From: Sulfurospirillum diekertiae
GTDB taxonomy: Bacteria; Campylobacterota; Campylobacteria; Campylobacterales; Sulfurospirillaceae
NCBI RefSeq assembly: GCF_002162315.1
Contig: NZ_CP021416.1
Location: forward strand, 558,001-622,000
Direction of reading: 5' to 3'
DNA: 64,000 nt
Part shown: positions 1 through 64,000 of the stretch, one piece after another
Numbering within the stretch: position 1 is the first letter of the stretch
Layout: each line of letters begins with the position of its first letter
Translations under genes and position numbers: made by a program
The notes under the pieces: generated by a model
What the model saw: only the letters and a program-made list of their open reading frames with translations
Told to the model about the DNA's origin: nothing
Database searches by the model: none

Positions 1-43
1 CACAGGAATTTTGGGTATTGATTTTGAAAAAAGTAGGTTTTAA
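1..43 (+). CDS. livH: LivH-type branched-chain amino acid permease, C-terminal end only
   Basis: An open frame enters from the left edge and stops with TAA at 41-43, giving the tail TGILGIDFEKSRF. A TG-[IL]-[LF]-G stretch just before the C-terminus is typical of LivH permeases. The next genes are livM, livG and livF in the usual order, so this is inferred to be the last 13 residues of livH. Too little is present for independent recognition; the call leans on context. Confidence 0.55.
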   Translation, partial: TGILGIDFEKSRF

Positions 44-75
44 TATGAACAGCCTTATCCTAAAAAAAAGAGCTA

Positions 76-1086
76 TTGATCAAGCTCACTATAGTTGCAT
101 TAACACTATGGTTTATTTGGTTTTCCAACACACACTTTGATGAATACACCGTAAGAATTTTAAATAATATTGCTATTTTTGTTATTTTAGCGGTGAGCTA
201 CAATCTTATTAACGGTGTAACCGGTCAGTTTTCTCTTGAGCCTAATGGCTTTGTTGCCATCGGGGCCTATGTAACAGCACTTTTACTGGTAAGCCCTGAG
301 TCGAAACAGTATCAATATGCCATTGTTGATCCTTATCCGTTTATATTAACACTGCATGCTAACTTTGTCGTAGCACTTTTATTGGGTGGTATATTTTCAG
401 CCATACTGGCAGCATGTCTCTCTTTCCCTGTGTTTAGAGTACGTGGAGATTACCTTGCAATCGTAACACTTGGCTTTGGATTTATTATTAAAATCTTAGC
501 GATTAATGTACCAGAAGCGACGAATGGTTCTCTTGGGCTTAATGACATTCCAGAATTTTCTAATCTTTACTGGACAGGTGGCATTGCAATGATTGCTGTT
601 ATTGTTGTGCTCAATATCATCAATTCTAAATTTGGTCGTGCAATGAAAGCGGTTCGTGATGATGAAGATGCTGCCATTGCAATGGGTGTGAATACCTTTA
701 AAGCCAAAACATTGGCGTTTTGTACAAGTGCCTTCTTTGAAGGAGTCGGTGGTGGACTTCTAGCAGCACTCTTAACAAGTATTTCCCCTGATCTTTTTGA
801 CTTTTTCTTTACTTTCCAGTTACTTATTATTATTGTTTTGGGTGGTCTTGGTAGTACGACAGGCGCAATTATTGGTACTGTTTTAGTGATGGGTGGAAGT
901 GAATGGATGCGTTTCTTGGATGAGCCAATACATCTCTTTGGTTACAATGCCCCTGCAATGCCGGGTATGCGTATGGTTGTTTTTTCTCTTGGCCTTATTT
1001 TGATCATGCTCTTTGCACGAGAAGGCATTATGGGCAAACGAGAACTAACAGACTTTTTTAAACCGCGTAAAAAGGGTGACAAATGA
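76..1086 (+). CDS. livM: Branched-chain amino acid ABC transporter permease LivM
   Basis: Inner-membrane permease of the Leu/Ile/Val ABC importer. About 336 residues with many hydrophobic segments and the LivM-family stretches YNLINGVTGQFSLEPNGF and FRVRGDYLAIVTLGFG. The open frame as read begins at TTG 76. A better start is ATG 45, two bases after livH ends, giving MNSLILKK then ELLIKLT, but the A-run at 62-69 has 8 bases and the two frames join only if it has 7. The real N-terminus is therefore probably at 45, with one extra A in this sequence. The stop overlaps livG by four bases (ATGA), indicating translational coupling. Confidence 0.9.
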   Translation: MIKLTIVALTLWFIWFSNTHFDEYTVRILNNIAIFVILAVSYNLINGVTGQFSLEPNGFVAIGAYVTALLLVSPESKQYQYAIVDPYPFILTLHANFVVALLLGGIFSAILAACLSFPVFRVRGDYLAIVTLGFGFIIKILAINVPEATNGSLGLNDIPEFSNLYWTGGIAMIAVIVVLNIINSKFGRAMKAVRDDEDAAIAMGVNTFKAKTLAFCTSAFFEGVGGGLLAALLTSISPDLFDFFFTFQLLIIIVLGGLGSTTGAIIGTVLVMGGSEWMRFLDEPIHLFGYNAPAMPGMRMVVFSLGLILIMLFAREGIMGKRELTDFFKPRKKGDK

Positions 1087-1856
1087 TCTTGAAAATTGAC
1101 AATGTCACTAAAAATTTTGGTGGTGTCACAGCCATAAAAGAGACCAGTTTTAGCGTTGCGCCTAAAGAAATTTTTGGACTAATTGGACCCAATGGTGCAG
1201 GTAAAACCACGATGTTTAATATCATTACGGGTAATTATACACCGACATCAGGAGAGGTTATTTTCAGAAATGAAGCCATTAGTGGTTTAAAACCTCACCA
1301 TATTGTACGAAAAGGTATTGCAAGAACGTTCCAAAATATTAGACTTTTTTCAAGCATGAGTGTTTTGGATAATATATTAATCGGCTTTGATTTCCAAGCA
1401 CGTTATGGATTTTTAGAATCGATTTTGCGTTTCCCTCGTTTTATTGGGGAAGAAAAGCGTATTAAAACACGTTCAATGGAAATTTTAGACTACTTTGGCA
1501 TGAGCTCTTATGCCCATGATAAAGCGGTTGATTTGAGCTATGGCCAACAACGTAAAGTTGAAATAGCACGCGCTCTTGCAACCAATCCTGATCTTTTACT
1601 GCTTGATGAACCAGCTGCTGGTATGAATCCATCAGAGACAGAAGAGTTGGGTGAGATTATTAAAAAGGCTCGAGTTGATTTTGATTTGACGGTTCTTTTG
1701 ATTGAACATGATATGAAATTTGTCAATCAATTGTGCGATAAAGTTTTAGTTTTAGATTATGGTAAAACTATTTTTGAGGGCAAACCCGCAGATGCGATAC
1801 AAGACCCTGAAGTGATATCTGCGTATTTAGGAGATTTTCTTAATGATCAGTGTTAA
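1083..1856 (+). CDS. livG: Branched-chain amino acid ABC transporter ATP-binding protein LivG
   Basis: Cytoplasmic ATPase that powers the Liv importer with LivF. Visible motifs: Walker A GPNGAGKTT at residues 35-43, ABC signature LSYGQQRKVEIARAL, Walker B LLLLDEPAAGMNPSE and the switch histidine in LLIEHDM. The AAGMNP sequence after Walker B and the length of 257 residues fit LivG, which has an insertion relative to LivF. It starts at an ATG overlapping the livM stop, and its end overlaps livF by 14 bases, so the four liv genes form one operon. Confidence 0.95.
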   Translation: MILKIDNVTKNFGGVTAIKETSFSVAPKEIFGLIGPNGAGKTTMFNIITGNYTPTSGEVIFRNEAISGLKPHHIVRKGIARTFQNIRLFSSMSVLDNILIGFDFQARYGFLESILRFPRFIGEEKRIKTRSMEILDYFGMSSYAHDKAVDLSYGQQRKVEIARALATNPDLLLLDEPAAGMNPSETEELGEIIKKARVDFDLTVLLIEHDMKFVNQLCDKVLVLDYGKTIFEGKPADAIQDPEVISAYLGDFLNDQC

Positions 1857-2538
1857 AAATTTACATGTCTATTATGGACTCATTGAAGCTGTTAAGGGAA
1901 TTGATTTTGAAGTCAAAGAGGGACAAATTGTCTCTTTGATTGGCTCAAATGGTGCAGGAAAAAGTTCAACACTCAAAGCACTTCTTAACAGTGTTAAAAA
2001 AACGGGGGATATCAATTTCTTAGGTTACGATACCCATAACCATAAAACACACACGCTGGTACAACATGGTTTATCTCTCGTTCCAGAGGGAAGAAAGATT
2101 TTTATTAATTTGACAGTAGAAGAGAACCTTCGTATGGGGGCATTTAATAACGATGAAAATTTTGATCATCTTAGAGATGCTATGTATGAGCTTTTCCCGC
2201 GTATCAAAGATAAACGCTATCAACTAGCAGGGACAATGAGCGGGGGTGAGCAACAAATGTTAGCGATTTCACGTGCCTTAATGGGTGAACCGAAGCTCTT
2301 AATGCTTGATGAACCAAGCCTTGGACTTGCGCCTAAAATTGTTGGTGAAGTTTTTGAGATCATTACACGATTACGTAATGAGGGAATCACCATTCTTTTA
2401 GTTGAGCAAAATGCTTTTGCTGCTCTCAAAATTTCAGATTATGCCTATGTTTTAGAGAATGGTAAAATTGTTATGAATGGCGTTGCATCTGCAATGATTG
2501 GTGATGATACTATTCGTAAAAAATATCTCGGTGGATAA
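1843..2538 (+). CDS. livF: Branched-chain amino acid ABC transporter ATP-binding protein LivF
   Basis: Second ATPase of the Liv importer. Walker A GSNGAGKSS, signature MSGGEQQMLAISRAL, Walker B LLMLDEPSLGLAPK and H-loop LLVEQNA are all present. The SLGLAP sequence is typical of LivF. Length is 231 residues. A run of 7 A in the gene (about 1986-1992) is in frame here, so homopolymers are not uniformly affected in this window. It is the last gene of the operon and is followed by a hairpin. Confidence 0.95.
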   Translation: MISVKNLHVYYGLIEAVKGIDFEVKEGQIVSLIGSNGAGKSSTLKALLNSVKKTGDINFLGYDTHNHKTHTLVQHGLSLVPEGRKIFINLTVEENLRMGAFNNDENFDHLRDAMYELFPRIKDKRYQLAGTMSGGEQQMLAISRALMGEPKLLMLDEPSLGLAPKIVGEVFEIITRLRNEGITILLVEQNAFAALKISDYAYVLENGKIVMNGVASAMIGDDTIRKKYLGG

Positions 2539-2555
2539 AAAATTCACATCTTCTG

Positions 2556-2595
2556 TTTACATGTAAATCTCTCTTAGCGGAGGTTTACATTTCTA
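2556..2595 (+). terminator. Hairpin terminator after livF, overlapping a TTTACATGTAAA palindrome
   Basis: Bases 2561-2571 (ATGTAAATCTC) pair with 2580-2590 (GAGGTTTACAT) with one G-T pair, followed by TTCTATT. The left arm is also the right half of the palindrome TTTACATGTAAA at 2556-2567. It lies 18 bases after the livF stop and probably ends the liv transcript. The rest of the gap to 2809 is AT-rich, with no recognisable gene. Confidence 0.6.
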
Positions 2596-2809
2596 TTAAA
2601 CTCTTCTATAAAAACTCACCCCGTTAGAGCAAACAAGTACAAATGATTTTAGTGCGATATTTTACTTATAGAATGAAAAAAAGGGTATCAAAGTGTATTT
2701 TTTTTGTTTTTTCTAAATTAAATAACGCTGTGCAAGGGACATGTATGATTTATAAATTATTTACTCTAAAAAGGTAACATAACTTAATTTTTCCAGATAA
2801 GGGAGTTTT

Positions 2810-5800
2810 ATGGATTTTGTATTGAAGCAGATTTTTTCGATGAAATCGGCTATCATCCTGATGGTGCTTTTTGGACTTTTTTTGTGGTGTAGCAACGTTT
2901 ATTGAAAATGATTTTGGTGTCGAGACGAGTTGGGCACTGATCTATACTGCATGGTGGTTTGAACTGATTCAAGTTGCTTTAGCACTTATTTTAATCTCTA
3001 ATATTATTCGATATAAACTCTACAAACTCGATAAATTACCTGCATTTTTATTTCATATTAGTTTTATTTTTATTCTTATTGGTTCTGGGATCACGCGCTA
3101 TTATGGCTTTGAGGGAACTTTACATGTAAGAAATGGTATGCAAGAGGATAAAGTTTTATCAAGTAGTACTTTTATTCAAGTTAGTGCTTTAAAAGACACT
3201 AAAACTTATAGCTATAGTCATCCACAGCTTATTTCTCGTGCAGGTGGTAATGGCTTTTCATTCTCATTTGATGTAGGTGGCGACAAAGCAGAAGTAAAAT
3301 TTAAACAATATCTACCCAATGCTACTGCAAAAGTTGTTGATGATCCACAAGGTGTTCCAATGATTTCAATGATGCTCAGTGGGTATGGCGAAAGTCTCAA
3401 TGTTGTTTTAAAAGAGGGCGATACTTACGAGTCAAGTGAATATATTTTTAGTTTTAATGCCCAAGTTCCTCAAACCAAGAAGACTATTATCCAATTTACA
3501 TTGGAAGATGGGAAATTTTATTTTTACTCCAAAGAAAAAATTGCATGGTTTAAAATGGCTGAAAACAAGCGTGGGGAATACGCAGCCGATAATAAGCAAG
3601 ATTTTGTAACAGGGCAGCTTTATACCATTGGAAATGTGAATTTTGCACCACGTTATATTGGTCTTAAAGGGCAAGAAAAAGTTGTTGAAGATAAAAATCC
3701 TATGATAAAAGCAAGTGGCGTATCTGCAATTATCGTCGATGCAAAATATAAAGGCGAAACAAAAGAAATTGCTATGTTTGGACAAGGGAAAGGGAGTGAA
3801 GGTGAGCCAACTAAGATCATGATCTCAGGTGTTCCTTTCATCTTTGAGTGGGGTGCACAAATTTTTACACTGCCTTTTGCTATCCAACTTAATGAATTTC
3901 AATTGGATCGTTATGCTGGATCAATGTCTCCAATGTCTTATGCAAGTGAGGTTGAAGTGGTTGACAGTGAAAAAGGGGTTCATGTACCCTTTCGTATCTA
4001 TATGAATCATGTATTGGATTATCGAGGCTTCCGTTTTTTCCAAAGTTCGTACGATAAAGATGAAAAAGGAACAATTTTGTCCGTAAATAATGATCCTGGA
4101 AAGTTACCAACTTATTTTGGATACCTTCTTTTAGGGATTGGACTTTTCTTTAACTTGCTCAATCCAAAAAGTCGTTTCCGTAAACTTGCAGGCATGGTAC
4201 AAAAAGATATGACTAAGATAAAATCTATCTTGGTGGCACTTGTCTCCATCATTGCTTTGAGCCAAGGATCTGCACTACACGCCTATACTACGGAAGAGTA
4301 TATAGGATTTTTAAAACAGTACGATGTAAAACATGCTGATAAGTTTGGACGCGTCTTAGTCCAAAGTGTCGATGGAAGAATTAAGCCGATAGATACAATT
4401 TCGACGGAACTGCTCAATAAAATTTATGGTGGCTCCTCCTATGAAAGGCTAAGTGCAAATCAAGTTGCCCTGAGCATGATGAGTTCTCCGAGTGAATGGC
4501 AAGGTCTACCTATTATCAAAGTATTTCATCCTGAACTAAAAAAAATTATTGGTATTCCTGAAAATCAAAAATATGCCTCTTTCAATGATTTTTTTGAAAA
4601 AGAGGGTGATCATGCTTATAAGTTAACCAAATATTCTGAAGAAGCTAATCGTAAAAAACCAGCGCTTCGTAACCAATTTGATAAAGATATACTCAAAGTA
4701 GATGAGCGTGTTAACATTTGTTATATGGTTTATACTGGCGAAGTCTTTAAAATGATTCCTAAACAAAACGACATCAACAAAAAATGGTTTGCACCTCAAG
4801 AAGCGGTTATGAACTTTTCCAAACAAGAAGGTGATGAAGTGAGAGCACTTCTTGGTGGATATTTTGATTCTATTAGCGAAGGGTTGGAAAAAGGAAATTG
4901 GGAAAATGCCAACAAAGCTATTGATAAACTTCAATCGTATCAAGAGCAGTATGGTTCTGAAATTATCCCAAGTGATAGTCGTATTAAAGCAGAAATTTTC
5001 TTTAACCATGCGAAAATATTTGCACGATTGACCCCTGTGTATCTTCTCAGTGGCTTAGTCTTACTCTGTTTTATTTTTGCAAAAATGGTCAAATCATCTT
5101 TAAATATCAAATTGGCAACAAAAATTGTTTTGACCATTAATTTTGTTGCTTTTTTAGCTCATACGGGTGGACTTGGGCTCAGATGGTATATCTCAACGCA
5201 TGCCCCTTGGAGTGATGGTTATGAATCAATGATCTACATTGCCTGGGCAATAGCACTTGCGGGTATCTTCTTTTCTCGCCAGTCTGTGGTTTCTCTTGCA
5301 TTGACATCCATTCTTGCTGGAGTAACGCTTTTTGTGGCACACCTTAGTTGGATGGATCCACAAATTACCAATCTAGTACCTGTTCTAAAATCTTACTGGC
5401 TTAATATCCATGTTTCGGTGATTACAGCAAGTTATGGATTCTTAGGACTATGTGCGCTTCTAGGCTTTTTTACATTGATCTTATTTATTATAAGAAGCAC
5501 AAAGCAAACCAAACGTAATGTCGAAATTGAACGCAATATTATTGAAGCAACACGTATTAATGAAATGGCAATGATTCTAGGACTGAGCCTTTTAACCATT
5601 GGTAACTTCTTAGGAGGGGTTTGGGCCAATGAATCGTGGGGTAGATATTGGGGATGGGATCCAAAAGAGACGTGGGCTTTAGTTTCAATTCTCTTTTATG
5701 CAGCTGTGGTGCATTTAAGATTTATTCCCAAATTTAATACACCTTTTGCGTTTGCAGTTGCTTCAACGATTACTTTTTCTTCCATTATTATGACTTATTT

Positions 5801-5948
5801 TGGCGTTAATTTTTATCTTTCAGGTATGCATTCTTACGCTGCAGGTGACCCAATTCCTGTGCCATCTTTTGTCTATTATACCGTTGCCATTGTTGCTCTT
5901 GTTATTGCTCTGGCGTATCCTAAACGGGGCATCTCTAAAACCTTATAA
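2810..5948 (+). CDS. ccsBA: Cytochrome c biogenesis protein, ResB-CcsA fusion (frameshifted near the start as read)
   Basis: System II cytochrome c synthase, which carries heme across the membrane and attaches it to CXXCH apocytochromes. The N-terminal half is ResB-like, with early membrane segments and a large extracytoplasmic region. The C-terminal half is CcsA, with the tryptophan-rich WWD heme motif GRYWGWDPKETWALVS and conserved His in THAPWSDGYESM. The uninterrupted frame runs from 2871, but ATG 2810 after GGGAG gives MDFVLKQIFSMKSAIILMVL and joins the main frame if the T-run 2877-2883 has 6 rather than 7 bases. The corrected product is 1045 residues, close to the epsilon-proteobacterial fused proteins (C. 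jejuni Cj1013c, from memory). NrfI/CcsA1/CcsA2 paralogues exist in relatives, so the exact heme-motif specificity is open. Confidence 0.9.
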
Positions 5949-5952
5949 ATAC

Positions 5953-5977
5953 AAAGAGGGATATTAATCCCTCTTTT
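5953..5977 (+). terminator. Intrinsic terminator after ccsBA
   Basis: Perfect 10-bp inverted repeat AAAGAGGGAT / ATCCCTCTTT (5953-5962 and 5967-5976) with a four-base loop. The descending arm ends in T residues. It begins five bases after the ccsBA stop. Confidence 0.75.
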
Positions 5978-5984
5978 AAGTTTG

Positions 5985-5993
5985 TGCTATAAT
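5985..5993 (+). promoter_or_regulatory. Extended -10 promoter for the small membrane protein gene
   Basis: TGC-TATAAT, an exact -10 hexamer with the TGn extension favoured by Campylobacterota sigma70, which needs little -35 sequence. It lies about 28 bases before ATG 6021 and argues against the longer ORF start at 5982, which would be upstream of the transcript. Confidence 0.65.
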
Positions 5994-6020
5994 AGGCAAA
6001 AATTTAAGAGGCTCTCCGTC

Positions 6021-6467
6021 ATGCAAGAGAATTATCTCATAATAGCAATTGTTGCTGTTATTGCCATTGTTCTAATCACTTTATTTATTATTGTTGCAAA
6101 TTTACAAAAAACGGTTGTTGTAGAAGTGACGCATCATACACAAGAACAAGAAGATAAAGCTCGAAAAGTAGTGATTGAAGAGTTAGTCGATATTGCTGCC
6201 AAACGTACTTCTTCTCGCAATGATCTTACCAACGCAATCCTCAAGGTAGCCAAAGAGTGCCCTTTCCCTACCAAAGAAAAAGGAATAGCGCCAAAACTTT
6301 CTAAAGTCTATCTCAATTTTATCTTGCTTATTGCAAGCCATCGTAATGCTGATGCAAAATTGATAGCATTTATGGATGAGGAGCTTAAAAAAGCCAATCC
6401 AGAATATAAACGTGAAATTGATTTGTATGAAAATGAGGGAATTAATCAAAGGGGAAATAGAATTTAG
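6021..6467 (+). CDS. Membrane-anchored hypothetical protein
   Basis: 148 residues from ATG 6021, preceded by AAGAGG nine bases upstream. Residues about 5-27 form one strongly hydrophobic N-terminal segment (IIAIVAVIAIVLITLFIIVA). The remainder is charged and helical, likely facing the cytoplasm. The upstream promoter and downstream tRNA genes suggest a single-gene transcript. I do not recognise the family and assign no function. Confidence 0.75.
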   Translation: MQENYLIIAIVAVIAIVLITLFIIVANLQKTVVVEVTHHTQEQEDKARKVVIEELVDIAAKRTSSRNDLTNAILKVAKECPFPTKEKGIAPKLSKVYLNFILLIASHRNADAKLIAFMDEELKKANPEYKREIDLYENEGINQRGNRI

Positions 6468-6477
6468 CTGAGGAAAA

Positions 6478-6552
6478 TGGCGACCCCAGGGGGACTTGAA
6501 CCCCCGTTCCCGCCTTGAGAGGGCGGTGTCCTAACCACTAGACGATGGGGTC
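6478..6552 (-). tRNA. tRNA-Glu (anticodon CTC)
   Basis: Acceptor GACCCCA pairs with TGGGGTC, the discriminator is G and CCA is encoded. The anticodon loop reads CTCTCAA between CCGCC and GGCGG, so the anticodon is CTC (reads GAG). The TUC arm has GTTCAAG. It differs in the body from the TTC isoacceptor 420 bases away while sharing the acceptor stem. A CTC tRNA-Glu is uncommon in low-GC Campylobacterota. It is last in the transcribed order Lys-Glu-Val-Asp-Lys-Glu. Confidence 0.93.
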
Positions 6553-6577
6553 GCACAAGTGTGTTTGTTTAGGACAA

Positions 6578-6653
6578 TGGTGACCCGTGATGGATTCGAA
6601 CCATCGACCACCTCCTTAAAAGGGAGATGCTCTACCGACTGAGCTAACGAGTC
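6578..6653 (-). tRNA. tRNA-Lys (anticodon TTT)
   Basis: Acceptor GACTCGT pairs with ACGGGTC (one G-T pair), with discriminator A and encoded CCA. The anticodon loop is CTTTTAA, anticodon TTT. The gene is identical to the second Lys gene at 6983-7058, so the Lys-Glu pair looks like an old local duplication. Confidence 0.96.
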
Positions 6654-6706
6654 ATGCTCAGACAGTTTCATAATACGATAAGAAAATGCTGAGGGAAAAT
6701 AAAAAG

Positions 6707-6783
6707 TGGCGCGGCGGACGGGGCTCGAACCCGCGACCCCCGGCGTGACAGGCCGATATTCTAACCAACTGAACTACCGCCGC
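6707..6783 (-). tRNA. tRNA-Asp (anticodon GTC)
   Basis: Acceptor GCGGCGG pairs perfectly with CCGCCGC, with discriminator G and encoded CCA. The anticodon loop is CTGTCAC, anticodon GTC. The D-arm TAGTTCAG and the TUC arm GTTCGAG are present. Confidence 0.96.
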
Positions 6784-6790
6784 GCATAAA

Positions 6791-6866
6791 TGGTGGTCGC
6801 TATAAGACTCGAACTTATGACATCCACCTTGTAAGGGTGGCGCTCTACCAACTGAGCTAAGCGACC
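6791..6866 (-). tRNA. tRNA-Val (anticodon TAC)
   Basis: Acceptor GGTCGCT pairs with AGCGACC, with discriminator A and encoded CCA. The anticodon loop is CTTACAA between CCACC and GGTGG, anticodon TAC. Confidence 0.96.
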
Positions 6867-6894
6867 ATTATGAACACTAAAGAAGAAATATCAA

Positions 6895-6970
6895 TGGCGA
6901 CCCCAAGGGGATTTGAACCCCTGTAACCGCCGTGAAAGGGCGGAATCCTGGACCACTAGACGATGGGGTC
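6895..6970 (-). tRNA. tRNA-Glu (anticodon TTC)
   Basis: Acceptor GACCCCA / TGGGGTC, discriminator G, encoded CCA. The anticodon loop CTTTCAC between CCGCC and GGCGG gives TTC. This is the standard bacterial tRNA-Glu and the partner of the CTC gene at 6478-6552. Confidence 0.96.
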
Positions 6971-6982
6971 GCACAGATAAAA

Positions 6983-7058
6983 TGGTGACCCGTGATGGAT
7001 TCGAACCATCGACCACCTCCTTAAAAGGGAGATGCTCTACCGACTGAGCTAACGAGTC
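6983..7058 (-). tRNA. tRNA-Lys (anticodon TTT), first gene of the tRNA transcript
   Basis: Same sequence as the Lys gene at 6578-6653, with anticodon TTT and encoded CCA. It is the promoter-proximal tRNA of the minus-strand cluster, about 30 bases from the -10 hexamer. Confidence 0.96.
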
Positions 7059-7087
7059 ATTCACGTTCTTCTCGTAATGAGGCTGAA

Positions 7088-7116
7088 ATTATAGAGAAAA
7101 AAAGTTCATTTGTCAA
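7088..7116 (-). promoter_or_regulatory. Consensus sigma70 promoter of the tRNA cluster
   Basis: On the minus strand TTGACA (7111-7116) and TATAAT (7088-7093) are both exact consensus and separated by 17 bases. The -35 box contains the TGA stop codon of the upstream cinA gene (7113-7115). A full -35 is unusual in this phylum and fits a strong stable-RNA promoter. Confidence 0.85.
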
Positions 7117-8222
7117 GACATTTTTTCACTTTTTAGAAAAATATTTTCGCCTACATGTAAAAGCAACTTTAAGGCATGGTAAGCACTTTGGGTTTGAATA
7201 TACTCACGATCACCTTCCAAAAGAAGTCTTTCGATAAGAATATTACCCTCTTTATTGCGAGCGCCTACATAAACCGTACCAACAGGTTTTTCAATACTTC
7301 CTCCCGTTGGCCCTGCAATACCACTGGTAGCGATGGCAAAATCAGAAAGGCTAGCATTGAGAACACCTTCAAGCATTTCACGCACACAGAGCTCACTGAC
7401 TGCTCCAAAACGTTCGATAGTGTCGTTACTGACTCCTAGCCATGACTCTTTGATTTCATTGGAGTAGGTTACAAGACCCCCTTTGAAAACGGCCGATACA
7501 CCTGAACGTTTGGTAAGCATAGAAGCAATAAGCCCTCCTGTACAACTCTCTGCAATACTGAGTGTCTTACCATGCGCTTGGAGTGATTCTGCGATATGTT
7601 CAATTACGTCAGGGTGATTGATTACTTTTTGAGGAAGAAGCGATTTTGCCGCTTTAAAGAAGCTCTCTAGATTGCCATATTTATTGGAAATTGCTTCGAT
7701 GGTCATCCAACCGTCAATAATTTTTGCAGGAGTAATGCGAATCTCAAAATTTTGGGCTAAGGGTTCAAGTAAGATTTTAAGAGAATCTTCATCAATATTG
7801 ATAATGGAAAATAGGGCTGAGCTATTTTTATTTTCAATTAAAACCGTAGGAAGCTTTTTATTTTCACTGGCTTTGATAATATTGATGAGTTTACCATCAC
7901 GCTCCAAAAGATAGCTATTTTCTTCAAAATGAACTGTTTTAGAAGGAATGAGCATGCCTCCTTTAAGCTCTAGTGACTCTTCTCCTAGTGTTGCAATGAC
8001 TTTATTGACAAGGTTAAAACTATCATTGGATGTGACAATGACGATTTCATCTGCATGGGTGATGGATTCTTCCAAGACAAAGAAGAGGTCTTTATCGTTT
8101 TTATCGATATAGACGGTTTGATCAGGAAGATCAAGATGTTTTGTAATGGTTGCATGAATGTAATTTAAAAATGGCAGATTGTATCGTAGCGCTTTTCCAA
8201 CTACGATCAAAGAGCTTTTCAT
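7113..8222 (-). CDS. cinA: CinA family protein (nicotinamide-nucleotide amidohydrolase domain)
   Basis: 369 residues. The C-terminal ~160 residues are a CinA/PncC domain that deamidates nicotinamide mononucleotide, with hallmark SIAESCTGGLIASMLT, GGLVTYSNEIK and ATSGIAGPTGG. The N-terminal half (MKSSLIVVGKALRYNLPFLN) resembles the molybdopterin-binding-like COG1058 part of CinA but is divergent, without the usual TGDEL start, so a pyrophosphatase role is uncertain. The cytoplasmic protein would act in NAD salvage; any competence role is historical naming only. The gene starts with ATG behind GGAG. Confidence 0.85.
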   Translation of the reverse strand: MKSSLIVVGKALRYNLPFLNYIHATITKHLDLPDQTVYIDKNDKDLFFVLEESITHADEIVIVTSNDSFNLVNKVIATLGEESLELKGGMLIPSKTVHFEENSYLLERDGKLINIIKASENKKLPTVLIENKNSSALFSIINIDEDSLKILLEPLAQNFEIRITPAKIIDGWMTIEAISNKYGNLESFFKAAKSLLPQKVINHPDVIEHIAESLQAHGKTLSIAESCTGGLIASMLTKRSGVSAVFKGGLVTYSNEIKESWLGVSNDTIERFGAVSELCVREMLEGVLNASLSDFAIATSGIAGPTGGSIEKPVGTVYVGARNKEGNILIERLLLEGDREYIQTQSAYHALKLLLHVGENIFLKSEKMS

Positions 8223-8526
8223 AGGAGTACCTTTTTTTTATTTTTTAATAGAGTTCTGGAAGAACTCTTAAAAACGCTTTTGAAGCAAAGCTTTAAAAGC
8301 TACGCTAACACTAGGTAATCTTGTGCAGAAAACCCACGCACTTTTTGGTGCTTTGAACGACTAGGGTGCTAAAGCTTGCCAGCGATGTTGGCAGACTAAA
8401 ACTTTGCATTATATCGTATCACGCATTATACCGTAAGTGCTTCTTAAATCGTTTTTAGATAAACTTGCCTCATTTTAAGAGACGCTTACATGTAAAGAGT
8501 TGTAGCTTCCAAGGAGAAATAAATAG
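8223..8526. other. Divergent intergenic region between cinA and ileS, 304 bp
   Basis: No gene is seen. It holds a perfect 7-bp hairpin at 8250-8268 (AGAGTTC / GAACTCT, no T-tract in either direction), a short stretch CTACGCTA...CTAGGTA near 8300 recalling CTACGCTAGGTA after pyk (31438), a small hairpin GCCAGCGATGTTGGC near 8380-8395, and one TTACATGTAA at 8486-8495, 31 bases before ileS. Promoters for both genes should lie here, but I cannot place them firmly. Confidence 0.6.
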
Positions 8527-11289
8527 ATGGACTATAAAGAGACCTTGCTTCTTCCTCAGACCGATTTTCCAATGCGTGGCAACCTCCCTCAAAACGAGCC
8601 TGCACGTTATGCCAAGTGGTTTTCCAAAGAGGAGAGTGCTTATGCAAAAATGATCAAAAATAGAGAAAATGCCCCAACGACATTTATTCTTCATGATGGC
8701 CCTCCGTATGCCAATGGGCATATTCATATCGGACATGCGCTCAATAAAATTCTCAAAGATGTGATCGTTAAAACCCACTATTTTTTTGGTGAAAAAGTGC
8801 GTTACGTTCCAGGTTGGGATTGTCACGGGTTGCCGATTGAGCAACAAGTGGAAAAAAACCTTGGGAAAGAGAAAAAAGACGCCCTTCCAAAAAGTAAAAT
8901 TCGTGAATTGTGCCGCGAACATGCCCGTAAATTTATTGATATTCAACGCGAAGAGTTTAAATCACTAGGTGTTATTGGCGATTGGGACAATCCGTATATG
9001 ACGATGAAATTTAAATTTGAAGCGGACATTTACCGTGCTTTGTGCGGCGTTGCAGACAAAGGCCTTTTGGTTGAACGCAGTAAACCAGTCTACTGGTCAT
9101 GGGCAGCGCGAAGTGCCTTGGCCGAAGCGGAAGTTGAGTATGAAGACAAAGAAGACTACTCTATCTTTGTCGCGTTTGCACTAACGCCTGAGGCGAAAGC
9201 AAAACTGGATATTAGCACAGATGCTTCCGTTATCATTTGGACAACAACACCGTGGACACTGCCTGCCAACGTAGGTATTTCGTTTAGCCCCGAAGAAAAT
9301 TATGTGCTCACAAGTGATGGTTATATCGTCGCTGAGCCTTTACATGTAAAACTTTTAGAGCAAGGTGTGATCGCAGGTGAGATCGTTAAAACCTTTAAAG
9401 CCAGTGTGCTTGAAAACAGTTTTGCACTCAATCCGTTGAATGGTCGTAAATCTCAATTTGTTTTAGGTGAGCATGTTACGATGGACGGTGGTAGTGGTTG
9501 TGTTCATACCGCTCCTGGGCATGGTGATGATGACTACAAAGTAGGGCTTCGTTACGGGCTTGAAGTGATTATGCCTGTGGATGAGCGCGGTTGTTACGAT
9601 GAAACCGTCGTTCGTTTAGGACTCCTTCCGGATGCTGAGAGTTTTGTAGGCGAGCATATCTTTAAATGCAACGAGCGTATTTTAGAACTTTTGGGCACAC
9701 GCCTTTTGAAATGCTCCAAATTTACGCACTCCTATCCCTTCTGTTGGAGAACGCATCAACCGGTCATTTACCGTGCAACCAAACAGTGGTTTGTCGCAAT
9801 GGATGAAGCCGTTGGCGGACGCGCGAGTCTTCGTAAAATGGCGATGGATGAGCTTGGAAAAGTTCGTTTTTATCCCAAATCAGGCATTAATCGCTTAGGT
9901 TCAATGATTGAAAATCGTCCCGATTGGTGTATCTCACGCCAACGTGATTGGGGTGTACCAATAGCGTTTTTTAGAGATAAAACAACCGGTAAACCTATCT
10001 TTGACACCAACGTTGTGAGCCATATTGCAAACATCTTTGAAGAAAAAGGTGCGGATGCGTGGTGGGATTTAGAGATCAAAGACCTTTTGGTTGCCAATAG
10101 CGGTTACAACCCTGAAAATCTCGAAAAAGTGATGGATATTTTGGATGTCTGGTTTGATAGCGGTAGCACATGGAAAGCGGTGCTTCAATCCACTGACTAC
10201 GATGCTGGAAGTTATCCTGCAACCATGTATTTTGAAGGAAGCGATCAACACCGCGGTTGGTTTCAAAGCTCACTGCTCGTTAGCACCGCAAACAATGGCA
10301 TTGCACCGTATCAAAAAGTTTTGACACACGGTTTTACCATGGATGAAAAGGGTGAAAAAATGAGCAAATCGAAGGGAAATGTTATTTCCCCAATCGATAT
10401 TGCAAAAAGCCATGGTGTCGAAATTTTACGTCTTTGGGCAGCCACAAGTGAATATATGAGCGACCAAAAAATCAGCGATAATATCTTAAAACAAGTCAGC
10501 GAGCAGTACCGTAAAATTCGTAACACATTCCGATTTTTACTAGCAAACATCAATGATTTAGAGACCATCTTGCCTTATGAGCAGATGGGTGTGCTGGATC
10601 AATGGATTTTAGCGCATGCTAAAGCGGTTTTTGATGAGGCTGAAGGGTATTTCAGAGAGTATGAATTTTCTAAAGGATTTGCCCTTTTAAACCATTTTAT
10701 TGCCGTGGAACTCAGTGGCATTTATCTGGATATTTCCAAAGATCGACTCTATTGTAATGCGAAAAATGACACGATTCGTCTCTCTGCACAAAGTGCAATG
10801 GCATTGATTGCTGAAAAATTAATGGTCTTAATGGCACCAACCTTGACCTATACGATTGATGAGATGATGGAGTATGCCCCCGCCATCTTAAAAAGCAAAG
10901 GTGAAAATGTTTTTGACCTTGTGTATGCATCACTTCCAAATATGACAACAGCTTTCGATGAAGCCTATATGGTAGAAGCACGTGAAAAATTCTTTGAAAT
11001 TGTGGATGCCCTTAAAAAAGAGAAGATCATCAAATCAACTTTAGAGTTGGTACTTCAAACCAGTTCACCTAAAATTGCTGCATTGGAAAAAGTAGATGCG
11101 GAAGATTGGTTTACGGTCAGTAAAGTGATTGAACATATGGAAACGGGTGAAATGGGCGTATTTGAAGTCGCAGGAGATCACTTTAAAATATTTAAAGCTG
11201 CCAAATGCAAATGTCCACGTTGTTGGAAATACCGTGCTAAAAGCGAAGAAGAACTTTGCCACCGATGTAATGAGGCTTTAAATGTTTGA
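8527..11289 (+). CDS. ileS: Isoleucine--tRNA ligase
   Basis: Class I aminoacyl-tRNA synthetase charging tRNA-Ile. Motifs: HIGH signature in [16 protein letters not shown] (residues ~59-74), editing-domain sequence [18 protein letters not shown] loop [13 protein letters not shown] (~605-617), and a C-terminal zinc site CKCPRCWKY with CHRC. The 920-residue length is normal. ATG follows AAGGAGAAATAAATAG. The stop overlaps the ATG of the next small gene, so ileS, the small membrane gene and gatA are likely co-transcribed. Confidence 0.98.
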
Positions 11290-11425
11290 TTTGAGCGCTC
11301 CTGTGCAGTTAAGTTTTATTTTTATGACGATTGGTGCTATTTTCGTGGTGATTGGAGTGTGTATTTATCTGATCAATGTCAAAACAAAAAAATTAAAATC
11401 TGCCGACAAAGGCAGTAAACTTTGA
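11282..11425 (+). CDS. Small single-span membrane protein between ileS and gatA (probably frameshifted)
   Basis: ATG 11282 overlaps the ileS stop and encodes 47 residues as read. One hydrophobic helix spans about residues 10-32 ([22 protein letters not shown]), followed by Lys-rich sequence. After the present TGA, the +1 frame continues as [19 protein letters not shown] right up to gatA. This suggests a ~64-residue original protein with one or two extra bases (A-run near 11395, T-run 11471-11474). C. jejuni has a small membrane protein in the same place (Cj1060c, from memory). Function unknown. Confidence 0.6.
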
Positions 11426-11498
11426 AAAACCGCAAGGTGAAAAGAGCTTCAATGCCTTTGTGCCAAAGTGTTTTATAAATAATGATAAAGGAGAGGCG

Positions 11499-14319
<2,821 letters not shown>

Positions 14320-14326
14320 TGATTAA

Positions 14327-14367
14327 GCAACACTATACGCTTTTAAAAAAGTATAGTGTTGCGTTTT
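14327..14367 (+). terminator. Hairpin terminator after guaB
   Basis: Perfect 12-bp stem GCAACACTATAC (14327-14338) with GTATAGTGTTGC (14351-14362), then GTTTT. A TTACATGTAA copy (14366-14375) starts at its end and leads into metX. Confidence 0.8.
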
Positions 14368-14383
14368 ACATGTAAGGAAATGT

Positions 14384-15495
14384 GTGAAAATTCAAACGGC
14401 TATTGCCCATTTCGATGAACCGCTCTATTTAGAGAGTGGTCGTATCTTAGAAACCTATGATCTTAAGTATGAGACGTACGGTGACATGAACGAGACCAAA
14501 AGCAATGTTATTGTCGTCTTTCATGCCCTCACAGGAAGTTATCATGCGGCAGGTCGCTATGAAGGCGAAACGAAAGCGGGCTGGTGGGATCCTCTCATAG
14601 GCGATGGAAAAATCATTGATACAACAAAGTTTTGTGTCATTTGTGTTAACATCTTAGGAAGCTGTTTTGGCTCCACGGGACCTATGAGCATCAATGCTAA
14701 AACCAAAGAACCACTACGCCTTAAATTCCCCGTTTTAACGATCAGTGATATGGTTAGAGCCCAAATGAACCTTTTTACCAGACTGGGGATTAAAGAGGCT
14801 TATGCAATTATTGGGGGTTCGCTTGGAGGCATGCAGGGGCTTTGTATGTCCATTGAGTATCCCGATTTTGCCAAACGGGTCATACTGCTTGCAACTACCT
14901 ATGCGACAGGTCCTTGGGCAATTGCGTGGAATAAAATTGCCATAGAAGGCATTGTCAATGACCCTCGATTTAAAAATGGTAATTACGATGCCTCTGATTT
15001 TGAAGAAGAGGGACTGCTCAGCTTTGCGATTGGTCGTATGGCGGGGCACATTAGCTTTTTAAGCCCTTATTCGATGAATAAAAAATTTGGACGCAATTAC
15101 GTTGAGACGGACGGTTTGTACGAACTTTTCGGACGTTTTCAGGTGGAGCGTTACATGGAGTATAATGGCTACAGTTTTGCCAAGCGATTTGATCCGTTAA
15201 GCTATCTTTATATTATCAAAGCGATGAATATATTTGATGCAACACGTAATTATGACTCGTTAGAAGACTCGCTCAAGTTTATCAAAGCGAAACTCACCCT
15301 TATCTCATTTCAAGGCGATTGTCTGTTTATGCCTGAAGAGATGGCTTTGATCAAGACAACGATGGAAAATATGGGCAGAAGTGATCGTGTGGATTATGTC
15401 TGTATTGACAGTCAGTATGGGCACGACGCCTTTTTTAGTTGAGTACGATAAGTTTGATTTTTATATTAAAAAAAGCACTGGAAGCGAAGGTATAA
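14384..15495 (+). CDS. metX: Homoserine O-acetyltransferase (3' end frameshifted as read)
   Basis: Alpha/beta-hydrolase of methionine synthesis, acetylating homoserine with acetyl-CoA. Visible: HALTGSYHAAGR (oxyanion region), WWDPLIGDG, nucleophile elbow IGGSLGGMQGL, and the C-terminal catalytic GHDAF. The start is GTG 14384 with AAGGA upstream. As read the frame stops at 15442 right after GHDAFFS (352 residues). With one T fewer in 15431-15436 and one A fewer in 15468-15474 it continues DAFLVEYDKFDFYIKKALEA and stops at 15495, two bases before xseB, matching normal MetX tails. Serine versus homoserine acylation specificity is not tested here. Confidence 0.92.
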
Positions 15496-15496
15496 G

Positions 15497-15700
15497 ATGC
15501 AAGAAGAGAAACAAAGTTTTGAAACAAAGCTTGAGAACGCCAAAGTGATTTTAGAGACACTTTCAAATCCTGAGCTCTCCTTGGAAGAGGGAATGAAGAA
15601 GTACCAAGAAGGCATTGCCATTTTAAAAGAAGCAAACAAAATGCTTGAAGAGGCAAAATTAACCTATACAAAATTGCAAGAGAAGGAAGAATTGGCATGA
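15497..15700 (+). CDS. xseB: Exodeoxyribonuclease VII small subunit
   Basis: 67-residue acidic, helical protein with the XseB pattern: FETKLENAKVILETLSNPELSLEEGMKKYQEGIAILKEANKMLEEAK matches the Pfam small-subunit pattern (LE..V..LE....LEE.L..Y..G..L...C...L..A). It binds the XseA catalytic subunit of the single-strand exonuclease. It overlaps the next gene by four bases (ATGA). Confidence 0.88.
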   Translation: MQEEKQSFETKLENAKVILETLSNPELSLEEGMKKYQEGIAILKEANKMLEEAKLTYTKLQEKEELA

Positions 15701-16488
15701 AAATAGCGGCATTGCAACTCAGTACACTTCCAATGAGCGAAGCAAAACTCGATTATTACTTTCGCATTTGCAAACAAAAAGAGGTTGAGGTGGTGCTGTT
15801 AAGCGAATACGCACTTAACAGTTTTTTCAAAGAGTTAGAAAGTATGCCACTTTCAATGATTAAAGAACAATCCAATCATAAAATTGAAGTTTTGAAAAAA
15901 TTGTGTGCGGATTATGATTTACATGTTATTGCCCCGATTGTCAATATTAAAGGGGAGTTTTGCTACAAATGCAATGCTCATTTTTCGGCTAAATCGGTGC
16001 ATTTTTTTGATCAACAATTTTTAATTAATTATAAACACTGGAATGAAGAGAAATTTTTTGCCAATGCGGTTTCAAAATATGTGTTACCTATCTTTTTACA
16101 CAATGGTATTCGCTTTGGTATTGTCAGTGGGTATGAGCTTCATTTTGATACTGTTTGGATGGAAGTAATGAAGAAAAATGTGGATGTGGTGCTTACACCA
16201 ACTTCATCTACATTTGATTCAGCACACCGTTGGGAAGAGCTTCTCAAAATGAGAGCAATGTTAAACAATGTCTATATTTTAAGAGCCAACCGTGTGGGAA
16301 GCTACAAAGAAGACGAGACATGGCAATTTTATGGCAAAAGCAGTCTGATTTCTCCTTTTGGTGAGGTCGAACTCACTTTGGGTGATAAAGAAGAGATGCT
16401 CGTTGCCACCATCGAAAAGGAGAGCCTCGCAGAAGCGAGAAAGCTTTGGGGATGGAAAAAACAGGTGAGTAAGCGAGAAAGCGTATGA
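15697..16488 (+). CDS. Nitrilase-fold (carbon-nitrogen hydrolase family) protein lacking the usual catalytic Cys
   Basis: 263 residues with the nitrilase fold outline. The general-base Glu is present (LLSEYALNSFF, E37) and the catalytic Lys is present (INYKHWNEEKFF, K113), but the position that normally holds the nucleophilic Cys reads FGIVSGYELHF, with Gly at 145. It is therefore either inactive as an amidase or a non-canonical member. C. jejuni has a family member at this position (Cj1056c, from memory). It overlaps xseB upstream and the ThiF-like gene downstream by four bases each, implying tight co-translation. Confidence 0.8.
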   Translation: MKIAALQLSTLPMSEAKLDYYFRICKQKEVEVVLLSEYALNSFFKELESMPLSMIKEQSNHKIEVLKKLCADYDLHVIAPIVNIKGEFCYKCNAHFSAKSVHFFDQQFLINYKHWNEEKFFANAVSKYVLPIFLHNGIRFGIVSGYELHFDTVWMEVMKKNVDVVLTPTSSTFDSAHRWEELLKMRAMLNNVYILRANRVGSYKEDETWQFYGKSSLISPFGEVELTLGDKEEMLVATIEKESLAEARKLWGWKKQVSKRESV

Positions 16489-17150
16489 TGCACTATTTCC
16501 ACAGACAAGTACAGCTCTGGGGAGAAGAGACACAACAAAGTTTACAACGTAAAAAGATTGTCATCATTGGTTGTGGAGGTCTGGGAAGCTCTTTGGCGTA
16601 TGCGCTAGGAAGTTCAGGGATTGGTGAAATTCACCTCGTGGATTTTGATGAAGTCAGTGTGCATAACATTCATCGTCAAATCGCCTTTAAAATAGGGGAT
16701 GAAGGAAAACTCAAAGCCGATGTGGTGAAAGAGAGTATTGAAGCGCGTTGCCCTTTTGTTAAGGTTTATGCGCATATAGGACGTTTGGAAGTCTTTACAT
16801 GTAAAGAGATAGACGTCGATCTCATCATTGATGCAACTGACAATTTACCAACACGCAGCTTAATTGATGCGTATGCTAAAGAGGTGAAAACGCCATGGAT
16901 TTATGGCTCAGTCGAAGCCTTTAATGGGCAAGTCTGCTTTTTTGAGCAGAGCAGTTTTTCTGCCTTCAAGATTAGTGACAAAAAGCCTTCAGGTATTGCT
17001 GCACCCATTGTGATGCACATAGCCTCTTTGCAAGCGAATCTAGCACTGCGTTATTTAGCAGGGCTTAGTGTTAAAAAAGATTTGCTTTATTATCTGTTTA
17101 TCAATGAAGAGGGTGAACTCATCACCCAAAAATTTGGAATGCCACACTAA
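16485..17150 (+). CDS. ThiF/MoeB-family adenylyltransferase-like protein
   Basis: E1-like superfamily: nucleotide-binding GCGGLGSSLAYALGSSGIG (about residues 30-48), HRQVQLWGEETQ at the N-terminus, DFDEVSVHNIHRQI, IDATDNLPTRSLID and YGSVEAFNGQV. These predict ATP-dependent adenylation of a ubiquitin-like sulfur carrier C-terminus. At 221 residues it is short, and the two CXXC zinc pairs of MoeB/ThiF are absent: the region reads SGIAAPIVMHIASLQANLAL without them. No ThiS or MoaD lies nearby, so the partner is unknown; TcdA-like tRNA roles are also possible. Confidence 0.8.
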   Translation: MMHYFHRQVQLWGEETQQSLQRKKIVIIGCGGLGSSLAYALGSSGIGEIHLVDFDEVSVHNIHRQIAFKIGDEGKLKADVVKESIEARCPFVKVYAHIGRLEVFTCKEIDVDLIIDATDNLPTRSLIDAYAKEVKTPWIYGSVEAFNGQVCFFEQSSFSAFKISDKKPSGIAAPIVMHIASLQANLALRYLAGLSVKKDLLYYLFINEEGELITQKFGMPH

Positions 17151-17180
17151 AAAATTGTTTTACATGTAAAAGGAAAACCA

Positions 17181-18311
17181 TTGCATTTTGAACCCTATCC
17201 CTTTGAAAAATTAACGGAATTACTGAAAGATATTACGCCAAATAGTGCGTATCCAGCGGTTACCTTAACCATTGGTGAACCACAGTTTGAGACACCTGAT
17301 TTTATTCAAGAAGCACTCAAAGAAAATGCGCATTTACTCAAAAAATACCCCAAATCTTCGGGCGAAGCATATGTCAATGACGCACAACGCAGTTTTGTGA
17401 AAAAGCGTTTTGGCGTTGAACTTAAAGCCAGTGAGTTAATCTCTGTTTTTGGAACGAAAGAGGTGCTCTTTAATTTTCCACAGTACCTTCTCCACGACAA
17501 ACAAAACCCTGTGATGGCGTATCCAAACCCTTTTTATCAAATTTACGAAGGTGCAGCCATTGCAAGTCGCGCTCGAGTTGTGCATCTGAATTTGACGAAA
17601 GAGAACGGATTTAAGCCAGATATTCATTTAGCTGCTCTTAAAGAAGCGGATTTGATTATTCTTAATTCTCCCAATAACCCTACCACTTCGGTGTTAAGCC
17701 TTGAAGAACTAGGTGAGTGGGTAAAGTTTGCCCTAAAATACGATATTGTTCTTCTCAATGATGAGTGTTACAGTGAACTTTACGTGGGCGAAAAGCCAGC
17801 CTCTTTGTTGGAGGCCTCTTTACATGTAGGCAATGATACCTTCAAAAATATTTTGGTTCTGAATTCTCTTTCCAAACGAAGTTCAGCTCCTGGTTTACGA
17901 TCAGGTTTTATTGCAGGCGATGAGAGAATCCTCAGTGGTTATGCAAAGTATCGCACCTATGTGGGAGCAGCGATTCCCTTGCCGCTCCAGAAAGCATCGG
18001 CTGCAGCGTGGAATGATATGGAACATGTGGAGTTGGCACGTGCACAATACGCAAAGAATCTTTACTTAGCACATGAAATTTTAGGCGTACCTGCCATTAA
18101 TGCAACGTTTTATGTTTGGTTAGAAGTGAAGAATGATTTGGAGTTTACATGTAAGCTGTATGAGCAGAAAAATATCAAAGTTTTGCCAGGTCGTTTCTTA
18201 GGGCGTGGCGGAGTTGGTGAAAACTATGTGCGCATTGCTCTTGTTGAAAATAGTGTGAAAACAGAACAAATTTTAAAAGAGATTAGCGATTTTATTTCTG
18301 CTTCAAAATAA
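17181..18311 (+). CDS. dapC: Succinyldiaminopimelate/aspartate-type aminotransferase (PLP class I)
   Basis: Fold-type I PLP aminotransferase, 376 residues. Visible: IGEPQFETP N-terminal motif, NSPNNPTTSVLS, the Asp/Tyr pair LLNDECYSELY, the Schiff-base lysine in NSLSKRSSAPGLRSGF and the C-terminal Arg in ENYVRIAL. In Campylobacterota this subgroup is annotated as the succinyl-DAP aminotransferase of lysine and peptidoglycan synthesis, and dapE lies 4 kb downstream. TTG 17181 is used with AAAGGAAAA in front; a TTTACATGTAAA copy overlaps the leader. Confidence 0.8.
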   Translation: MHFEPYPFEKLTELLKDITPNSAYPAVTLTIGEPQFETPDFIQEALKENAHLLKKYPKSSGEAYVNDAQRSFVKKRFGVELKASELISVFGTKEVLFNFPQYLLHDKQNPVMAYPNPFYQIYEGAAIASRARVVHLNLTKENGFKPDIHLAALKEADLIILNSPNNPTTSVLSLEELGEWVKFALKYDIVLLNDECYSELYVGEKPASLLEASLHVGNDTFKNILVLNSLSKRSSAPGLRSGFIAGDERILSGYAKYRTYVGAAIPLPLQKASAAAWNDMEHVELARAQYAKNLYLAHEILGVPAINATFYVWLEVKNDLEFTCKLYEQKNIKVLPGRFLGRGGVGENYVRIALVENSVKTEQILKEISDFISASK

Positions 18312-18377
18312 GCAGTCTAGCTTTTCAAGCTTGGCTTGTAAAGCGTGTAAAAATAGATTATGTATGAAGGATAATGG

Positions 18378-19688
18378 TTGAAAAAGGTTCATTTTGTAGG
18401 AATCGGCGGAATCGGGCTTTCCGCATTAGCAAAATATTTAAAACAAGAGGGTTATGAGATTACAGGTTCAGATGTTAAAGCCAGTAAAATTACAGCAGGC
18501 TTAGAAGAGATGGGCATTTCTGTGCATATTCCTCACGATCCAGCGTGTATTACCGATCAAGATTTAGTGGTGTTTTCAGCGGTTATTAAACCTGATAATA
18601 TAGAGTTAGTAAGAGCACGTGAGAAAAATATGACGATCATGCCACGTCGTGAAGCTCTTTTGTTTATTTTGAAAAATAGACGTGTTTTTTCAGTCTGTGG
18701 AGCACATGGCAAAAGTACAACCAGCGCGATGCTCGCTTCGATGGTAGAAGGCTCTTTAGTTATTGGTGCAGAGAGTAAGCAGTATGGCTCTAATATGTAC
18801 TACAAAGAGGGAAATAATGTTATTTTTGAAGCCGATGAGAGTGACGCGAGCTTTTTAAACTCCAATCCGTACATTGCGATTGTCACCAATGCTGAGCCTG
18901 AGCATATGGAGTATTATAATTATGATTATGACCGATTTTATGGTGCATATCGTCACTTTTTAGAGAGTGCTAAGATTCGTGTCATTAATGCAGAAGATCC
19001 CTTTTTGAGTACCCTTCATGAGCTTGAAGCAGATCGCCTTTATCCAAGTCGAGATATTAGTGGTATTGAAACTGTGATGCGAAACGGTGAACCTTTTACC
19101 TCATTCGTTCTTAAAGATTTAGGACATTTTGAAGTGTGGGGGATTGGTGCCCATATGGCACTTGATGCTTCACTCGCAATTTTGGCAAGTTTGCATGAGA
19201 TGGATGTCGATACGGCACGCGAAAAATTGAAAAGCTACCAAGGGATTAAAAAGCGTTTTGATCTTTTGACAAAGAGTGAAAATTTTGCACTCATTGATGA
19301 TTATGGTCATCATCCCACTGAGATTAAAGCAACATTGCAATCAGCCAAAAAATATGCTGAACTCATGGGACTTACAAAGATTACAGCGATTTGGCAACCA
19401 CACAAATACTCACGTACGATTGATAATTTAGAGAGTTTTGTCAACTGCTTTGAAGGCGTGGATCAGCTTATCATTTTACCGGTTTGGAAAGCAGGTGAAA
19501 AAGAGGTTTTCATTGATTTCGAAAAAGAGTTCGCACGCTATGCGCCACTCTTACCACCACGAATTTATCGAAATGGAAATAGTATTGAGATATCTCCTTG
19601 CGAAGCGAACCAACACATAGTTAATGAAGGTTTGGTGATTAGTTTTGGTGCGGGAGATATAACCTATCAACTCAGAGGAGTTATGTGA
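18378..19688 (+). CDS. murC: UDP-N-acetylmuramate--L-alanine ligase
   Basis: Cytoplasmic Mur ligase adding L-Ala to UDP-MurNAc. Motifs: N-terminal Rossmann GIGGIGLSALA, ATP loop CGAHGKSTTSAMLA, EADESDASFL, and the C-terminal DDYGHHPTEIKATL. Length 436 is typical. TTG 18378 is the only suitable start (MKKVHFVGIGGIG), behind AAGGATAATGG. It overlaps the next membrane protein gene by four bases, and that gene touches mutS2. Confidence 0.95.
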   Translation: MKKVHFVGIGGIGLSALAKYLKQEGYEITGSDVKASKITAGLEEMGISVHIPHDPACITDQDLVVFSAVIKPDNIELVRAREKNMTIMPRREALLFILKNRRVFSVCGAHGKSTTSAMLASMVEGSLVIGAESKQYGSNMYYKEGNNVIFEADESDASFLNSNPYIAIVTNAEPEHMEYYNYDYDRFYGAYRHFLESAKIRVINAEDPFLSTLHELEADRLYPSRDISGIETVMRNGEPFTSFVLKDLGHFEVWGIGAHMALDASLAILASLHEMDVDTAREKLKSYQGIKKRFDLLTKSENFALIDDYGHHPTEIKATLQSAKKYAELMGLTKITAIWQPHKYSRTIDNLESFVNCFEGVDQLIILPVWKAGEKEVFIDFEKEFARYAPLLPPRIYRNGNSIEISPCEANQHIVNEGLVISFGAGDITYQLRGVM

Positions 19689-20047
19689 TGCAACTTTTAC
19701 TTCTTTTAGCACTCGTGTTTCTTATTGCTTCTGTTATCGCTGCCAAAAAGAGCACTTTTTCTAAAAAAGCAAAAGGAGGACTGTTTATTGTCCTTGCCCT
19801 TCTCCTCGCTCTTGCCTGGTGGTATGAAGCACAAAGTCGTCAGAACAGTGAAGAAAACCGTTTGATGATTAGTGCGTTCAAACAAGGTAAATCGCTCTAT
19901 TGTGATGGGCGAGAAATTTCTTCGGATACATTTGTTTTTGTGAATGGAACGCTTAGTTTTATTGCAAACAATAACAATCAAAATGACAGAGGTGTTGTCA
20001 TCGATATAGCGACATGCACGCTTGAAAAAGTGAAAGTAAATCCCTAA
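19685..20047 (+). CDS. Small membrane protein between murC and mutS2
   Basis: 120 residues with two hydrophobic segments (about 3-19 and 32-48) flanking a Lys-rich turn, then an extracytoplasmic C-terminal part with two Cys (SLYCDGRE and IATCTLEK) that could form a disulfide. It starts ATGATG, overlapping the murC stop, and its stop touches the mutS2 start. C. jejuni has an unnamed membrane protein in the same slot (Cj1053c, from memory). Function unknown. Confidence 0.8.
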   Translation: MMQLLLLLALVFLIASVIAAKKSTFSKKAKGGLFIVLALLLALAWWYEAQSRQNSEENRLMISAFKQGKSLYCDGREISSDTFVFVNGTLSFIANNNNQNDRGVVIDIATCTLEKVKVNP

Positions 20048-22248
20048 TGGAAAAACTTTTTTCAAAACTGGATTTGGTCGATTATGCCCAAAGCTTTAAA
20101 CACTTTTTAGCACGTGAAAAACCCCTCTTTATGGAGGGTGATGCCAACTTGCATTATAAATTGATTCACGAGCTCCTTACCCGTGATCGCCTCAAGCCTC
20201 TGCCTGAAGTTCCTTCTTTGGATGTAGCACTCATGCATCTTAGTAAGATGGGGATACTTCGCCTCAATGAAATTTTTGCGTTTGTCCAAATTGTCAAATA
20301 TATGCAATATCTCAAAAATATGTTGATTGATCAAAGTCTGGGCGAATGGATGGAACGAATTCTGATTCCGCAAGAGATTACACAAATTTGTGACTATTTT
20401 GATGAGAAAGGGGAACTAAAACCTAGCGTTGATGAGCAATTCGCCAACATTGCCCAAAGTCTCAAAATGGTGAAAGATGAGATGAACAGCACGCTTCGTC
20501 GTCTCATCTCCACTGAAAAAATAGCCCTCTATCTTGCCGATAAGCAGATTCACTATATCAATAATCAAGAAGCACTTTTGGTTCGCGGTGGTTTTAACCA
20601 TGTGCTCAAAGGTAATGTTATTGGACGTAGTAGTAGTGGATTTTTCTATGTCGTACCTGAATCTTTAGGCAAACTCGTGAGTCGCGAAAGTGAACTGATA
20701 GACCGCAAAGAAGAGCTGGTTTACAAGTACGCCAAGCAAATCTCTTCAGTGTTTACGAAACAGCTCAAATTTTTGGGTTTCGTGAACAAAGAGTTTGATC
20801 GTTTTGATGCTTACTATGCCAGAGTGGCGTATGCGAGAGAAAAAGATATGGAGTTTGTGCTTCCTTCTAAGAGTAATACTATTAAACTTGAAAATTTTGC
20901 GCATCCAGCCCTTGTCAATCCAAAACCCATTACGATTAATTTTAGTAAACAGGTTTTAATGATAACCGGTGTGAATGCGGGTGGTAAGACAATGCTTTTA
21001 AAATCCATCCTCTCGGCTGCCATTTTGAGTAAATACCTGCTTCCAATGCGCATTGATGCCAAACATTCGAGTATTGGTTCTTTTAAAGAGGTATTTGCCA
21101 TTTTGGATGATCCTCAAAATGTCAAAAATGACATTTCAACTTTTGCTGGGCGGATGAATGAGTTTAGTAAACTTTTTGGTAAGAAAGTAGCACTCATTGG
21201 TGTGGATGAGATTGAGCTGGGAACAGACGCGGATGAAGCGGCCAATCTTTTTAAAGTGATGATCGAAAAACTGATCGACAAAGAGATGAAAATCGTCATT
21301 ACTACCCACCATAAACGCTTAGCTTCTTTGCTTGCCACGCATCCTGAAGTTGAACTTTTGGCCGCAATTTACGATGAAAAGAGCGAGCGTCCCACATACG
21401 GCTTTCTCAAAGGAACGATTGGTCGAAGTTATGCCTTTGAAACAGCCCTTCGCTATGGTATTCCTCAGTCTCTCGTTGCAGAAGCACGCGTTTTGTACGG
21501 CGAAGACAAAGAAAAGCTCAATGAGCTCATTCAAAAAAATATTGACTTAGAGCTTGAAATGCGCAAAACGTCAGAAGAGCTTGATGCGAGACTTCGTGAG
21601 GTAGAAAAACTTAAAGAGTCTTTGCGCGATGAAAAAGAGCGCGTGAGAGAAGAGTTTGATTCTGCATATTCTAAAATGTCAAAAGAGTTCAATCAAGCAA
21701 TTGGTGAAGCAAAAAAAGCGATTAAAAGTTCGGATACCAAAGAGTCACATCGTCTGTTAAACAAAGCCAACCAATTGCACCAAGAGACACGTAAAGTGAT
21801 TCCCGATCAAAAAGCAGAGCCTTTACATGTAAACGATAAAATCAAATACGGAAGCTCCAAAGGCATCATTAAAAGCATTAAAAAAGAGGAAGCAACCATC
21901 GAGTGTGATGGCATTATGCTTCGTGTCCCTCTCTCTAAACTCAAGCGAACGGGCAATCAACCTAAAGTGCATAAAGCAGGTGTTGTCATCTCCAAAGAGA
22001 CACCGAGTGGTTCGATGATTTTAGATTTGCACGGGCTTAGAGCTGATGAAGCGGTTGAAAGACTTGATAAATTTTTAAGTGATGCTCTGATGAGTGGTTT
22101 TGATGAGGTTTTGGTGTATCATGGTATTGGTACGGGAAAGTTAGCGTATGCAGTAAGAACCTTTTTAAGCACCTATCCATCACTCGTTTCCTATGGTGAT
22201 GCACCGATTAATATGGGTGGTTATGGTGCTACATTGATTAAACTTTAA
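20047..22248 (+). CDS. mutS2: Endonuclease MutS2
   Basis: 733 residues. The MutS-type ATPase has Walker A GVNAGGKTMLLKS (about 307-319) and Walker B IGVDEIELGTDADEAA, followed by a charged coiled coil (~500-590) and a C-terminal Smr nuclease domain with LDLHGLRADEAVERLD and YHGIGTGKLAYAVR. MutS2 lacks the mismatch-recognition domain. It acts on branched DNA and, in some bacteria, on collided ribosomes. The gene is translationally coupled to the upstream membrane protein. Confidence 0.95.
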   Translation: MEKLFSKLDLVDYAQSFKHFLAREKPLFMEGDANLHYKLIHELLTRDRLKPLPEVPSLDVALMHLSKMGILRLNEIFAFVQIVKYMQYLKNMLIDQSLGEWMERILIPQEITQICDYFDEKGELKPSVDEQFANIAQSLKMVKDEMNSTLRRLISTEKIALYLADKQIHYINNQEALLVRGGFNHVLKGNVIGRSSSGFFYVVPESLGKLVSRESELIDRKEELVYKYAKQISSVFTKQLKFLGFVNKEFDRFDAYYARVAYAREKDMEFVLPSKSNTIKLENFAHPALVNPKPITINFSKQVLMITGVNAGGKTMLLKSILSAAILSKYLLPMRIDAKHSSIGSFKEVFAILDDPQNVKNDISTFAGRMNEFSKLFGKKVALIGVDEIELGTDADEAANLFKVMIEKLIDKEMKIVITTHHKRLASLLATHPEVELLAAIYDEKSERPTYGFLKGTIGRSYAFETALRYGIPQSLVAEARVLYGEDKEKLNELIQKNIDLELEMRKTSEELDARLREVEKLKESLRDEKERVREEFDSAYSKMSKEFNQAIGEAKKAIKSSDTKESHRLLNKANQLHQETRKVIPDQKAEPLHVNDKIKYGSSKGIIKSIKKEEATIECDGIMLRVPLSKLKRTGNQPKVHKAGVVISKETPSGSMILDLHGLRADEAVERLDKFLSDALMSGFDEVLVYHGIGTGKLAYAVRTFLSTYPSLVSYGDAPINMGGYGATLIKL

Positions 22249-22319
22249 AAAAGCTTGATGTTAGAGAATAAACGAAGAAAGAGTATCAACTCTAAACGAT
22301 ACTTCTTTAAAATAGAGGA

Positions 22320-23435
22320 ATGATGTTAACAACAGAAGAACTTTTCTTAAAACTTTTACGCTTTGTCTCCGTAACACCTCATGATGATGGTGCTTTTGCG
22401 TTTATAAAAGAGTATTTGAATGATTTTGACGTTATCGAAGTGAACGTTGAAGAAACGAAAAATCTCTTTTTATATAAACGCTTTAGCGAAGGCCCCCATC
22501 TCTGTTTTGCGGGACATATTGACGTTGTACCCGCTGGGTTTGGATGGCAGAGTGAGCCGTTTGAACCTATCATTAAAGAGGGTGTTGTCTATGCTAGGGG
22601 TACGCAAGATATGAAAAGTGGCGTGTGCGCATTTTTACAAGCACTGAAGCAGACAGATTCTTTCAAAGGGACACTTTCAGTACTTCTTACCAGTGATGAA
22701 GAAGGAGATGCTAAACATGGCACTATTGAACTCCTCAAAGCGTTAAAAATTCGTTCTTTCTTACCAGACTATGCCATTGTAGCGGAGCCCACATCCGAAA
22801 CAGTTTTTGGAGATGCCATCAAAATTGGGCGTAGAGGTTCCATCAATGGGGTAATTGAAATTACAGGCAAGCAAGGTCATGCTGCCTATCCTGAAAAAGC
22901 GGTCAATCCTGTACATCAAGTAGCTTCCATACTGCACAAACTTGCAGGGCATTTACTTGATGATGGTGATGAGGATTTTACCCCTTCCCAAATGGTCATT
23001 ACCGACATTCGCGGTGGTATGGAAGTCACCAATGTTACTCCTGGAAATCTCAAAATTATGTTTAATGTTCGCAACTCGACTCAAACCGATATAGAAAAAA
23101 TTCGTGTTTATGTGGAAGACGTTCTTCAGGGGTTGAATTTTAGCTTGAACCTCAGTCAAAGTGCGCAACCATTTATTACATGTAAAGACTCTTTAATTAT
23201 CAAAACACTCAGTAATGCCCTTTTACATGTAAAAGGAAAAGTACCTAAACTTTCCACGGCTGGTGGAACCAGTGATGCTCGTTTTTTTGGTAATTTTGGT
23301 GTCGCAACGGTAGAATGTGGTGTGGTCAATGATACGATTCATGCTCCTAATGAATGTTGCCCTTTGAGTGAAGTAGATGCTTTAGTATCTGTATTTAAAA
23401 CTGTAATTGAAAACTTTAAAAAGGAAGTTCTATGA
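22320..23435 (+). CDS. dapE: Succinyl-diaminopimelate desuccinylase
   Basis: M20 metallopeptidase-family enzyme releasing succinate from succinyl-DAP in lysine/peptidoglycan synthesis. Metal ligands: His in [11 protein letters not shown], Asp in [10 protein letters not shown], the catalytic Glu pair SDEEGDA and the C-terminal His in DTIHAPNE. Length 371. The start is ATGATG at 22320/22323 behind AGAGG. Two TTACATGTAA copies lie only 47 bases apart in it (23176 and 23223), encoding ITCKD and LLHVK in different frames. It overlaps ridA by four bases. Confidence 0.95.
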
Positions 23436-23803
23436 AGATTGTTTCAACAACCAATGCACCTGCTGCGATTGGTCCGTATTCACAAGCCATTGTTGTGAAT
23501 GATATGGTGTTTACTTCGGGGCAAATTGCACTGAAACCCGATGGTAGCTTTCTAGAAGGTGATGTGGAAGCGCAAACCACTCAAGTATTGGAAAACCTCA
23601 AAGCGGTACTTAAAGAGGCAGGAAGTAGTTTGAAAAAAGTGGTTAAAACGACTATTTTCTTAGCAAATATGGATGACTTCGCAAAAGTCAATGAGGTGTA
23701 TGGCTCTTTCTTTAAGGAGAATAAACCTGCACGCAGTACGGTTGGCGTGAAATCACTGCCTAAAAATGCCCTAGTTGAAATCGAAGCAATCGCTGTAAAG
23801 TAA
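23432..23803 (+). CDS. ridA: RidA family enamine/imine deaminase
   Basis: 123 residues matching the YjgF/YER057c/UK114 family: [24 protein letters not shown], the conserved Arg in [25 protein letters not shown] and the trimer-type length. It hydrolyses reactive 2-aminoacrylate-type enamines from PLP enzymes. It is coupled to dapE by an ATGA overlap. Confidence 0.95.
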
Positions 23804-23859
23804 AAATTTTATTTTAAAGGTCTAAAATCAATTTTATTTAAAGTTGTTGTAGGACTTTT

Positions 23860-23865
23860 TATAAT
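23860..23865 (+). promoter_or_regulatory. -10 box for mqo
   Basis: An exact TATAAT in an AT-rich stretch with periodic T-runs upstream, 44 bases before ATG 23909. It suggests mqo is transcribed separately from dapE-ridA. Confidence 0.55.
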
Positions 23866-23908
23866 AGAATATCGCACCCTAAAATCTTAGAGTAGGAAGT
23901 TGTTTAGC

Positions 23909-25249
23909 ATGACAAAAAATCACTATGACGTCTTGGTCGTCGGTGGCGGAATCTCAGGTGCAGCTCTTTTTTATGAGCTTGCAAAATATACAGACGTTAA
24001 GCGTATTGCGCTTGTCGAAAAATATGAGCGTTTAGCAAAATTAAATTCTGCAGGAACGTCAAATTCTCAAACCATTCACTGTGGTGACATAGAGACAAAC
24101 TATACTCTAGAAAAAGCGAAAAAAGTCAAAGAGACTGCAAGCATGATCGCAAAATATTGCGTTGCACATGGGCATGAAGGCAAATTCTTGTTTTCGCATC
24201 AAAAAATGGCGATCGGTGTAGGTGATACCGAAGTCACTTATATGAAAAATCGATACGAAGAGTTCAAAGAACTTTATCCGTATTTAGAAGTCTTTGACAA
24301 AGAAAAACTTGCCAAAATTGAGCCAAAACTCATTTATGATCTTGATGGCAAAGAACGCCCCGATAACATCGTTGGCGTTGGCGTTGAAGGTGGACAGTAC
24401 AGTACCGTTGATTTTGGTGCAATGACAGAGAGTTTGGTACATGAAGCGCAAAAGATAGAAGGCAAAGTCGCTGATGTCTTTTTGAACTCTCAAGTAACCA
24501 ATATTACCAAACTAGGTGATATGCATGTTGTGATGACCAAAGATCAAACGTTTACGGCGGATTTTGTGGTAGTAAACGCTGGTGCACACTCACTGTATCT
24601 TGCACACGATATGGGATTTGGTCTTGACTTTGCATGTTTACCCGTTGCAGGTAGCTTTTATATGACAAAGAAAAAAATGCTTAATGGTAAAGTTTACATG
24701 GTTCAACACCCAAAACTTCCGTTTGCAGCATTGCATGGCGATCCTGATATTTTAGCCGATGGTTGTACTCGTTTTGGACCAACTGCCTTAGTTCTTCCAA
24801 AATTAGAGCGCTATACAGGCGGTACATATCTTGATTTCTGGCAGACACTCCAGTTTGATGGCAAAGTGGCGAAAGTTTTTTATGATTTGATGAAAGATAG
24901 CGACATTCGAAATTATATCTTCAGAAACTTCTTCTTTGAAGTTCCTAAATTTGGTAAAGAGCTTTTCATCAAAGATGCACGCAAAATTGTTCCATCATTG
25001 CAACTAGACGAGATTGAATACGCACATCACTTTGGTGGCGTAAGACCTCAAGTCATTAACAAAACAGAGAAAAAATTGATGTTAGGCGAAGCGAGCATTA
25101 ATCCAGGTACGGGTATCATCTTTAATATGACACCAAGCCCAGGTGCTACAAGCTGTCTTGGTAATGCAAGACGTGACGTAAGAATCGTTTGTGAATACCT
25201 AGGTCGCACATTCAACGAAGCACTCTTTAAACAAGAACTCGTCGACTAA
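23909..25249 (+). CDS. mqo: Malate:quinone oxidoreductase
   Basis: Membrane-associated FAD enzyme oxidising malate to oxaloacetate with quinone. The Rossmann FAD motif VLVVGGGISGAALFYELA lies at the N-terminus, followed by NSQTIHCGDIETNY, VVNAGAHSLYLAHDMG and the C-terminal HHFGGVRPQVINK and TPSPGATSCLGNA typical of the family. I choose ATG 23909 (MTKNHYDVLVVG) with AGGAAG nine bases upstream, giving 446 residues. A hairpin follows. Confidence 0.92.
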   Translation: MTKNHYDVLVVGGGISGAALFYELAKYTDVKRIALVEKYERLAKLNSAGTSNSQTIHCGDIETNYTLEKAKKVKETASMIAKYCVAHGHEGKFLFSHQKMAIGVGDTEVTYMKNRYEEFKELYPYLEVFDKEKLAKIEPKLIYDLDGKERPDNIVGVGVEGGQYSTVDFGAMTESLVHEAQKIEGKVADVFLNSQVTNITKLGDMHVVMTKDQTFTADFVVVNAGAHSLYLAHDMGFGLDFACLPVAGSFYMTKKKMLNGKVYMVQHPKLPFAALHGDPDILADGCTRFGPTALVLPKLERYTGGTYLDFWQTLQFDGKVAKVFYDLMKDSDIRNYIFRNFFFEVPKFGKELFIKDARKIVPSLQLDEIEYAHHFGGVRPQVINKTEKKLMLGEASINPGTGIIFNMTPSPGATSCLGNARRDVRIVCEYLGRTFNEALFKQELVD

Positions 25250-25255
25250 ATCTTA

Positions 25256-25278
25256 TGGGGCTTTGAAATAAAGCCCCA
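25256..25278 (+). terminator. Hairpin after mqo
   Basis: Perfect 9-bp stem TGGGGCTTT / AAAGCCCCA with a five-base loop, seven bases past the mqo stop. No T-tract follows, so termination efficiency is uncertain. Confidence 0.55.
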
Positions 25279-25292
25279 AACAAAGCTTATTC

Positions 25293-25982
25293 ATGATAAA
25301 TCCTCTTGATCTTTATGCCAAAATCGAATCTTTAATCGGCTTTGATGCACAATATGAGAAACTCTACCAGATCTATTTACAACTTTTACACACGTTACAT
25401 GTAAAGACAATTTTAGATGTAGGCTGTGGTAATGGCACGTTTTTAAAACACTTACAAAACGAGCAGTTTAATGCTTGCGGCATTGATCGAAGTGCGGCAA
25501 TGGTTGAACGTTCCCTTGCTTTAGGTGTGAATGCAAGCACGAAAGAGTTAGAGGAATTTGATGAAGCTTCGTTTGAATGTGTTGTAGCGATCGCCGATGT
25601 ACTCAACTATATTTCACCCACAGAGATAGAGGCTTTTTTGGAAGCCGTTGCAAGAGTTTTACCCAAAGAGGGTTATTTTATCTGCGACGTGAATACACTC
25701 TATGGTTTTGAGGGTGTGGCAGATGGTGTTATGTGCCAAGATAAAGCAAACCAATTTTTATGTGTTGATGCCACATTTTCTAATAAAGAATTGTTAACGA
25801 AGATTGTTTTATTTGAAAAAGAGGGTGATCTTTACCGTAAAGTTGAGGGTTCAATAACACAATACTTTCATCCACTTTCATTTTTCAAAAAGCTTAAAAT
25901 ATTTAAACTCTGCTCTACCAAACCCGTCACACTTTTTGGCGACGAGCCTGATAAAACAATTTTAATTTTACAAAAACGTTAA
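25293..25982 (+). CDS. Class I SAM-dependent methyltransferase
   Basis: 229 residues. SAM-binding motif I is ILDVGCGNGTFLKHL (about 40-54), then CGIDRSAAMVERS (motif II) and CVVAIADVLNYISPTE (post-motif). The family is broad, and neither substrate nor pathway can be read from the sequence. The gene converges on the next minus-strand gene with a four-base overlap of coding ends. Confidence 0.85.
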   Translation: MINPLDLYAKIESLIGFDAQYEKLYQIYLQLLHTLHVKTILDVGCGNGTFLKHLQNEQFNACGIDRSAAMVERSLALGVNASTKELEEFDEASFECVVAIADVLNYISPTEIEAFLEAVARVLPKEGYFICDVNTLYGFEGVADGVMCQDKANQFLCVDATFSNKELLTKIVLFEKEGDLYRKVEGSITQYFHPLSFFKKLKIFKLCSTKPVTLFGDEPDKTILILQKR

Positions 25983-26455
25983 CCCATTTTTTGTAAAAAT
26001 GTGTTGAGCATTGAGTTTTGTTGATCTATTTTAGTATCAGCATTGAGTTTATCCATTAATTGTTTACGGAAATCACTCAACATTTGATCTAAACTTGCGA
26101 GTGCTTCGGTTCGCGCATTCCCAGTTAATGGAGGTTGCGTATCGGCACTTAGTCCTAGTTTACCTTCTAATTCTGCTTTTTTCTCTTCAATCATTTTTTC
26201 AATTTTTTCATTGTTATAATCTTGGAAAAAAGTCAGAGCACCTTTGCTCCCCAACGCATTCTTGAACTCTTCTACCATAGCATCCGATTCGCTTGGTTCT
26301 GTGATAGCAGACTGATTCATGCTTGTTTTTGTGGCGATATGTTTTTGGAATTCTTCCGCAAATGAAGACGTTGTAGAAGAACTATCGTCTTTAATCACAG
26401 TATGTGTACTGCTAAACAATTGACTGAGGTTATTTTTTGCATCACTGATAGTCAT
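25979..26455 (-). CDS. Hypothetical acidic helical protein
   Basis: 158 residues, no signal peptide and no membrane segment. The N-terminal part is Ser/Thr-rich and low-complexity (DDSSSTTSSFAEEF), the middle is a charged helix (EKIEKMIEEKKAELEGKLG), and a second predicted helix lies at the C-terminus. It starts with ATG behind AAGGAG and its own extended -10 promoter. I do not recognise it. The composition would suit a cytoplasmic chaperone- or flagellum-associated factor, but that is a guess. Confidence 0.75.
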   Translation of the reverse strand: MTISDAKNNLSQLFSSTHTVIKDDSSSTTSSFAEEFQKHIATKTSMNQSAITEPSESDAMVEEFKNALGSKGALTFFQDYNNEKIEKMIEEKKAELEGKLGLSADTQPPLTGNARTEALASLDQMLSDFRKQLMDKLNADTKIDQQNSMLNTFLQKMG

Positions 26456-26477
26456 AAAAACTCCTTATAACATAGTA

Positions 26478-26486
26478 ATTATAACA
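26478..26486 (-). promoter_or_regulatory. Extended -10 promoter for the minus-strand hypothetical gene
   Basis: On the minus strand TG-T-TATAAT, an exact extended -10, lies about 23 bases before the start codon at 26455, with a T-rich tract upstream. The short gap to 26536 must also hold the divergent promoter of the GNAT gene. Confidence 0.7.
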
Positions 26487-26535
26487 AGCAAAAAAGGTTC
26501 CTATGTTACAATAGTGAAAAATGTAAAGGTGCACG

Positions 26536-26991
26536 ATGTTTACAGTTGAAGTGGCAAAGCTTTCCGATATAGAACGTTTAATTGATTTGCTAACACTACT
26601 TTTTTCACAAGAAGCGGAGTTTGTTCCTGCACGAGATATCCAAAGAATAGGACTTCAAGCAATCTTAGAAGATCAAAATATTGGTACGATTTTTGTTCTT
26701 AAGAATAAGGAAAAAATCATCGGTATGGTCAGTCTTTTATGGACAATCAGTACGGCATTGGGCGGACGTGTTGCTTTTTTGGAAGATATGGTAGTTGATA
26801 TTGACTGGCGAGGAAGAGGCGGTGGACACATGCTGGTTGAATATGCCATAGCATATTCAAAAAATCTTACATGTAAACGTATTACGCTGTTAACGGACAT
26901 TGACAATTTAGCCGCACATCGTTTTTATCAGCAGTTTGGATTTCAAACCTCTGTGATGCAACCTATGCGGTTGATACTGTCTGATCAATGA
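26536..26991 (+). CDS. GNAT family N-acetyltransferase
   Basis: 151 residues with the GNAT core: the acetyl-CoA pyrophosphate loop appears as VDIDWRGRGGGHMLVEYAIAYSK (V-x-x-x-x-RGRGxG), preceded by the strand FLEDMVVD and followed by LLTDIDNLAAHRFYQQFGF. The substrate is unknown. It starts with ATG behind AAAGGTGC. Confidence 0.9.
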   Translation: MFTVEVAKLSDIERLIDLLTLLFSQEAEFVPARDIQRIGLQAILEDQNIGTIFVLKNKEKIIGMVSLLWTISTALGGRVAFLEDMVVDIDWRGRGGGHMLVEYAIAYSKNLTCKRITLLTDIDNLAAHRFYQQFGFQTSVMQPMRLILSDQ

Positions 26992-27079
26992 AAAGAGTAT
27001 GTCGTGAGCGCATGAGCATTTTGCAAAAATATCTGAAAGTAGTACCATACAACATTATGATAGAGCTTAGGAGATATTT

Positions 27080-28240
27080 TTGAGACGTTTTTTTTTTGTG
27101 CTAGCTTTCACTCTTTTAAGTATGCTTGATGCTGCAAATACACCGGTATATGATCCTGCTACTTTGTATCAAGAGGTTGTTCAGAAAATTAAAGATGAGT
27201 CAATTAATCCAGTTGATGAAAAAAGACTGATGAATAGATGCTTGGATGGAATGGTCAATAGTGTTGATCAAAATGGGCGCTATTTGAATGAAGAAGAATA
27301 TGAAACATTATACCTCAGTTCTAAAGCAGTAGCTGGAGTTGGACTCTTTTTGGCAGAAAAGCATAATCATATCTTTGTAAAATCGGTTGTCGATCACTCT
27401 CCTGCACAAAAAGCAAATCTTCAAAAAGACGATGAAATTGTTCAGATTGATGGAATATTGGTTCGTGACTTAAATTTTGAAGAAGTTGTCGCAGCACTAA
27501 GGGGTTCACCTAATACGAAAGTAAAATTGGGTATTTTAAAACCTAATAGTTTTAAATCTATTGAAGTGCAAGTTATGCGCAAAGTTGTCGCGATTGATTA
27601 TATTACTTCCTTGATGTTTGAAGGCGATATTGCCTATGTTAAGGTAAGCTCTTTTGCACAAAATGCCCTTTTAGAAATGTTAGATGACATACAGTATCTT
27701 TATAATCTCCAACACAATAAACTAAACGGGATGATTTTGGATCTTCGCGATAATCCAGGTGGGTATTTTATTAGCGGCATAGCCCTTACGTCACTCTTCT
27801 TAGAGAAAGATAAGCCTATCATCAATGTGAAAAGTCGGCACAAAGAAGAAAAAAAGCAGTATATCAATACGCCACAAGATTATGATGGAATTGAGTATGC
27901 TGAAAAAATTGAAGCACTCTCATTTTTAAAAACTATTCCATTAGTCATTTTAGTCAATAATGATTCTTCTGGCAGCTCTGAAATCGTAGCTTCGGTATTG
28001 CAAGAGTACAACCGCGCAACAATCATCGGTACTCCAACGTTTGGCAAAGATACATTTGCCACTCTTTTCCCTCTCTCTACTACTTCATCAGCCGTAAAAT
28101 TTGCAACTGCAAGGTGGAGTACTCCAAAAGGGAAAAGTGTTTGGCCAAACGGAGTCACACCTAATATTGAGGTGATGCAAGAGAGTGAAGAAGACGATAA
28201 ACCTTTAAGTGAGGCTTTACGTGTCTTAAAAAAGGAGTAA
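27080..28240 (+). CDS. Secreted S41 (C-terminal processing) peptidase
   Basis: 386 residues. A signal peptide (RRFFFVLAFTLLSMLDAA) is followed by a PDZ domain (~85-165: VGLFLAEKHNHIFVKSVVDHSP, LQKDDEIVQIDGI) and the Ser-Lys protease core LVNNDSSGSSEIVASVLQEY ... GTPTFGKDTFATLFPL (catalytic Ser, then Lys). It is periplasmic, with a likely tail-specific or cell-wall maturation role. It starts at TTG 27080 behind AGGAG. Codons 3-6 are a run of ten T (27088-27097) that encodes FFF and would abolish expression if it changed length. Confidence 0.88.
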   Translation: MRRFFFVLAFTLLSMLDAANTPVYDPATLYQEVVQKIKDESINPVDEKRLMNRCLDGMVNSVDQNGRYLNEEEYETLYLSSKAVAGVGLFLAEKHNHIFVKSVVDHSPAQKANLQKDDEIVQIDGILVRDLNFEEVVAALRGSPNTKVKLGILKPNSFKSIEVQVMRKVVAIDYITSLMFEGDIAYVKVSSFAQNALLEMLDDIQYLYNLQHNKLNGMILDLRDNPGGYFISGIALTSLFLEKDKPIINVKSRHKEEKKQYINTPQDYDGIEYAEKIEALSFLKTIPLVILVNNDSSGSSEIVASVLQEYNRATIIGTPTFGKDTFATLFPLSTTSSAVKFATARWSTPKGKSVWPNGVTPNIEVMQESEEDDKPLSEALRVLKKE

Positions 28241-29251
28241 TTACTTCGTAATAAACATGTAAAATGGTTTTTCATCCAACTGCATATCAATCCAAACGCC
28301 ATTAGAACCCAAGGTATCGCTAAGGGCTACTTGTAAGGAGAGATAGGTTTTAGGAAGTTCAAAGAGCACTTTGAGTTTTTTGTTAGAAAAAATTGCTTTT
28401 GCTGAACCTGTAATAATATTACAAAACTCCGCAACTCCATCAACAATGGCAGCAGTATCATCTGCTTCAAGGCTCTCACCTAGCATAGCTTCAAGCGCAA
28501 TAAGGGCAAGTTCTCTTGGAAATATAAGAAAGAAAGAGCCGGAAATCTCACCTTTAAATTTCATAGCCGCGATAATCACTTGCGGTGGGATTTTTTCATT
28601 AAACGGTCTGATCTCGTGTTTGATTTTTTGAGCTTCAAGACCCGTAATTGTGACGAGGGAATTAACTGCTGTATCAATAAAAACAGGGAGATTCATAATG
28701 AGTTGTCTTGAAAGGCCTAAACTTTGCGTAGCCGAAACTTTGCTTTTTGATTGGTTGATTGCCGTATGCGTAATGGTCATATCGTATTTTTTAGCAGAGG
28801 CTTTGAGTTTAAAATCTTCTGCATCATGTGCGTGAACAATAGAATATCCAAGTTTGACAAGTTCACTGGAAATCTTATCAGCATTCTCTCTATCATCATC
28901 ATAAATCAGTACAGCAAGCTCTTTTTTGAGTGCACTTGGGTTAAAAAAAAGAAGGGCGGTGTTAATGTTTTGAAAGAGTTTAACCGATGTATTTGCGCTA
29001 AGTTTTTTGAGATACGTAAAAGTATCTTTTTTATAATCACCAATGGCTATTGGAAGATCAATTGCTTGGCTAAGTTTTTCAAGTTGCATTACAAGATTTG
29101 CAAGGTTGGGATCTTCTTTAGCAAAAGGAGAATAAGGAGCTTCTCTTAGTGAAACAAGAATACCTTTAATGTTTTTTTCTTTCAAAGAAATTTTTTTGTC
29201 CCAAGATCGTATTGCACAAAACTGTGTTACGACTCTCAAGAATAGTTTCAT
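28241..29251 (-). CDS. Receiver-like / CheX-type chemotaxis protein
   Basis: 336 residues in two parts. The C-terminal ~140 residues carry a CheX/CheC-type phosphatase signature: VAEFCNIITGSAK has E275-x-x-N278 followed by Gly, the pair that dephosphorylates CheY-P in CheX. The middle (about 110-170) reads LAVLIYDDDRENADKISSELVKLGYSIVHA and looks like a response-regulator receiver, with an acidic pocket but no clear phospho-Asp and Lys. Residues 1-110 are unassigned. It is a probable chemotaxis adaptation or CheY-P sink; no che genes are adjacent. Confidence 0.72.
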   Translation of the reverse strand: MKLFLRVVTQFCAIRSWDKKISLKEKNIKGILVSLREAPYSPFAKEDPNLANLVMQLEKLSQAIDLPIAIGDYKKDTFTYLKKLSANTSVKLFQNINTALLFFNPSALKKELAVLIYDDDRENADKISSELVKLGYSIVHAHDAEDFKLKASAKKYDMTITHTAINQSKSKVSATQSLGLSRQLIMNLPVFIDTAVNSLVTITGLEAQKIKHEIRPFNEKIPPQVIIAAMKFKGEISGSFFLIFPRELALIALEAMLGESLEADDTAAIVDGVAEFCNIITGSAKAIFSNKKLKVLFELPKTYLSLQVALSDTLGSNGVWIDMQLDEKPFYMFITK

Positions 29252-29381
29252 TGTAATTAAAAATTAAAATAGAGTGTTGGATGGTGTTTGTCATGGACTT
29301 AGCTCAACCGTTTTATTAATTAGGATTATGAGTATATATAATATCACAGAAAGCTTTTAATTTGGTTGAAATGATCTAAGG

Positions 29382-29387
29382 TATAAT
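29382..29387 (+). promoter_or_regulatory. -10 box before the hypothetical gene at 29423
   Basis: GG-TATAAT 36 bases before the ATG, in an AT-rich leader after the divergent CheX-type gene. There is no conserved -35, as is usual in the phylum. Confidence 0.55.
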
Positions 29388-29422
29388 ACAAGATTACGAA
29401 AATTAAGAGGTATAAAAAGTCG

Positions 29423-29875
29423 ATGAAATCTCGTTTTGTGGACATTGATAACGCAGTTAAGCACTATGTTGCCAATGAAATTGACATTGAAAAAAATAAA
29501 GAACTCGAAGAGCTGATATTTTTTTCAAGTTATACAATTAAATTTGATGTTTTCAAGAAAGCAACGAATAAATTAAAAAAAGTATTGCATCAAAACCTTC
29601 CCCATGAAATGAACATATGGGAGGCCGATGCCCTTTATGTGATTCAAAAATATCAGCTTGAAATTGATTATGGTAGTGCACGTTATACGTATTTACTACG
29701 AGCTCTTCTTAAGGGACAAATAAAAATCAATGAAGCCGTTATGAAGCATTTTGTACAATTATGTAAAAGAGCGCACTCGTTAGAATACATTCAAGGTAGG
29801 GCAGAGCAGATCTATCGGCTTTTATTTGAGGAGATGGAAAAAATAGATATGCGTAAAAGTTCATCATCACTTTAG
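29423..29875 (+). CDS. Conserved-looking hypothetical protein upstream of pyk
   Basis: 150 residues, soluble and helical, no Cys cluster or nucleotide motif. Features include NEIDIEKNKELEELIFFSSYTIKFDVF and LCKRAHSLEYIQGRAEQIYRLLFEEM. It has its own promoter and AAGAGG ribosome site. It is not recognised. Position alone does not imply a role in glycolysis, because pyk has a separate promoter. Confidence 0.7.
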   Translation: MKSRFVDIDNAVKHYVANEIDIEKNKELEELIFFSSYTIKFDVFKKATNKLKKVLHQNLPHEMNIWEADALYVIQKYQLEIDYGSARYTYLLRALLKGQIKINEAVMKHFVQLCKRAHSLEYIQGRAEQIYRLLFEEMEKIDMRKSSSSL

Positions 29876-29897
29876 GTGTTACATGTAAGGCTTATGA

Positions 29898-29903
29898 TAT
29901 AAT
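29898..29903 (+). promoter_or_regulatory. pyk promoter -10 with adjacent TTACATGTAA
   Basis: GA-TATAAT about 54 bases before the pyk ATG. A TTACATGTAA copy at 29879-29888 ends nine bases upstream of the hexamer, where a bound protein would contact RNA polymerase. Whether the palindrome is regulatory here is inference. Confidence 0.6.
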
Positions 29904-29956
29904 TTGGTAACAATAAAGTGATACAATTGAACTCATTTTGAAAGAAGGAACTAAAG

Positions 29957-31402
29957 ATGGATAAAAAGACAAAAATCCTAGCAACCGTTGGACCAGCAAG
30001 TGATAGTGTAGAGATTTTAGAAGGATTAATTAACGCTGGCGTAAACGTATTTCGTCTCAATTTTAGTCATGGTACTCATGAGTATCATGCAAGTACACTA
30101 GCAAAAAATCAGAGAAGCAGAAAAAAATGCACAAAAAAAGTAGGTGTTTTACAAGATATTTGTGGTCCTAAAATTCGTGTTGGCAAGCTTGAAGAAGATT
30201 TTTACCTTGAAGTGGGTGACAAGCTTTATTTTACCAAAGAGCAGATTGTTGGTAAAAAATTTGATGAAGGAAAGTATGAGCTCTGCATCAATCAGCCTCA
30301 AATCTTAGATATGCTTAGAGAAGATGAATATATCTATTTGTATGATGGTAATATTCGTGCGCGCGTGATTGAAGCAGGTGATAAAATTGTCACTGAAATT
30401 GAAAATAGCGGTAAACTTTCTTCTAATAAGGGTGTTAATTTTCCCAATACTGTCATTAACATTGAGGTCATTACGCCCAAAGATAAAGAGGACCTTTTAT
30501 GGGGTGCTCAGCATGGTGTTGACTTTGTTGCAGTATCGTTTGTACAAAGTGCTAAAGATATTTTGAATGTAAGAAAAATTCTCAAAGAGCATAAATCACG
30601 TTCACACATTTTTGCAAAGATTGAAAAATTTGATGCTGTTGAAAAAATTGATGAGATTTTAGAGGTCAGTGATGGCATCATGGTTGCGCGTGGGGATCTT
30701 GGTATCGAAGTACCTTACTATAAAGTACCCAGTATTCAAAAAAGGTTGATTGCCAAAGCGAATGCTGCTTCAAAGCCTGTTATTACTGCAACACAAATGC
30801 TTCTTTCTATGGCAGAAAAAGAGATGGCAACACGTGCTGAAATCAGCGATGTTGCGAATGCTGTTTTGGATGGAACCGATGCAGTAATGCTTTCCGAAGA
30901 GAGTGCGATTGGTGTCAATCCTATCCATGTTGTTGAGGTTATGGCTAATACCATTAGGGAAACTGAGACGATTTATCCTTATGGTAAATTTGAGGTTTAT
31001 CCTTTCTTAGATGAAACCGATATTATTTCCTCTTCAACAGCTCGTTTGGCAGATCGTTTGGGTGTTGAAGCGATGATTTCACTCACCAGTTCAGGTAAAT
31101 CAGCGAAAAAATTGGCACGATATCGCATTAAAGCAGATATTTACGCAGTAACACACGATGAACGTATTGCTCGCTCTTTAACTATTGCATGGGGAATTAA
31201 ACCGATTATGAATATTGAGGCGAGTAATCTCAATATGATGCTTGGGAAAACGCTTCAAAAGGGTATTGAGAGAGGCTTAATCGATAAAGAAAAAACCTAT
31301 ATCGTAGCAGCGGGTTATCCAGCAGGTGTTGAAGGCAGTACCAACTTTATTCGCATCTTAAAAAAGGCTCAAATCGAATATTATACTGACATGGTCTTGT
31401 AA
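29957..31402 (+). CDS. pyk: Pyruvate kinase (short internal frameshifted patch as read)
   Basis: Converts PEP and ADP to pyruvate and ATP. 481 residues with KTKILATVGPASDS, NVFRLNFSHGTHEYH, catalytic KIEKFDAVEKIDEI, the GIMVARGDLGIEVPY loop and MLSEESAIGVNPI. Residues about 49-60 read KNQRSRKKCTKKVG, where the same bases give AKIREAEKNAQKKVG if the A-run 30103-30108 is one shorter and 30133-30139 one longer. IREAE is the family-normal sequence, so two compensating indels are likely. ATG follows AAGAAGGAAC. Confidence 0.95.
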   Translation: MDKKTKILATVGPASDSVEILEGLINAGVNVFRLNFSHGTHEYHASTLAKNQRSRKKCTKKVGVLQDICGPKIRVGKLEEDFYLEVGDKLYFTKEQIVGKKFDEGKYELCINQPQILDMLREDEYIYLYDGNIRARVIEAGDKIVTEIENSGKLSSNKGVNFPNTVINIEVITPKDKEDLLWGAQHGVDFVAVSFVQSAKDILNVRKILKEHKSRSHIFAKIEKFDAVEKIDEILEVSDGIMVARGDLGIEVPYYKVPSIQKRLIAKANAASKPVITATQMLLSMAEKEMATRAEISDVANAVLDGTDAVMLSEESAIGVNPIHVVEVMANTIRETETIYPYGKFEVYPFLDETDIISSSTARLADRLGVEAMISLTSSGKSAKKLARYRIKADIYAVTHDERIARSLTIAWGIKPIMNIEASNLNMMLGKTLQKGIERGLIDKEKTYIVAAGYPAGVEGSTNFIRILKKAQIEYYTDMVL

Positions 31403-31412
31403 GTTTTTAATA

Positions 31413-31439
31413 TAGCCAAAAAGCTTTGCTTTTTGGCTA
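31413..31439 (+). terminator. Hairpin after pyk
   Basis: Perfect 12-bp stem TAGCCAAAAAGC / GCTTTTTGGCTA with a three-base loop, 10 bases after the pyk stop. No U-tract follows. It is probably the pyk transcript end. Confidence 0.65.
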
Positions 31440-31602
31440 CGCTAGGTATCTCTATCATAAGGCAGTTCACTCAAAAAGCCAAGATATCGCATTTTCTGTG
31501 GAACAGTGACAAACTAAGTGGGTTTTATTTTAATATTACCTTAAAGAAGGTTTAGGTAAAATCCATACCTCAAAATAAATCTCTCCCAAGAAGGACATAC
31601 GC

Positions 31603-31912
31603 ATGTATGCAATTATAAAAAAATGGCGGGAAGCAGTATAAAGTTCAAGAAGGCGACTATTTAAATGTCGATAGACTTGACGCTCAGCCAAAAGAGAAAA
31701 TCGTAGTGACGGAAGTTTTAGCTGTGAACAATGGCGAACTCAAAGTGGGTGCCCCATTCGTCAATGGTGCTACAGTAGAACTTGAAGTTGTTACTGAAGG
31801 CAAAGACAAAAAAGTTATTACTTTCAAAAAACGAAGACGTAAAGATTCAAAAGTCAAACGTGGTTTTAGAAGACAATATACTAGAGTAAAAGTTGTAAGC
31901 ATTAAAGCTTAA
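31603..31912 (+). CDS. rplU: 50S ribosomal protein L21 (frameshifted near the start as read)
   Basis: ATG 31603 gives MYAIIK. The A-run 31617-31623 then has 7 bases and throws the frame. With 6 it reads [20 protein letters not shown] and joins the open frame ending VKVVSIKA at 31912, for exactly 102 residues, the standard L21 length. Downstream, [24 protein letters not shown] is the L21 RNA-binding tail. L21 binds 23S rRNA with L20. As L21 is a core ribosomal protein followed by an intact rpmA, sequencing error or slippage is far likelier than gene loss. Confidence 0.93.
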
Positions 31913-31951
31913 CCCAAAAACGTTACAAAAGAAAAAGATTAGGAGTAACCA

Positions 31952-32212
31952 ATGGCTCACAAGAAAGGTCAAGGAAGTACCCAGAATAATAGAGACTCAG
32001 CTGGACGTAGACTGGGTGTTAAAAAATTTGGTGGTGAGTTCGTACGTGCAGGTAATATTATTATTCGCCAACGTGGAACAAAAGTACATGTAGGAAATAA
32101 CGTAGGTATTGGCGTTGATCACACGATCTACGCATTAATCGATGGTTTTGTACAATTCCAACGTAAAGATAAAATCAGAAATAAAGTTTCTGTTATCCCC
32201 GCAAGCTTGTAA
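31952..32212 (+). CDS. rpmA: 50S ribosomal protein L27
   Basis: 86 residues: [20 protein letters not shown], then [22 protein letters not shown] and [10 protein letters not shown], the L27 signature. Its N-terminus reaches the peptidyl-transferase centre. ATG lies behind TTAGGAGTAACC, 39 bases after rplU, in one transcript. It has no N-terminal extension like the one cleaved by the Firmicutes Prp protease. Confidence 0.98.
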
Positions 32213-32218
32213 TTTAAA

Positions 32219-32247
32219 GGTGGAGTGCGCTCCACCCTCTTTTTTTT
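32219..32247 (+). terminator. Intrinsic terminator after rpmA
   Basis: Stem GGTGGAG / CTCCACC with a TGCG loop, then CTC and an eight-base T-tract. It separates the ribosomal transcript from obg. Confidence 0.85.
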
Positions 32248-32327
32248 CCTCAAAATAAAAATACCTCTAATGATTATACGTTTACATGTAATGATTAAAG
32301 GTATTATTCTACATACAAAAGGTTTTT

Positions 32328-33437
32328 ATGATGTTTATAGACAATGTTGCACTCACACTAAGCTCTGGTAAAGGCGGCCCTGGTTGTGTCTCTTTCCGTA
32401 GAGAAAAACATGTTATCCAAGGTGGTCCTGATGGAGGCGATGGTGGACGAGGTGGCAATGTCTATTTTGAAGTAGATAAAAATACGCATACACTTTCACA
32501 TTTTCGAAACAACCAACACCTCAAAGCTAAAAATGGCGAACCAGGAATGGGAAAAAAAATGTACGGTAAAATGGGTGAACATTTAATTGTTACAGTCCCT
32601 CCTGGAACACAAGTATTGGATGCAGAAACAGGCGAAGTGCTTTTAGATCTTTTAGACGATACGGATAAAAAGCTTTTTTTAGAAGGCGGAATGGGAGGAT
32701 TGGGCAATACACACTTCAAAAGTTCTACTAACCAACGTCCTGAATTTGCACAACCTGGACGTCCTGGGCTCACTAAAGAGATCAAATTGGAACTTAAATT
32801 GATCGCAGATGTTGGGTTGGTTGGTTTTCCTAATGTGGGAAAATCAACACTGATTTCAGTTGTTTCAAATGCTCAACCTGAAATTGCAAATTATGAGTTT
32901 ACAACTATCACACCAAAACTAGGTGTTGTAGTCACAGATGATTATCGCTCATATGTTATGGCTGACATTCCTGGAATTATTGAAGGCGCAAGTGAAGGCA
33001 AAGGACTTGGCATTGAGTTCTTACGCCACATTGAGCGTACAAAGTTTTTACTTTTCATGGTTGACCTTGCCAATTACCGTGATCTTAAAGAGCAGTATTA
33101 CACACTTAAACAAGAGCTACGAAAGTTTTCTGAAAAACTTTCACTCCGTGATTATGCCATTGCACTTACCCGTTGTGATACATTAAGCTCTGAAGAGATT
33201 AATCAAAAAGTAGATGCTTTCTTAGGACTTCTTGACCTTGAACCTAATGAACTATCTCAGAAGTATAAAACACGTGAAGATTTACATACGTATTGCCAAG
33301 ATGTGCATGAAAGAGAGAGAGCTTTACCATTCTTTGTAATGCCAATCTCTTCGGTCTCTAAAATTAATATAGATCCTATCAAATATGCCCTATCTGATGT
33401 TATTACAAAGGTTCGTGATGAGAAGAGTAGTCGTTAA
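32328..33437 (+). CDS. obg: GTPase Obg/CgtA
   Basis: 369 residues. Glycine-rich Obg fold (residues 1-157: [28 protein letters not shown]) followed by the G domain with P-loop [12 protein letters not shown] (~164-175), switch [16 protein letters not shown] as the G4-like motif, and PISSVSKIN. It acts in 50S maturation and stress control, consistent with its place after rplU-rpmA. It starts ATGATG at 32328. The end overlaps proB by 20 bases. Confidence 0.97.
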
Positions 33438-34185
33438 GGTTGGCACACATGTGCTTAGCGATCAAAACCGTTTATGTGAAGAACGTATTTTAAATTTAGT
33501 TGAATTTTTAGTAGCGCTCATGAAAAGCCATGAGGTTATTTTAGTTTCATCGGGCGCAGTAGCTGCTGGGTACTCTATTTTAAAACTTGATAAAAAAATG
33601 CTTCATAACCGCCAAGCCATAGCTGCTGTAGGGCAACCCCAGCTCATGGCAATCTACAATAAAAAATTAGAAAAATTTGGAAAAAGTGGTGCTCAACTTC
33701 TTTTAACAGCGGATGATTTTGACTCACGAAAACGCTGTTTTCATGCTAAATGTACCATTGATACCCTTCTTGATAATGGCATTCTCCCTATCATTAATGA
33801 GAATGATGCAACAGCAACGGAAGAACTTGTTTTTGGAGATAATGATCAACTTTCTTCTAGAGTAGCCTACTATTTTGGGGCAGACATGTTGATCTTGCTC
33901 TCCGATATTGATGGCTACTATGACAAGGATCCTCATAAACATGCAGATGCGAGTATGCGCAAAATTGTAAATACAATTGATCCAACAGAACTTGAAATGG
34001 AAAAATCAACCAATTTTGCGTTTGCAACGGGCGGTATTGTCACCAAACTTAAAGCAGCAGACTTTTTGTTAGAGCGTAACAAATCAATGTTTATTGCCAG
34101 TGGTTTTGATTTAACGGATGTCAAAAGTTATATGCTAGAGGGCATTCATAAAGGTGGAACACTCTTTACATGTAAAACCCTATAA
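33418..34185 (+). CDS. proB: Glutamate 5-kinase
   Basis: Phosphorylates glutamate, the first step of proline synthesis. 255 residues, an amino-acid-kinase domain only; the C-terminal PUA domain of E. coli ProB is absent, as is usual in this phylum. Motifs: [47 protein letters not shown] and [14 protein letters not shown] use ATG 33418 inside the end of obg (20-base overlap), giving [13 protein letters not shown]. Confidence 0.93.
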
Positions 34186-34260
34186 AAGATAATCTGTTCG
34201 CTTTTACAGGGTTAATAATGAAGTGTTTAGGGGATGAATGAACATATACGAAGGATTAAA

Positions 34261-35178
34261 ATGCGCATAGTCTTTATGGGAACCCCTGCTTATGCAACAA
34301 CGATTTTAGAAGCACTTTTAAAAAACTCTGACATTGAAGTTATACTATTAGTGACACAAGAAGATAAGCCTGTTGGGCGAAGACAGACACTCACTCCTCC
34401 TCATATCAAAACATGGCTTTTAGAACACGATTTACATGTAGAAATTTATCAGCCAAAATCTTTACGCACAGAAGAGGCACATGTAAAAATAGCGCGTTTA
34501 AAGCCTGATTATATTGTGGTGGCGGCGTATGGGCAGATATTACCTAAAGAAGTCCTTTCCATTGCTCCTTGCATTAACTTGCATGCATCACTACTCCCAA
34601 AATATAGAGGTGCAAGTCCAATTCAATCAACACTGTTAGCCAATGAAACTTATGCAGGCGTGACCTCCATGCTTATGGCAGAAGGTTTAGATACAGGTGC
34701 TATGTTAGGATTTACATATCTGAAAATTAAACCAGAGCATAATGCTCCTATGCTCTTTGACCTCCTGGCGGATGTAGCGGCCAAGCTAACCATTATGACA
34801 CTGCAAAATTTTCCTTTGCTAGCTCCACTTGCCCAAGTAAATGCCAATGCAACACATTGTAAAAAGATCAAAAAAGAAGATGGTCTTGTTTCATTCGACC
34901 AAAGGGCACAGTCTATTGCGACTCAGTACAAAGCACTCACTCCTTGGCCTGGGGTTTTTTTAGAGTCAGGATTGAAACTTCTTGATCTTGAGTTTTACAG
35001 TGACGAAGAAGAGACTCTTGTCGGTGTCATTAAAGAGATAAAAGCTGAAGGTATTGTTGTTACATGTAAAGAAGGTACATTACTTCTTAAAACGCTTCAG
35101 CCTATCTCCAAAAATGCAATGAATGCAGTCGATTATATCCGAGGAAAAAGGCTAAATTGTGGTCATACATTGGTTTGA
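34261..35178 (+). CDS. fmt: Methionyl-tRNA formyltransferase
   Basis: Formylates initiator Met-tRNA using 10-formyl-THF. 305 residues from ATG 34261 (MRIVFMGTPAYATTILEALL) behind GAAGGATT; an earlier in-frame ATG at 34234 would add nine non-family residues. The folate-binding signature HASLLPKYRGASPIQ and the C-terminal RNA-binding domain (GVFLESGLKLLDLEF...) are present. It overlaps birA by 20 bases. Confidence 0.95.
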   Translation: MRIVFMGTPAYATTILEALLKNSDIEVILLVTQEDKPVGRRQTLTPPHIKTWLLEHDLHVEIYQPKSLRTEEAHVKIARLKPDYIVVAAYGQILPKEVLSIAPCINLHASLLPKYRGASPIQSTLLANETYAGVTSMLMAEGLDTGAMLGFTYLKIKPEHNAPMLFDLLADVAAKLTIMTLQNFPLLAPLAQVNANATHCKKIKKEDGLVSFDQRAQSIATQYKALTPWPGVFLESGLKLLDLEFYSDEEETLVGVIKEIKAEGIVVTCKEGTLLLKTLQPISKNAMNAVDYIRGKRLNCGHTLV

Positions 35179-35794
35179 TACCCTAGATTCTACCCATCAG
35201 TATCTTCTTAGCTCACTACGCGAAGGTACACTTCTTGCACCATGTGCTATTGGAGCTACCAAACAGACAAATGGTATTGGGAGCAGAGGTAATAGTTGGA
35301 TTGGTGAAGTTGGTAACTTTTTTTTCTCGTTTTGTGTAGAAGAGAAACAGTTACCTCCCGATTTACCATTAGCTTCTAGTTCTATCTATTTTTCTGCTTT
35401 AATGAAGCAGGTTTTAGAGGAGAAAGGCTCGCAGGTATGGTTAAAATGGCCCAATGATTTTTATTGTGATACGAAAAAAGTTGGAGGGATGATTACCACG
35501 AAAACGGGTGCAAATATTGTGTGTTCGCTAGGACTCAATAGTAGCATTTCACCTAAAGATTTTGGAACTTTAGATATCATCGTTACACCAAATGCTTTAG
35601 CCAATGATTTAATTCAAAAGGTTGAGGAAAACATATCGTGGAAGAAAGTTTTTAGTAAATATAAGATAGAATTTGATCTAAATCGAAATTTTTCTTTCCA
35701 TTTAGATGGCAAATTGGTCTCGTTACGTGATGCGATATTGTGTGATGATGGCTCTATAGAGCTAGAAAATAAAAAGGTGTACAGTTTACGATGA
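35159..35794 (+). CDS. birA: Biotin--[acetyl-CoA-carboxylase] ligase
   Basis: Attaches biotin to AccB. 211 residues, catalytic domain only with no N-terminal HTH repressor domain. Motifs: DTLDSTHQYLLS, the adenylate loop NGIGSRGNSWIGEVGNFFFS (a variant of GRGRxGRxW) and LKWPNDFYCDTKKVGGMI with the catalytic Lys. GTG start at 35159 inside fmt; it overlaps parA by four bases. accD lies 23 kb downstream. Confidence 0.93.
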   Translation: MVIHWFDTLDSTHQYLLSSLREGTLLAPCAIGATKQTNGIGSRGNSWIGEVGNFFFSFCVEEKQLPPDLPLASSSIYFSALMKQVLEEKGSQVWLKWPNDFYCDTKKVGGMITTKTGANIVCSLGLNSSISPKDFGTLDIIVTPNALANDLIQKVEENISWKKVFSKYKIEFDLNRNFSFHLDGKLVSLRDAILCDDGSIELENKKVYSLR

Positions 35795-36576
35795 GTGAGA
35801 TTATAGCGATAGCAAATCAAAAGGGTGGTGTTGGTAAAACAACGACCGCTATCAATTTGGCTGCCTCCTTAGCAGTTGCTGAAAAGCGCGTGTTATTGAT
35901 CGATATTGACCCTCAAGCCAATGCTACAACAGGTCTTGGTTTTCACAGAAGTGACTATGAGTATAATATCTATCACGTTCTTATCGGCAGAAAGCGTCTC
36001 TCGCAAGTCATCCTTGAGACATCACTTTCCACCCTCCATGTAGCGCCATCGAATATTGGACTTGTTGGTGTTGAAAAAGAGTTTTATGACAATAATACGA
36101 AAGGGCGCGAGCTCATTTTGAAAACAAAAATTGAAGAGATTAAAGATCAATACGATTACATTATTATTGATTCACCACCAGCACTTGGAAGTATTACCAT
36201 TAATGCTTTAAGTGCAGCAAACTCTGTCATTATCCCCATTCAGTGCGAATTTTTTGCATTGGAAGGTTTGGCACAGTTACTGAATACCGTGAAATTGATT
36301 AAAAAAACAATTAATCCGACACTTGAAATTAAAGGCTTTTTACCGACCATGTACAGCACACAAAACAATCTTTCTAAACAAGTTTTTGCGGATCTTAAAG
36401 AACATTTTAAAAGTAAGTTATTTGTTGACAAAGAGAGTGCTTCCTATGTAGTGATTCCACGTAATATTAAGCTTGCTGAATCTCCAAGTTTTGGAAAACC
36501 CATTATTTTATATGATGTAGAATCTCCAGGTTCTAAAGCGTACCAAAATCTTGCTAATTCGATTTTAGTGAGTTAA
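35791..36576 (+). CDS. parA: Chromosome partitioning ATPase ParA (Soj)
   Basis: 261 residues. Deviant Walker A KGGVGKTTTAINLAASLA at the N-terminus, LLIDIDPQANATTGLG, IIIDSPPALGSITINALSAA and PIQCEFFALEGLAQLL are the chromosomal Soj/ParA pattern. It binds nonspecific DNA in the ATP state and moves ParB-parS complexes. The start overlaps the birA stop (ATGA). Confidence 0.97.
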   Translation: MSEIIAIANQKGGVGKTTTAINLAASLAVAEKRVLLIDIDPQANATTGLGFHRSDYEYNIYHVLIGRKRLSQVILETSLSTLHVAPSNIGLVGVEKEFYDNNTKGRELILKTKIEEIKDQYDYIIIDSPPALGSITINALSAANSVIIPIQCEFFALEGLAQLLNTVKLIKKTINPTLEIKGFLPTMYSTQNNLSKQVFADLKEHFKSKLFVDKESASYVVIPRNIKLAESPSFGKPIILYDVESPGSKAYQNLANSILVS

Positions 36577-36584
36577 TGTGATGA

Positions 36585-37436
36585 GTGCAAAAAAAAGTCT
36601 TAGGACGAGGGTTAAGTGCTATTATAGATGATGTTGAAGAGGCTTATAAGCAAGATATTGAGCAGGCTAAAGATTTAGTGCGCGAAATTGATGTCGAGCG
36701 TATTTCTCCCAACCCTTATCAACCACGTACACATTTTAATGAAGTTGCCTTAAAAGAGCTTAGCGAATCGATTAAGCGCCATGGATTATTACAGCCTATT
36801 ATTGTTGTAGCAAAAGATGACAATTATATGTTACTTGCAGGTGAACGTCGTTTACGTGCAAGTAAACTCGCAGGCTTTACAAAAATTAAAGCTATTGTTG
36901 CAGACATTGAATCAAAAAATTTACGTGAATTAGCGCTAATTGAAAATATCCAAAGAGAAGATCTTAATCCTGTAGAGCTTGCCGTTGCCTATAAGGAACT
37001 TATTGAAGAGTATAAAATAACCCAAGATGGACTTTCAGAAATTATCCACAAAAGTCGTACTCAAATTACAAATACAATTCGTTTATTAAGCCTAAGCGAG
37101 CAAACTAAAAAATATCTCGCTGAAGGTGTTCTCTCTCAAGGGCATGCGAAAGTGCTTGTTGGTCTGGAGCCTAAAGATGAAGAGACTATTGTGAACACCA
37201 TTTTAGGTCAAAAGCTTAGTGTTCGCGAAACTGAGGCATTGGTTAAAAAACTAAAAAGCACGGATGAAACGATTAGTAAAAAAGAAAAAATTATTTCTGC
37301 TATCCCTGAAGAACTTCAAACACTCAAAAGCAGACTCAAAGAGCTTGGTTTTGAGGCTACACCAAAAGCTAATACTATTACAATCCATTTTAAAAATGGT
37401 GAAGCAATCTATACTTTTTTGGAGCAATTGAAGTAA
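36585..37436 (+). CDS. parB: Chromosome partitioning protein ParB (Spo0J)
   Basis: CTP-dependent clamp loading at parS. N-terminal domain with RISPNPYQPRTHFNE and the CTP-binding box LLAGERRLRASKLAGF, then ALIENIQREDLNPVELAVAY and the helix-turn-helix QDGLSEIIHKSRTQITNTIRLL. The present frame starts at GTG 36585 (MQKKVLGRGLSAIIDDVEE). ATG 36581 would give MSAKKVLGRGL, the usual family start, if the A-run 36589-36596 had 7 rather than 8 bases; both are viable. No parS (TGTTTCACGTGAAACA) is seen in the gene. Confidence 0.95.
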   Translation: MQKKVLGRGLSAIIDDVEEAYKQDIEQAKDLVREIDVERISPNPYQPRTHFNEVALKELSESIKRHGLLQPIIVVAKDDNYMLLAGERRLRASKLAGFTKIKAIVADIESKNLRELALIENIQREDLNPVELAVAYKELIEEYKITQDGLSEIIHKSRTQITNTIRLLSLSEQTKKYLAEGVLSQGHAKVLVGLEPKDEETIVNTILGQKLSVRETEALVKKLKSTDETISKKEKIISAIPEELQTLKSRLKELGFEATPKANTITIHFKNGEAIYTFLEQLK

Positions 37437-37483
37437 TAAAATTAGTTGTTTTGGTTAATTTAATAAACGATTTTCCTTTGCTG

Positions 37484-37492
37484 TGTTACAAT
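37484..37492 (+). promoter_or_regulatory. Extended -10 promoter of the ATP synthase operon
   Basis: TGT-TACAAT about 87 bases before the first atp start (37579), preceded by T-rich tracts. The leader between them shows no clear hairpin. It is the only good candidate in the 142-base parB-atpF' gap. Confidence 0.6.
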
Positions 37493-37578
37493 TCGCGCAA
37501 AATTTTGATACAGCAATCTTGTTTGTGCTAAAAAATCTTAAAAATTGAGTCTGATCTCGAGCTAAAGGAGCAAGAAAT

Positions 37579-38002
37579 ATGTTGGATATTATCCCAGCAC
37601 TGTTACTGGTGACTGGAACTGTATTTTTAGTTTTGCTAATACTTCTTAACAAAACGCTTTATAGACCCCTTCTGGAGTTTATCGACAATAGAAATAACTC
37701 TATTAATCGTGACTTAGAAAATGCAGGAAAAAAATGCCAGTGACGTTGTAGCCTACTATAAAGAAGTAGAAACGATTTTGTCTGAGGGCAAAATGGAAGC
37801 AGCTAAAATTAGAGAAGCTGCGCTGAGTGAAGCAAAAGAAAAAGCTGCAAAAAGAATTGAACAAAAGAAGAGTGATCTTGAAGTTCAAAGCGTAGTATTC
37901 TTCAAAGCTTTAGAGTCAGAAAAAGATGAGTTTAAGAATGGTCTGTTGGCGCAGATGCCTCTTTTCAAAGAGAGCGTTTCTGCTAAACTGAGCCATATTT
38001 AA
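37579..38002 (+). CDS. atpF': ATP synthase F0 subunit b' (frameshifted as read)
   Basis: Peripheral-stalk b' subunit. ATG 37579 lies behind AAAGGAG and encodes MLDIIPALLLVTGTVFLVLL, one N-terminal membrane helix, then a long charged helix. The A-run 37728-37734 has 7 bases; with 6 the frame continues ENAGKNASDVVAYYKEVETI to LSHI at 38002, 140 residues in all, right for the family (Cj0102, from memory). As read the product stops at 37741-37743. It is followed by the second b-type gene, giving the b/b' heterodimer typical of Campylobacterota. Confidence 0.9.
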
Positions 38003-38014
38003 AGGAGTATGTGG

Positions 38015-38530
38015 ATGAAAATGAACTATATTTTATTTTTATTAGCTCCAATAGCACTATTTGCTAATGCGGGTGAAAGTGATGGTGCAAGCGATATCAT
38101 CCCTAGAACCATTAACTTTTTAATATTTGCCGCAATTATGTACTACTATGTTGCAGATGCTGCTAAGCAATGGTATTGTGGACGTAAAAACGATATTGCA
38201 ACAAAATTGGATTCTATTCAGGTAAAACTTAAAGAATCTAATAGTAAAAAAGAGAATGCCCTTCTAAAAGTTGAGGAAGCAAAAGCGAATGCAAGAGCAC
38301 TTGTAGAAACAGCAAAAAAAGAGGCCATTCTTTTAAGTGATAAAGTTGCACAGGAAGCAGATACTGAAATTGCAAATTTGTCAAAAGCATTTGAAGATCG
38401 TATTGGTGTTGAACGTCGTAAAATGCAAAGAACGATTGTATGTGAAGTTTTAGATGAGATGTTTAAAGAAGGATCTATCTCTTTAGATAATGATGAGATG
38501 GTTAAAATCGTCAATAAGAAGGTTGCATGA
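38015..38530 (+). CDS. atpF: ATP synthase F0 subunit b
   Basis: 171 residues: a signal-like first hydrophobic segment (YILFLLAPIALFANA), a second membrane helix (IPRTINFLIFAAIMYYYVADA), then a long Lys/Glu/Ala-rich coiled coil (about 60-140) reaching F1. ATG 38015 is chosen because AAAGGAG lies seven bases upstream; ATG 38009 is too close. It overlaps atpH. Confidence 0.93.
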   Translation: MKMNYILFLLAPIALFANAGESDGASDIIPRTINFLIFAAIMYYYVADAAKQWYCGRKNDIATKLDSIQVKLKESNSKKENALLKVEEAKANARALVETAKKEAILLSDKVAQEADTEIANLSKAFEDRIGVERRKMQRTIVCEVLDEMFKEGSISLDNDEMVKIVNKKVA

Positions 38531-39060
38531 TGAGTGGAGCGATAGCAAAAAAATATGTTAATGCTCTTATGAGTGGATGTACGGATGGCGAACTTACAGA
38601 AGTTTATGGGTTATTGGTTCAATTGGTTGAGGCATTTAAACTAGAGAAATTTAATAATATTATTCTCTCTCCAGATGTCACATCAAAAGCGAAAGAAGAG
38701 TTGGTTCTCTCTTTGGTTGATACTAAAAATATAAAATTCCAAAATTTTATTAAATTGATTAATAGTAACGATCGATTAAAATTGATCCCACATATGGCTA
38801 AAGAGCTTAAATATCAGCTCTCTCTAAAAAACAATACTTTTGAAGGTAGTGTATCAACTAGCTTTAAAATAAGCCAAGCGCAAGTTGCTATGCTAGAAGA
38901 AAATTTCAGTAAAAAATTTAACGCTAAGATCAATTTAAATGCTAATGCAAATGCGTATCCAGGGATTAAAGTAGAGTTAGATGATTTAGGTGTTGAAGTA
39001 AGCTTTTCTCTTGAGCGACTCAAAGCTCAAATGACAGAGCATATTTTAAAAGCAATTTAA
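38527..39060 (+). CDS. atpH: ATP synthase F1 subunit delta
   Basis: 177 residues of the OSCP/delta family: N-terminal helical domain (AIAKKYVNALMSGC, LSPDVTSKAKEELVLSL) and C-terminal ending VELDDLGVEVSFSLERLKAQ. It links the stator b/b' to the top of F1. Starts ATGATG, overlapping atpF by four bases. Confidence 0.95.
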   Translation: MMSGAIAKKYVNALMSGCTDGELTEVYGLLVQLVEAFKLEKFNNIILSPDVTSKAKEELVLSLVDTKNIKFQNFIKLINSNDRLKLIPHMAKELKYQLSLKNNTFEGSVSTSFKISQAQVAMLEENFSKKFNAKINLNANANAYPGIKVELDDLGVEVSFSLERLKAQMTEHILKAI

Positions 39061-39095
39061 TAATACATAGATAAAAGAAAGTTAAGGAGTAATGT

Positions 39096-40613
39096 GTGGG
39101 AGCAAAAATGAAAGCTGACGAAATCAGTTCAATCATTAAAGAGCGTATTGAAAACTTTGAACTTAATGTTGATATCGAAGAGACAGGAAAAGTTATTTCT
39201 GTCGCGGATGGTGTTGCCAATGTTTACGGTTTAAAGAACGTTATGGCTGGTGAAATGGTTGAGTTTGAGAATGGCGAGAGAGGAATGGCATTAAACCTTG
39301 AAGAATCAAGTGTTGGTATCGTTGTTCTTGGTAGTTGTACTGATATCAAAGAAGGATCATCTGTTAAAAGATTATCAAAACTTTTACGTGTACCTGTGGG
39401 TGAAGCATTGGTTGGTCGTGTTGTTAACTCATTGGGGGATCCTATTGATGCAAAAGGACCAATTAATTCAACTGAAACGCGTTTCGTTGAAGAAAAAGCA
39501 CATGGTATCATGGCACGTAAATCCGTCCATGAACCACTTCAAACAGGTATCAAAGCGATTGATGCATTGGTTCCAATTGGTCGTGGACAAAGAGAACTTA
39601 TTATCGGTGATAGACAAACAGGTAAAACAACAATTGCAATTGATGCTATCATTAATCAAAAAGGTCAAAATGTTACATGTATTTATGTAGCGATTGGTCA
39701 AAAACAATCAACGGTTGCTCAAGTCGTTAAAAAACTTGAAGAGCATGGTGCAATGGATTATACTATTATTGTCAATGCAGGGGCTAGTGATTCAGCAGCA
39801 ATGCAATTTTTAGCACCATATACAGGTGTTTCTATGGGTGAGTATTTTAGAGACAGTGGTAAACATGCACTCATCGTTTACGATGATCTTTCAAAACATG
39901 CCGTTGCTTATCGTGAAATGTCATTAATTCTAAGACGTCCTCCAGGTCGTGAAGCATACCCTGGTGATGTTTTTTATCTACATTCAAGACTTCTTGAGCG
40001 TGCTGCAAAAGTTAACGATGAGTTAGGTGCAGGTTCTTTGACGGCTCTTCCAATTATTGAAACACAAGCGGGCGATGTATCAGCATATATTCCAACCAAC
40101 GTTATTTCAATTACTGATGGACAGATCTTTTTGGAATCAGATCTCTTTAACTCAGGTATTCGTCCAGCGATTAACGTTGGTCTATCAGTTTCACGTGTGG
40201 GTGGTGCAGCACAAATTAAAGCAACCAAACAAGTTGCAGGTACCATGAGACTTGATCTTGCTCAGTACCGTGAGCTTCAAGCATTTGCACAATTTGCAAG
40301 TGATCTTGATGAGTCAAGTCGCAAACAATTAGAGCGTGGTCAACGAATGGTTGAACTCTTGAAACAGCCTCCTTATGCGCCAATTCCTGTTGAAAAACAA
40401 GTTTTGATTATTTTTGCAGGTGCTAAAGGGTACTTAGATAGTATTGATGTCAAGTCAGTAGGTCGTTTTGAAGCGGAACTTAACTCTTATGTTGAAGCGA
40501 AGTATGCAGATATTTTTGAACAACTTAAAGCTAAAAAAGCGATTGATAAAGAGCTTGAAGAGCTATTACATAAGGCATTGAGCGAGTTTAAAGCGACGTT
40601 TGCAGTCAAGTAA
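39096..40613 (+). CDS. atpA: ATP synthase F1 subunit alpha
   Basis: 505 residues. P-loop [14 protein letters not shown] (~170-183), alpha signature [35 protein letters not shown] and [23 protein letters not shown] 39096 ([12 protein letters not shown]) is used, with AAGGAG six bases upstream; ATG 39108 is the alternative. The gene holds only a near-miss TTACATGTAT (39673-39682). Confidence 0.98.
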
Positions 40614-40622
40614 GGATAAGCT

Positions 40623-41507
40623 ATGGCAAACCTTAAAGAGATAAAGAGAAAAATCAAGAGTGTTCAAAATACTCAAAAAACGACACGGGCTATGAAACTT
40701 GTTTCCACTGCAAAGTTGAAACGAGCTGAAATGGCTGCAAAGCAATCACGTGTGTATGCCGTTAAGATTAACGAAGTACTTTCCGAAATTGCGTATAAAA
40801 TCAATCAGTACAAAAATGGTGCTGCTGAGAGTCGTTTCTTTGATAAAAATGAAACTCCAAGTACGATAGATGTTATTTTTGTTACAGCAGATAAGGGATT
40901 GTGTGGTGGCTTTAATATTCAAACAATAAAAGCTGTTCGTAATCTTTTAACTGAAAATGTAGAAAAAAAAGTGACAGTCAGACTTCGTGCTGTTGGAAGA
41001 AAAGGTATGGCGTTTTTCAATTTTCAAGGAACTGAACTTTTGACCTCTTATGCAGGTGTTAGTTCATCTCCAAGTTATGAAAAAGCACAAGAAATTATTC
41101 AAAGTGCCATTAATGATTTTGTCGAAGGTAAAACAGATAAAGTTATCTTAGTCCATAATGGTTACAAAAATATGATTTCACAAGAGTTAAAAATCGTGGA
41201 TGTTGTACCTGTGCAATCTCCTCTTGAGACACTTGAAACAAGTTCGTTAATGGAATTAGAGCCTGATGAGAGTGGTGAAGAAATTTTGGACTCATTGTTA
41301 CAAAAATATTTTGAATTCAATATGTATTATGCATTGGTTGATTCATTAGCGGCTGAACACAGCGCACGTATGCAAGCAATGGAAAATGCAACGAATAATG
41401 CCAAAGAGCGCGTTGGTATCTTAACCTTGGCATACAATAAAGCTCGACAAGAGTCTATTACTACTGAACTCATTGAGATTATCAGTGGTGTAGAATCTAT
41501 GAAATAA
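40623..41507 (+). CDS. atpG: ATP synthase F1 subunit gamma
   Basis: Central rotor stalk, 294 residues. N-terminal [30 protein letters not shown] and C-terminal [39 protein letters not shown] form the antiparallel coiled coil inside F1. [15 protein letters not shown] is the mid-domain hallmark. ATG after TAAGGATAAGCT. Confidence 0.98.
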
Positions 41508-42938
<1,431 letters not shown>

Positions 42939-42957
42939 GAAGCGATAAGGTTAAAAA

Positions 42958-43353
42958 ATGAATACATTAAAATTGGAAATTGTGACTCCAACAGGTCAAA
43001 TTTTTGCTAACGATGTAAAGAGTGTTACGCTTCCAGGCAAAGAGGGTGAGTTTGGTGTTTTACCAAATCACGCCTCTTTAGTAACGCTATTACAAGCAGG
43101 CGTAATTGATATTGAGCTTAAAGATGGCAATCATGATGTTGTCGCAATTAATTGGGGTCATGTCAAAGTCGATGAAAATTCTGTAACTGTTTTAGCTGAT
43201 GGTGCTGTCTCAATTGGTGGAACTACTGAAAGTGAAGTAGCAAAATCTCTAGAAGCTGCTAAGCAACTTCTAGAGAGCATTAGTGACTCTGATGTTGCAA
43301 TCGCTATGGCTACAGCAAAAATCGACTCAATTGCAAAAACAAGGAAGTTTTAA
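42958..43353 (+). CDS. atpC: ATP synthase F1 subunit epsilon
   Basis: 131 residues. N-terminal beta-sandwich LKLEIVTPTGQIFANDVKSV and PGKEGEFGVLPNHASLVTLL, INWGHVKVDENSVTVLADGA, then C-terminal helices. It regulates ATP hydrolysis and closes the F1 rotor. The F0 a and c genes (atpB, atpE) are not in the window, as expected for the split atp loci of this phylum. Confidence 0.97.
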   Translation: MNTLKLEIVTPTGQIFANDVKSVTLPGKEGEFGVLPNHASLVTLLQAGVIDIELKDGNHDVVAINWGHVKVDENSVTVLADGAVSIGGTTESEVAKSLEAAKQLLESISDSDVAIAMATAKIDSIAKTRKF

Positions 43354-43358
43354 ATCTT

Positions 43359-43946
43359 ATGTCATCATTTGAATTATTTTTGAACTATTTTGCAAGAAGT
43401 GGTTTTTTTACGTGGGTTATTTTGATCTGGCTATCTGCTTATTTTATCATAACATGTGGTATCTTCTTTAGTAGATATCTTTACTTGGGTTATTGGCTTT
43501 CAATTGAAAAAAATTCGCTAGAGTCAATGCTCATGGGGGCTAAGAATGTACGTGATGATTCAATCCTCCGAAAATGTTCAAGTGCAGCAGGCGCTTCGGA
43601 AAAACTTTTGAATGTATGTAAAAATGTTGCCGAAAAAAATGCAACTAGTGGCTTATGGATGCTTTCTATTATTGCCTCAACAGCACCTTTTATTGGATTA
43701 TTTGGAACAGTTGTTTCGATTTTGCAAACATTTAGTGGACTTGGTCAATCAGGGAGTGCATCTCTTGGTGTAATAGCACCAGCAATTAGTGAAGCCTTAG
43801 TTGCGACAGCTACAGGTATTTTTGTAGCTATACCGGCATACAGTACAAACCTCTTCCTTCGAAGAAAAGCTTATGAAGTGATTGTCTATGTACAAAGAGA
43901 AGTAGATATTTTACTCTCTGCAAACGAAGCAAGAAGAGATAGCTAA
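43359..43946 (+). CDS. tolQ: TolQ/ExbB-type proton channel protein
   Basis: 195 residues with three membrane helices: ~18-40 (FFTWVILIWLSAYFIITCGIF), ~98-120 and ~135-160, including the conserved SIIASTAPFIGLFGTVVSIL and APAISEALVATATGIFVAIPAY. It energises the TolA-like protein using the proton gradient. It starts five bases after atpC and lies with tolR, tolA, tolB and pal, so it is TolQ rather than a TonB-system ExbB. Confidence 0.93.
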   Translation: MSSFELFLNYFARSGFFTWVILIWLSAYFIITCGIFFSRYLYLGYWLSIEKNSLESMLMGAKNVRDDSILRKCSSAAGASEKLLNVCKNVAEKNATSGLWMLSIIASTAPFIGLFGTVVSILQTFSGLGQSGSASLGVIAPAISEALVATATGIFVAIPAYSTNLFLRRKAYEVIVYVQREVDILLSANEARRDS

Positions 43947-43947
43947 G

Positions 43948-44340
43948 ATGATGAGTCAATTGGATGAAGTACCAGAACTAAACATTACTCCACTAGTGGA
44001 TATTATGTTGGTACTCCTTGCCATTTTAATGGTAACAACACCAGCATTAGTTTATGAAGAGGTGATTAAACTTCCTGATGGTAGTAAATCAGCTGTTGTT
44101 AGTAAACTTCCTGAACTTGAAATTCGGGTAACAAAAGATAAAAAAGTTTATATAAAAAATGATAGCTTTACTCTTTCTGAATTTCCTGATAGTTTTATGA
44201 TGCAAAAAAGTAAATACCCACTTAAAAGCATTGTTTATATTAAAGCTGATGAAGGTCTCTCTTACAAAGATGTAATGTTTGTGCTCAAAACAATTAAGCA
44301 GGCTGGTTTTACGAACGTATCTTTAGAAACGAATGGATAA
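43948..44340 (+). CDS. tolR: TolR/ExbD-type protein
   Basis: 130 residues. One N-terminal membrane helix after PELNITPLVDIMLVLLAILMV with the conserved Asp for proton flow (TPLVDIM), then a periplasmic domain ending KAGFTNVSLET-like (KQAGFTNVSLETNG). Starts ATGATG directly after tolQ. Confidence 0.93.
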   Translation: MMSQLDEVPELNITPLVDIMLVLLAILMVTTPALVYEEVIKLPDGSKSAVVSKLPELEIRVTKDKKVYIKNDSFTLSEFPDSFMMQKSKYPLKSIVYIKADEGLSYKDVMFVLKTIKQAGFTNVSLETNG

Positions 44341-44345
44341 ATACT

Positions 44346-45122
44346 GTGTCGAGTGTGAATAGATATGCCTCTTTTGGATGGACTTTGTCCATCCTTCTCT
44401 ATATATGTCTTTTAGTTGGTCTTGCTTATGTTTTAAGCTCTCAAAAAGATACTATCAAAAATTATACTTCTAATAAAGATCCTATGAATGTTGCTTTGGT
44501 TGAGCGCAAAAAGAATGACTCAGAAAAGCCAAAAGAGGAACGAAAAAAGGAAGAGGTTCAAAAGCCAGTTGAAAAACCAGCAGAAAAACCTGTTTCTGAA
44601 GAGAAAAAAGTTGCTTCTTCTCCAAAAGAAGCTGTCAAGAGTCAATCACTTAGAGGCCTCTTTGAGGATATTAATACTTCCAAATTACCTCCTGATGCAA
44701 AAGAACAGAAAAAAGACCAAACTACACCAACACGTATCAAACCGAATAAAGAAGAAACAAAAGAAAAAAGTGAGAATGCTGCATCTAAAATTGCTAATTC
44801 ATTGAATTTTTCTGAGCAAAAACATTCAATTGATACTAAAAAAGGTGGAGAGTATGACCCCTTCATTGGTAAAGTACAAGAGATCTTAGAAGAAAATTGG
44901 CAAAAGACGATTGATACAGAAAATGGGAATGTCGCTAAAGTTGTAATCAAAGTAAGTGATCGAGGAACCTTTAGTTATAAAATAGTTTCTTTGTCTTATA
45001 ATAATGAATTTAACACGAAACTCAAAGAATTCTTAAAAGCTATGGAAAGCGTAGAATTTCCAAAGTACGAAAAAGGACCTCTTTTTGAGATGCAGGTTGA
45101 ATTTAAAGATATAAAGGAGTAA
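44346..45122 (+). CDS. tolA: TolA-like protein (TonB/TolA C-terminal family)
   Basis: 258 residues. An N-terminal membrane anchor (about 12-32, TLSILLYICLLVGLAYVLSS) is followed by a Lys/Glu/Pro-rich periplasmic linker (about 52-150, with repeated KPxEKPxEKP units) and a C-terminal TolA/TonB-like domain from about 170 (YDPFIGKVQEILEENWQKT ... KVVIKVSDRGTFSYKIVSLS). It transmits force from TolQR to TolB-Pal at the outer membrane. GTG start at 44346. The linker is low-complexity and will differ in length between strains. Confidence 0.87.
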   Translation: MSSVNRYASFGWTLSILLYICLLVGLAYVLSSQKDTIKNYTSNKDPMNVALVERKKNDSEKPKEERKKEEVQKPVEKPAEKPVSEEKKVASSPKEAVKSQSLRGLFEDINTSKLPPDAKEQKKDQTTPTRIKPNKEETKEKSENAASKIANSLNFSEQKHSIDTKKGGEYDPFIGKVQEILEENWQKTIDTENGNVAKVVIKVSDRGTFSYKIVSLSYNNEFNTKLKEFLKAMESVEFPKYEKGPLFEMQVEFKDIKE

Positions 45123-45125
45123 AAT

Positions 45126-46418
45126 ATGATCAAAAAAATAGTTGCTTTCTTCTTTTTGACAATTTTTGCATATGCCTCAGATGCAACGGTAGAAATTGTA
45201 AAAAAAATAGATGTGCTACCAAAAATTGCGGTACAAGATGCAAGTCCAAAAAATGTTGATTTGGAGTTTAGAAAAAGCTTTTTCAAACTTATTGCAGGAG
45301 ATTTACGCGTTAGTAGCCATTTTAATGTACTTGACGAATATTTGCAAAGTAGTTATGAGGGTGGACCTTTAGAAAATTTCCTATCAGATAAAAAAGTAGA
45401 TATGATTTTGCGCTTTAGTTTAGGGCAAGATTTTAATACGGCATCCGCAAATGTGAAATTAATTAATGCAAAAACTGGTGCAACAACCTTTGAAAAGTCG
45501 TATAGCATTAGTGATAAAAAAAGAAACCCTTTCTTGGCACATAAAATTGTTGTTGATACAAATGATCAAGTGGGCGCACCTTCAGTCAAATGGATGGAAC
45601 AATCAGTTCTATTCGCACGCTATACAGAAGCAAAAAAAAGTGAAATAGTTATTTCAGATTATACACTCAGCTATCAAAAATTGATTGTTTCTGGTGGTCT
45701 GAATGTCTTTCCTAAATGGGCGAATACAGATCAAAGTGCATTTTTTTACACTTCCTATAATGGCGCAGAACCAACTATCTTTAGATATGATTTAAAAGAT
45801 GGGAGTAGAAAAAGTATTATTTCAAGCTCTGGAATGCTTGTTTGCTCTGATATTTCAAAAGATGGCAATAAGTTACTTCTAACGATGGCTCCTAAAGATC
45901 ACCCAGACATTTATTTGTTTGATTTGCAGAGTAGAAAAATCACTAAAATTACTGATTATTCAGGTATTAATGTGAATGGAAACTTTATTGACAATGATAA
46001 GCGCATTGCTTTTGTCTCAGATCGATTAGGAAATCCTGATATATTCGCACAAGGGATTTACGATAAAAGCTTTGAAAAGCTCGTCTACCATGGGAAAAAC
46101 AAGAATTCTATCTCGACATATGATAATTATATTGTTTACTCTAGCAGAGAAGGAGATAGCGAATTTGGAAGAAATACTTTCAATCTCTATTTAATTTCAA
46201 CAAAAACAGATTATCTTAGACAATTGACAGCATCAGGAGAAAATCTTTATCCACGTTTTTCACAAGATCCTGATACTATTATGTTTATAAAACAATTTGG
46301 AAATCAGAGTGCTTTGGGGATAATTCGACTAAATGCAAACAAAACATATCAGTTTCCGTTAAAAATAGGTAAACTTCAGTCAATTGACTGGTGTATTTTT
46401 AAAAAAAATGTGGTATAA
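45126..46418 (+). CDS. tolB: Tol-Pal system protein TolB
   Basis: 430 residues. Signal peptide IKKIVAFFFLTIFAYA, an N-terminal alpha/beta domain (LPKIAVQDASPKNVDLEFRKSFFKLIAGDL), then a beta-propeller with repeats such as VFPKWANTDQSAFFYTSY, CSDISKDGNKLLLTM and RIAFVSDRLGNPDIFA. Periplasmic partner of Pal and TolA. Runs of eight A in this gene are in frame. Its stop codon lies inside the pal promoter. Confidence 0.95.
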   Translation: MIKKIVAFFFLTIFAYASDATVEIVKKIDVLPKIAVQDASPKNVDLEFRKSFFKLIAGDLRVSSHFNVLDEYLQSSYEGGPLENFLSDKKVDMILRFSLGQDFNTASANVKLINAKTGATTFEKSYSISDKKRNPFLAHKIVVDTNDQVGAPSVKWMEQSVLFARYTEAKKSEIVISDYTLSYQKLIVSGGLNVFPKWANTDQSAFFYTSYNGAEPTIFRYDLKDGSRKSIISSSGMLVCSDISKDGNKLLLTMAPKDHPDIYLFDLQSRKITKITDYSGINVNGNFIDNDKRIAFVSDRLGNPDIFAQGIYDKSFEKLVYHGKNKNSISTYDNYIVYSSREGDSEFGRNTFNLYLISTKTDYLRQLTASGENLYPRFSQDPDTIMFIKQFGNQSALGIIRLNANKTYQFPLKIGKLQSIDWCIFKKNVV

Positions 46419-46419
46419 T
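46411..46419 (+). promoter_or_regulatory. Extended -10 promoter for pal, overlapping the tolB stop
   Basis: TGG-TATAAT ends one base past the tolB TAA. It is preceded by an A-rich/T-rich tract and lies 42 bases before the pal ATG. It would let pal-ybgF be made independently of the long upstream transcript. Confidence 0.7.
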
Positions 46420-46460
46420 TCCGAAGTTTTTAAATTTGAACTTTTAAAAAGGATCTAATA

Positions 46461-46964
46461 ATGGGTAAATTAGCTTTAACAAGCTTAGCGGTAGCGGTTT
46501 TGGTTTTAACAGGTTGTAGCCAAAAAAGTCCAGAAGTCGATATGACTAAAGGAACTGGTGATACAAAAGGTGCTGGTGTAAATGATGGCATGAGTGCACT
46601 TCAAAAATTGATTGCTTCTTTAGAAGCTAATTCTAAAACAATCTATTTTGATTTTGACAAATATAATGTCAGAAAAGACCAACAAGCAAATATTGATGCA
46701 AACGCTGCATTATTCAACTCTGCAGAGGCAAAAAGCTTCTCAATCAAAGTTGAAGGTAACTGTGATGAATTCGGTACTGACGAATATAACTACGCACTTG
46801 GTCTTAAAAGAGCAAAAAGCGTTAAAGATGGTTTAGTTGCTAAAGGTATGGTTGCAGATAGAATTACAGTTGTAAGTTATGGCGAGAGTAATCCAGCATG
46901 TACTGAGCATAATAAAGACTGTTGGTCTAAAAACAGAAGAGCAGAATTTAAAGTACTTCCATAA
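46461..46964 (+). CDS. pal: Peptidoglycan-associated lipoprotein Pal
   Basis: 167 residues. Lipobox LVLTGC with the lipidated Cys at 19, a short linker, then an OmpA-like peptidoglycan-binding domain (TIYFDFDKYNVRKDQQANID, DEFGTDEYNYALGLKRAKSV, YGESNPACTEHNKDCWSKNR). It anchors the outer membrane to the wall and binds TolB. ATG after AAAAGGATC. Confidence 0.97.
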   Translation: MGKLALTSLAVAVLVLTGCSQKSPEVDMTKGTGDTKGAGVNDGMSALQKLIASLEANSKTIYFDFDKYNVRKDQQANIDANAALFNSAEAKSFSIKVEGNCDEFGTDEYNYALGLKRAKSVKDGLVAKGMVADRITVVSYGESNPACTEHNKDCWSKNRRAEFKVLP

Positions 46965-46974
46965 TCTTGATTGA

Positions 46975-47976
46975 ATGAAAAAACAAATTCTTCTATTTTC
47001 GATAGCATTGCTGCCTTTGGCAGCGCTATCGAATGAACCCTCAGCTTTTGGTAGTAATACAAATGATGTTGATAGTAGCAGCGCTACTACCTCTTATAGT
47101 AACACTGTTAGTGTAAGTGACAAAAAGTATTTCCAAAATAATCAGAAAACAATATCTTCTACTTCAAATGATAACCTTACTTCGACAAAAACTGATCAAA
47201 GTAGTGTTTCTTCTGAGCAATATGAAGGTATGCGATCAGTTGTTGATAGTTATGCAAGCAAAATTGCTAAACAAGATGACAAAATGCGACAACTCGAAGA
47301 GGAAAATAAAAAACTCAGAGAGTATGTTGAAGAAAATCGTAAAATTCAAGCTGATAACCAAGAAAAAATAAAAACAGTTGTTGGTGAACTTGGAACATTG
47401 ATTGATTCCATTAATAAAAATTATGTTCCAAAAGATAAATTTGATCAACTTGCTAATGAAGTAAGAGGTGGGAAGAGTGCTTCTAAAACAGTTACTCCTG
47501 CAACTGACTCTACCAAAAAAGATACTGTGAAGGAAACTCCTGCAACTAAAGTAATTTCTGCAAAAGAACTTAGTACAAAAGATAGTGCCACACTGATAAA
47601 AGAGGCAGATGATTTACTAGAGAAGAAATCATATTCAGAGGCACAAGCCCTTTATACAGAACTTTTACATCGCAATTACAAGCCTGCTAAAACAAATTTT
47701 AGTTTAGGTGAAGCAGCTTATAACCAAAAAGCTTATTCTACTGCTATTGAACATTATAAAGCAAGTATCACTGCATCGGATAAAGCAGCTTATACTCCAG
47801 CACTTTTATATCATACAGGTGTTTCATTTGAAAAGCTTGGAAAAGCTAAAGAAGCACAAGGTTTTTATAAAGCTCTCAAAGATGGATACCCTGATTCTCC
47901 AGAAGCAAAAAAAAGTAAAATAGTTTTTTTTTATACATTTTCTTGCACAAAAAATAGACTTAACAATTTCTCCTAA
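46975..47976 (+). CDS. ybgF: YbgF/CpoB-type periplasmic TPR protein (3' end probably misread)
   Basis: 333 residues as read. Signal peptide (KKQILLFSIALLPLAALS), a Ser/Thr-rich stretch, a coiled coil (about 95-130, QLEEENKKLREYVEENRK) and C-terminal TPR repeats (SYSEAQALYTELLHRNYKPA, AYNQKAYSTAIEHYKA, GVSFEKLGKAKEAQGFYKAL). It coordinates Tol-Pal with septal wall synthesis. The last ~20 residues after PDSPEAKK are unlike the family. If the A-run 47907-47914 had 7 bases the protein would end PDSPEAKKVK at 47923, the expected place. Confidence 0.88.
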   Translation: MKKQILLFSIALLPLAALSNEPSAFGSNTNDVDSSSATTSYSNTVSVSDKKYFQNNQKTISSTSNDNLTSTKTDQSSVSSEQYEGMRSVVDSYASKIAKQDDKMRQLEEENKKLREYVEENRKIQADNQEKIKTVVGELGTLIDSINKNYVPKDKFDQLANEVRGGKSASKTVTPATDSTKKDTVKETPATKVISAKELSTKDSATLIKEADDLLEKKSYSEAQALYTELLHRNYKPAKTNFSLGEAAYNQKAYSTAIEHYKASITASDKAAYTPALLYHTGVSFEKLGKAKEAQGFYKALKDGYPDSPEAKKSKIVFFYTFSCTKNRLNNFS

Positions 47977-47996
47977 GGGCATATACAACAAATATA

Positions 47997-48005
47997 TGCT
48001 AAAAT
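47997..48005 (+). promoter_or_regulatory. Extended -10 promoter for slyD
   Basis: TGC-TAAAAT 29 bases before the slyD ATG, in the AT-rich gap after ybgF. Confidence 0.5.
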
Positions 48006-48033
48006 CTTATGTTTATAAATTAAGGGAGAAAAT

Positions 48034-48666
48034 ATGAGTATTAGTGATAATCAAGTAGTTTCAATCCATTATGAGCTTAGAAATGTTGATAATGGTGAAA
48101 TTTTAGATAGTAATCTTAATGCAGCGCCACTTTCTTTTATTGTTGGAAAAGGTCAAATTATTCCAGGATTAGAAGAAAAAATTAAAGAGCTTAAAGCTGG
48201 TGATAACGCTGACATTAAAGTAGTTGCAGCTGATGCCTATGGCATTTATGACGAAAATGCTGTTCAAACATTACCAAAAGAGCAATTTGCTGGACTTGAG
48301 CTTCAAGCAGGCATGACACTTTATGGTCAAGGTGAACATGGTGAGACGGTTCAAGTTATTGTCAAAAACTTTAATGATGAAACTGTTGAAATCGATTTCA
48401 ATCATCCTTTAGCCGGTCAAGATCTATTATTCGCAATTAGTATTCTAGAGGTGCGTGATGCTACAGCAGACGAGCTTCTGAATGGCTATGTTGGTGGTGG
48501 ACACAGTTGTGGTTGTGGTGCAGGTGGATGCGGTTCACATGACCATGATGACGAAGGAGAGTGTTGTGGTGGACATGATCATGGACATGACCACGAACAC
48601 GGAGAAGGTGGATGCTGCGGCGGCGAAAGTCACTCACATGGTGGCGGATGTTGTGGATCACACTAA
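48034..48666 (+). CDS. slyD: FKBP-type peptidyl-prolyl isomerase SlyD with Cys/His/Gly metal-binding tail
   Basis: 210 residues. The N-terminal FKBP domain with the IF insertion reads VSIHYELRNVDNGEILDSN, PLSFIVGKGQIIPGLEEKI and FNHPLAGQDLLFAISILEV. It is followed from about residue 152 by a tail extremely rich in Gly, His and Cys (GGGHSCGCGAGGCGSHDHDD, then repeated CCGG, HDHGHDHEHG and CCGSH). Such tails bind Ni, Zn and Cu and supply nickel to hydrogenase or urease maturation. This one also has about 14 Cys. ATG behind AAGGGAG. The 3' end overlaps the next gene. Confidence 0.95.
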   Translation: MSISDNQVVSIHYELRNVDNGEILDSNLNAAPLSFIVGKGQIIPGLEEKIKELKAGDNADIKVVAADAYGIYDENAVQTLPKEQFAGLELQAGMTLYGQGEHGETVQVIVKNFNDETVEIDFNHPLAGQDLLFAISILEVRDATADELLNGYVGGGHSCGCGAGGCGSHDHDDEGECCGGHDHGHDHEHGEGGCCGGESHSHGGGCCGSH

Positions 48667-49417
48667 TTATATAGCAAAGTCTAGAGCCTCTATGGAGGCT
48701 CTTAAGTCTGCGAATCTTCTTAAAAGCGTTACAATCAATGCGCTTATTTTGGGCGAAAGTGGTGTAGGGAAGCAAAGTCTTGCAAGTCACATTGTTTCAG
48801 CACCCATTGTTGATGCAAGTGCCTTTAATGAGCTATTAGCGCTCATCGAAACCAACAGTAGTCTTATTGTTAAAAACTTTCATAAAATTACTAATTATAA
48901 AAAACTTAAAATTGCTTTAGATGTTCATAAAACAAGAATTATTGCGACATCAAATTTGCCTATAGGCGAAGCACTCATGGATGAATTTTTTAGTCTGAAA
49001 GTTGTTATTCCACCTTTACGTGAACGTATGGAGGATGTGATCCCTTTGATGGAAAAATTTGCTCAAGAAGCATGCATGATGTTTGATGGAGAGTTTGGTG
49101 AAGCGCCTTCATTAGAAGAAATTGTGCCAGATTTGAGTAAAAACTGTTATTCTCTACGACGCTCAGTGTATAATGCTTATTTGATGAACTCCTTTGGGGA
49201 AGAAGAGATTTTGGCGATGATGGAGCGTTTTTTGTCCCAACGCATAGGTGGGAGAAATGATTATCGTGAGCTATTATATCTTTTTGATGTCCCAATGATT
49301 AAAAGCGGTTATGCCAAGTTTGGTTCACAACTTGCTATCAGTGAAAAATTTGGACTTAATCGAAACACCCTACGTAAAAAAATCAACGATTACAAAGATA
49401 GATTAAAAATAGACTAG
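48653..49417 (+). CDS. Degenerate NtrC-like AAA+ protein with Fis-type HTH, lacking the GAFTGA loop
   Basis: About 254 residues from GTG 48653 (VDHTNYIAKSRASMEALKSA); ATG 48638 is an alternative start, both within slyD. Walker A is GESGVGKQS (34-42) and the NtrC-family PPLRERMEDVIPLMEKFA motif follows. The C-terminus ends in a Fis-like HTH (AISEKFGLNRNTLRKKINDY). The span between Walker A and the Walker B-like region (SSLIVKNFHKI) is too short to hold the sigma54-contacting GAFTGA loop, and none is seen. It is therefore unlikely to be a classical sigma54 activator. The frame upstream of 48638 is only the slyD tail read out of frame. Confidence 0.8.
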   Translation: MDHTNYIAKSRASMEALKSANLLKSVTINALILGESGVGKQSLASHIVSAPIVDASAFNELLALIETNSSLIVKNFHKITNYKKLKIALDVHKTRIIATSNLPIGEALMDEFFSLKVVIPPLRERMEDVIPLMEKFAQEACMMFDGEFGEAPSLEEIVPDLSKNCYSLRRSVYNAYLMNSFGEEEILAMMERFLSQRIGGRNDYRELLYLFDVPMIKSGYAKFGSQLAISEKFGLNRNTLRKKINDYKDRLKID

Positions 49418-49474
49418 ATGTTTACTTTGTAGCGAGTCTACAACGTTTACATGTAAAATATAAAAGGTTAATCA

Positions 49475-50398
49475 ATGAATAATAGTATCTTTATATTCCC
49501 TGGCCAAGGTAGCCAAAAAATTGGTATGGGGAAAGATTTTTATGATCATTCACCGATTGCGAAAGAGATGATCGAAAAAGCAAGCCAAAGAGTTGAGATT
49601 GATTTTACAACACTTCTGTTTGAAGAGAATGATAGGTTAGATCAAACAGAGTTTGCACAACCTGCTATTTTATTAGTCAGCCTTATTGCACACCGTCTTT
49701 TTGTGGAACAGTGCAAAGTGATACCTAAAGTAGTTTTAGGACACTCCTTAGGTGAATTTTCTGCTTTGAGTGCAGCTAGCGCTATGGATTATTTAGATGC
49801 CGTAGAATTGGTACACCAACGCGGTCTTTTGATGAAAAAAGCGTGTGAAGGCATTAATGCTGGCATGATGGCGCTTCTTGGCTTAGATGATGCAACTGTT
49901 GAAAATCTTACATGTAAAGAGCGTGAACTGGGTAAAAAAGTTTGGGCAGCGAACTACAATGGTGATGGACAGATTGTGATTGCGGGAAATCGTGATGATT
50001 TAGTATCTTTAGAGTCACTTTTTAAAGAGGCAGGTGCAAAAAAATCGGTGCTACTTCCTATGTCTGTAGCAAGTCATTGTCCGCTTTTAAGCTCTGCTCA
50101 ACCAAAACTTGAAGCTTATTTAGATCAATGGCTGAAAGAGAGTTTTGCAATGCCTATCATCTCCAATGTAACCGCATCTGAGTACCAAAGCAAAGTTGAG
50201 GCTAAAATGCTTCTATCGCAGCAGCTTATTTCACCTGTAAAATATAAACAATCCATTTTATATGTAGAATCTTCAACGGACTCATTTATTGAATTCGGTG
50301 GCTCAGTGCTTAAGGGTCTTAATAAACGGATCACACAAAAGCCAACGTATAGTATTACCGATATGAAAAGTTTAGAAGAAGTGCTTGCACTTTTGTAA
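49475..50398 (+). CDS. fabD: Malonyl-CoA:ACP transacylase
   Basis: Loads malonyl onto ACP for fatty acid synthesis. 307 residues: FIFPGQGSQKIGMGKDFYD, the nucleophile elbow LGHSLGEFSALSAA with catalytic Ser, QRGLLMKKACEG (Arg for the carboxylate) and the late His in SVASHCPLL. ATG after AAAAGGTTAATCA. A TTTACATGTAAA copy at 49446-49457 lies in the leader and another, TTACATGTAA at 49908, is in the gene. Confidence 0.96.
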   Translation: MNNSIFIFPGQGSQKIGMGKDFYDHSPIAKEMIEKASQRVEIDFTTLLFEENDRLDQTEFAQPAILLVSLIAHRLFVEQCKVIPKVVLGHSLGEFSALSAASAMDYLDAVELVHQRGLLMKKACEGINAGMMALLGLDDATVENLTCKERELGKKVWAANYNGDGQIVIAGNRDDLVSLESLFKEAGAKKSVLLPMSVASHCPLLSSAQPKLEAYLDQWLKESFAMPIISNVTASEYQSKVEAKMLLSQQLISPVKYKQSILYVESSTDSFIEFGGSVLKGLNKRITQKPTYSITDMKSLEEVLALL

Positions 50399-50408
50399 AA
50401 GGAAGAAG

Positions 50409-51110
50409 ATGAAAATAGCTATTATGGGTGCAATGGTTGAAGAGATCACCCCACTTTTAGAATTTTTTGAGAAATATAAAACTATTGAGTTTGCCAAAAA
50501 TAGTTACTACACCACATCGTATAAAGGTATGGATTTAGTGATCGCTTACAGTAAGATTGGTAAAGTGAATGCTAGTTTGACAGCCTCAACGCTGATTGAA
50601 AAATTTGGAGCACAAAAGCTCCTTTTTTCAGGTGTCGCAGGTGCCCTGAATCCTTCATTAAAAGTAGGCGACTTGCTCGTAGCCACAAAGCTTGCTCAAC
50701 ATGATCTTGATATTACTGCATTCGGTCATCCTCACGGTTATGTTCCTGAAGGTTCTGTCTATGTTGAAACAGACAAAGCTTTGACTGTGTTGGCTCAAAA
50801 AGTTGCATCGGCTCAAAACATTAAATTGCTTGAGGGCATTATTGCCACGGGCGATCAATTTATTTGCGATGGTGTAAAAAAAGAGTGGATTCATTCGACA
50901 TTTAATGCGGATGCGACAGAAATGGAAGGTGCTTCAGTCGCTGTGGTTTGTGATGCGCTTAATGTTCCTTTTTGTGTGCTTCGTGCTATTAGTGATGCTG
51001 CGGATATGGACGCAGGATTTAGTTTTGATGAGTTCTTAGTGAGCTCCGCTAAAGAGAGTGCTCAGTTTATTATCGCGATGTTGGACGAACTCAGTTATGA
51101 TCGAAATTAG
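50409..51110 (+). CDS. mtn: 5'-methylthioadenosine/S-adenosylhomocysteine nucleosidase (probable aminofutalosine hydrolase)
   Basis: 233 residues from ATG 50409 (MKIAIMGAMVEEITPLLEFF) behind GGAAGAAG. Nucleoside phosphorylase-like core with FSGVAGALNPSLKVGDLLVA, GIIATGDQFIC, the ribose-binding Glu in DATEMEGASVAVV and catalytic Asp in AISDAADMD. In Campylobacterota this enzyme also cleaves 6-amino-6-deoxyfutalosine in menaquinone synthesis (MqnB role), known from relatives and not readable here. It overlaps ttcA by 14 bases. Confidence 0.93.
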   Translation: MKIAIMGAMVEEITPLLEFFEKYKTIEFAKNSYYTTSYKGMDLVIAYSKIGKVNASLTASTLIEKFGAQKLLFSGVAGALNPSLKVGDLLVATKLAQHDLDITAFGHPHGYVPEGSVYVETDKALTVLAQKVASAQNIKLLEGIIATGDQFICDGVKKEWIHSTFNADATEMEGASVAVVCDALNVPFCVLRAISDAADMDAGFSFDEFLVSSAKESAQFIIAMLDELSYDRN

Positions 51111-51852
51111 TAAACGCCTTTTACGCATCGCTGGGCGTACCAATGCACGCTATAACCTCATAAATGAGGGTGATAAAATTTTGCTAGGGCTCAGTGGTGG
51201 TAAAGACTCACTCAGCCTTGCACATGTTTTAAAACACATGCAACGTGTTGCTCCCTTTGATTTTGAATTTAAGGCCGTTACAATTGCTTATGGGATGGGC
51301 GAAGATCTTCAGGCTTTACACAACCATTGCATAGAGCATGAAATTGATCATGAAATTGTCGATACAAAGATTTTCGATCTTGCACAAGATAAGATACGGG
51401 AAAACTCCTCTTTTTGCAGTTTCTTTTCACGCATGAGACGAGGTGCTCTTTACACCTATGCTCTTGAGCATGGCTACCGTAAATTGGCTCTTGCGCATCA
51501 CTTAGATGATGCTGTGGAGAGCTTTTTTATGAACTTCTCACATAATGGGGCACTTCGCTCAATGCCACCTATTTATAAAGCACAAAATGGTTTATGGGTG
51601 ATTCGTCCACTCATTCATGTGCGCGAACGTCAACTACGGGATTGTGCCAATGATGCACATATGCCTATTATTGGAGATGAAGCCTGTCCTGCAATGCGTT
51701 TTGATGTCAAAATGCCCATTATGCGTGCTCGTACAAAAGAAATGCTTATTGGTATGGAAAAAGAGAATCCAGATCTTTTCATTTCACTGAAAAAAGCATT
51801 TGAAAATATCCAAACATCCAGTTTTAGTGATGTACGTTTTTTAGAGCAATAA
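51097..51852 (+). CDS. ttcA: TtcA-like tRNA 2-thiocytidine synthetase family PP-loop ATPase
   Basis: 251 residues from ATG 51097. PP-loop SGGKDS (33-38), LAHHLDDAVESFFMNFSHNG and IRPLIHVRERQLRD match TtcA. TtcA holds an Fe-S cluster with a CxxC before SRxRRG and a third Cys. Here the first motif reads FCSFFSRMRRG, so Cys107 is present but the second position is Phe110, and the third Cys is in EACPAMR. It may bind the cluster differently. It is likely a tRNA thiolation enzyme, with the exact nucleotide unproven. Confidence 0.85.
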   Translation: MIEISKRLLRIAGRTNARYNLINEGDKILLGLSGGKDSLSLAHVLKHMQRVAPFDFEFKAVTIAYGMGEDLQALHNHCIEHEIDHEIVDTKIFDLAQDKIRENSSFCSFFSRMRRGALYTYALEHGYRKLALAHHLDDAVESFFMNFSHNGALRSMPPIYKAQNGLWVIRPLIHVRERQLRDCANDAHMPIIGDEACPAMRFDVKMPIMRARTKEMLIGMEKENPDLFISLKKAFENIQTSSFSDVRFLEQ

Positions 51853-51892
51853 TATAACGGAATACATTTCTGCTTCAAAAAAGGCAAAGCGC

Positions 51893-51929
51893 AACGCAGG
51901 ATGCTAGGCTTTGCCTAACATCCTGCGTT
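51893..51929. terminator. Bidirectional hairpin between ttcA and recO
   Basis: Near-perfect 17-bp stem: AACGCAGGATG (51893-51903) with CATCCTGCGTT (51919-51929), an inner TAGGC / GCCTA pair and a TTT loop, with one C-A mismatch. It lies five bases from the recO 3' end and 40 bases past ttcA, so it probably terminates both convergent transcripts. Confidence 0.75.
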
Positions 51930-51933
51930 AAAA

Positions 51934-52566
51934 TCAAAATCCTTCCAATAAAATCTTCCAGAGTACATTGATTTGCTCATCATCAAGTGCTATGGTACTT
52001 TGTTCTTCAAAAAGCTGCTTTACATGTAAAAGATCAAAGGTTTGATTCCAAGCGCAGGTTTTATGTGCAGGTAAAAAACCTCGGATGAGTGTTAAATCTT
52101 CTAAGATAGGTTCTTCGCAATTAAAACAGATAAAATCATCGTGCAATCTTCCTTCATACTCTAAAAGCTTGATATACGCTTCGATGGCAATACGTTTAGG
52201 ATTTTGTATCTGCCAAATAGATGAACTCTGTTCTAAAAGATCAAAATAAAAACTATCAATGGTTCCTATATCTTTGAGATGTGTATAAAAAAGTCTGATG
52301 AACGGTTGCCAGATAAGCATACGCTCTCGTTGATTATTCCAAGGCGTCCCTAGGTGCATAATGGAGCGAAGCTGAGGCAGCGTTGATTTGATAGAGGGAA
52401 TCGCTTCAAAGTCTATTTTATAGCCTAAATGAATTGTGGAATGGCGAGCACCGTAAAATCTATAAACCGTTTTAATGCTATTTTGCGTTAAAATGGTGAC
52501 AATTAAATCTTCATCTTTTACGCGATTCAAATTGATAATATATCCTTGCATAAGGAATTTTAGCAT
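51934..52566 (-). CDS. recO: Recombination mediator RecO
   Basis: 210 residues. MQGYIINLNRVKDEDLIVTI with FYGARHSTIHLGYKI is the N-terminal OB-fold of the short Campylobacterota RecO. The central helical part and a Cys pair (FICFNCEEPI) follow. It helps RecA load on SSB-coated gaps with RecR. The frame opens at ATG 52566, but internal ATG 52551 (MQGYIINLN) is the commoner family start. It contains one TTTACATGTAAA (52019-52030) read as LLHVK. Confidence 0.8.
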   Translation of the reverse strand: MLKFLMQGYIINLNRVKDEDLIVTILTQNSIKTVYRFYGARHSTIHLGYKIDFEAIPSIKSTLPQLRSIMHLGTPWNNQRERMLIWQPFIRLFYTHLKDIGTIDSFYFDLLEQSSSIWQIQNPKRIAIEAYIKLLEYEGRLHDDFICFNCEEPILEDLTLIRGFLPAHKTCAWNQTFDLLHVKQLFEEQSTIALDDEQINVLWKILLEGF

Positions 52567-52791
52567 CTCTACATTTTCTTATTATTAAAATTTAAAATTA
52601 ATTCTAATAATTTATATTTTAAATTTAATTGACAATTAATTTAAAATATGATAAGAAAATAGATCAAACATCGAAAAATAGTGTTTTATTGAAAAATAAG
52701 TATTTTTAATGTATTATCCGCTCGCTTTTAGCTTAAAAATTTGTCAGATTTCGTCAGAATTTTGATGAAAATTCCACAAAAGGCTTGTGAA
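52567..52791. promoter_or_regulatory. AT-rich divergent region between recO and gltB with an imperfect palindrome
   Basis: About 225 bases, very AT-rich. An imperfect inverted repeat at 52616-52647 (ATTTTAAATTTAATT - GAC - AATTAATTTAAAAT, one bulged base) lies 145 bases before gltB. A TGTATTAT near 52710 could be a -10. It may carry nitrogen-related control of gltBD, but nothing identifies the regulator. Confidence 0.4.
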
Positions 52792-55700
52792 ATGGATCTT
52801 ATTACAGGATTTAAAGACAATTGCGGTTTTGGATTAATCGCAAACATAAAAAACATTCCAACCCATGAAAATGTTGAAGATGCAATTTGCGCATTAGAAA
52901 GAATGATGCACAGGGGCGCTATTGCTGCAGATGGCAAAAGTGGCGATGGTAGCGGACTCCTTTTCTCTATGCCTGCTGAGTTTATGAAAAAAGAGGCACA
53001 CAAATTAGGAGTAGATCTTCCAAAGCAATTTGCTGTTGCTATGATTTTTTTAACGACAGATGAACAAAAAAGAATTTTTGAAGAGACCTGTGAACAAAAC
53101 GATCTCAAAGTTCTTTTATATCGAGATGTTCCCGTAAAAACCAAAGCCCTTGGAAAATTAGCACTTGATTCACTTCCTCAAATCATACAAGTATTTGTAA
53201 CTTCTTCTTCCCTTGTTGCAACAAAACGTTTTGAAGCATTGCTATATCTTACTCGTAAAATAGTTGAAAGAAGACTTGCAAGTGAGCCTGATTTTTACAT
53301 TGCTTCTTTTTCAAGCAAAGTGATTTCGTATAAAGGTCTAGTGATGCCAACTTACATCAAAACCTTTTTCCCAGACTTAAGCGATAGTGATTTTAAAGCA
53401 ACGTTCGCACTTTTTCATCAACGCTTTTCGACCAATACACTCCCCAAATGGAAATTGGCTCAACCTTTTCGTACCCTTGCACATAATGGTGAAATAAACT
53501 CTATTTCAGCCAATCGTTTTAATACGCAGGTTAAAAGTGAGTGCATGAAGAGTAGTATCTTCTCTGATGAAGAGCTACAAAAACTTTATCCATTGACGAC
53601 GAATGATGTGAGCGATAGCGCTAGTTTAGACAATATGTTTGAATTTATGCTCATTAATGGATTTGACTTTTTTAAAGCGGTACGTTCGCTCATTCCTGCT
53701 CCATGGCAAAATGCACCTCATATGGACTCAGAGCTTCGAGCTTTTTATGAATTTTCAAGTATTAATTTCGAGCCGTGGGATGGACCTGCTGCCATTTCTT
53801 TAACTGATGGTCGCCATATTGCCTGTGTACTCGATAGAAATGGTCTCAGACCCGCTAAATATATTATTACAAAAGATGATCGTATCATCATCTCTTCTGA
53901 GTATGGTGTTTTAGATATTGAAGAAGACAATATTCTTGAACGAGGTAGATTACAAAGTGGTCAGATGATTGGTGTGGATCTTAAATTTGGTAAGATCATG
54001 AAAAATGATGACATTAATGATTACCTTAAAAGTTCTAATACGTATACTGAATGGCTAAACAAAGGGCTTGTTTACTTACAAGAATTTGTAGATATTCCTT
54101 TTTCAAAAACAACAGATTATATACGTGAGAATCTTGAAATAGAACAACGTTATTTTAACATTACCCAAGAAGTTAAAAATATGGTTATTGAACCAATGAT
54201 GAAAGATGGTAAAGAGGGTGTTGGCTCAATGGGTGATGACACGCCAATGGCTGCTTTCAGCCATGTCCAACGCAATTTTAGTGACTACTTCAAACAAAAG
54301 TTTGCACAAGTTACCAACCCTCCAATCGATCCTATTCGTGAAAAAGTGGTTATGAGTTTAAATACGAGCTTTGGCGAGATTCGCAATATTTTAGAAGAAA
54401 ATCAAGAGCATGCTATCCGTATTAAATCAATTTCACCGATATTGATGCAAGAAAAATTTGAACTCTTAGACTCTTTTGGGGATCCAAGCAAAGCACGTTA
54501 TAAAGATGAATATAAAAACCGCTACTTCTCAACCCTCTTTGAAGACAATCTTAAAGGAAGTTTGGAAGATTTGGCCTATGATATCGCTCAAGCCGTTAAA
54601 AATGAGGGTATTCGTATTATCTTCTTGGATGATCGAGGAATAAATACAAAACTCAAACCAATACCGATGCTTTTGGTTATTGGTCGTGTTAACCAAGTGC
54701 TTCTTGATGAAGGTATACGTTCATTGACTTCGATTATAGCAATTTCTGGAGAGGCACTTGATACACATTCGTGCTCATGTATGATTGGTTTTGGTGCAAG
54801 TGCTATTTATCCTTATTTACTCTACGGTACGATCTTAGATGAATGCAAAAAAAGTGAAATGGGCTCTTATGAGATTAGGACAAAACTCAAAAATGTGAAT
54901 CATGCTCTTGGGCAAGGACTTTTAAAAGTTATGTCAAAGATGGGTATTGCAACGCTTGCATCGTATCGAAATTCTGCACTATTTGATGTGTTAGGTCTTG
55001 GAAAAGATGTCGTCCATGAATGTTTTGACGGTGCGATTTCTCTTATACCGGGTCTTAGTTATGAGGACATTGAAGAGCGTTTAAGTCGTAATCATCATCA
55101 TGCGTATGAACTTAATATCACTAAAAAACTTTTCCCATTAGAAATTGGTGGATTTTATAAATATATTGATGGACAAGAGCACCATGACTATCATCCTCAT
55201 GCTATCCATGCGATTCATAAAGCTACGATGAGTGGTGAGAAAAAAGATTTTCAAGAATTTACGAAGCTCATCAATAGTCGTGGACTAAAGATGATTAGAG
55301 ACTTTTTTGAACTTAAATCCGATCGTGAGCCAATTGCGTTGGATAAAGTTGAGTCCAAAGAAGCTATTTTTAAACGTTTTTCAACCGCAGCCATGAGTTT
55401 GGGTTCCATCTCTCCCGAAGCCCATGAGGCTTTGGGTGAAGCGATGAATAAAATTGGTGGTATGAGTAACTCAGGCGAAGGTGGTGAATCACCTGAACGC
55501 CTTAAAAGTAATAAAAACTCACGCATTAAGCAGATTGCATCAGGTCGTTTTGGTGTTACTCCTGAGTATTTACGCTCTGCCACAGAAATTCAGATTAAAG
55601 TGGCACAAGGGGCAAAACCAGGTGAGGGCGGGCAACTTCCAGGGCATAAAGTAACGCCTCTTATTGCAAGTCTTCGTTACACCATTCCAGGAGTGACACT

Positions 55701-57081
55701 GATTTCACCGCCACCGCATCATGATATTTACTCGATTGAAGATTTGGCACAGCTTATTTTCGATATGAAACAGATCAATCCAGAAGCGATTATTACCGTG
55801 AAACTGGTTTCTACTGCGGGCGTTGGAACGATTGCTGCCGGTGTGGCTAAAGCGTATGCCGATAAAATTATTATTTCAGGCGGTGACGGTGGTACGGGAG
55901 CAGCGCCTCTGACATCAATTAAATTTGCGGGCAATCCTTGGGAAATTGGTTTGAGTGAGGCACATAATGCCCTTAAAGCAAACCACTTACGTGATAGTGT
56001 TCATCTTCAAACCGATGGTGGTTTAAAAACAGGTTTAGATGTTATTAAAGCTGCTCTTTTAGGTGCAGAGAGTTATGCGTTTGGAACACTTTCCTTAACG
56101 ATTATTGGGTGTAAAGTGCTCCGTGTTTGTCACCTAAACCGTTGTTCAGTAGGTGTTGCGACACAAGATGAAAAACTCCGAGAGCATTTTGTAGGAACGG
56201 TGGATAAACTCATCAATTTCTTCACACTTCTCGCCGAGGATGTGAGAGAAATACTTGCGCATCTTGGTTACACGAGGATGGAAGATATTATTGGGCGTAG
56301 TGATCTTTTAAGCGTTGTTGATGATGCCTTTGCTAAAAAATTTGATTTTTCTTCTATTCTCATGAGATTGGAAGGTCCAAATACCCACAATGGTAAATCC
56401 AATGATCCATTTGATAAAAATGAATTTGAAAAAGAGATTTTGAAAGATGTCTATAAAGTAATTGAAAATCCAGATGAAAAAATTGTGATGCATAAAAGTA
56501 TTTGCAATACTAATCGTAGTTTTGGAACACTCATCAGTGGTGAAATTGCGAAGTTTTACGGCAATAAAGGGCTCAAAGATGATAGCATCGTCTTTAGACT
56601 CAATGGTGTTGCTGGACAATCATTAGGGGCGTTTTTAGCCAATGGAATTAGCATCAACCTCAAAGGTACTGCAAACGATTATGTGGGCAAAGGTATGAAC
56701 GGTGGAAAAATCGTTATTGCCCCAAAATACCAAGGGCGAGGTTACTCTTGTGCTGGTAATACCTGTTTGTATGGCGCAACCGGTGGCAAGCTTTATATTG
56801 CTGGTAATGTAGGGGAACGTTTCTGTGTTAGAAACTCTGGTGCAACGTCTGTCGTTGAAGGTACGGGAGATCATGCGTGTGAATATATGACGGGTGGTGT
56901 GGTTGCCATTCTCGGTGATACGGGTGTGAATTTTGGCGCTGGTATGACAGGTGGTGTGGCATTTGTTTACGATGAAACACGTGATTTTATCGATAAACTC
57001 AACCAAGAACTTGTGATTGCAGAGCGTATTGATACGGATGATATGGATGAAGCACGTCACTTCTTAAAAACGCTTACTTAG
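52792..57081 (+). CDS. gltB: Glutamate synthase large subunit
   Basis: 1429 residues from ATG 52792 (AAAGG eight bases upstream); the frame is open from 52741. It makes two glutamates from glutamine and 2-oxoglutarate. The class II glutaminase domain is at the N-terminus, with the nucleophile Cys in FKDNCGFGLIANI (C11 after a short propeptide) and MMHRGAIAADGKSGDGSG. The FMN-binding synthase domain (KPGEGGQLPGHKV, IISGGDGGTGAAPLTS) has 3Fe-4S cysteines in CKVLRVCHLNRCSVG, and the C-terminal GXGXG beta-helix repeats read GMNGGKIVIAP and GATGGKLYIAGN. No TTACATGTAA occurs in its 4.3 kb. Confidence 0.97.
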   Translation: MDLITGFKDNCGFGLIANIKNIPTHENVEDAICALERMMHRGAIAADGKSGDGSGLLFSMPAEFMKKEAHKLGVDLPKQFAVAMIFLTTDEQKRIFEETCEQNDLKVLLYRDVPVKTKALGKLALDSLPQIIQVFVTSSSLVATKRFEALLYLTRKIVERRLASEPDFYIASFSSKVISYKGLVMPTYIKTFFPDLSDSDFKATFALFHQRFSTNTLPKWKLAQPFRTLAHNGEINSISANRFNTQVKSECMKSSIFSDEELQKLYPLTTNDVSDSASLDNMFEFMLINGFDFFKAVRSLIPAPWQNAPHMDSELRAFYEFSSINFEPWDGPAAISLTDGRHIACVLDRNGLRPAKYIITKDDRIIISSEYGVLDIEEDNILERGRLQSGQMIGVDLKFGKIMKNDDINDYLKSSNTYTEWLNKGLVYLQEFVDIPFSKTTDYIRENLEIEQRYFNITQEVKNMVIEPMMKDGKEGVGSMGDDTPMAAFSHVQRNFSDYFKQKFAQVTNPPIDPIREKVVMSLNTSFGEIRNILEENQEHAIRIKSISPILMQEKFELLDSFGDPSKARYKDEYKNRYFSTLFEDNLKGSLEDLAYDIAQAVKNEGIRIIFLDDRGINTKLKPIPMLLVIGRVNQVLLDEGIRSLTSIIAISGEALDTHSCSCMIGFGASAIYPYLLYGTILDECKKSEMGSYEIRTKLKNVNHALGQGLLKVMSKMGIATLASYRNSALFDVLGLGKDVVHECFDGAISLIPGLSYEDIEERLSRNHHHAYELNITKKLFPLEIGGFYKYIDGQEHHDYHPHAIHAIHKATMSGEKKDFQEFTKLINSRGLKMIRDFFELKSDREPIALDKVESKEAIFKRFSTAAMSLGSISPEAHEALGEAMNKIGGMSNSGEGGESPERLKSNKNSRIKQIASGRFGVTPEYLRSATEIQIKVAQGAKPGEGGQLPGHKVTPLIASLRYTIPGVTLISPPPHHDIYSIEDLAQLIFDMKQINPEAIITVKLVSTAGVGTIAAGVAKAYADKIIISGGDGGTGAAPLTSIKFAGNPWEIGLSEAHNALKANHLRDSVHLQTDGGLKTGLDVIKAALLGAESYAFGTLSLTIIGCKVLRVCHLNRCSVGVATQDEKLREHFVGTVDKLINFFTLLAEDVREILAHLGYTRMEDIIGRSDLLSVVDDAFAKKFDFSSILMRLEGPNTHNGKSNDPFDKNEFEKEILKDVYKVIENPDEKIVMHKSICNTNRSFGTLISGEIAKFYGNKGLKDDSIVFRLNGVAGQSLGAFLANGISINLKGTANDYVGKGMNGGKIVIAPKYQGRGYSCAGNTCLYGATGGKLYIAGNVGERFCVRNSGATSVVEGTGDHACEYMTGGVVAILGDTGVNFGAGMTGGVAFVYDETRDFIDKLNQELVIAERIDTDDMDEARHFLKTLT

Positions 57082-57218
57082 AACGCATATTAATGAAACA
57101 GCAAGCTTTAAAGCAACACAAATTTTAGATAATTTCCGCCACGCGGTAAGAGATTTTTGGATAGTGAGACCTAAAGATATGACGAAGGTACCACTCAATC
57201 CGGAGCAAGGAGACTAAG

Positions 57219-58601
57219 ATGCAAAATTTTATTAATGAAGAGAGATGCGAGCCTAGAAAACGCTCAAGCGGAGATAGAGTCAAAGATTTTAAAGAAATTT
57301 ATGAAGTTTTGAGTAAAGAAGATGCCTCTTTGCAAGCGGATCGCTGTATACAGTGTGGTGATCCTTTTTGTCATAGTAAATGTCCTTTGCATAACTACAT
57401 TCCTTTTTGGCTCAAAGCGACGAGTGCCATGAAGCGTGATCTTGCGTTTAATCTCTCCAATGAGAGCAATCCGTATCCTGAGATTACAGGGCGTATTTGT
57501 CCACAAGATCGTTTATGCGAAGGGGATTGTACCCTCAATGATGGGCATGGTGCCATTACGATTGGTGCGATTGAGACCTTTATTTCCGAAGAGGGCTTTA
57601 AAAAAGGTCTTAAACCTACTTTTCCAGGTATTACGACTAAGAAAAAAGTCGCGATTATTGGTGCAGGACCTGCGGGGCTTGCCTGTGCTACCTATCTTCT
57701 CAGAGCGGGTATTGCCGTCAGTATGTATGAGAGACAAAATAGGGCTGGCGGACTTTTAACGTACGGAATTCCTGGTTTTAAGCTTGATAAAGAAGTCGTA
57801 GCCCGTCGTGTGAGATGGCTTCAAGACGCCGGTATGACGTTACATGTAAACACAAATGTCGGTAAAGACATTAGCTTTGATGAGATTGCCCATAGCCATG
57901 ATGCACTCTTTTTAAGCATAGGGGCTGAAAATCCTCGTAAAGCCAATGTTGCCAATGAAAATGCACATGGTGTCTTTATGGCGATTGATTTTTTACGCTC
58001 AATTCAGAAAAAACTTTTCAATGAGAGTTACGATAAAAAATTTGAAGTCAAAGGTAAAAATGTTGTGGTCATCGGTGGTGGTGATACGGCAATGGATTGT
58101 TTACGAACGTCTATTCGTGAAGGTGCCAAAAGTGTGACTTGCCTTTATAGACGCGATAAATACAATATGCCAGGCTCTAAAAAAGAGTTTAAAAATGCGA
58201 TCGAAGAGGGTGCTGAGTTTGTCTATAACGTTACGCCAAAAGAGATTTTGGTAAACTCTGATGGACAAGTGATCGGTATTGATATGAACAAAACCATCTT
58301 GGGTGCAAAAGATGCCAACTGTCGTCAATGTGTTGAAATCGTTAAAGGTGGCGAATTTAGGGTTGATGCAGATGTTATTATTTTTGCTCTTGGATTTAGC
58401 CCAGCTGTTCCGACTTTCTTAGCTGAAAATGGCATTGAAGTTTCAAAAACGGGTGTCATTATGGTCAATAGTGAATATCAAACAACGAAATCAGGCGTTT
58501 ACGCAGGTGGAGATTGTAAGCGAGGTTCTGACTTGGTTGTTACGGCTGCAAAAGAGGGTAAAGAAGCTGCATTGCACATTATTAAGAAATTGCTTGGATA
58601 A
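57219..58601 (+). CDS. gltD: Glutamate synthase small subunit
   Basis: 460 residues. N-terminal 4Fe-4S cluster region CIQCGDPFCHSKCPLHNYIP and GRICPQDRLCEGDC, FAD Rossmann IGAGPAGLACATYL (~146-159), NADPH Rossmann VIGGGDTAMDCLRTS, and the C-terminal GVYAGGDCKRGSDLVVTA. It passes electrons from NADPH to GltB. ATG behind AAGGAGACTAAG. The 137-base gap from gltB holds no clear gene or terminator, so co-transcription is likely. Confidence 0.96.
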   Translation: MQNFINEERCEPRKRSSGDRVKDFKEIYEVLSKEDASLQADRCIQCGDPFCHSKCPLHNYIPFWLKATSAMKRDLAFNLSNESNPYPEITGRICPQDRLCEGDCTLNDGHGAITIGAIETFISEEGFKKGLKPTFPGITTKKKVAIIGAGPAGLACATYLLRAGIAVSMYERQNRAGGLLTYGIPGFKLDKEVVARRVRWLQDAGMTLHVNTNVGKDISFDEIAHSHDALFLSIGAENPRKANVANENAHGVFMAIDFLRSIQKKLFNESYDKKFEVKGKNVVVIGGGDTAMDCLRTSIREGAKSVTCLYRRDKYNMPGSKKEFKNAIEEGAEFVYNVTPKEILVNSDGQVIGIDMNKTILGAKDANCRQCVEIVKGGEFRVDADVIIFALGFSPAVPTFLAENGIEVSKTGVIMVNSEYQTTKSGVYAGGDCKRGSDLVVTAAKEGKEAALHIIKKLLG

Positions 58602-58604
58602 TAC

Positions 58605-59330
58605 GTGAGCTTTATTGAATCCGCATTGCAAGCCAATAGAGAGCTCTTTCAGCTTTTACATGTAAAAGGGTTGGAAGAGTCTCATTATCAATCTTTTGCG
58701 ATTGGTGCTGGAGGAGATTTGAGTTCAGGCATTGATCTCGTGGCAGAAAAAATTTTTATTCAACATCTTTTGCCATTTGGGACGATTGTCTCCGAGGAGA
58801 GTGGGGTGATTGAAAATCCTACCTCCTCGATTCGTATTGTACTCGACCCCATAGATGGCAGTGATAATCTGCTCTCAAATCTTCCTTATTATGGCACTTC
58901 TATTGCCTATTTTGAAAATGATAAATGCACTAAAGCGATTATTACTAATCTTGCAAATGGCGATATTTTTATCAAAGATGAAATGGGTTTGCGTCGTGGA
59001 AAATTAGAAAAAAATACCTTAAGTCCTGTTACATGTAATGCTTTTTCAAAGGTGGGAATTTTTGAGCGATCGTACTGTTCACTTAGGGTACATGACACGC
59101 TTAAAATTGCTAAAATCAAGTACCGCTCTCCAGGTGCTTTTGCCCTCTCACTAGCCTATGCACACGATGTTTCGTTTGTTTTGTATGAAGGTAAAATGCG
59201 CACGTATGATATAGAAGCGGGGCTATTTATGTGTGAGGATCTTTACACGTTTTGTGAAGGCGATATTTTCCTTGTAAGCAAAGATAAGGAAATTTTTGCT
59301 AGAATAAAAAGTTTATTTATAAGCAATTAG
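58605..59330 (+). CDS. Inositol monophosphatase family protein
   Basis: 241 residues of the IMPase/FBPase/CysQ superfamily. Metal-site motifs are FGTIVSEESGVIE, VLDPIDGSDNLLSNLPYYGTS and, at the C-terminus, YDIEAGLFMCEDLY (the D-x-x-A-G variant). The substrate could be inositol phosphate, PAP, fructose bisphosphate or histidinol phosphate; the sequence does not decide. GTG start four bases after gltD. It carries two TTACATGTAA copies (58656 and 59029). Confidence 0.85.
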   Translation: MSFIESALQANRELFQLLHVKGLEESHYQSFAIGAGGDLSSGIDLVAEKIFIQHLLPFGTIVSEESGVIENPTSSIRIVLDPIDGSDNLLSNLPYYGTSIAYFENDKCTKAIITNLANGDIFIKDEMGLRRGKLEKNTLSPVTCNAFSKVGIFERSYCSLRVHDTLKIAKIKYRSPGAFALSLAYAHDVSFVLYEGKMRTYDIEAGLFMCEDLYTFCEGDIFLVSKDKEIFARIKSLFISN

Positions 59331-59352
59331 CTTTAAAAGAGGATAAAAACTT

Positions 59353-60231
59353 ATGCGATTTGCAGAAATTTTCTCTAAGATCCGAAAAGCACAATCTACC
59401 CCAAGTGAAGCTCCAAGCCACTGGGTCAAGTGCAGTGCGTGCCAATCATTAATGTATTATAAAGAGATTGAACAACGTTTTAATGTTTGCCCTAAATGTG
59501 GTTTCCACATGCGTATCTCAGCAAAACAACGTATTGAACAATTATGTGACGAAGGTAGTTTTGTTGAGTTTGATACCAATTTAGTGCCAATTGATCCTCT
59601 TAAATTCGTGGATAAAAAATCATATAAAAAACGTATTGAAGAGGCGCAAGAAAAAACAGGTAATAACTCTTCTGTTGCGTGTGGCTCATGTCGTATTGAT
59701 GGTGTGAATGCACAAATTGTTGTCTTTGATTTTGCCTTTATGGGTGGAAGTTTGGGTTCGGTTGAAGGTGAAAAGATTGTTCGTGCCATTAACCGCGCAA
59801 TGGCTAATAAAGAAGGTTTGGTGATCGTGAGTGCCAGTGGTGGCGCACGTATGCAAGAGAGTACGTTTTCGTTACTTCAAATGTCTAAAACTTCCGCAGC
59901 TCTTGCCAAACTAGCGGATGCTAAATTACCGTATATCTCCATTCTTACCGATCCTACGATGGGAGGGGTAAGTGCATCGTTTGCTTTTTTGGGCGATATT
60001 ATCATGGCAGAGCCAGGTGCTCTTGTTGGATTTGCAGGGCAGAGAGTAATTAAACAGACTATTGGAGCTGATCTTCCAGAAGGGTTCCAAAAAGCAGAAT
60101 TTTTACTTGAACATGGTTTAATTGATATGATTGTTACCCGTACTGATATGAAAAAAGTGGTAGCAGATCTGTTAAAGCTTTTGGGCGAGAGTTGTAAAAA
60201 TGATGCATTTGAGCTAAGACTCAAAGCATGA
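59353..60231 (+). CDS. accD: Acetyl-CoA carboxylase carboxyltransferase subunit beta
   Basis: 292 residues. N-terminal zinc ribbon KCSACQSLMYYKEIEQRFNVCPKC and the crotonase-like carboxyltransferase core with VVFDFAFMGGSLGSVEGEKI, SASGGARMQESTFSLLQM and DPTMGGVSASFAFLGDI. It moves carboxyl from carboxybiotin to acetyl-CoA with AccA. ATG after AAAGAGGATAAAAACTT. It overlaps rlmH by four bases. Confidence 0.97.
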   Translation: MRFAEIFSKIRKAQSTPSEAPSHWVKCSACQSLMYYKEIEQRFNVCPKCGFHMRISAKQRIEQLCDEGSFVEFDTNLVPIDPLKFVDKKSYKKRIEEAQEKTGNNSSVACGSCRIDGVNAQIVVFDFAFMGGSLGSVEGEKIVRAINRAMANKEGLVIVSASGGARMQESTFSLLQMSKTSAALAKLADAKLPYISILTDPTMGGVSASFAFLGDIIMAEPGALVGFAGQRVIKQTIGADLPEGFQKAEFLLEHGLIDMIVTRTDMKKVVADLLKLLGESCKNDAFELRLKA

Positions 60232-60683
60232 ATGTAAAGGTTTTCACGATCGAAAAGAGTAGTGATAAAAACCTTGAAGCCATTGCCTCTGAATATATTA
60301 AAATGATTTCTCGCTTTGCAAAAGTTGAAGAGATTAAGATTTTTAACAAGCAAATTGCAGCAGCTCAGATGATTGGAGAGAAAGAAGCTAAAATTTCCTA
60401 CACAAAAGCGTATGAATCCCATTTAAAAGGGTACAATGTCGCACTTGATGTAGAAGGTGAACAGCTAAGCAGTGAACAATTTAGTTCTCTCTTTGATCAA
60501 GATGTTACGATTAATTTTTTTATCGGAGGTGCTTTTGGGTTTGAGGAAGCCTTTTTAGGCAAAACTCAAAAGATTATAAGTTTAAGTAGATTAACATATG
60601 CGCACAAAATCGCGAAGGTGGTTTTATTTGAGCAGATTTATAGGGGATTATGTATAAAAAACAATCATCCCTATCATAAATAG
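60228..60683 (+). CDS. rlmH: 23S rRNA (pseudouridine1915-N3)-methyltransferase RlmH
   Basis: 151 residues of the SPOUT RlmH family: VALDVEGEQLSSEQFSSLF, the knot SAM site NFFIGGAFGFEEAFLG, and the C-terminal SLSRLTYAHKIAKVVLFEQIYRG and HPYHK. It methylates helix 69 in the 70S ribosome. ATGA overlap with accD. Confidence 0.96.
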   Translation: MNVKVFTIEKSSDKNLEAIASEYIKMISRFAKVEEIKIFNKQIAAAQMIGEKEAKISYTKAYESHLKGYNVALDVEGEQLSSEQFSSLFDQDVTINFFIGGAFGFEEAFLGKTQKIISLSRLTYAHKIAKVVLFEQIYRGLCIKNNHPYHK

Positions 60684-60688
60684 TTGAT

Positions 60689-60694
60689 TATAAT
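60689..60694 (+). promoter_or_regulatory. -10 box before dksA
   Basis: GAT-TATAAT, 42 bases before the dksA ATG and just after the rlmH stop, giving dksA a likely transcript of its own. Confidence 0.55.
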
Positions 60695-60736
60695 GTAGGT
60701 TTATTTCAGGTCAATTTTTTGTAAAGGAAACAAAGG

Positions 60737-61096
60737 ATGAGAGAGCACGAGCTAAAGCATTTCGAAGACCTTCTTAAAGAGAGAAGAGTCCAAATTAAAA
60801 AGAATATTGAAGACTCAATGCGAGAAATCAATGATCTTAAAGATACCGATGTCGGTGATGAAGCAGATCATGCTTCGGTCAGTACAGACCGTATGATCGA
60901 GCAGGCTATCAGTACACAACAAATGAAAGAGCTTAGCGAGATAGAATTTGCACTTAATAAAATCAGAAATGGCAGTTACGGCATTTGTGAAATGTGTGAA
61001 GAGGAAATTGGTTTTCAAAGACTCAAAGTTAAGCCACATGCACGTTATTGCATCGTATGCCGTGAGATTATTGAAAAATCAGCAAAAAATAAGTAG
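60737..61096 (+). CDS. dksA: RNA polymerase-binding transcription factor DksA
   Basis: 119 residues. Coiled coil (about 1-75) with DVGDEADHASVSTDR near the tip and a four-Cys zinc finger CEMCEEEIGFQRLKVKPHARYC plus IVC. It enters the RNA polymerase secondary channel and works with ppGpp on stable RNA and amino acid promoters. It is shorter than E. coli DksA (151), as in other Campylobacterota. ATG behind AAAGGAAACAAAGG. Confidence 0.95.
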   Translation: MREHELKHFEDLLKERRVQIKKNIEDSMREINDLKDTDVGDEADHASVSTDRMIEQAISTQQMKELSEIEFALNKIRNGSYGICEMCEEEIGFQRLKVKPHARYCIVCREIIEKSAKNK

Positions 61097-61106
61097 GTAG
61101 GAAGAC

Positions 61107-62117
61107 ATGGGAATCAAACGCTATTTTCTTGTAACACTAATTTATATGTTAGCTATTGGACTTTATGTCTATAGTTTTAATGGTGGCAGCACTACACTTG
61201 AGCTGTTTAGTTTCTCAATGACTCTACCGGTAGCGTTTTGGATTGTACTTCCCATTTTATTTTTGGTTATTGGTTCTATCGGGCATTTGGTATTTTATAA
61301 TTTTAAAGATTTTTTGTACAAAAGAGCATTGAAAAAAGATAGTGAACTTTTTCAAGAAGCGACTAAAAATCGTATTTTGGGAGAAGAAGTTACGACTTCG
61401 TATAAAACGGAAGGTTTTAAATTTGCAGGTAAGGTTCTGCAATGTATGCGCTTTGATCCAGCTCTTCCTACAACATTCCTTGAAGAAGATGTTGCTAAGG
61501 TATGTGCCGTAGCCGTTAGTGTAGCCAATGGTAATTATGAAGACCTTAAAAAATACAGATTGGCTAAAGCAAATCCTCTTGTTATTCAAAACAGTATTAA
61601 TCGTCTTAAAGTTGAGCCACGTTTTGCGCTTGAAGTATTGAAAAATTGTAAAGAGCTTGAGAATGAACTCTGCCGTCAAGCGTATGATGCGCTGATTGGT
61701 TTTGCAAGTTTTAATGAAATTAAACGATATGATTTTCCACCAGAAAAACGTACTTTCCGTCGTATGATGGAGCGTTATTTGGACGCTGATGATAGTTTTG
61801 ATATGGATATTAAATCCATTGAAGACATGCTAGAGCATTTCAATGCAGATCGTGCAGATTACCTTGAACTTGCCCATGAAATCAAAATTAAACTCACTCC
61901 AGATGCGCTCATTGCGCTCTTTGAAAAACTTTATAATTCTAAAGGTGCAGTTGCAGCCGATGCATACTTGTATGTACTTTATGATCTTCAGATGATTGAT
62001 AAAATTCGTGAGCTTTTACTCAATTCTGATCCTGAAGATTTTGTGAAATTTAAAACCATTTTATTCTTACGAGATCATGGCCGAAATATTGATATCGAAA
62101 AATTCTTGCGTTTATGA
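61107..62117 (+). CDS. Two-helix membrane protein with a helical cytoplasmic domain
   Basis: 336 residues. Two membrane helices (about 6-24 YFLVTLIYMLAIGLYVYSF and 42-66 AFWIVLPILFLVIGSIGHLVFY), then about 260 residues of charged, helical sequence that could form HEAT/TPR-like repeats. It is coupled to dus by a four-base overlap. A gene of this kind lies in the same position in C. jejuni (Cj0124c, from memory). No function is known to me. Confidence 0.8.
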   Translation: MGIKRYFLVTLIYMLAIGLYVYSFNGGSTTLELFSFSMTLPVAFWIVLPILFLVIGSIGHLVFYNFKDFLYKRALKKDSELFQEATKNRILGEEVTTSYKTEGFKFAGKVLQCMRFDPALPTTFLEEDVAKVCAVAVSVANGNYEDLKKYRLAKANPLVIQNSINRLKVEPRFALEVLKNCKELENELCRQAYDALIGFASFNEIKRYDFPPEKRTFRRMMERYLDADDSFDMDIKSIEDMLEHFNADRADYLELAHEIKIKLTPDALIALFEKLYNSKGAVAADAYLYVLYDLQMIDKIRELLLNSDPEDFVKFKTILFLRDHGRNIDIEKFLRL

Positions 62118-63052
62118 TTCATGAGATAGACTTTAGCAAGGGTATTTTAGCCCTTGCACCCCTCGCTGGTTTTACCGATCTTCCTTTTCGCTCCGTTGTT
62201 AAAAAATTTGGTGCAGATATCACTTTCTCCGAGATGATTAGTGCCAATGCTTTGCGTTATGGTTCCGAGAAGACCTTTAAGATGATTACCAAATCACCGC
62301 TAGAGACACCTTACATCGTTCAAATTGCTGGATCTGATTTAGTGTCGATTAAAGAAGCTGTGCTAGCTCTGAATGATATTGAAGGTATTGATGGGATCGA
62401 TCTCAATTGCGGCTGTCCTGTGCCCAAGATCATCTCCCAAGAGGCAGGTTCATCACTGCTCCTTAACCTTCCTCATATGCAAAAAATTATTGAGACGATC
62501 AAAACCTATTCTAACAAACGTTACACCAGCGCTAAAGTGCGTCTAGGCTTTACCACCAAGATTCCTGAAGAGATCGCACAAGCGTGCGAAAGTGCTGGGG
62601 TTGATTTTATGAGTATGCATGGCAGAACACGTGCTGGGGCTTATAAAGCAGAAGTTGACTACCAAGCCATAGCGCGAGCACGGGCATCTGTTAAAATCCC
62701 TCTGATTGCCAATGGTGACATCGTCAGCTATGAAAAAGCTTTACATGTAAAAGAGGTCACAGGATGTAATAGTTTGATGATTGGGCGAGGTGCTGTTGGA
62801 AATCCATGGATTTTTTACCAAATCAAAAATGAGCTGACACACGTGGATAAGACAAAAATTTTGGAGATTGTTCTAGAGCATTATGATGCCATGATAGATT
62901 TTTACGGCGAAAAGGGACTTGCTATTTTTCGTAAGCATCTGCATACCTACTCAAAAGGGTTTCGCGAAGCGTCTGAATTTAGAGATAAAATTAACCGCAT
63001 CGAAGATGAAATACTCATGCGAGAAGCGATTGCAACCTTCTTTGCTCAATAG
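62114..63052 (+). CDS. dus: tRNA-dihydrouridine synthase
   Basis: 312-residue FMN TIM barrel reducing uridines in tRNA. LAPLAGFTDLPFRSVVKKFG, the catalytic-Cys motif IDLNCGCPVPKIISQEAGSS, MSMHGRTRAGAYK and NGDIVSYEKALHV / LMIGRGAVGNPWIF are visible. The DusB-like group is most similar by motif. It overlaps the preceding gene by four bases and converges on the next gene with a seven-base overlap. It contains TTTACATGTAAA at 62740. Confidence 0.94.
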   Translation: MIHEIDFSKGILALAPLAGFTDLPFRSVVKKFGADITFSEMISANALRYGSEKTFKMITKSPLETPYIVQIAGSDLVSIKEAVLALNDIEGIDGIDLNCGCPVPKIISQEAGSSLLLNLPHMQKIIETIKTYSNKRYTSAKVRLGFTTKIPEEIAQACESAGVDFMSMHGRTRAGAYKAEVDYQAIARARASVKIPLIANGDIVSYEKALHVKEVTGCNSLMIGRGAVGNPWIFYQIKNELTHVDKTKILEIVLEHYDAMIDFYGEKGLAIFRKHLHTYSKGFREASEFRDKINRIEDEILMREAIATFFAQ

Positions 63053-63408
63053 CCATCATCAAAGCCTTGCGCTTTGTGTTTATCCTTTTTATAACTACCT
63101 CGATATTTCTCTTTCTCCAGTAAGTTAGCCTCTTTTAAGAGACGTCTGTGTGTCTCTTCAATGTCTATTCCTTCGAGGTTAGCAATGCTATTTGAAACCA
63201 AAGTAACGTAATTTTGCAATAAGTTAGTATACGTAGAGTCTAATCTGACAGGCTCAACTTTTTGCAATGTTTTAAGCCCTTTCTCTGCACGTTTTACAAA
63301 CAAAAGAAAATCAAAATTTTCATTTTTAAGCGCATTCACACAACTTCCCAAAAAGCGTTCCAACGCTCTAATGTATTTTACGCGTGCGTCTTTATCGTTA
63401 ATGTTCAT
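63046..63408 (-). CDS. Hypothetical helical protein
   Basis: 120 residues, soluble, Lys/Glu-rich, with regular leucines suggesting helices (VKYIRALERFLGSCVNALKN, KGLKTLQKVEPVRLDSTY) and a charged tail KEKYRGSYKKDKHKAQGFDD. It overlaps the upstream transporter gene by four bases on the same strand, so it is probably translated with it. Not recognised. Confidence 0.75.
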   Translation of the reverse strand: MNINDKDARVKYIRALERFLGSCVNALKNENFDFLLFVKRAEKGLKTLQKVEPVRLDSTYTNLLQNYVTLVSNSIANLEGIDIEETHRRLLKEANLLEKEKYRGSYKKDKHKAQGFDDGY

Positions 63409-64000
63409 GGTAAGTTGATGATATTAAGATAGTGTAAGAGGTTGCTGATAAGAATAAAAAACGGTATAAAAATCAGTGATGTAAAAAAAACAAGTACGGT
63501 AACATCTAAAGGTCTGCATTCATACAATGCCGCTAAATTGACATTAGTAACAGCCAAAGGCACTACCAGTTCAATGAAAATAAGTGTGGCAACCATCGGT
63601 TCTAAATCCAGTATACCAAAGAGAATAACGCCTGCAATGAGTGGTGTGATAATGAACTTAATAAAGCTTACATGTAAAAGGAGTTTAGCGTTAATATCAC
63701 GCAATTTAATATTGTAAAGGTACATGCCAAAAATGACCAGTTGAATAACCATGGTACAGTATGCACCCATCTCTAAAGGTTTTTGCATTGCTGGATGGAG
63801 TTTAATGTCAAATATATTGAGAAGCAGGGCAAGCGCTGCAAACCAGATAACAGGCAATTTCACAATATTAAATAAAGATTGTTTGATGCTAAAGTTCCCT
63901 CTGGAGTAGAAAAAAACACCGAGGGTGTAAACGATAAAGACATTGGTGATGTTGATCATACTCATATACAAAATAGAGGCATCACCAAAGAGTGCAATCC
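63405..64000 (-). CDS. AEC (auxin efflux carrier) family permease, C-terminal part, cut by window edge
   Basis: The frame stays open to 64000 (reading IALFGDASILYMSMINITNV from the edge), so the N-terminus lies outside. About 198 residues are visible with at least five hydrophobic helices, including NVFIVYTLGVFFYSRGNFS, the glycine/proline breaks typical of AEC carriers and the final LIFIPFFILISNLLHYL. Relatives export or import organic acids; the substrate is unknown. It carries a TTACATGTAA at 63668. Confidence 0.75.
   Translation of the reverse strand, partial: IALFGDASILYMSMINITNVFIVYTLGVFFYSRGNFSIKQSLFNIVKLPVIWFAALALLLNIFDIKLHPAMQKPLEMGAYCTMVIQLVIFGMYLYNIKLRDINAKLLLHVSFIKFIITPLIAGVILFGILDLEPMVATLIFIELVVPLAVTNVNLAALYECRPLDVTVLVFFTSLIFIPFFILISNLLHYLNIINLP

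Follow-up and report, generated by a model that had tools for sequence, protein, structure and literature searches.

NtrC binds a 17-bp palindrome with TG..CA ends, and TyrR is a bEBP-type AAA+ protein that acts with σ70. Among the closest described systems are the NtrC proteins of Rhodobacterales and Caulobacter, which lack the GAFTGA motif and act at σ70 promoters, as set out in PMC10274813. According to the same paper, the R. capsulatus protein needs ATP binding rather than hydrolysis. The Rhodobacter and Caulobacter proteins keep the phosphorylated aspartate of the receiver, which matters for activation, and are paired with the kinase NtrB. Caulobacter NtrC represses some σ70-type promoters and activates glnBA. 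Action with σ70 is also described there for VpsR, spelled 'VspR' (PMC10274813).

The window, that is, the whole 64,000-nt stretch of DNA analysed here, encodes a protein that we call X (Table 1). The annotated features of X, namely an AAA+ protein with a Walker A motif, a PPLRER motif and an NtrC-type HTH, are all present. Its open reading frame runs from a GTG to a stop codon ending at 49417, and the frame is open upstream as far as 48482; conservation points to the GTG at 48653 as the probable start. The initial annotation placed this start inside slyD and proposed that translation of the two genes is coupled. The overlap is seen in 53 of the 53 slyD-type loci of the class genomes, and in 71 of 72 once named loci are added (L040 is the exception), an arrangement that permits translational coupling.

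Table 1. Features of the slyD-X-fabD segment, in positions of the window.
Feature	Coordinates	Strand	Basis or remark
slyD	48034..48666	+	Last 14 nt shared with start of X
X, putative receiver-less NtrC-derived AAA+/Fis-type HTH protein, 254 aa	48653..49417	+	ORF, homologues, NtrC-family comparisons
Walker A GESGVGK, X residues 34–40	48752..48772	+	G....GK in 107/112 homologues
Former Walker B LIVKNF, X residues 71–76	48863..48880	+	Catalytic DE replaced by KN
Recognition helix NRNTLRKK of Fis/NtrC-type HTH, X residues 236–243	49358..49381	+	Alignment of homologues
fabD	49475..50398	+	3' neighbour in most slyD-type loci; only a neighbour, outside the regulatory system

X has lost the parts by which NtrC-family activators work with σ54. 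The alignment comprises 112 proteins, left when identical ones were removed from 120 extracted, two of which have no regular start codon. A GAFTGA-like sequence, sought as evidence against its reported absence, was found in none of the 112 homologues. The Walker B motif, described earlier as weak, does depart from the normal form, but it is lost rather than weak. That is, the DE pair occurs in 0/112, Glu alone at the second position occurs in three, and X of the window has KN. From the Walker A Lys to the 'DE' position there are 35 residues in X vs 66 in all four intact σ54-type activators of the same genome, and from the 'DE' position to sensor I there are 22 vs 38. These shortened intervals indicate that the pre-sensor-I loop is gone along with L1. 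The arginine fingers of bEBPs lie between sensor I and PPL. X of the window has no Arg in this interval, and the 23 of 112 homologues that do have one carry it at scattered positions, with at most five at any one. No receiver domain match was found in X, a protein of 254 residues in which the Walker A motif already begins at residue 34. The retention of Walker A together with the loss of Walker B is compatible with ATP binding without hydrolysis.

A structure prediction, which the initial annotation had proposed as a check, gave an AAA+ core with short links at the L1 and L2 sites and no intact L1. The mean pLDDT of the model is 73, with residue blocks 41–100 at 87–95 and residues 181–240, the HTH included, at only 51–61. 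In structural comparison the model comes closest to AAA+ domains of PspF and the NtrC family (4qnr, PspF: Z 16.9, rmsd 3.6 Å, 187 residues). With GAFTGA absent from all 112 homologues and L1 and L2 short in the model, X is predicted to be unable to serve as a normal σ54 activator, as the annotation had suggested.

The ancestry of X lies in the NtrC family. Among NCBIfam families TIGR01818 (ntrC) is matched most often, namely by all 43 X-family members searched, with a best E of 2e-13. X of the window scores 36.5 bits against this model and does not reach the curated cut-off of 558.6, a value that the four intact activators of its own genome also fail to pass. Residues 181–246 of X match positions 394–462 of 463, that is, the NtrC-type C-terminal HTH. 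A profile of the 43 members finds NtrC1 in the PDB at 5e-13, as well as FleQ and Fis (1etq at 2e-7, 1ety at 3e-6). Its alignment with E. coli NtrC spans 244 columns and takes in the HTH (hhalign 97.5%, E 6e-12). Two Fis NCBIfam models are matched by 31 and 24 of the 43 members.

X is conserved to a degree that chance would not produce, with homologues in 101 of 298 class genomes (E ≤ 4.2e-15). Another 39 have matches at E 8e-7 or weaker, to segments of open frames of 318–517 codons. A larger draw gave X in 166 of 397 genomes, with a single match per genome (E ≤ 1e-30), and a contig scan gave 19 loci in Sulfurospirillum and similar MAGs, plus two partial matches in Bacteroidetes. Among the genome-search matches listed for X and for its partner, Y, all are from the window's order. 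The open-access papers searched yielded none on an X-type regulator.

X has two genomic settings. It lies behind slyD in 53 of the 101 genomes and elsewhere in 48, and a metal link through slyD was rejected as a general explanation for this reason. Of the 48 non-slyD genomes, 34 have amt and/or PII no further than ~2 kb from X, and in 35 of the 48 loci Y adjoins X (five of these convergent). The genome sets of X and Y are identical, being the same 101 of 298, and PII is present in every X-containing genome (101/101). Conversely, in family f7 seven genomes lacking X have PII and five of them also have amt, so X is unnecessary for having these genes.

Y stands next to X or behind rpoD. In some genomes flgF/flgG lie near the rpoD-Y pair; rpoD stands between, and the setting belongs to Y. 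NtrB is the NCBIfam family that Y matches most often: four of the 30 members searched hit it at E ≤ 1e-3, the best at 2e-4. Among the matches listed, two stretches of Y align in the same order (Y 7–65 on 10–67 and Y 108–160 on 202–256 of 349). A PAS match is found in 11 of the 30 (best 5.5e-6). Y differs from NtrB (NR(II)) in falling far below the curated cut-off (about 15 of 240 bits) and in having no HisKA or HATPase match in Pfam (30 members, E ≤ 0.1); comparison with E. coli NtrB gives hhalign 7.6%, E 0.005. The Y of the window's genome has no Pfam or NCBIfam match, and none to NtrB at E ≤ 0.1. Y was considered as a kinase and rejected: besides the missing HisKA/HATPase matches, the best kinase in a PDB profile search was ZraS at E 0.29, and hhalign against 13 kinases of the same genome gave 9%. 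Y may still be considered a relic of NtrB because of the matches in four of the 30 members, weak as these are.

A palindromic box, TGATTA-N5-TAATCA, precedes genes for amt, glnK and glnA; in length and TG..CA ends it resembles the NtrC site. From 61 amt/glnK upstream regions collected, 14 from genomes lacking X were set apart and three were removed because their operon head had been miscalled, leaving 44, or 33 after de-duplication; a few further operon heads may be wrong too. The exact box is present in 7 of these 33, vs ~0 in 30 Markov shuffles, and in 0/14 of the regions from genomes lacking X. Genome-wide, there are 188 exact boxes in the 101 genomes with X, vs 18 matches to a reversed-pattern control (about tenfold), and 39 in the 197 without X, vs 22 (under twofold). 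The exact box is missing from 28 of the 101 and is found in 36 of the 197. The window's own genome has four exact boxes (control, 0), three upstream of its two amt genes and one upstream of a chemoreceptor gene. With one mismatch allowed there are 12 vs 7 control matches, so single boxes of this kind could be chance. This applies also to the one that lies 49 bp ahead of a nifA-like gene following nifT, where TATAAT stands 32 nt after the box. At two mismatches the 64-kb window has nine matches vs 6.7 expected, none at slyD-X, and no box with one mismatch or fewer lies within 1100 bp upstream of X in any of the 53 slyD-type loci. X itself has a box 21 bp upstream in two linked loci, in one of them with one mismatch.

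Most genes that follow the conserved box serve nitrogen assimilation. Of 36 boxes listed from X-containing genomes, 27 were looked at; one more (L137) stands before an apparent broken PII start, and the remaining eight are six of family f7 and one each of G199 and G125. Eighteen of the 27 precede amt/PII or nitrogen-type genes, 10 lying just upstream of amt/PII by coordinates and eight being among 17 further boxes (16 at 15 loci, one at L211), while nine lie inside genes or beside genes without a clear nitrogen role. These sites bear on whether X might be a Fis-like, mostly architectural protein whose nitrogen links are incidental. The Fis matches given above speak for this, but the palindrome is specific and its exact form is rare in any one genome (four sites in the window's own), most of the sites looked at being at nitrogen genes, which makes it a very improbable account.

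The position of the box relative to the promoter is also conserved. A −10-like hexamer follows it after 30–33 nt, typically 31–32 nt, in 26 of 36 boxed promoters, vs a mean of 9.4 and a maximum of 21 in 2000 rotations. The 36 promoters are what remains of 51 on de-duplication; they include boxes with one mismatch, some sites counted on both strands and one site from a genome lacking X (L347). The strict σ54 consensus is found in 0/28 boxed upstream regions and a loose GG-N10-GC in one; the 28 were taken without de-duplication, with numerous Sulfurospirillum amt promoters of nearly the same sequence among them. As judged by motif, the boxed targets carry a σ70-type −10 and no σ54 promoter.

These promoters bear on the initial suggestion of an anti-activator or ancillary FlgR partner, a role in which X would act on FlgR or another σ54 activator through mixed AAA+ rings. 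X does retain an AAA+ core with its Walker A, and four intact σ54-type activators are encoded in the same genome. The suggestion nevertheless finds little room, in view of the absence of the strict σ54 consensus from the 28 boxed regions, the amt and/or PII genes near X in most non-slyD genomes and the nitrogen genes behind the boxes. Furthermore, the annotated neighbours of X that were looked at include no recognisable flagellar gene, and the most conserved part of X is the HTH, the best candidate reader of the box. We regard such a role as highly unlikely.

The sign of regulation is a separate question. X might bind the box and mainly repress amt/glnK promoters in nitrogen excess, with Y or PII lifting the repression. 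The sign does not follow from a box centre near −52 alone, and Caulobacter NtrC provides a precedent for both (PMC10274813). On the other hand, a box upstream of the would-be −35, at a preferred 31–32 nt from the −10, would be more usual for an activator. We consider repression the unlikely alternative and propose that X is probably, in the main, an activator.

The half-site of the box varies with the recognition helix of X. The covariation count covers 57 genomes with boxes in the loci analysed, of 101 with X. Thirty-four genomes combine Asn238 with TGATTA-like half-sites (one tie), and 16 combine Ile, Val, Met or Ala238 with TGTATA-like half-sites. In the two contrasting helix classes the half-site follows the helix in 50/50 classified genomes, besides the one tie (Fisher 2e-13, with no phylogenetic correction and with classes set after seeing the data). 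On a tree of 69 hand-chosen X proteins of the 112, with the helix columns removed, the change reduces to two independent pairs on well-supported branches, or three on all, too few for significance. The covariation was accordingly dropped as independent proof that X binds the box; it is support, not proof. Nautilia-like X proteins (NRVTLTKK; the name is a guess) keep TGATTA in 6/6 genomes, and the half-site is therefore not determined by Val238 on its own.

The linkage of X to the box is correlative throughout, with only two or three independent helix changes, and another regulator might bind the palindrome, X being a co-inherited neighbour with a different role. We think this improbable, since strong enrichment of the box is confined to genomes with X, the half-site type tracks the X helix, and the box precedes X itself in two linked loci. 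In addition, an odd-length 6-N5-6 palindrome with TG..CA ends fits an NtrC/Fis-type dimer, by the NtrC consensus. Binding of the box by X is very probable.

We propose, with a probability of roughly 0.8, that X is a receiver-less NtrC derivative that controls nitrogen genes at σ70-type promoters; that it is a nitrogen regulator at such promoters is, taken alone, highly likely. An NtrC ancestor would have given rise to X by loss of the receiver, the σ54-contact loop, the pre-sensor-I loop and the ATP-hydrolysis residues, keeping the P-loop and a highly conserved HTH. A dimer or higher oligomer of X would bind the 17-bp palindrome TGATTAA-N3-TTAATCA, with TGTATA half-sites taking its place in genomes whose recognition helix is different. 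The centre of the bound site would lie near −52 in σ70-type promoters of nitrogen genes, among them amt, glnK and glnA. In nitrogen shortage X would most likely activate these promoters. Because X has no receiver left, the nitrogen signal is probably carried by Y, which weakly resembles the PAS kinase NtrB, and by PII; we lean towards Y and/or PII as the sensor side.

It is tempting to go further, with rather less than even confidence, and to see in X and Y a stripped NtrC/NtrB pair, a nitrogen switch of a new kind working without phosphorelay or ATP-driven σ54 remodelling. X would be a nucleotide-loaded, hydrolysis-dead scaffold that recruits σ70 RNA polymerase, gated directly by PII and by Y as an NtrB without its kinase core. 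This switch might be ancestral in the phylum and later lost in nearly all genomes of families f2 and f3 (at a guess, Campylobacter- and Helicobacter-like). X and its box form a candidate master regulator with a testable regulon of ammonium uptake, glutamine synthetase and nitrogen-fixation genes, and Y is a second little-characterised family, accompanying X in 101/101 genomes. If the proposal is true, X would be an extreme case of NtrC turned σ70 regulator, and would show which AAA+ activator parts become dispensable when σ54 is abandoned.

Among known proteins, Fis shares the C-terminal HTH with X, but its 98-residue chains have no AAA+ domain. The VpsR/TyrR-type bEBPs share the AAA+ bEBP fold and regulation without σ54, and VpsR is a structural match to X at Z 14.6; their targets differ from those of X, and the proteins are longer. 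NtrC itself (TIGR01818) is alike in the family match, the HTH alignment and the predicted regulon of amt, glnK and glnA, whereas X lacks the receiver, GAFTGA, the pre-sensor-I loop and the Walker B DE, and its candidate targets have σ70-type rather than σ54-type promoters. The R. capsulatus and Caulobacter NtrC proteins differ from X in that X is without the receiver, the Walker B acidic pair and the pre-sensor-I loop, and in that its likely partner is Y, a protein without recognisable kinase domains. They share with X the L1 deletion and, as predicted for X from sequence, the nitrogen genes and the σ70 promoters.

The complete genome of S. diekertiae (2.88 Mb) has a single copy of the gene considered here, X, which encodes a receiver-less AAA+ protein ending in a Fis-type HTH, and beside it four intact sigma54-type activators. 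In Pfam, residues 7–53 of X match only the first part of the sigma54 activator domain (E 2e-4), with other matches below the cut-off, and NCBIfam returns pieces of NtrC, at best 2.5e-9 and far below its cut-off. The best NCBIfam family of the intact activators is NifA for two, FlgR for one, and ntrC for one; none of the four passes the curated cut-off of its own best family, the ntrC-type activator scoring 360 vs. 559 bits. In the place of GAFTGA, three of these activators have GAFTDA and one has GSFTSA. No Fis-type HTH is visible by eye at the end of the FlgR ORF or of the NifA-like ORF that follows nifT.

Coordinates of the features discussed
Feature	Location	Strand	Description
X	window 48653-49417	+	254 codons, GTG start; begins 14 nt before the slyD end
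Y, S. diekertiae	L174:8300-8986 (G000:C1:1957299-1957979)		228 aa; 22 nt behind rpoD
Exact box	L292:2284-2300		precedes a methyl-accepting chemotaxis protein gene, 2350-4008
Exact box	L137:1327-1343 (G086:C15)		before an apparently broken PII gene's start
Intact activators	L175:2230-3642, L176, L177, L178		sigma54 type

X is present in 101 of the 298 genomes of the class (E<=4.2e-15). Another 39 genomes have matches of 8e-7 or weaker, which are segments of longer open frames and were excluded from the count. The NCBIfam ntrC model matches all 43 proteins of a diverse X set, and no other model matches as many; the alignment of their profile with E. coli NtrC runs from the P-loop region through the last HTH residues. 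On these sequence comparisons, X descends from the NtrC line in stripped-down form. It is not a broken gene, since the P-loop and HTH are retained across the families of the class.

The initial annotation described an NtrC-type AAA+ protein without a sigma54-contact loop, which is right and somewhat understates the reduction. In an alignment of 112 different X proteins, no GAFTGA-like sequence (0/112) and no Walker B DE pair (0/112) is found. Compared with the four intact S. diekertiae activators, the interval where L1 would be expected is 31 aa shorter, and the one where the pre-sensor-I loop would be expected is 16 aa shorter. Walker A is kept (G39 in 112/112, K40 in 108/112), as is the PPL-ER-ED stretch; F113, N164, and Y204 are invariant, each in 112/112. 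The HTH is the best-kept part, with N236, R237, and T239 each present in 112/112. In the AlphaFold model, the core is confident, its strands being joined by short links with no loop insertions; the HTH part is low (pLDDT 51–61 for residues 181–240). The closest structures are the AAA+ domains of PspF and the NtrC family (Z 16.9, rmsd 3.6 Å, 187 residues), and Foldseek concurs.

All gapped palindromes were counted in the upstream regions of amt/glnK operons. The palindrome TGATTA-N5-TAATCA, the box, was found in 7 of 33 de-duplicated regions and about 0 times in 30 Markov shuffles, where the top 6-mer dyad count was 3. It is absent from all 14 such regions of genomes lacking X. Across the class, genomes with X contain 188 exact boxes vs. 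18 matches to the reversed control pattern, and genomes without X contain 39 vs. 22. The S. diekertiae genome has four exact boxes and no control match; with one mismatch permitted the figures are 12 and 7, and a lone one-mismatch box therefore carries little weight. The exact boxes lie 65 bp before amt2, 68 and ~395 bp before amt1 (the latter within a divergent ORF call), and before a chemoreceptor gene, a hint of nitrogen-controlled chemotaxis. A one-mismatch box 49 bp before the nifA-like gene behind nifT is of interest mainly because TATAAT follows 32 nt on.

Among the matches listed, 27 of the 36 boxes from X-containing genomes could be placed, and nitrogen-type genes lie behind 18 of the 27; by coordinates, 10 of the listed boxes are just upstream of amt or PII. 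For 16 boxes in 15 loci, the targets are one amt, three glutamine synthetase-like genes (Pfam confirms one, and the other two are assigned by resemblance), a nitrate-porter-like MFS transporter, a urea-type periplasmic binding protein, an NMT1-like binding protein, and an unnamed membrane protein; four have unclear neighbours and four are intragenic or targetless. The remaining placed box, in L211, precedes a NifB-like gene. The linked loci L212, L213, L219, and L220 also have a box before amt or glnK. X itself is preceded by a box in L212 and, with one mismatch, in L216; where X adjoins slyD, it has no box of its own (0/53 genomes).

The boxed genes look sigma70-dependent, because a -10-like hexamer lies 30–33 nt past the box in 26 of 36 de-duplicated boxed promoters (peak 31–32; rotation null mean 9.4, maximum 21 in 2000) and none of the 28 upstream regions scanned contains the strict sigma54 consensus. 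In one of the 28, a loose GG-N10-GC lies past the box. This spacing puts the box centre near -52. Such promoters would fit a regulator unable to contact sigma54.

The recognition helix and the half-site vary together. X proteins with NRNTLRKK go mostly with TGATTA (by genome 34 to 0, one tie), and those with Ile, Val, Met, or Ala for Asn238 (family f7, one genus of f9, and single genomes of f4 and f8) go mostly with TGTATA (16 to 0). In the loci counted, the relaxed box occurs 94 times and its reversed pattern 3 times. Family f5 X proteins (NRVTLTKK) retain TGATTA in 6/6 genomes. A tree of 69 X proteins, made with the helix left out, reduces this to two independent changes on well-supported branches, or three on all branches, all concordant. 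The X of genome G249, on a weakly supported branch amid Ile/Met-type proteins, has Asn238 and TGATTA boxes. Resting on two or three independent changes, the covariation supports X as the binder of the box, short of proof.

X overlaps slyD in 53 of the 101 genomes. In the other 48 (L094–L142 without L103), amt and/or PII lies within ~2 kb in 34, and a second protein of ~230 aa, Y, adjoins X in 35, usually overlapping and convergent in five. The genomes with Y are exactly those with X (101/298; hypergeometric 3e-82, phylogeny ignored), and all 101 have PII. Where X and Y are separate, Y lies behind rpoD in 30 of 32 loci examined. The S. diekertiae Y has no Pfam or NCBIfam match. Among 30 members, Pfam finds a weak PAS match in 11 and no kinase domain, and NtrB is the NCBIfam family matched most often (4/30, best 2e-4), through two stretches in the same order in both proteins. 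The Y profile matches neither E. coli NtrB (7.6%) nor 13 kinases of the S. diekertiae genome (9%) significantly. Y may be an NtrB relic, parallel to X as an NtrC relic.

Seven genomes of genus g11 in f7 (G008, G030, G106, G127, G187, G237, and G276) keep PII and lack both X and Y; G291 and G297 of that genus carry both. The PII loci of five g11 genomes without X (L347–L351) have no exact box and a single one-mismatch box, in L347. In several f7/f5 loci (L094, L101, L141), the gene immediately before X encodes a ~285-aa membrane-type protein; a relative at L340 (from about 1248), away from X, has its own box and no Pfam match at E<=1e-5. Four X proteins from different families cluster on the tree (L117 of G044, L120 of G096, L121 of G249, L134 of G254; SH-aLRT 92, not starred). 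Y adjoins X in all four, and amt/PII is within 2 kb of X in two of them, G044 and G254; together this suggests an X–Y island moved by horizontal transfer.

The better reading is that X, an NtrC derivative distributed across the class, would be a nitrogen regulator of the sigma70 type. Roles as anti-activator or FlgR partner, offered initially, are not borne out, as the boxes and the amt/PII linkage indicate nitrogen genes; nor is a metal link through slyD, X lying away from slyD in 48 of 101 genomes. By analogy with Fis and NtrC, X probably dimerizes via its HTH domain. Most likely, X at about -52 aids sigma70 RNA polymerase at amt, glnK, glnA, and similar promoters under nitrogen shortage. 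With Walker A retained and Walker B gone, X may hold nucleotide in a structural or sensory role and hardly hydrolyse it. Lacking a receiver, X would have no phosphorelay input; Y and PII are likely inputs, because the partnership with Y is perfect and PII is universal in genomes with X. Expression of slyD-type X seems to come from read-through and translational coupling from slyD, and X with its own box in some X–Y–amt loci would be self-regulated.

Searches of one open-access library listed no published account of this regulator. PMC10274813 describes NtrC of R. capsulatus and Caulobacter as lacking GAFTGA and using sigma70 promoters, with ATP binding needed and hydrolysis not needed in R. 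capsulatus. X and these NtrCs share the absence of GAFTGA, but X is further reduced, its receiver being gone.
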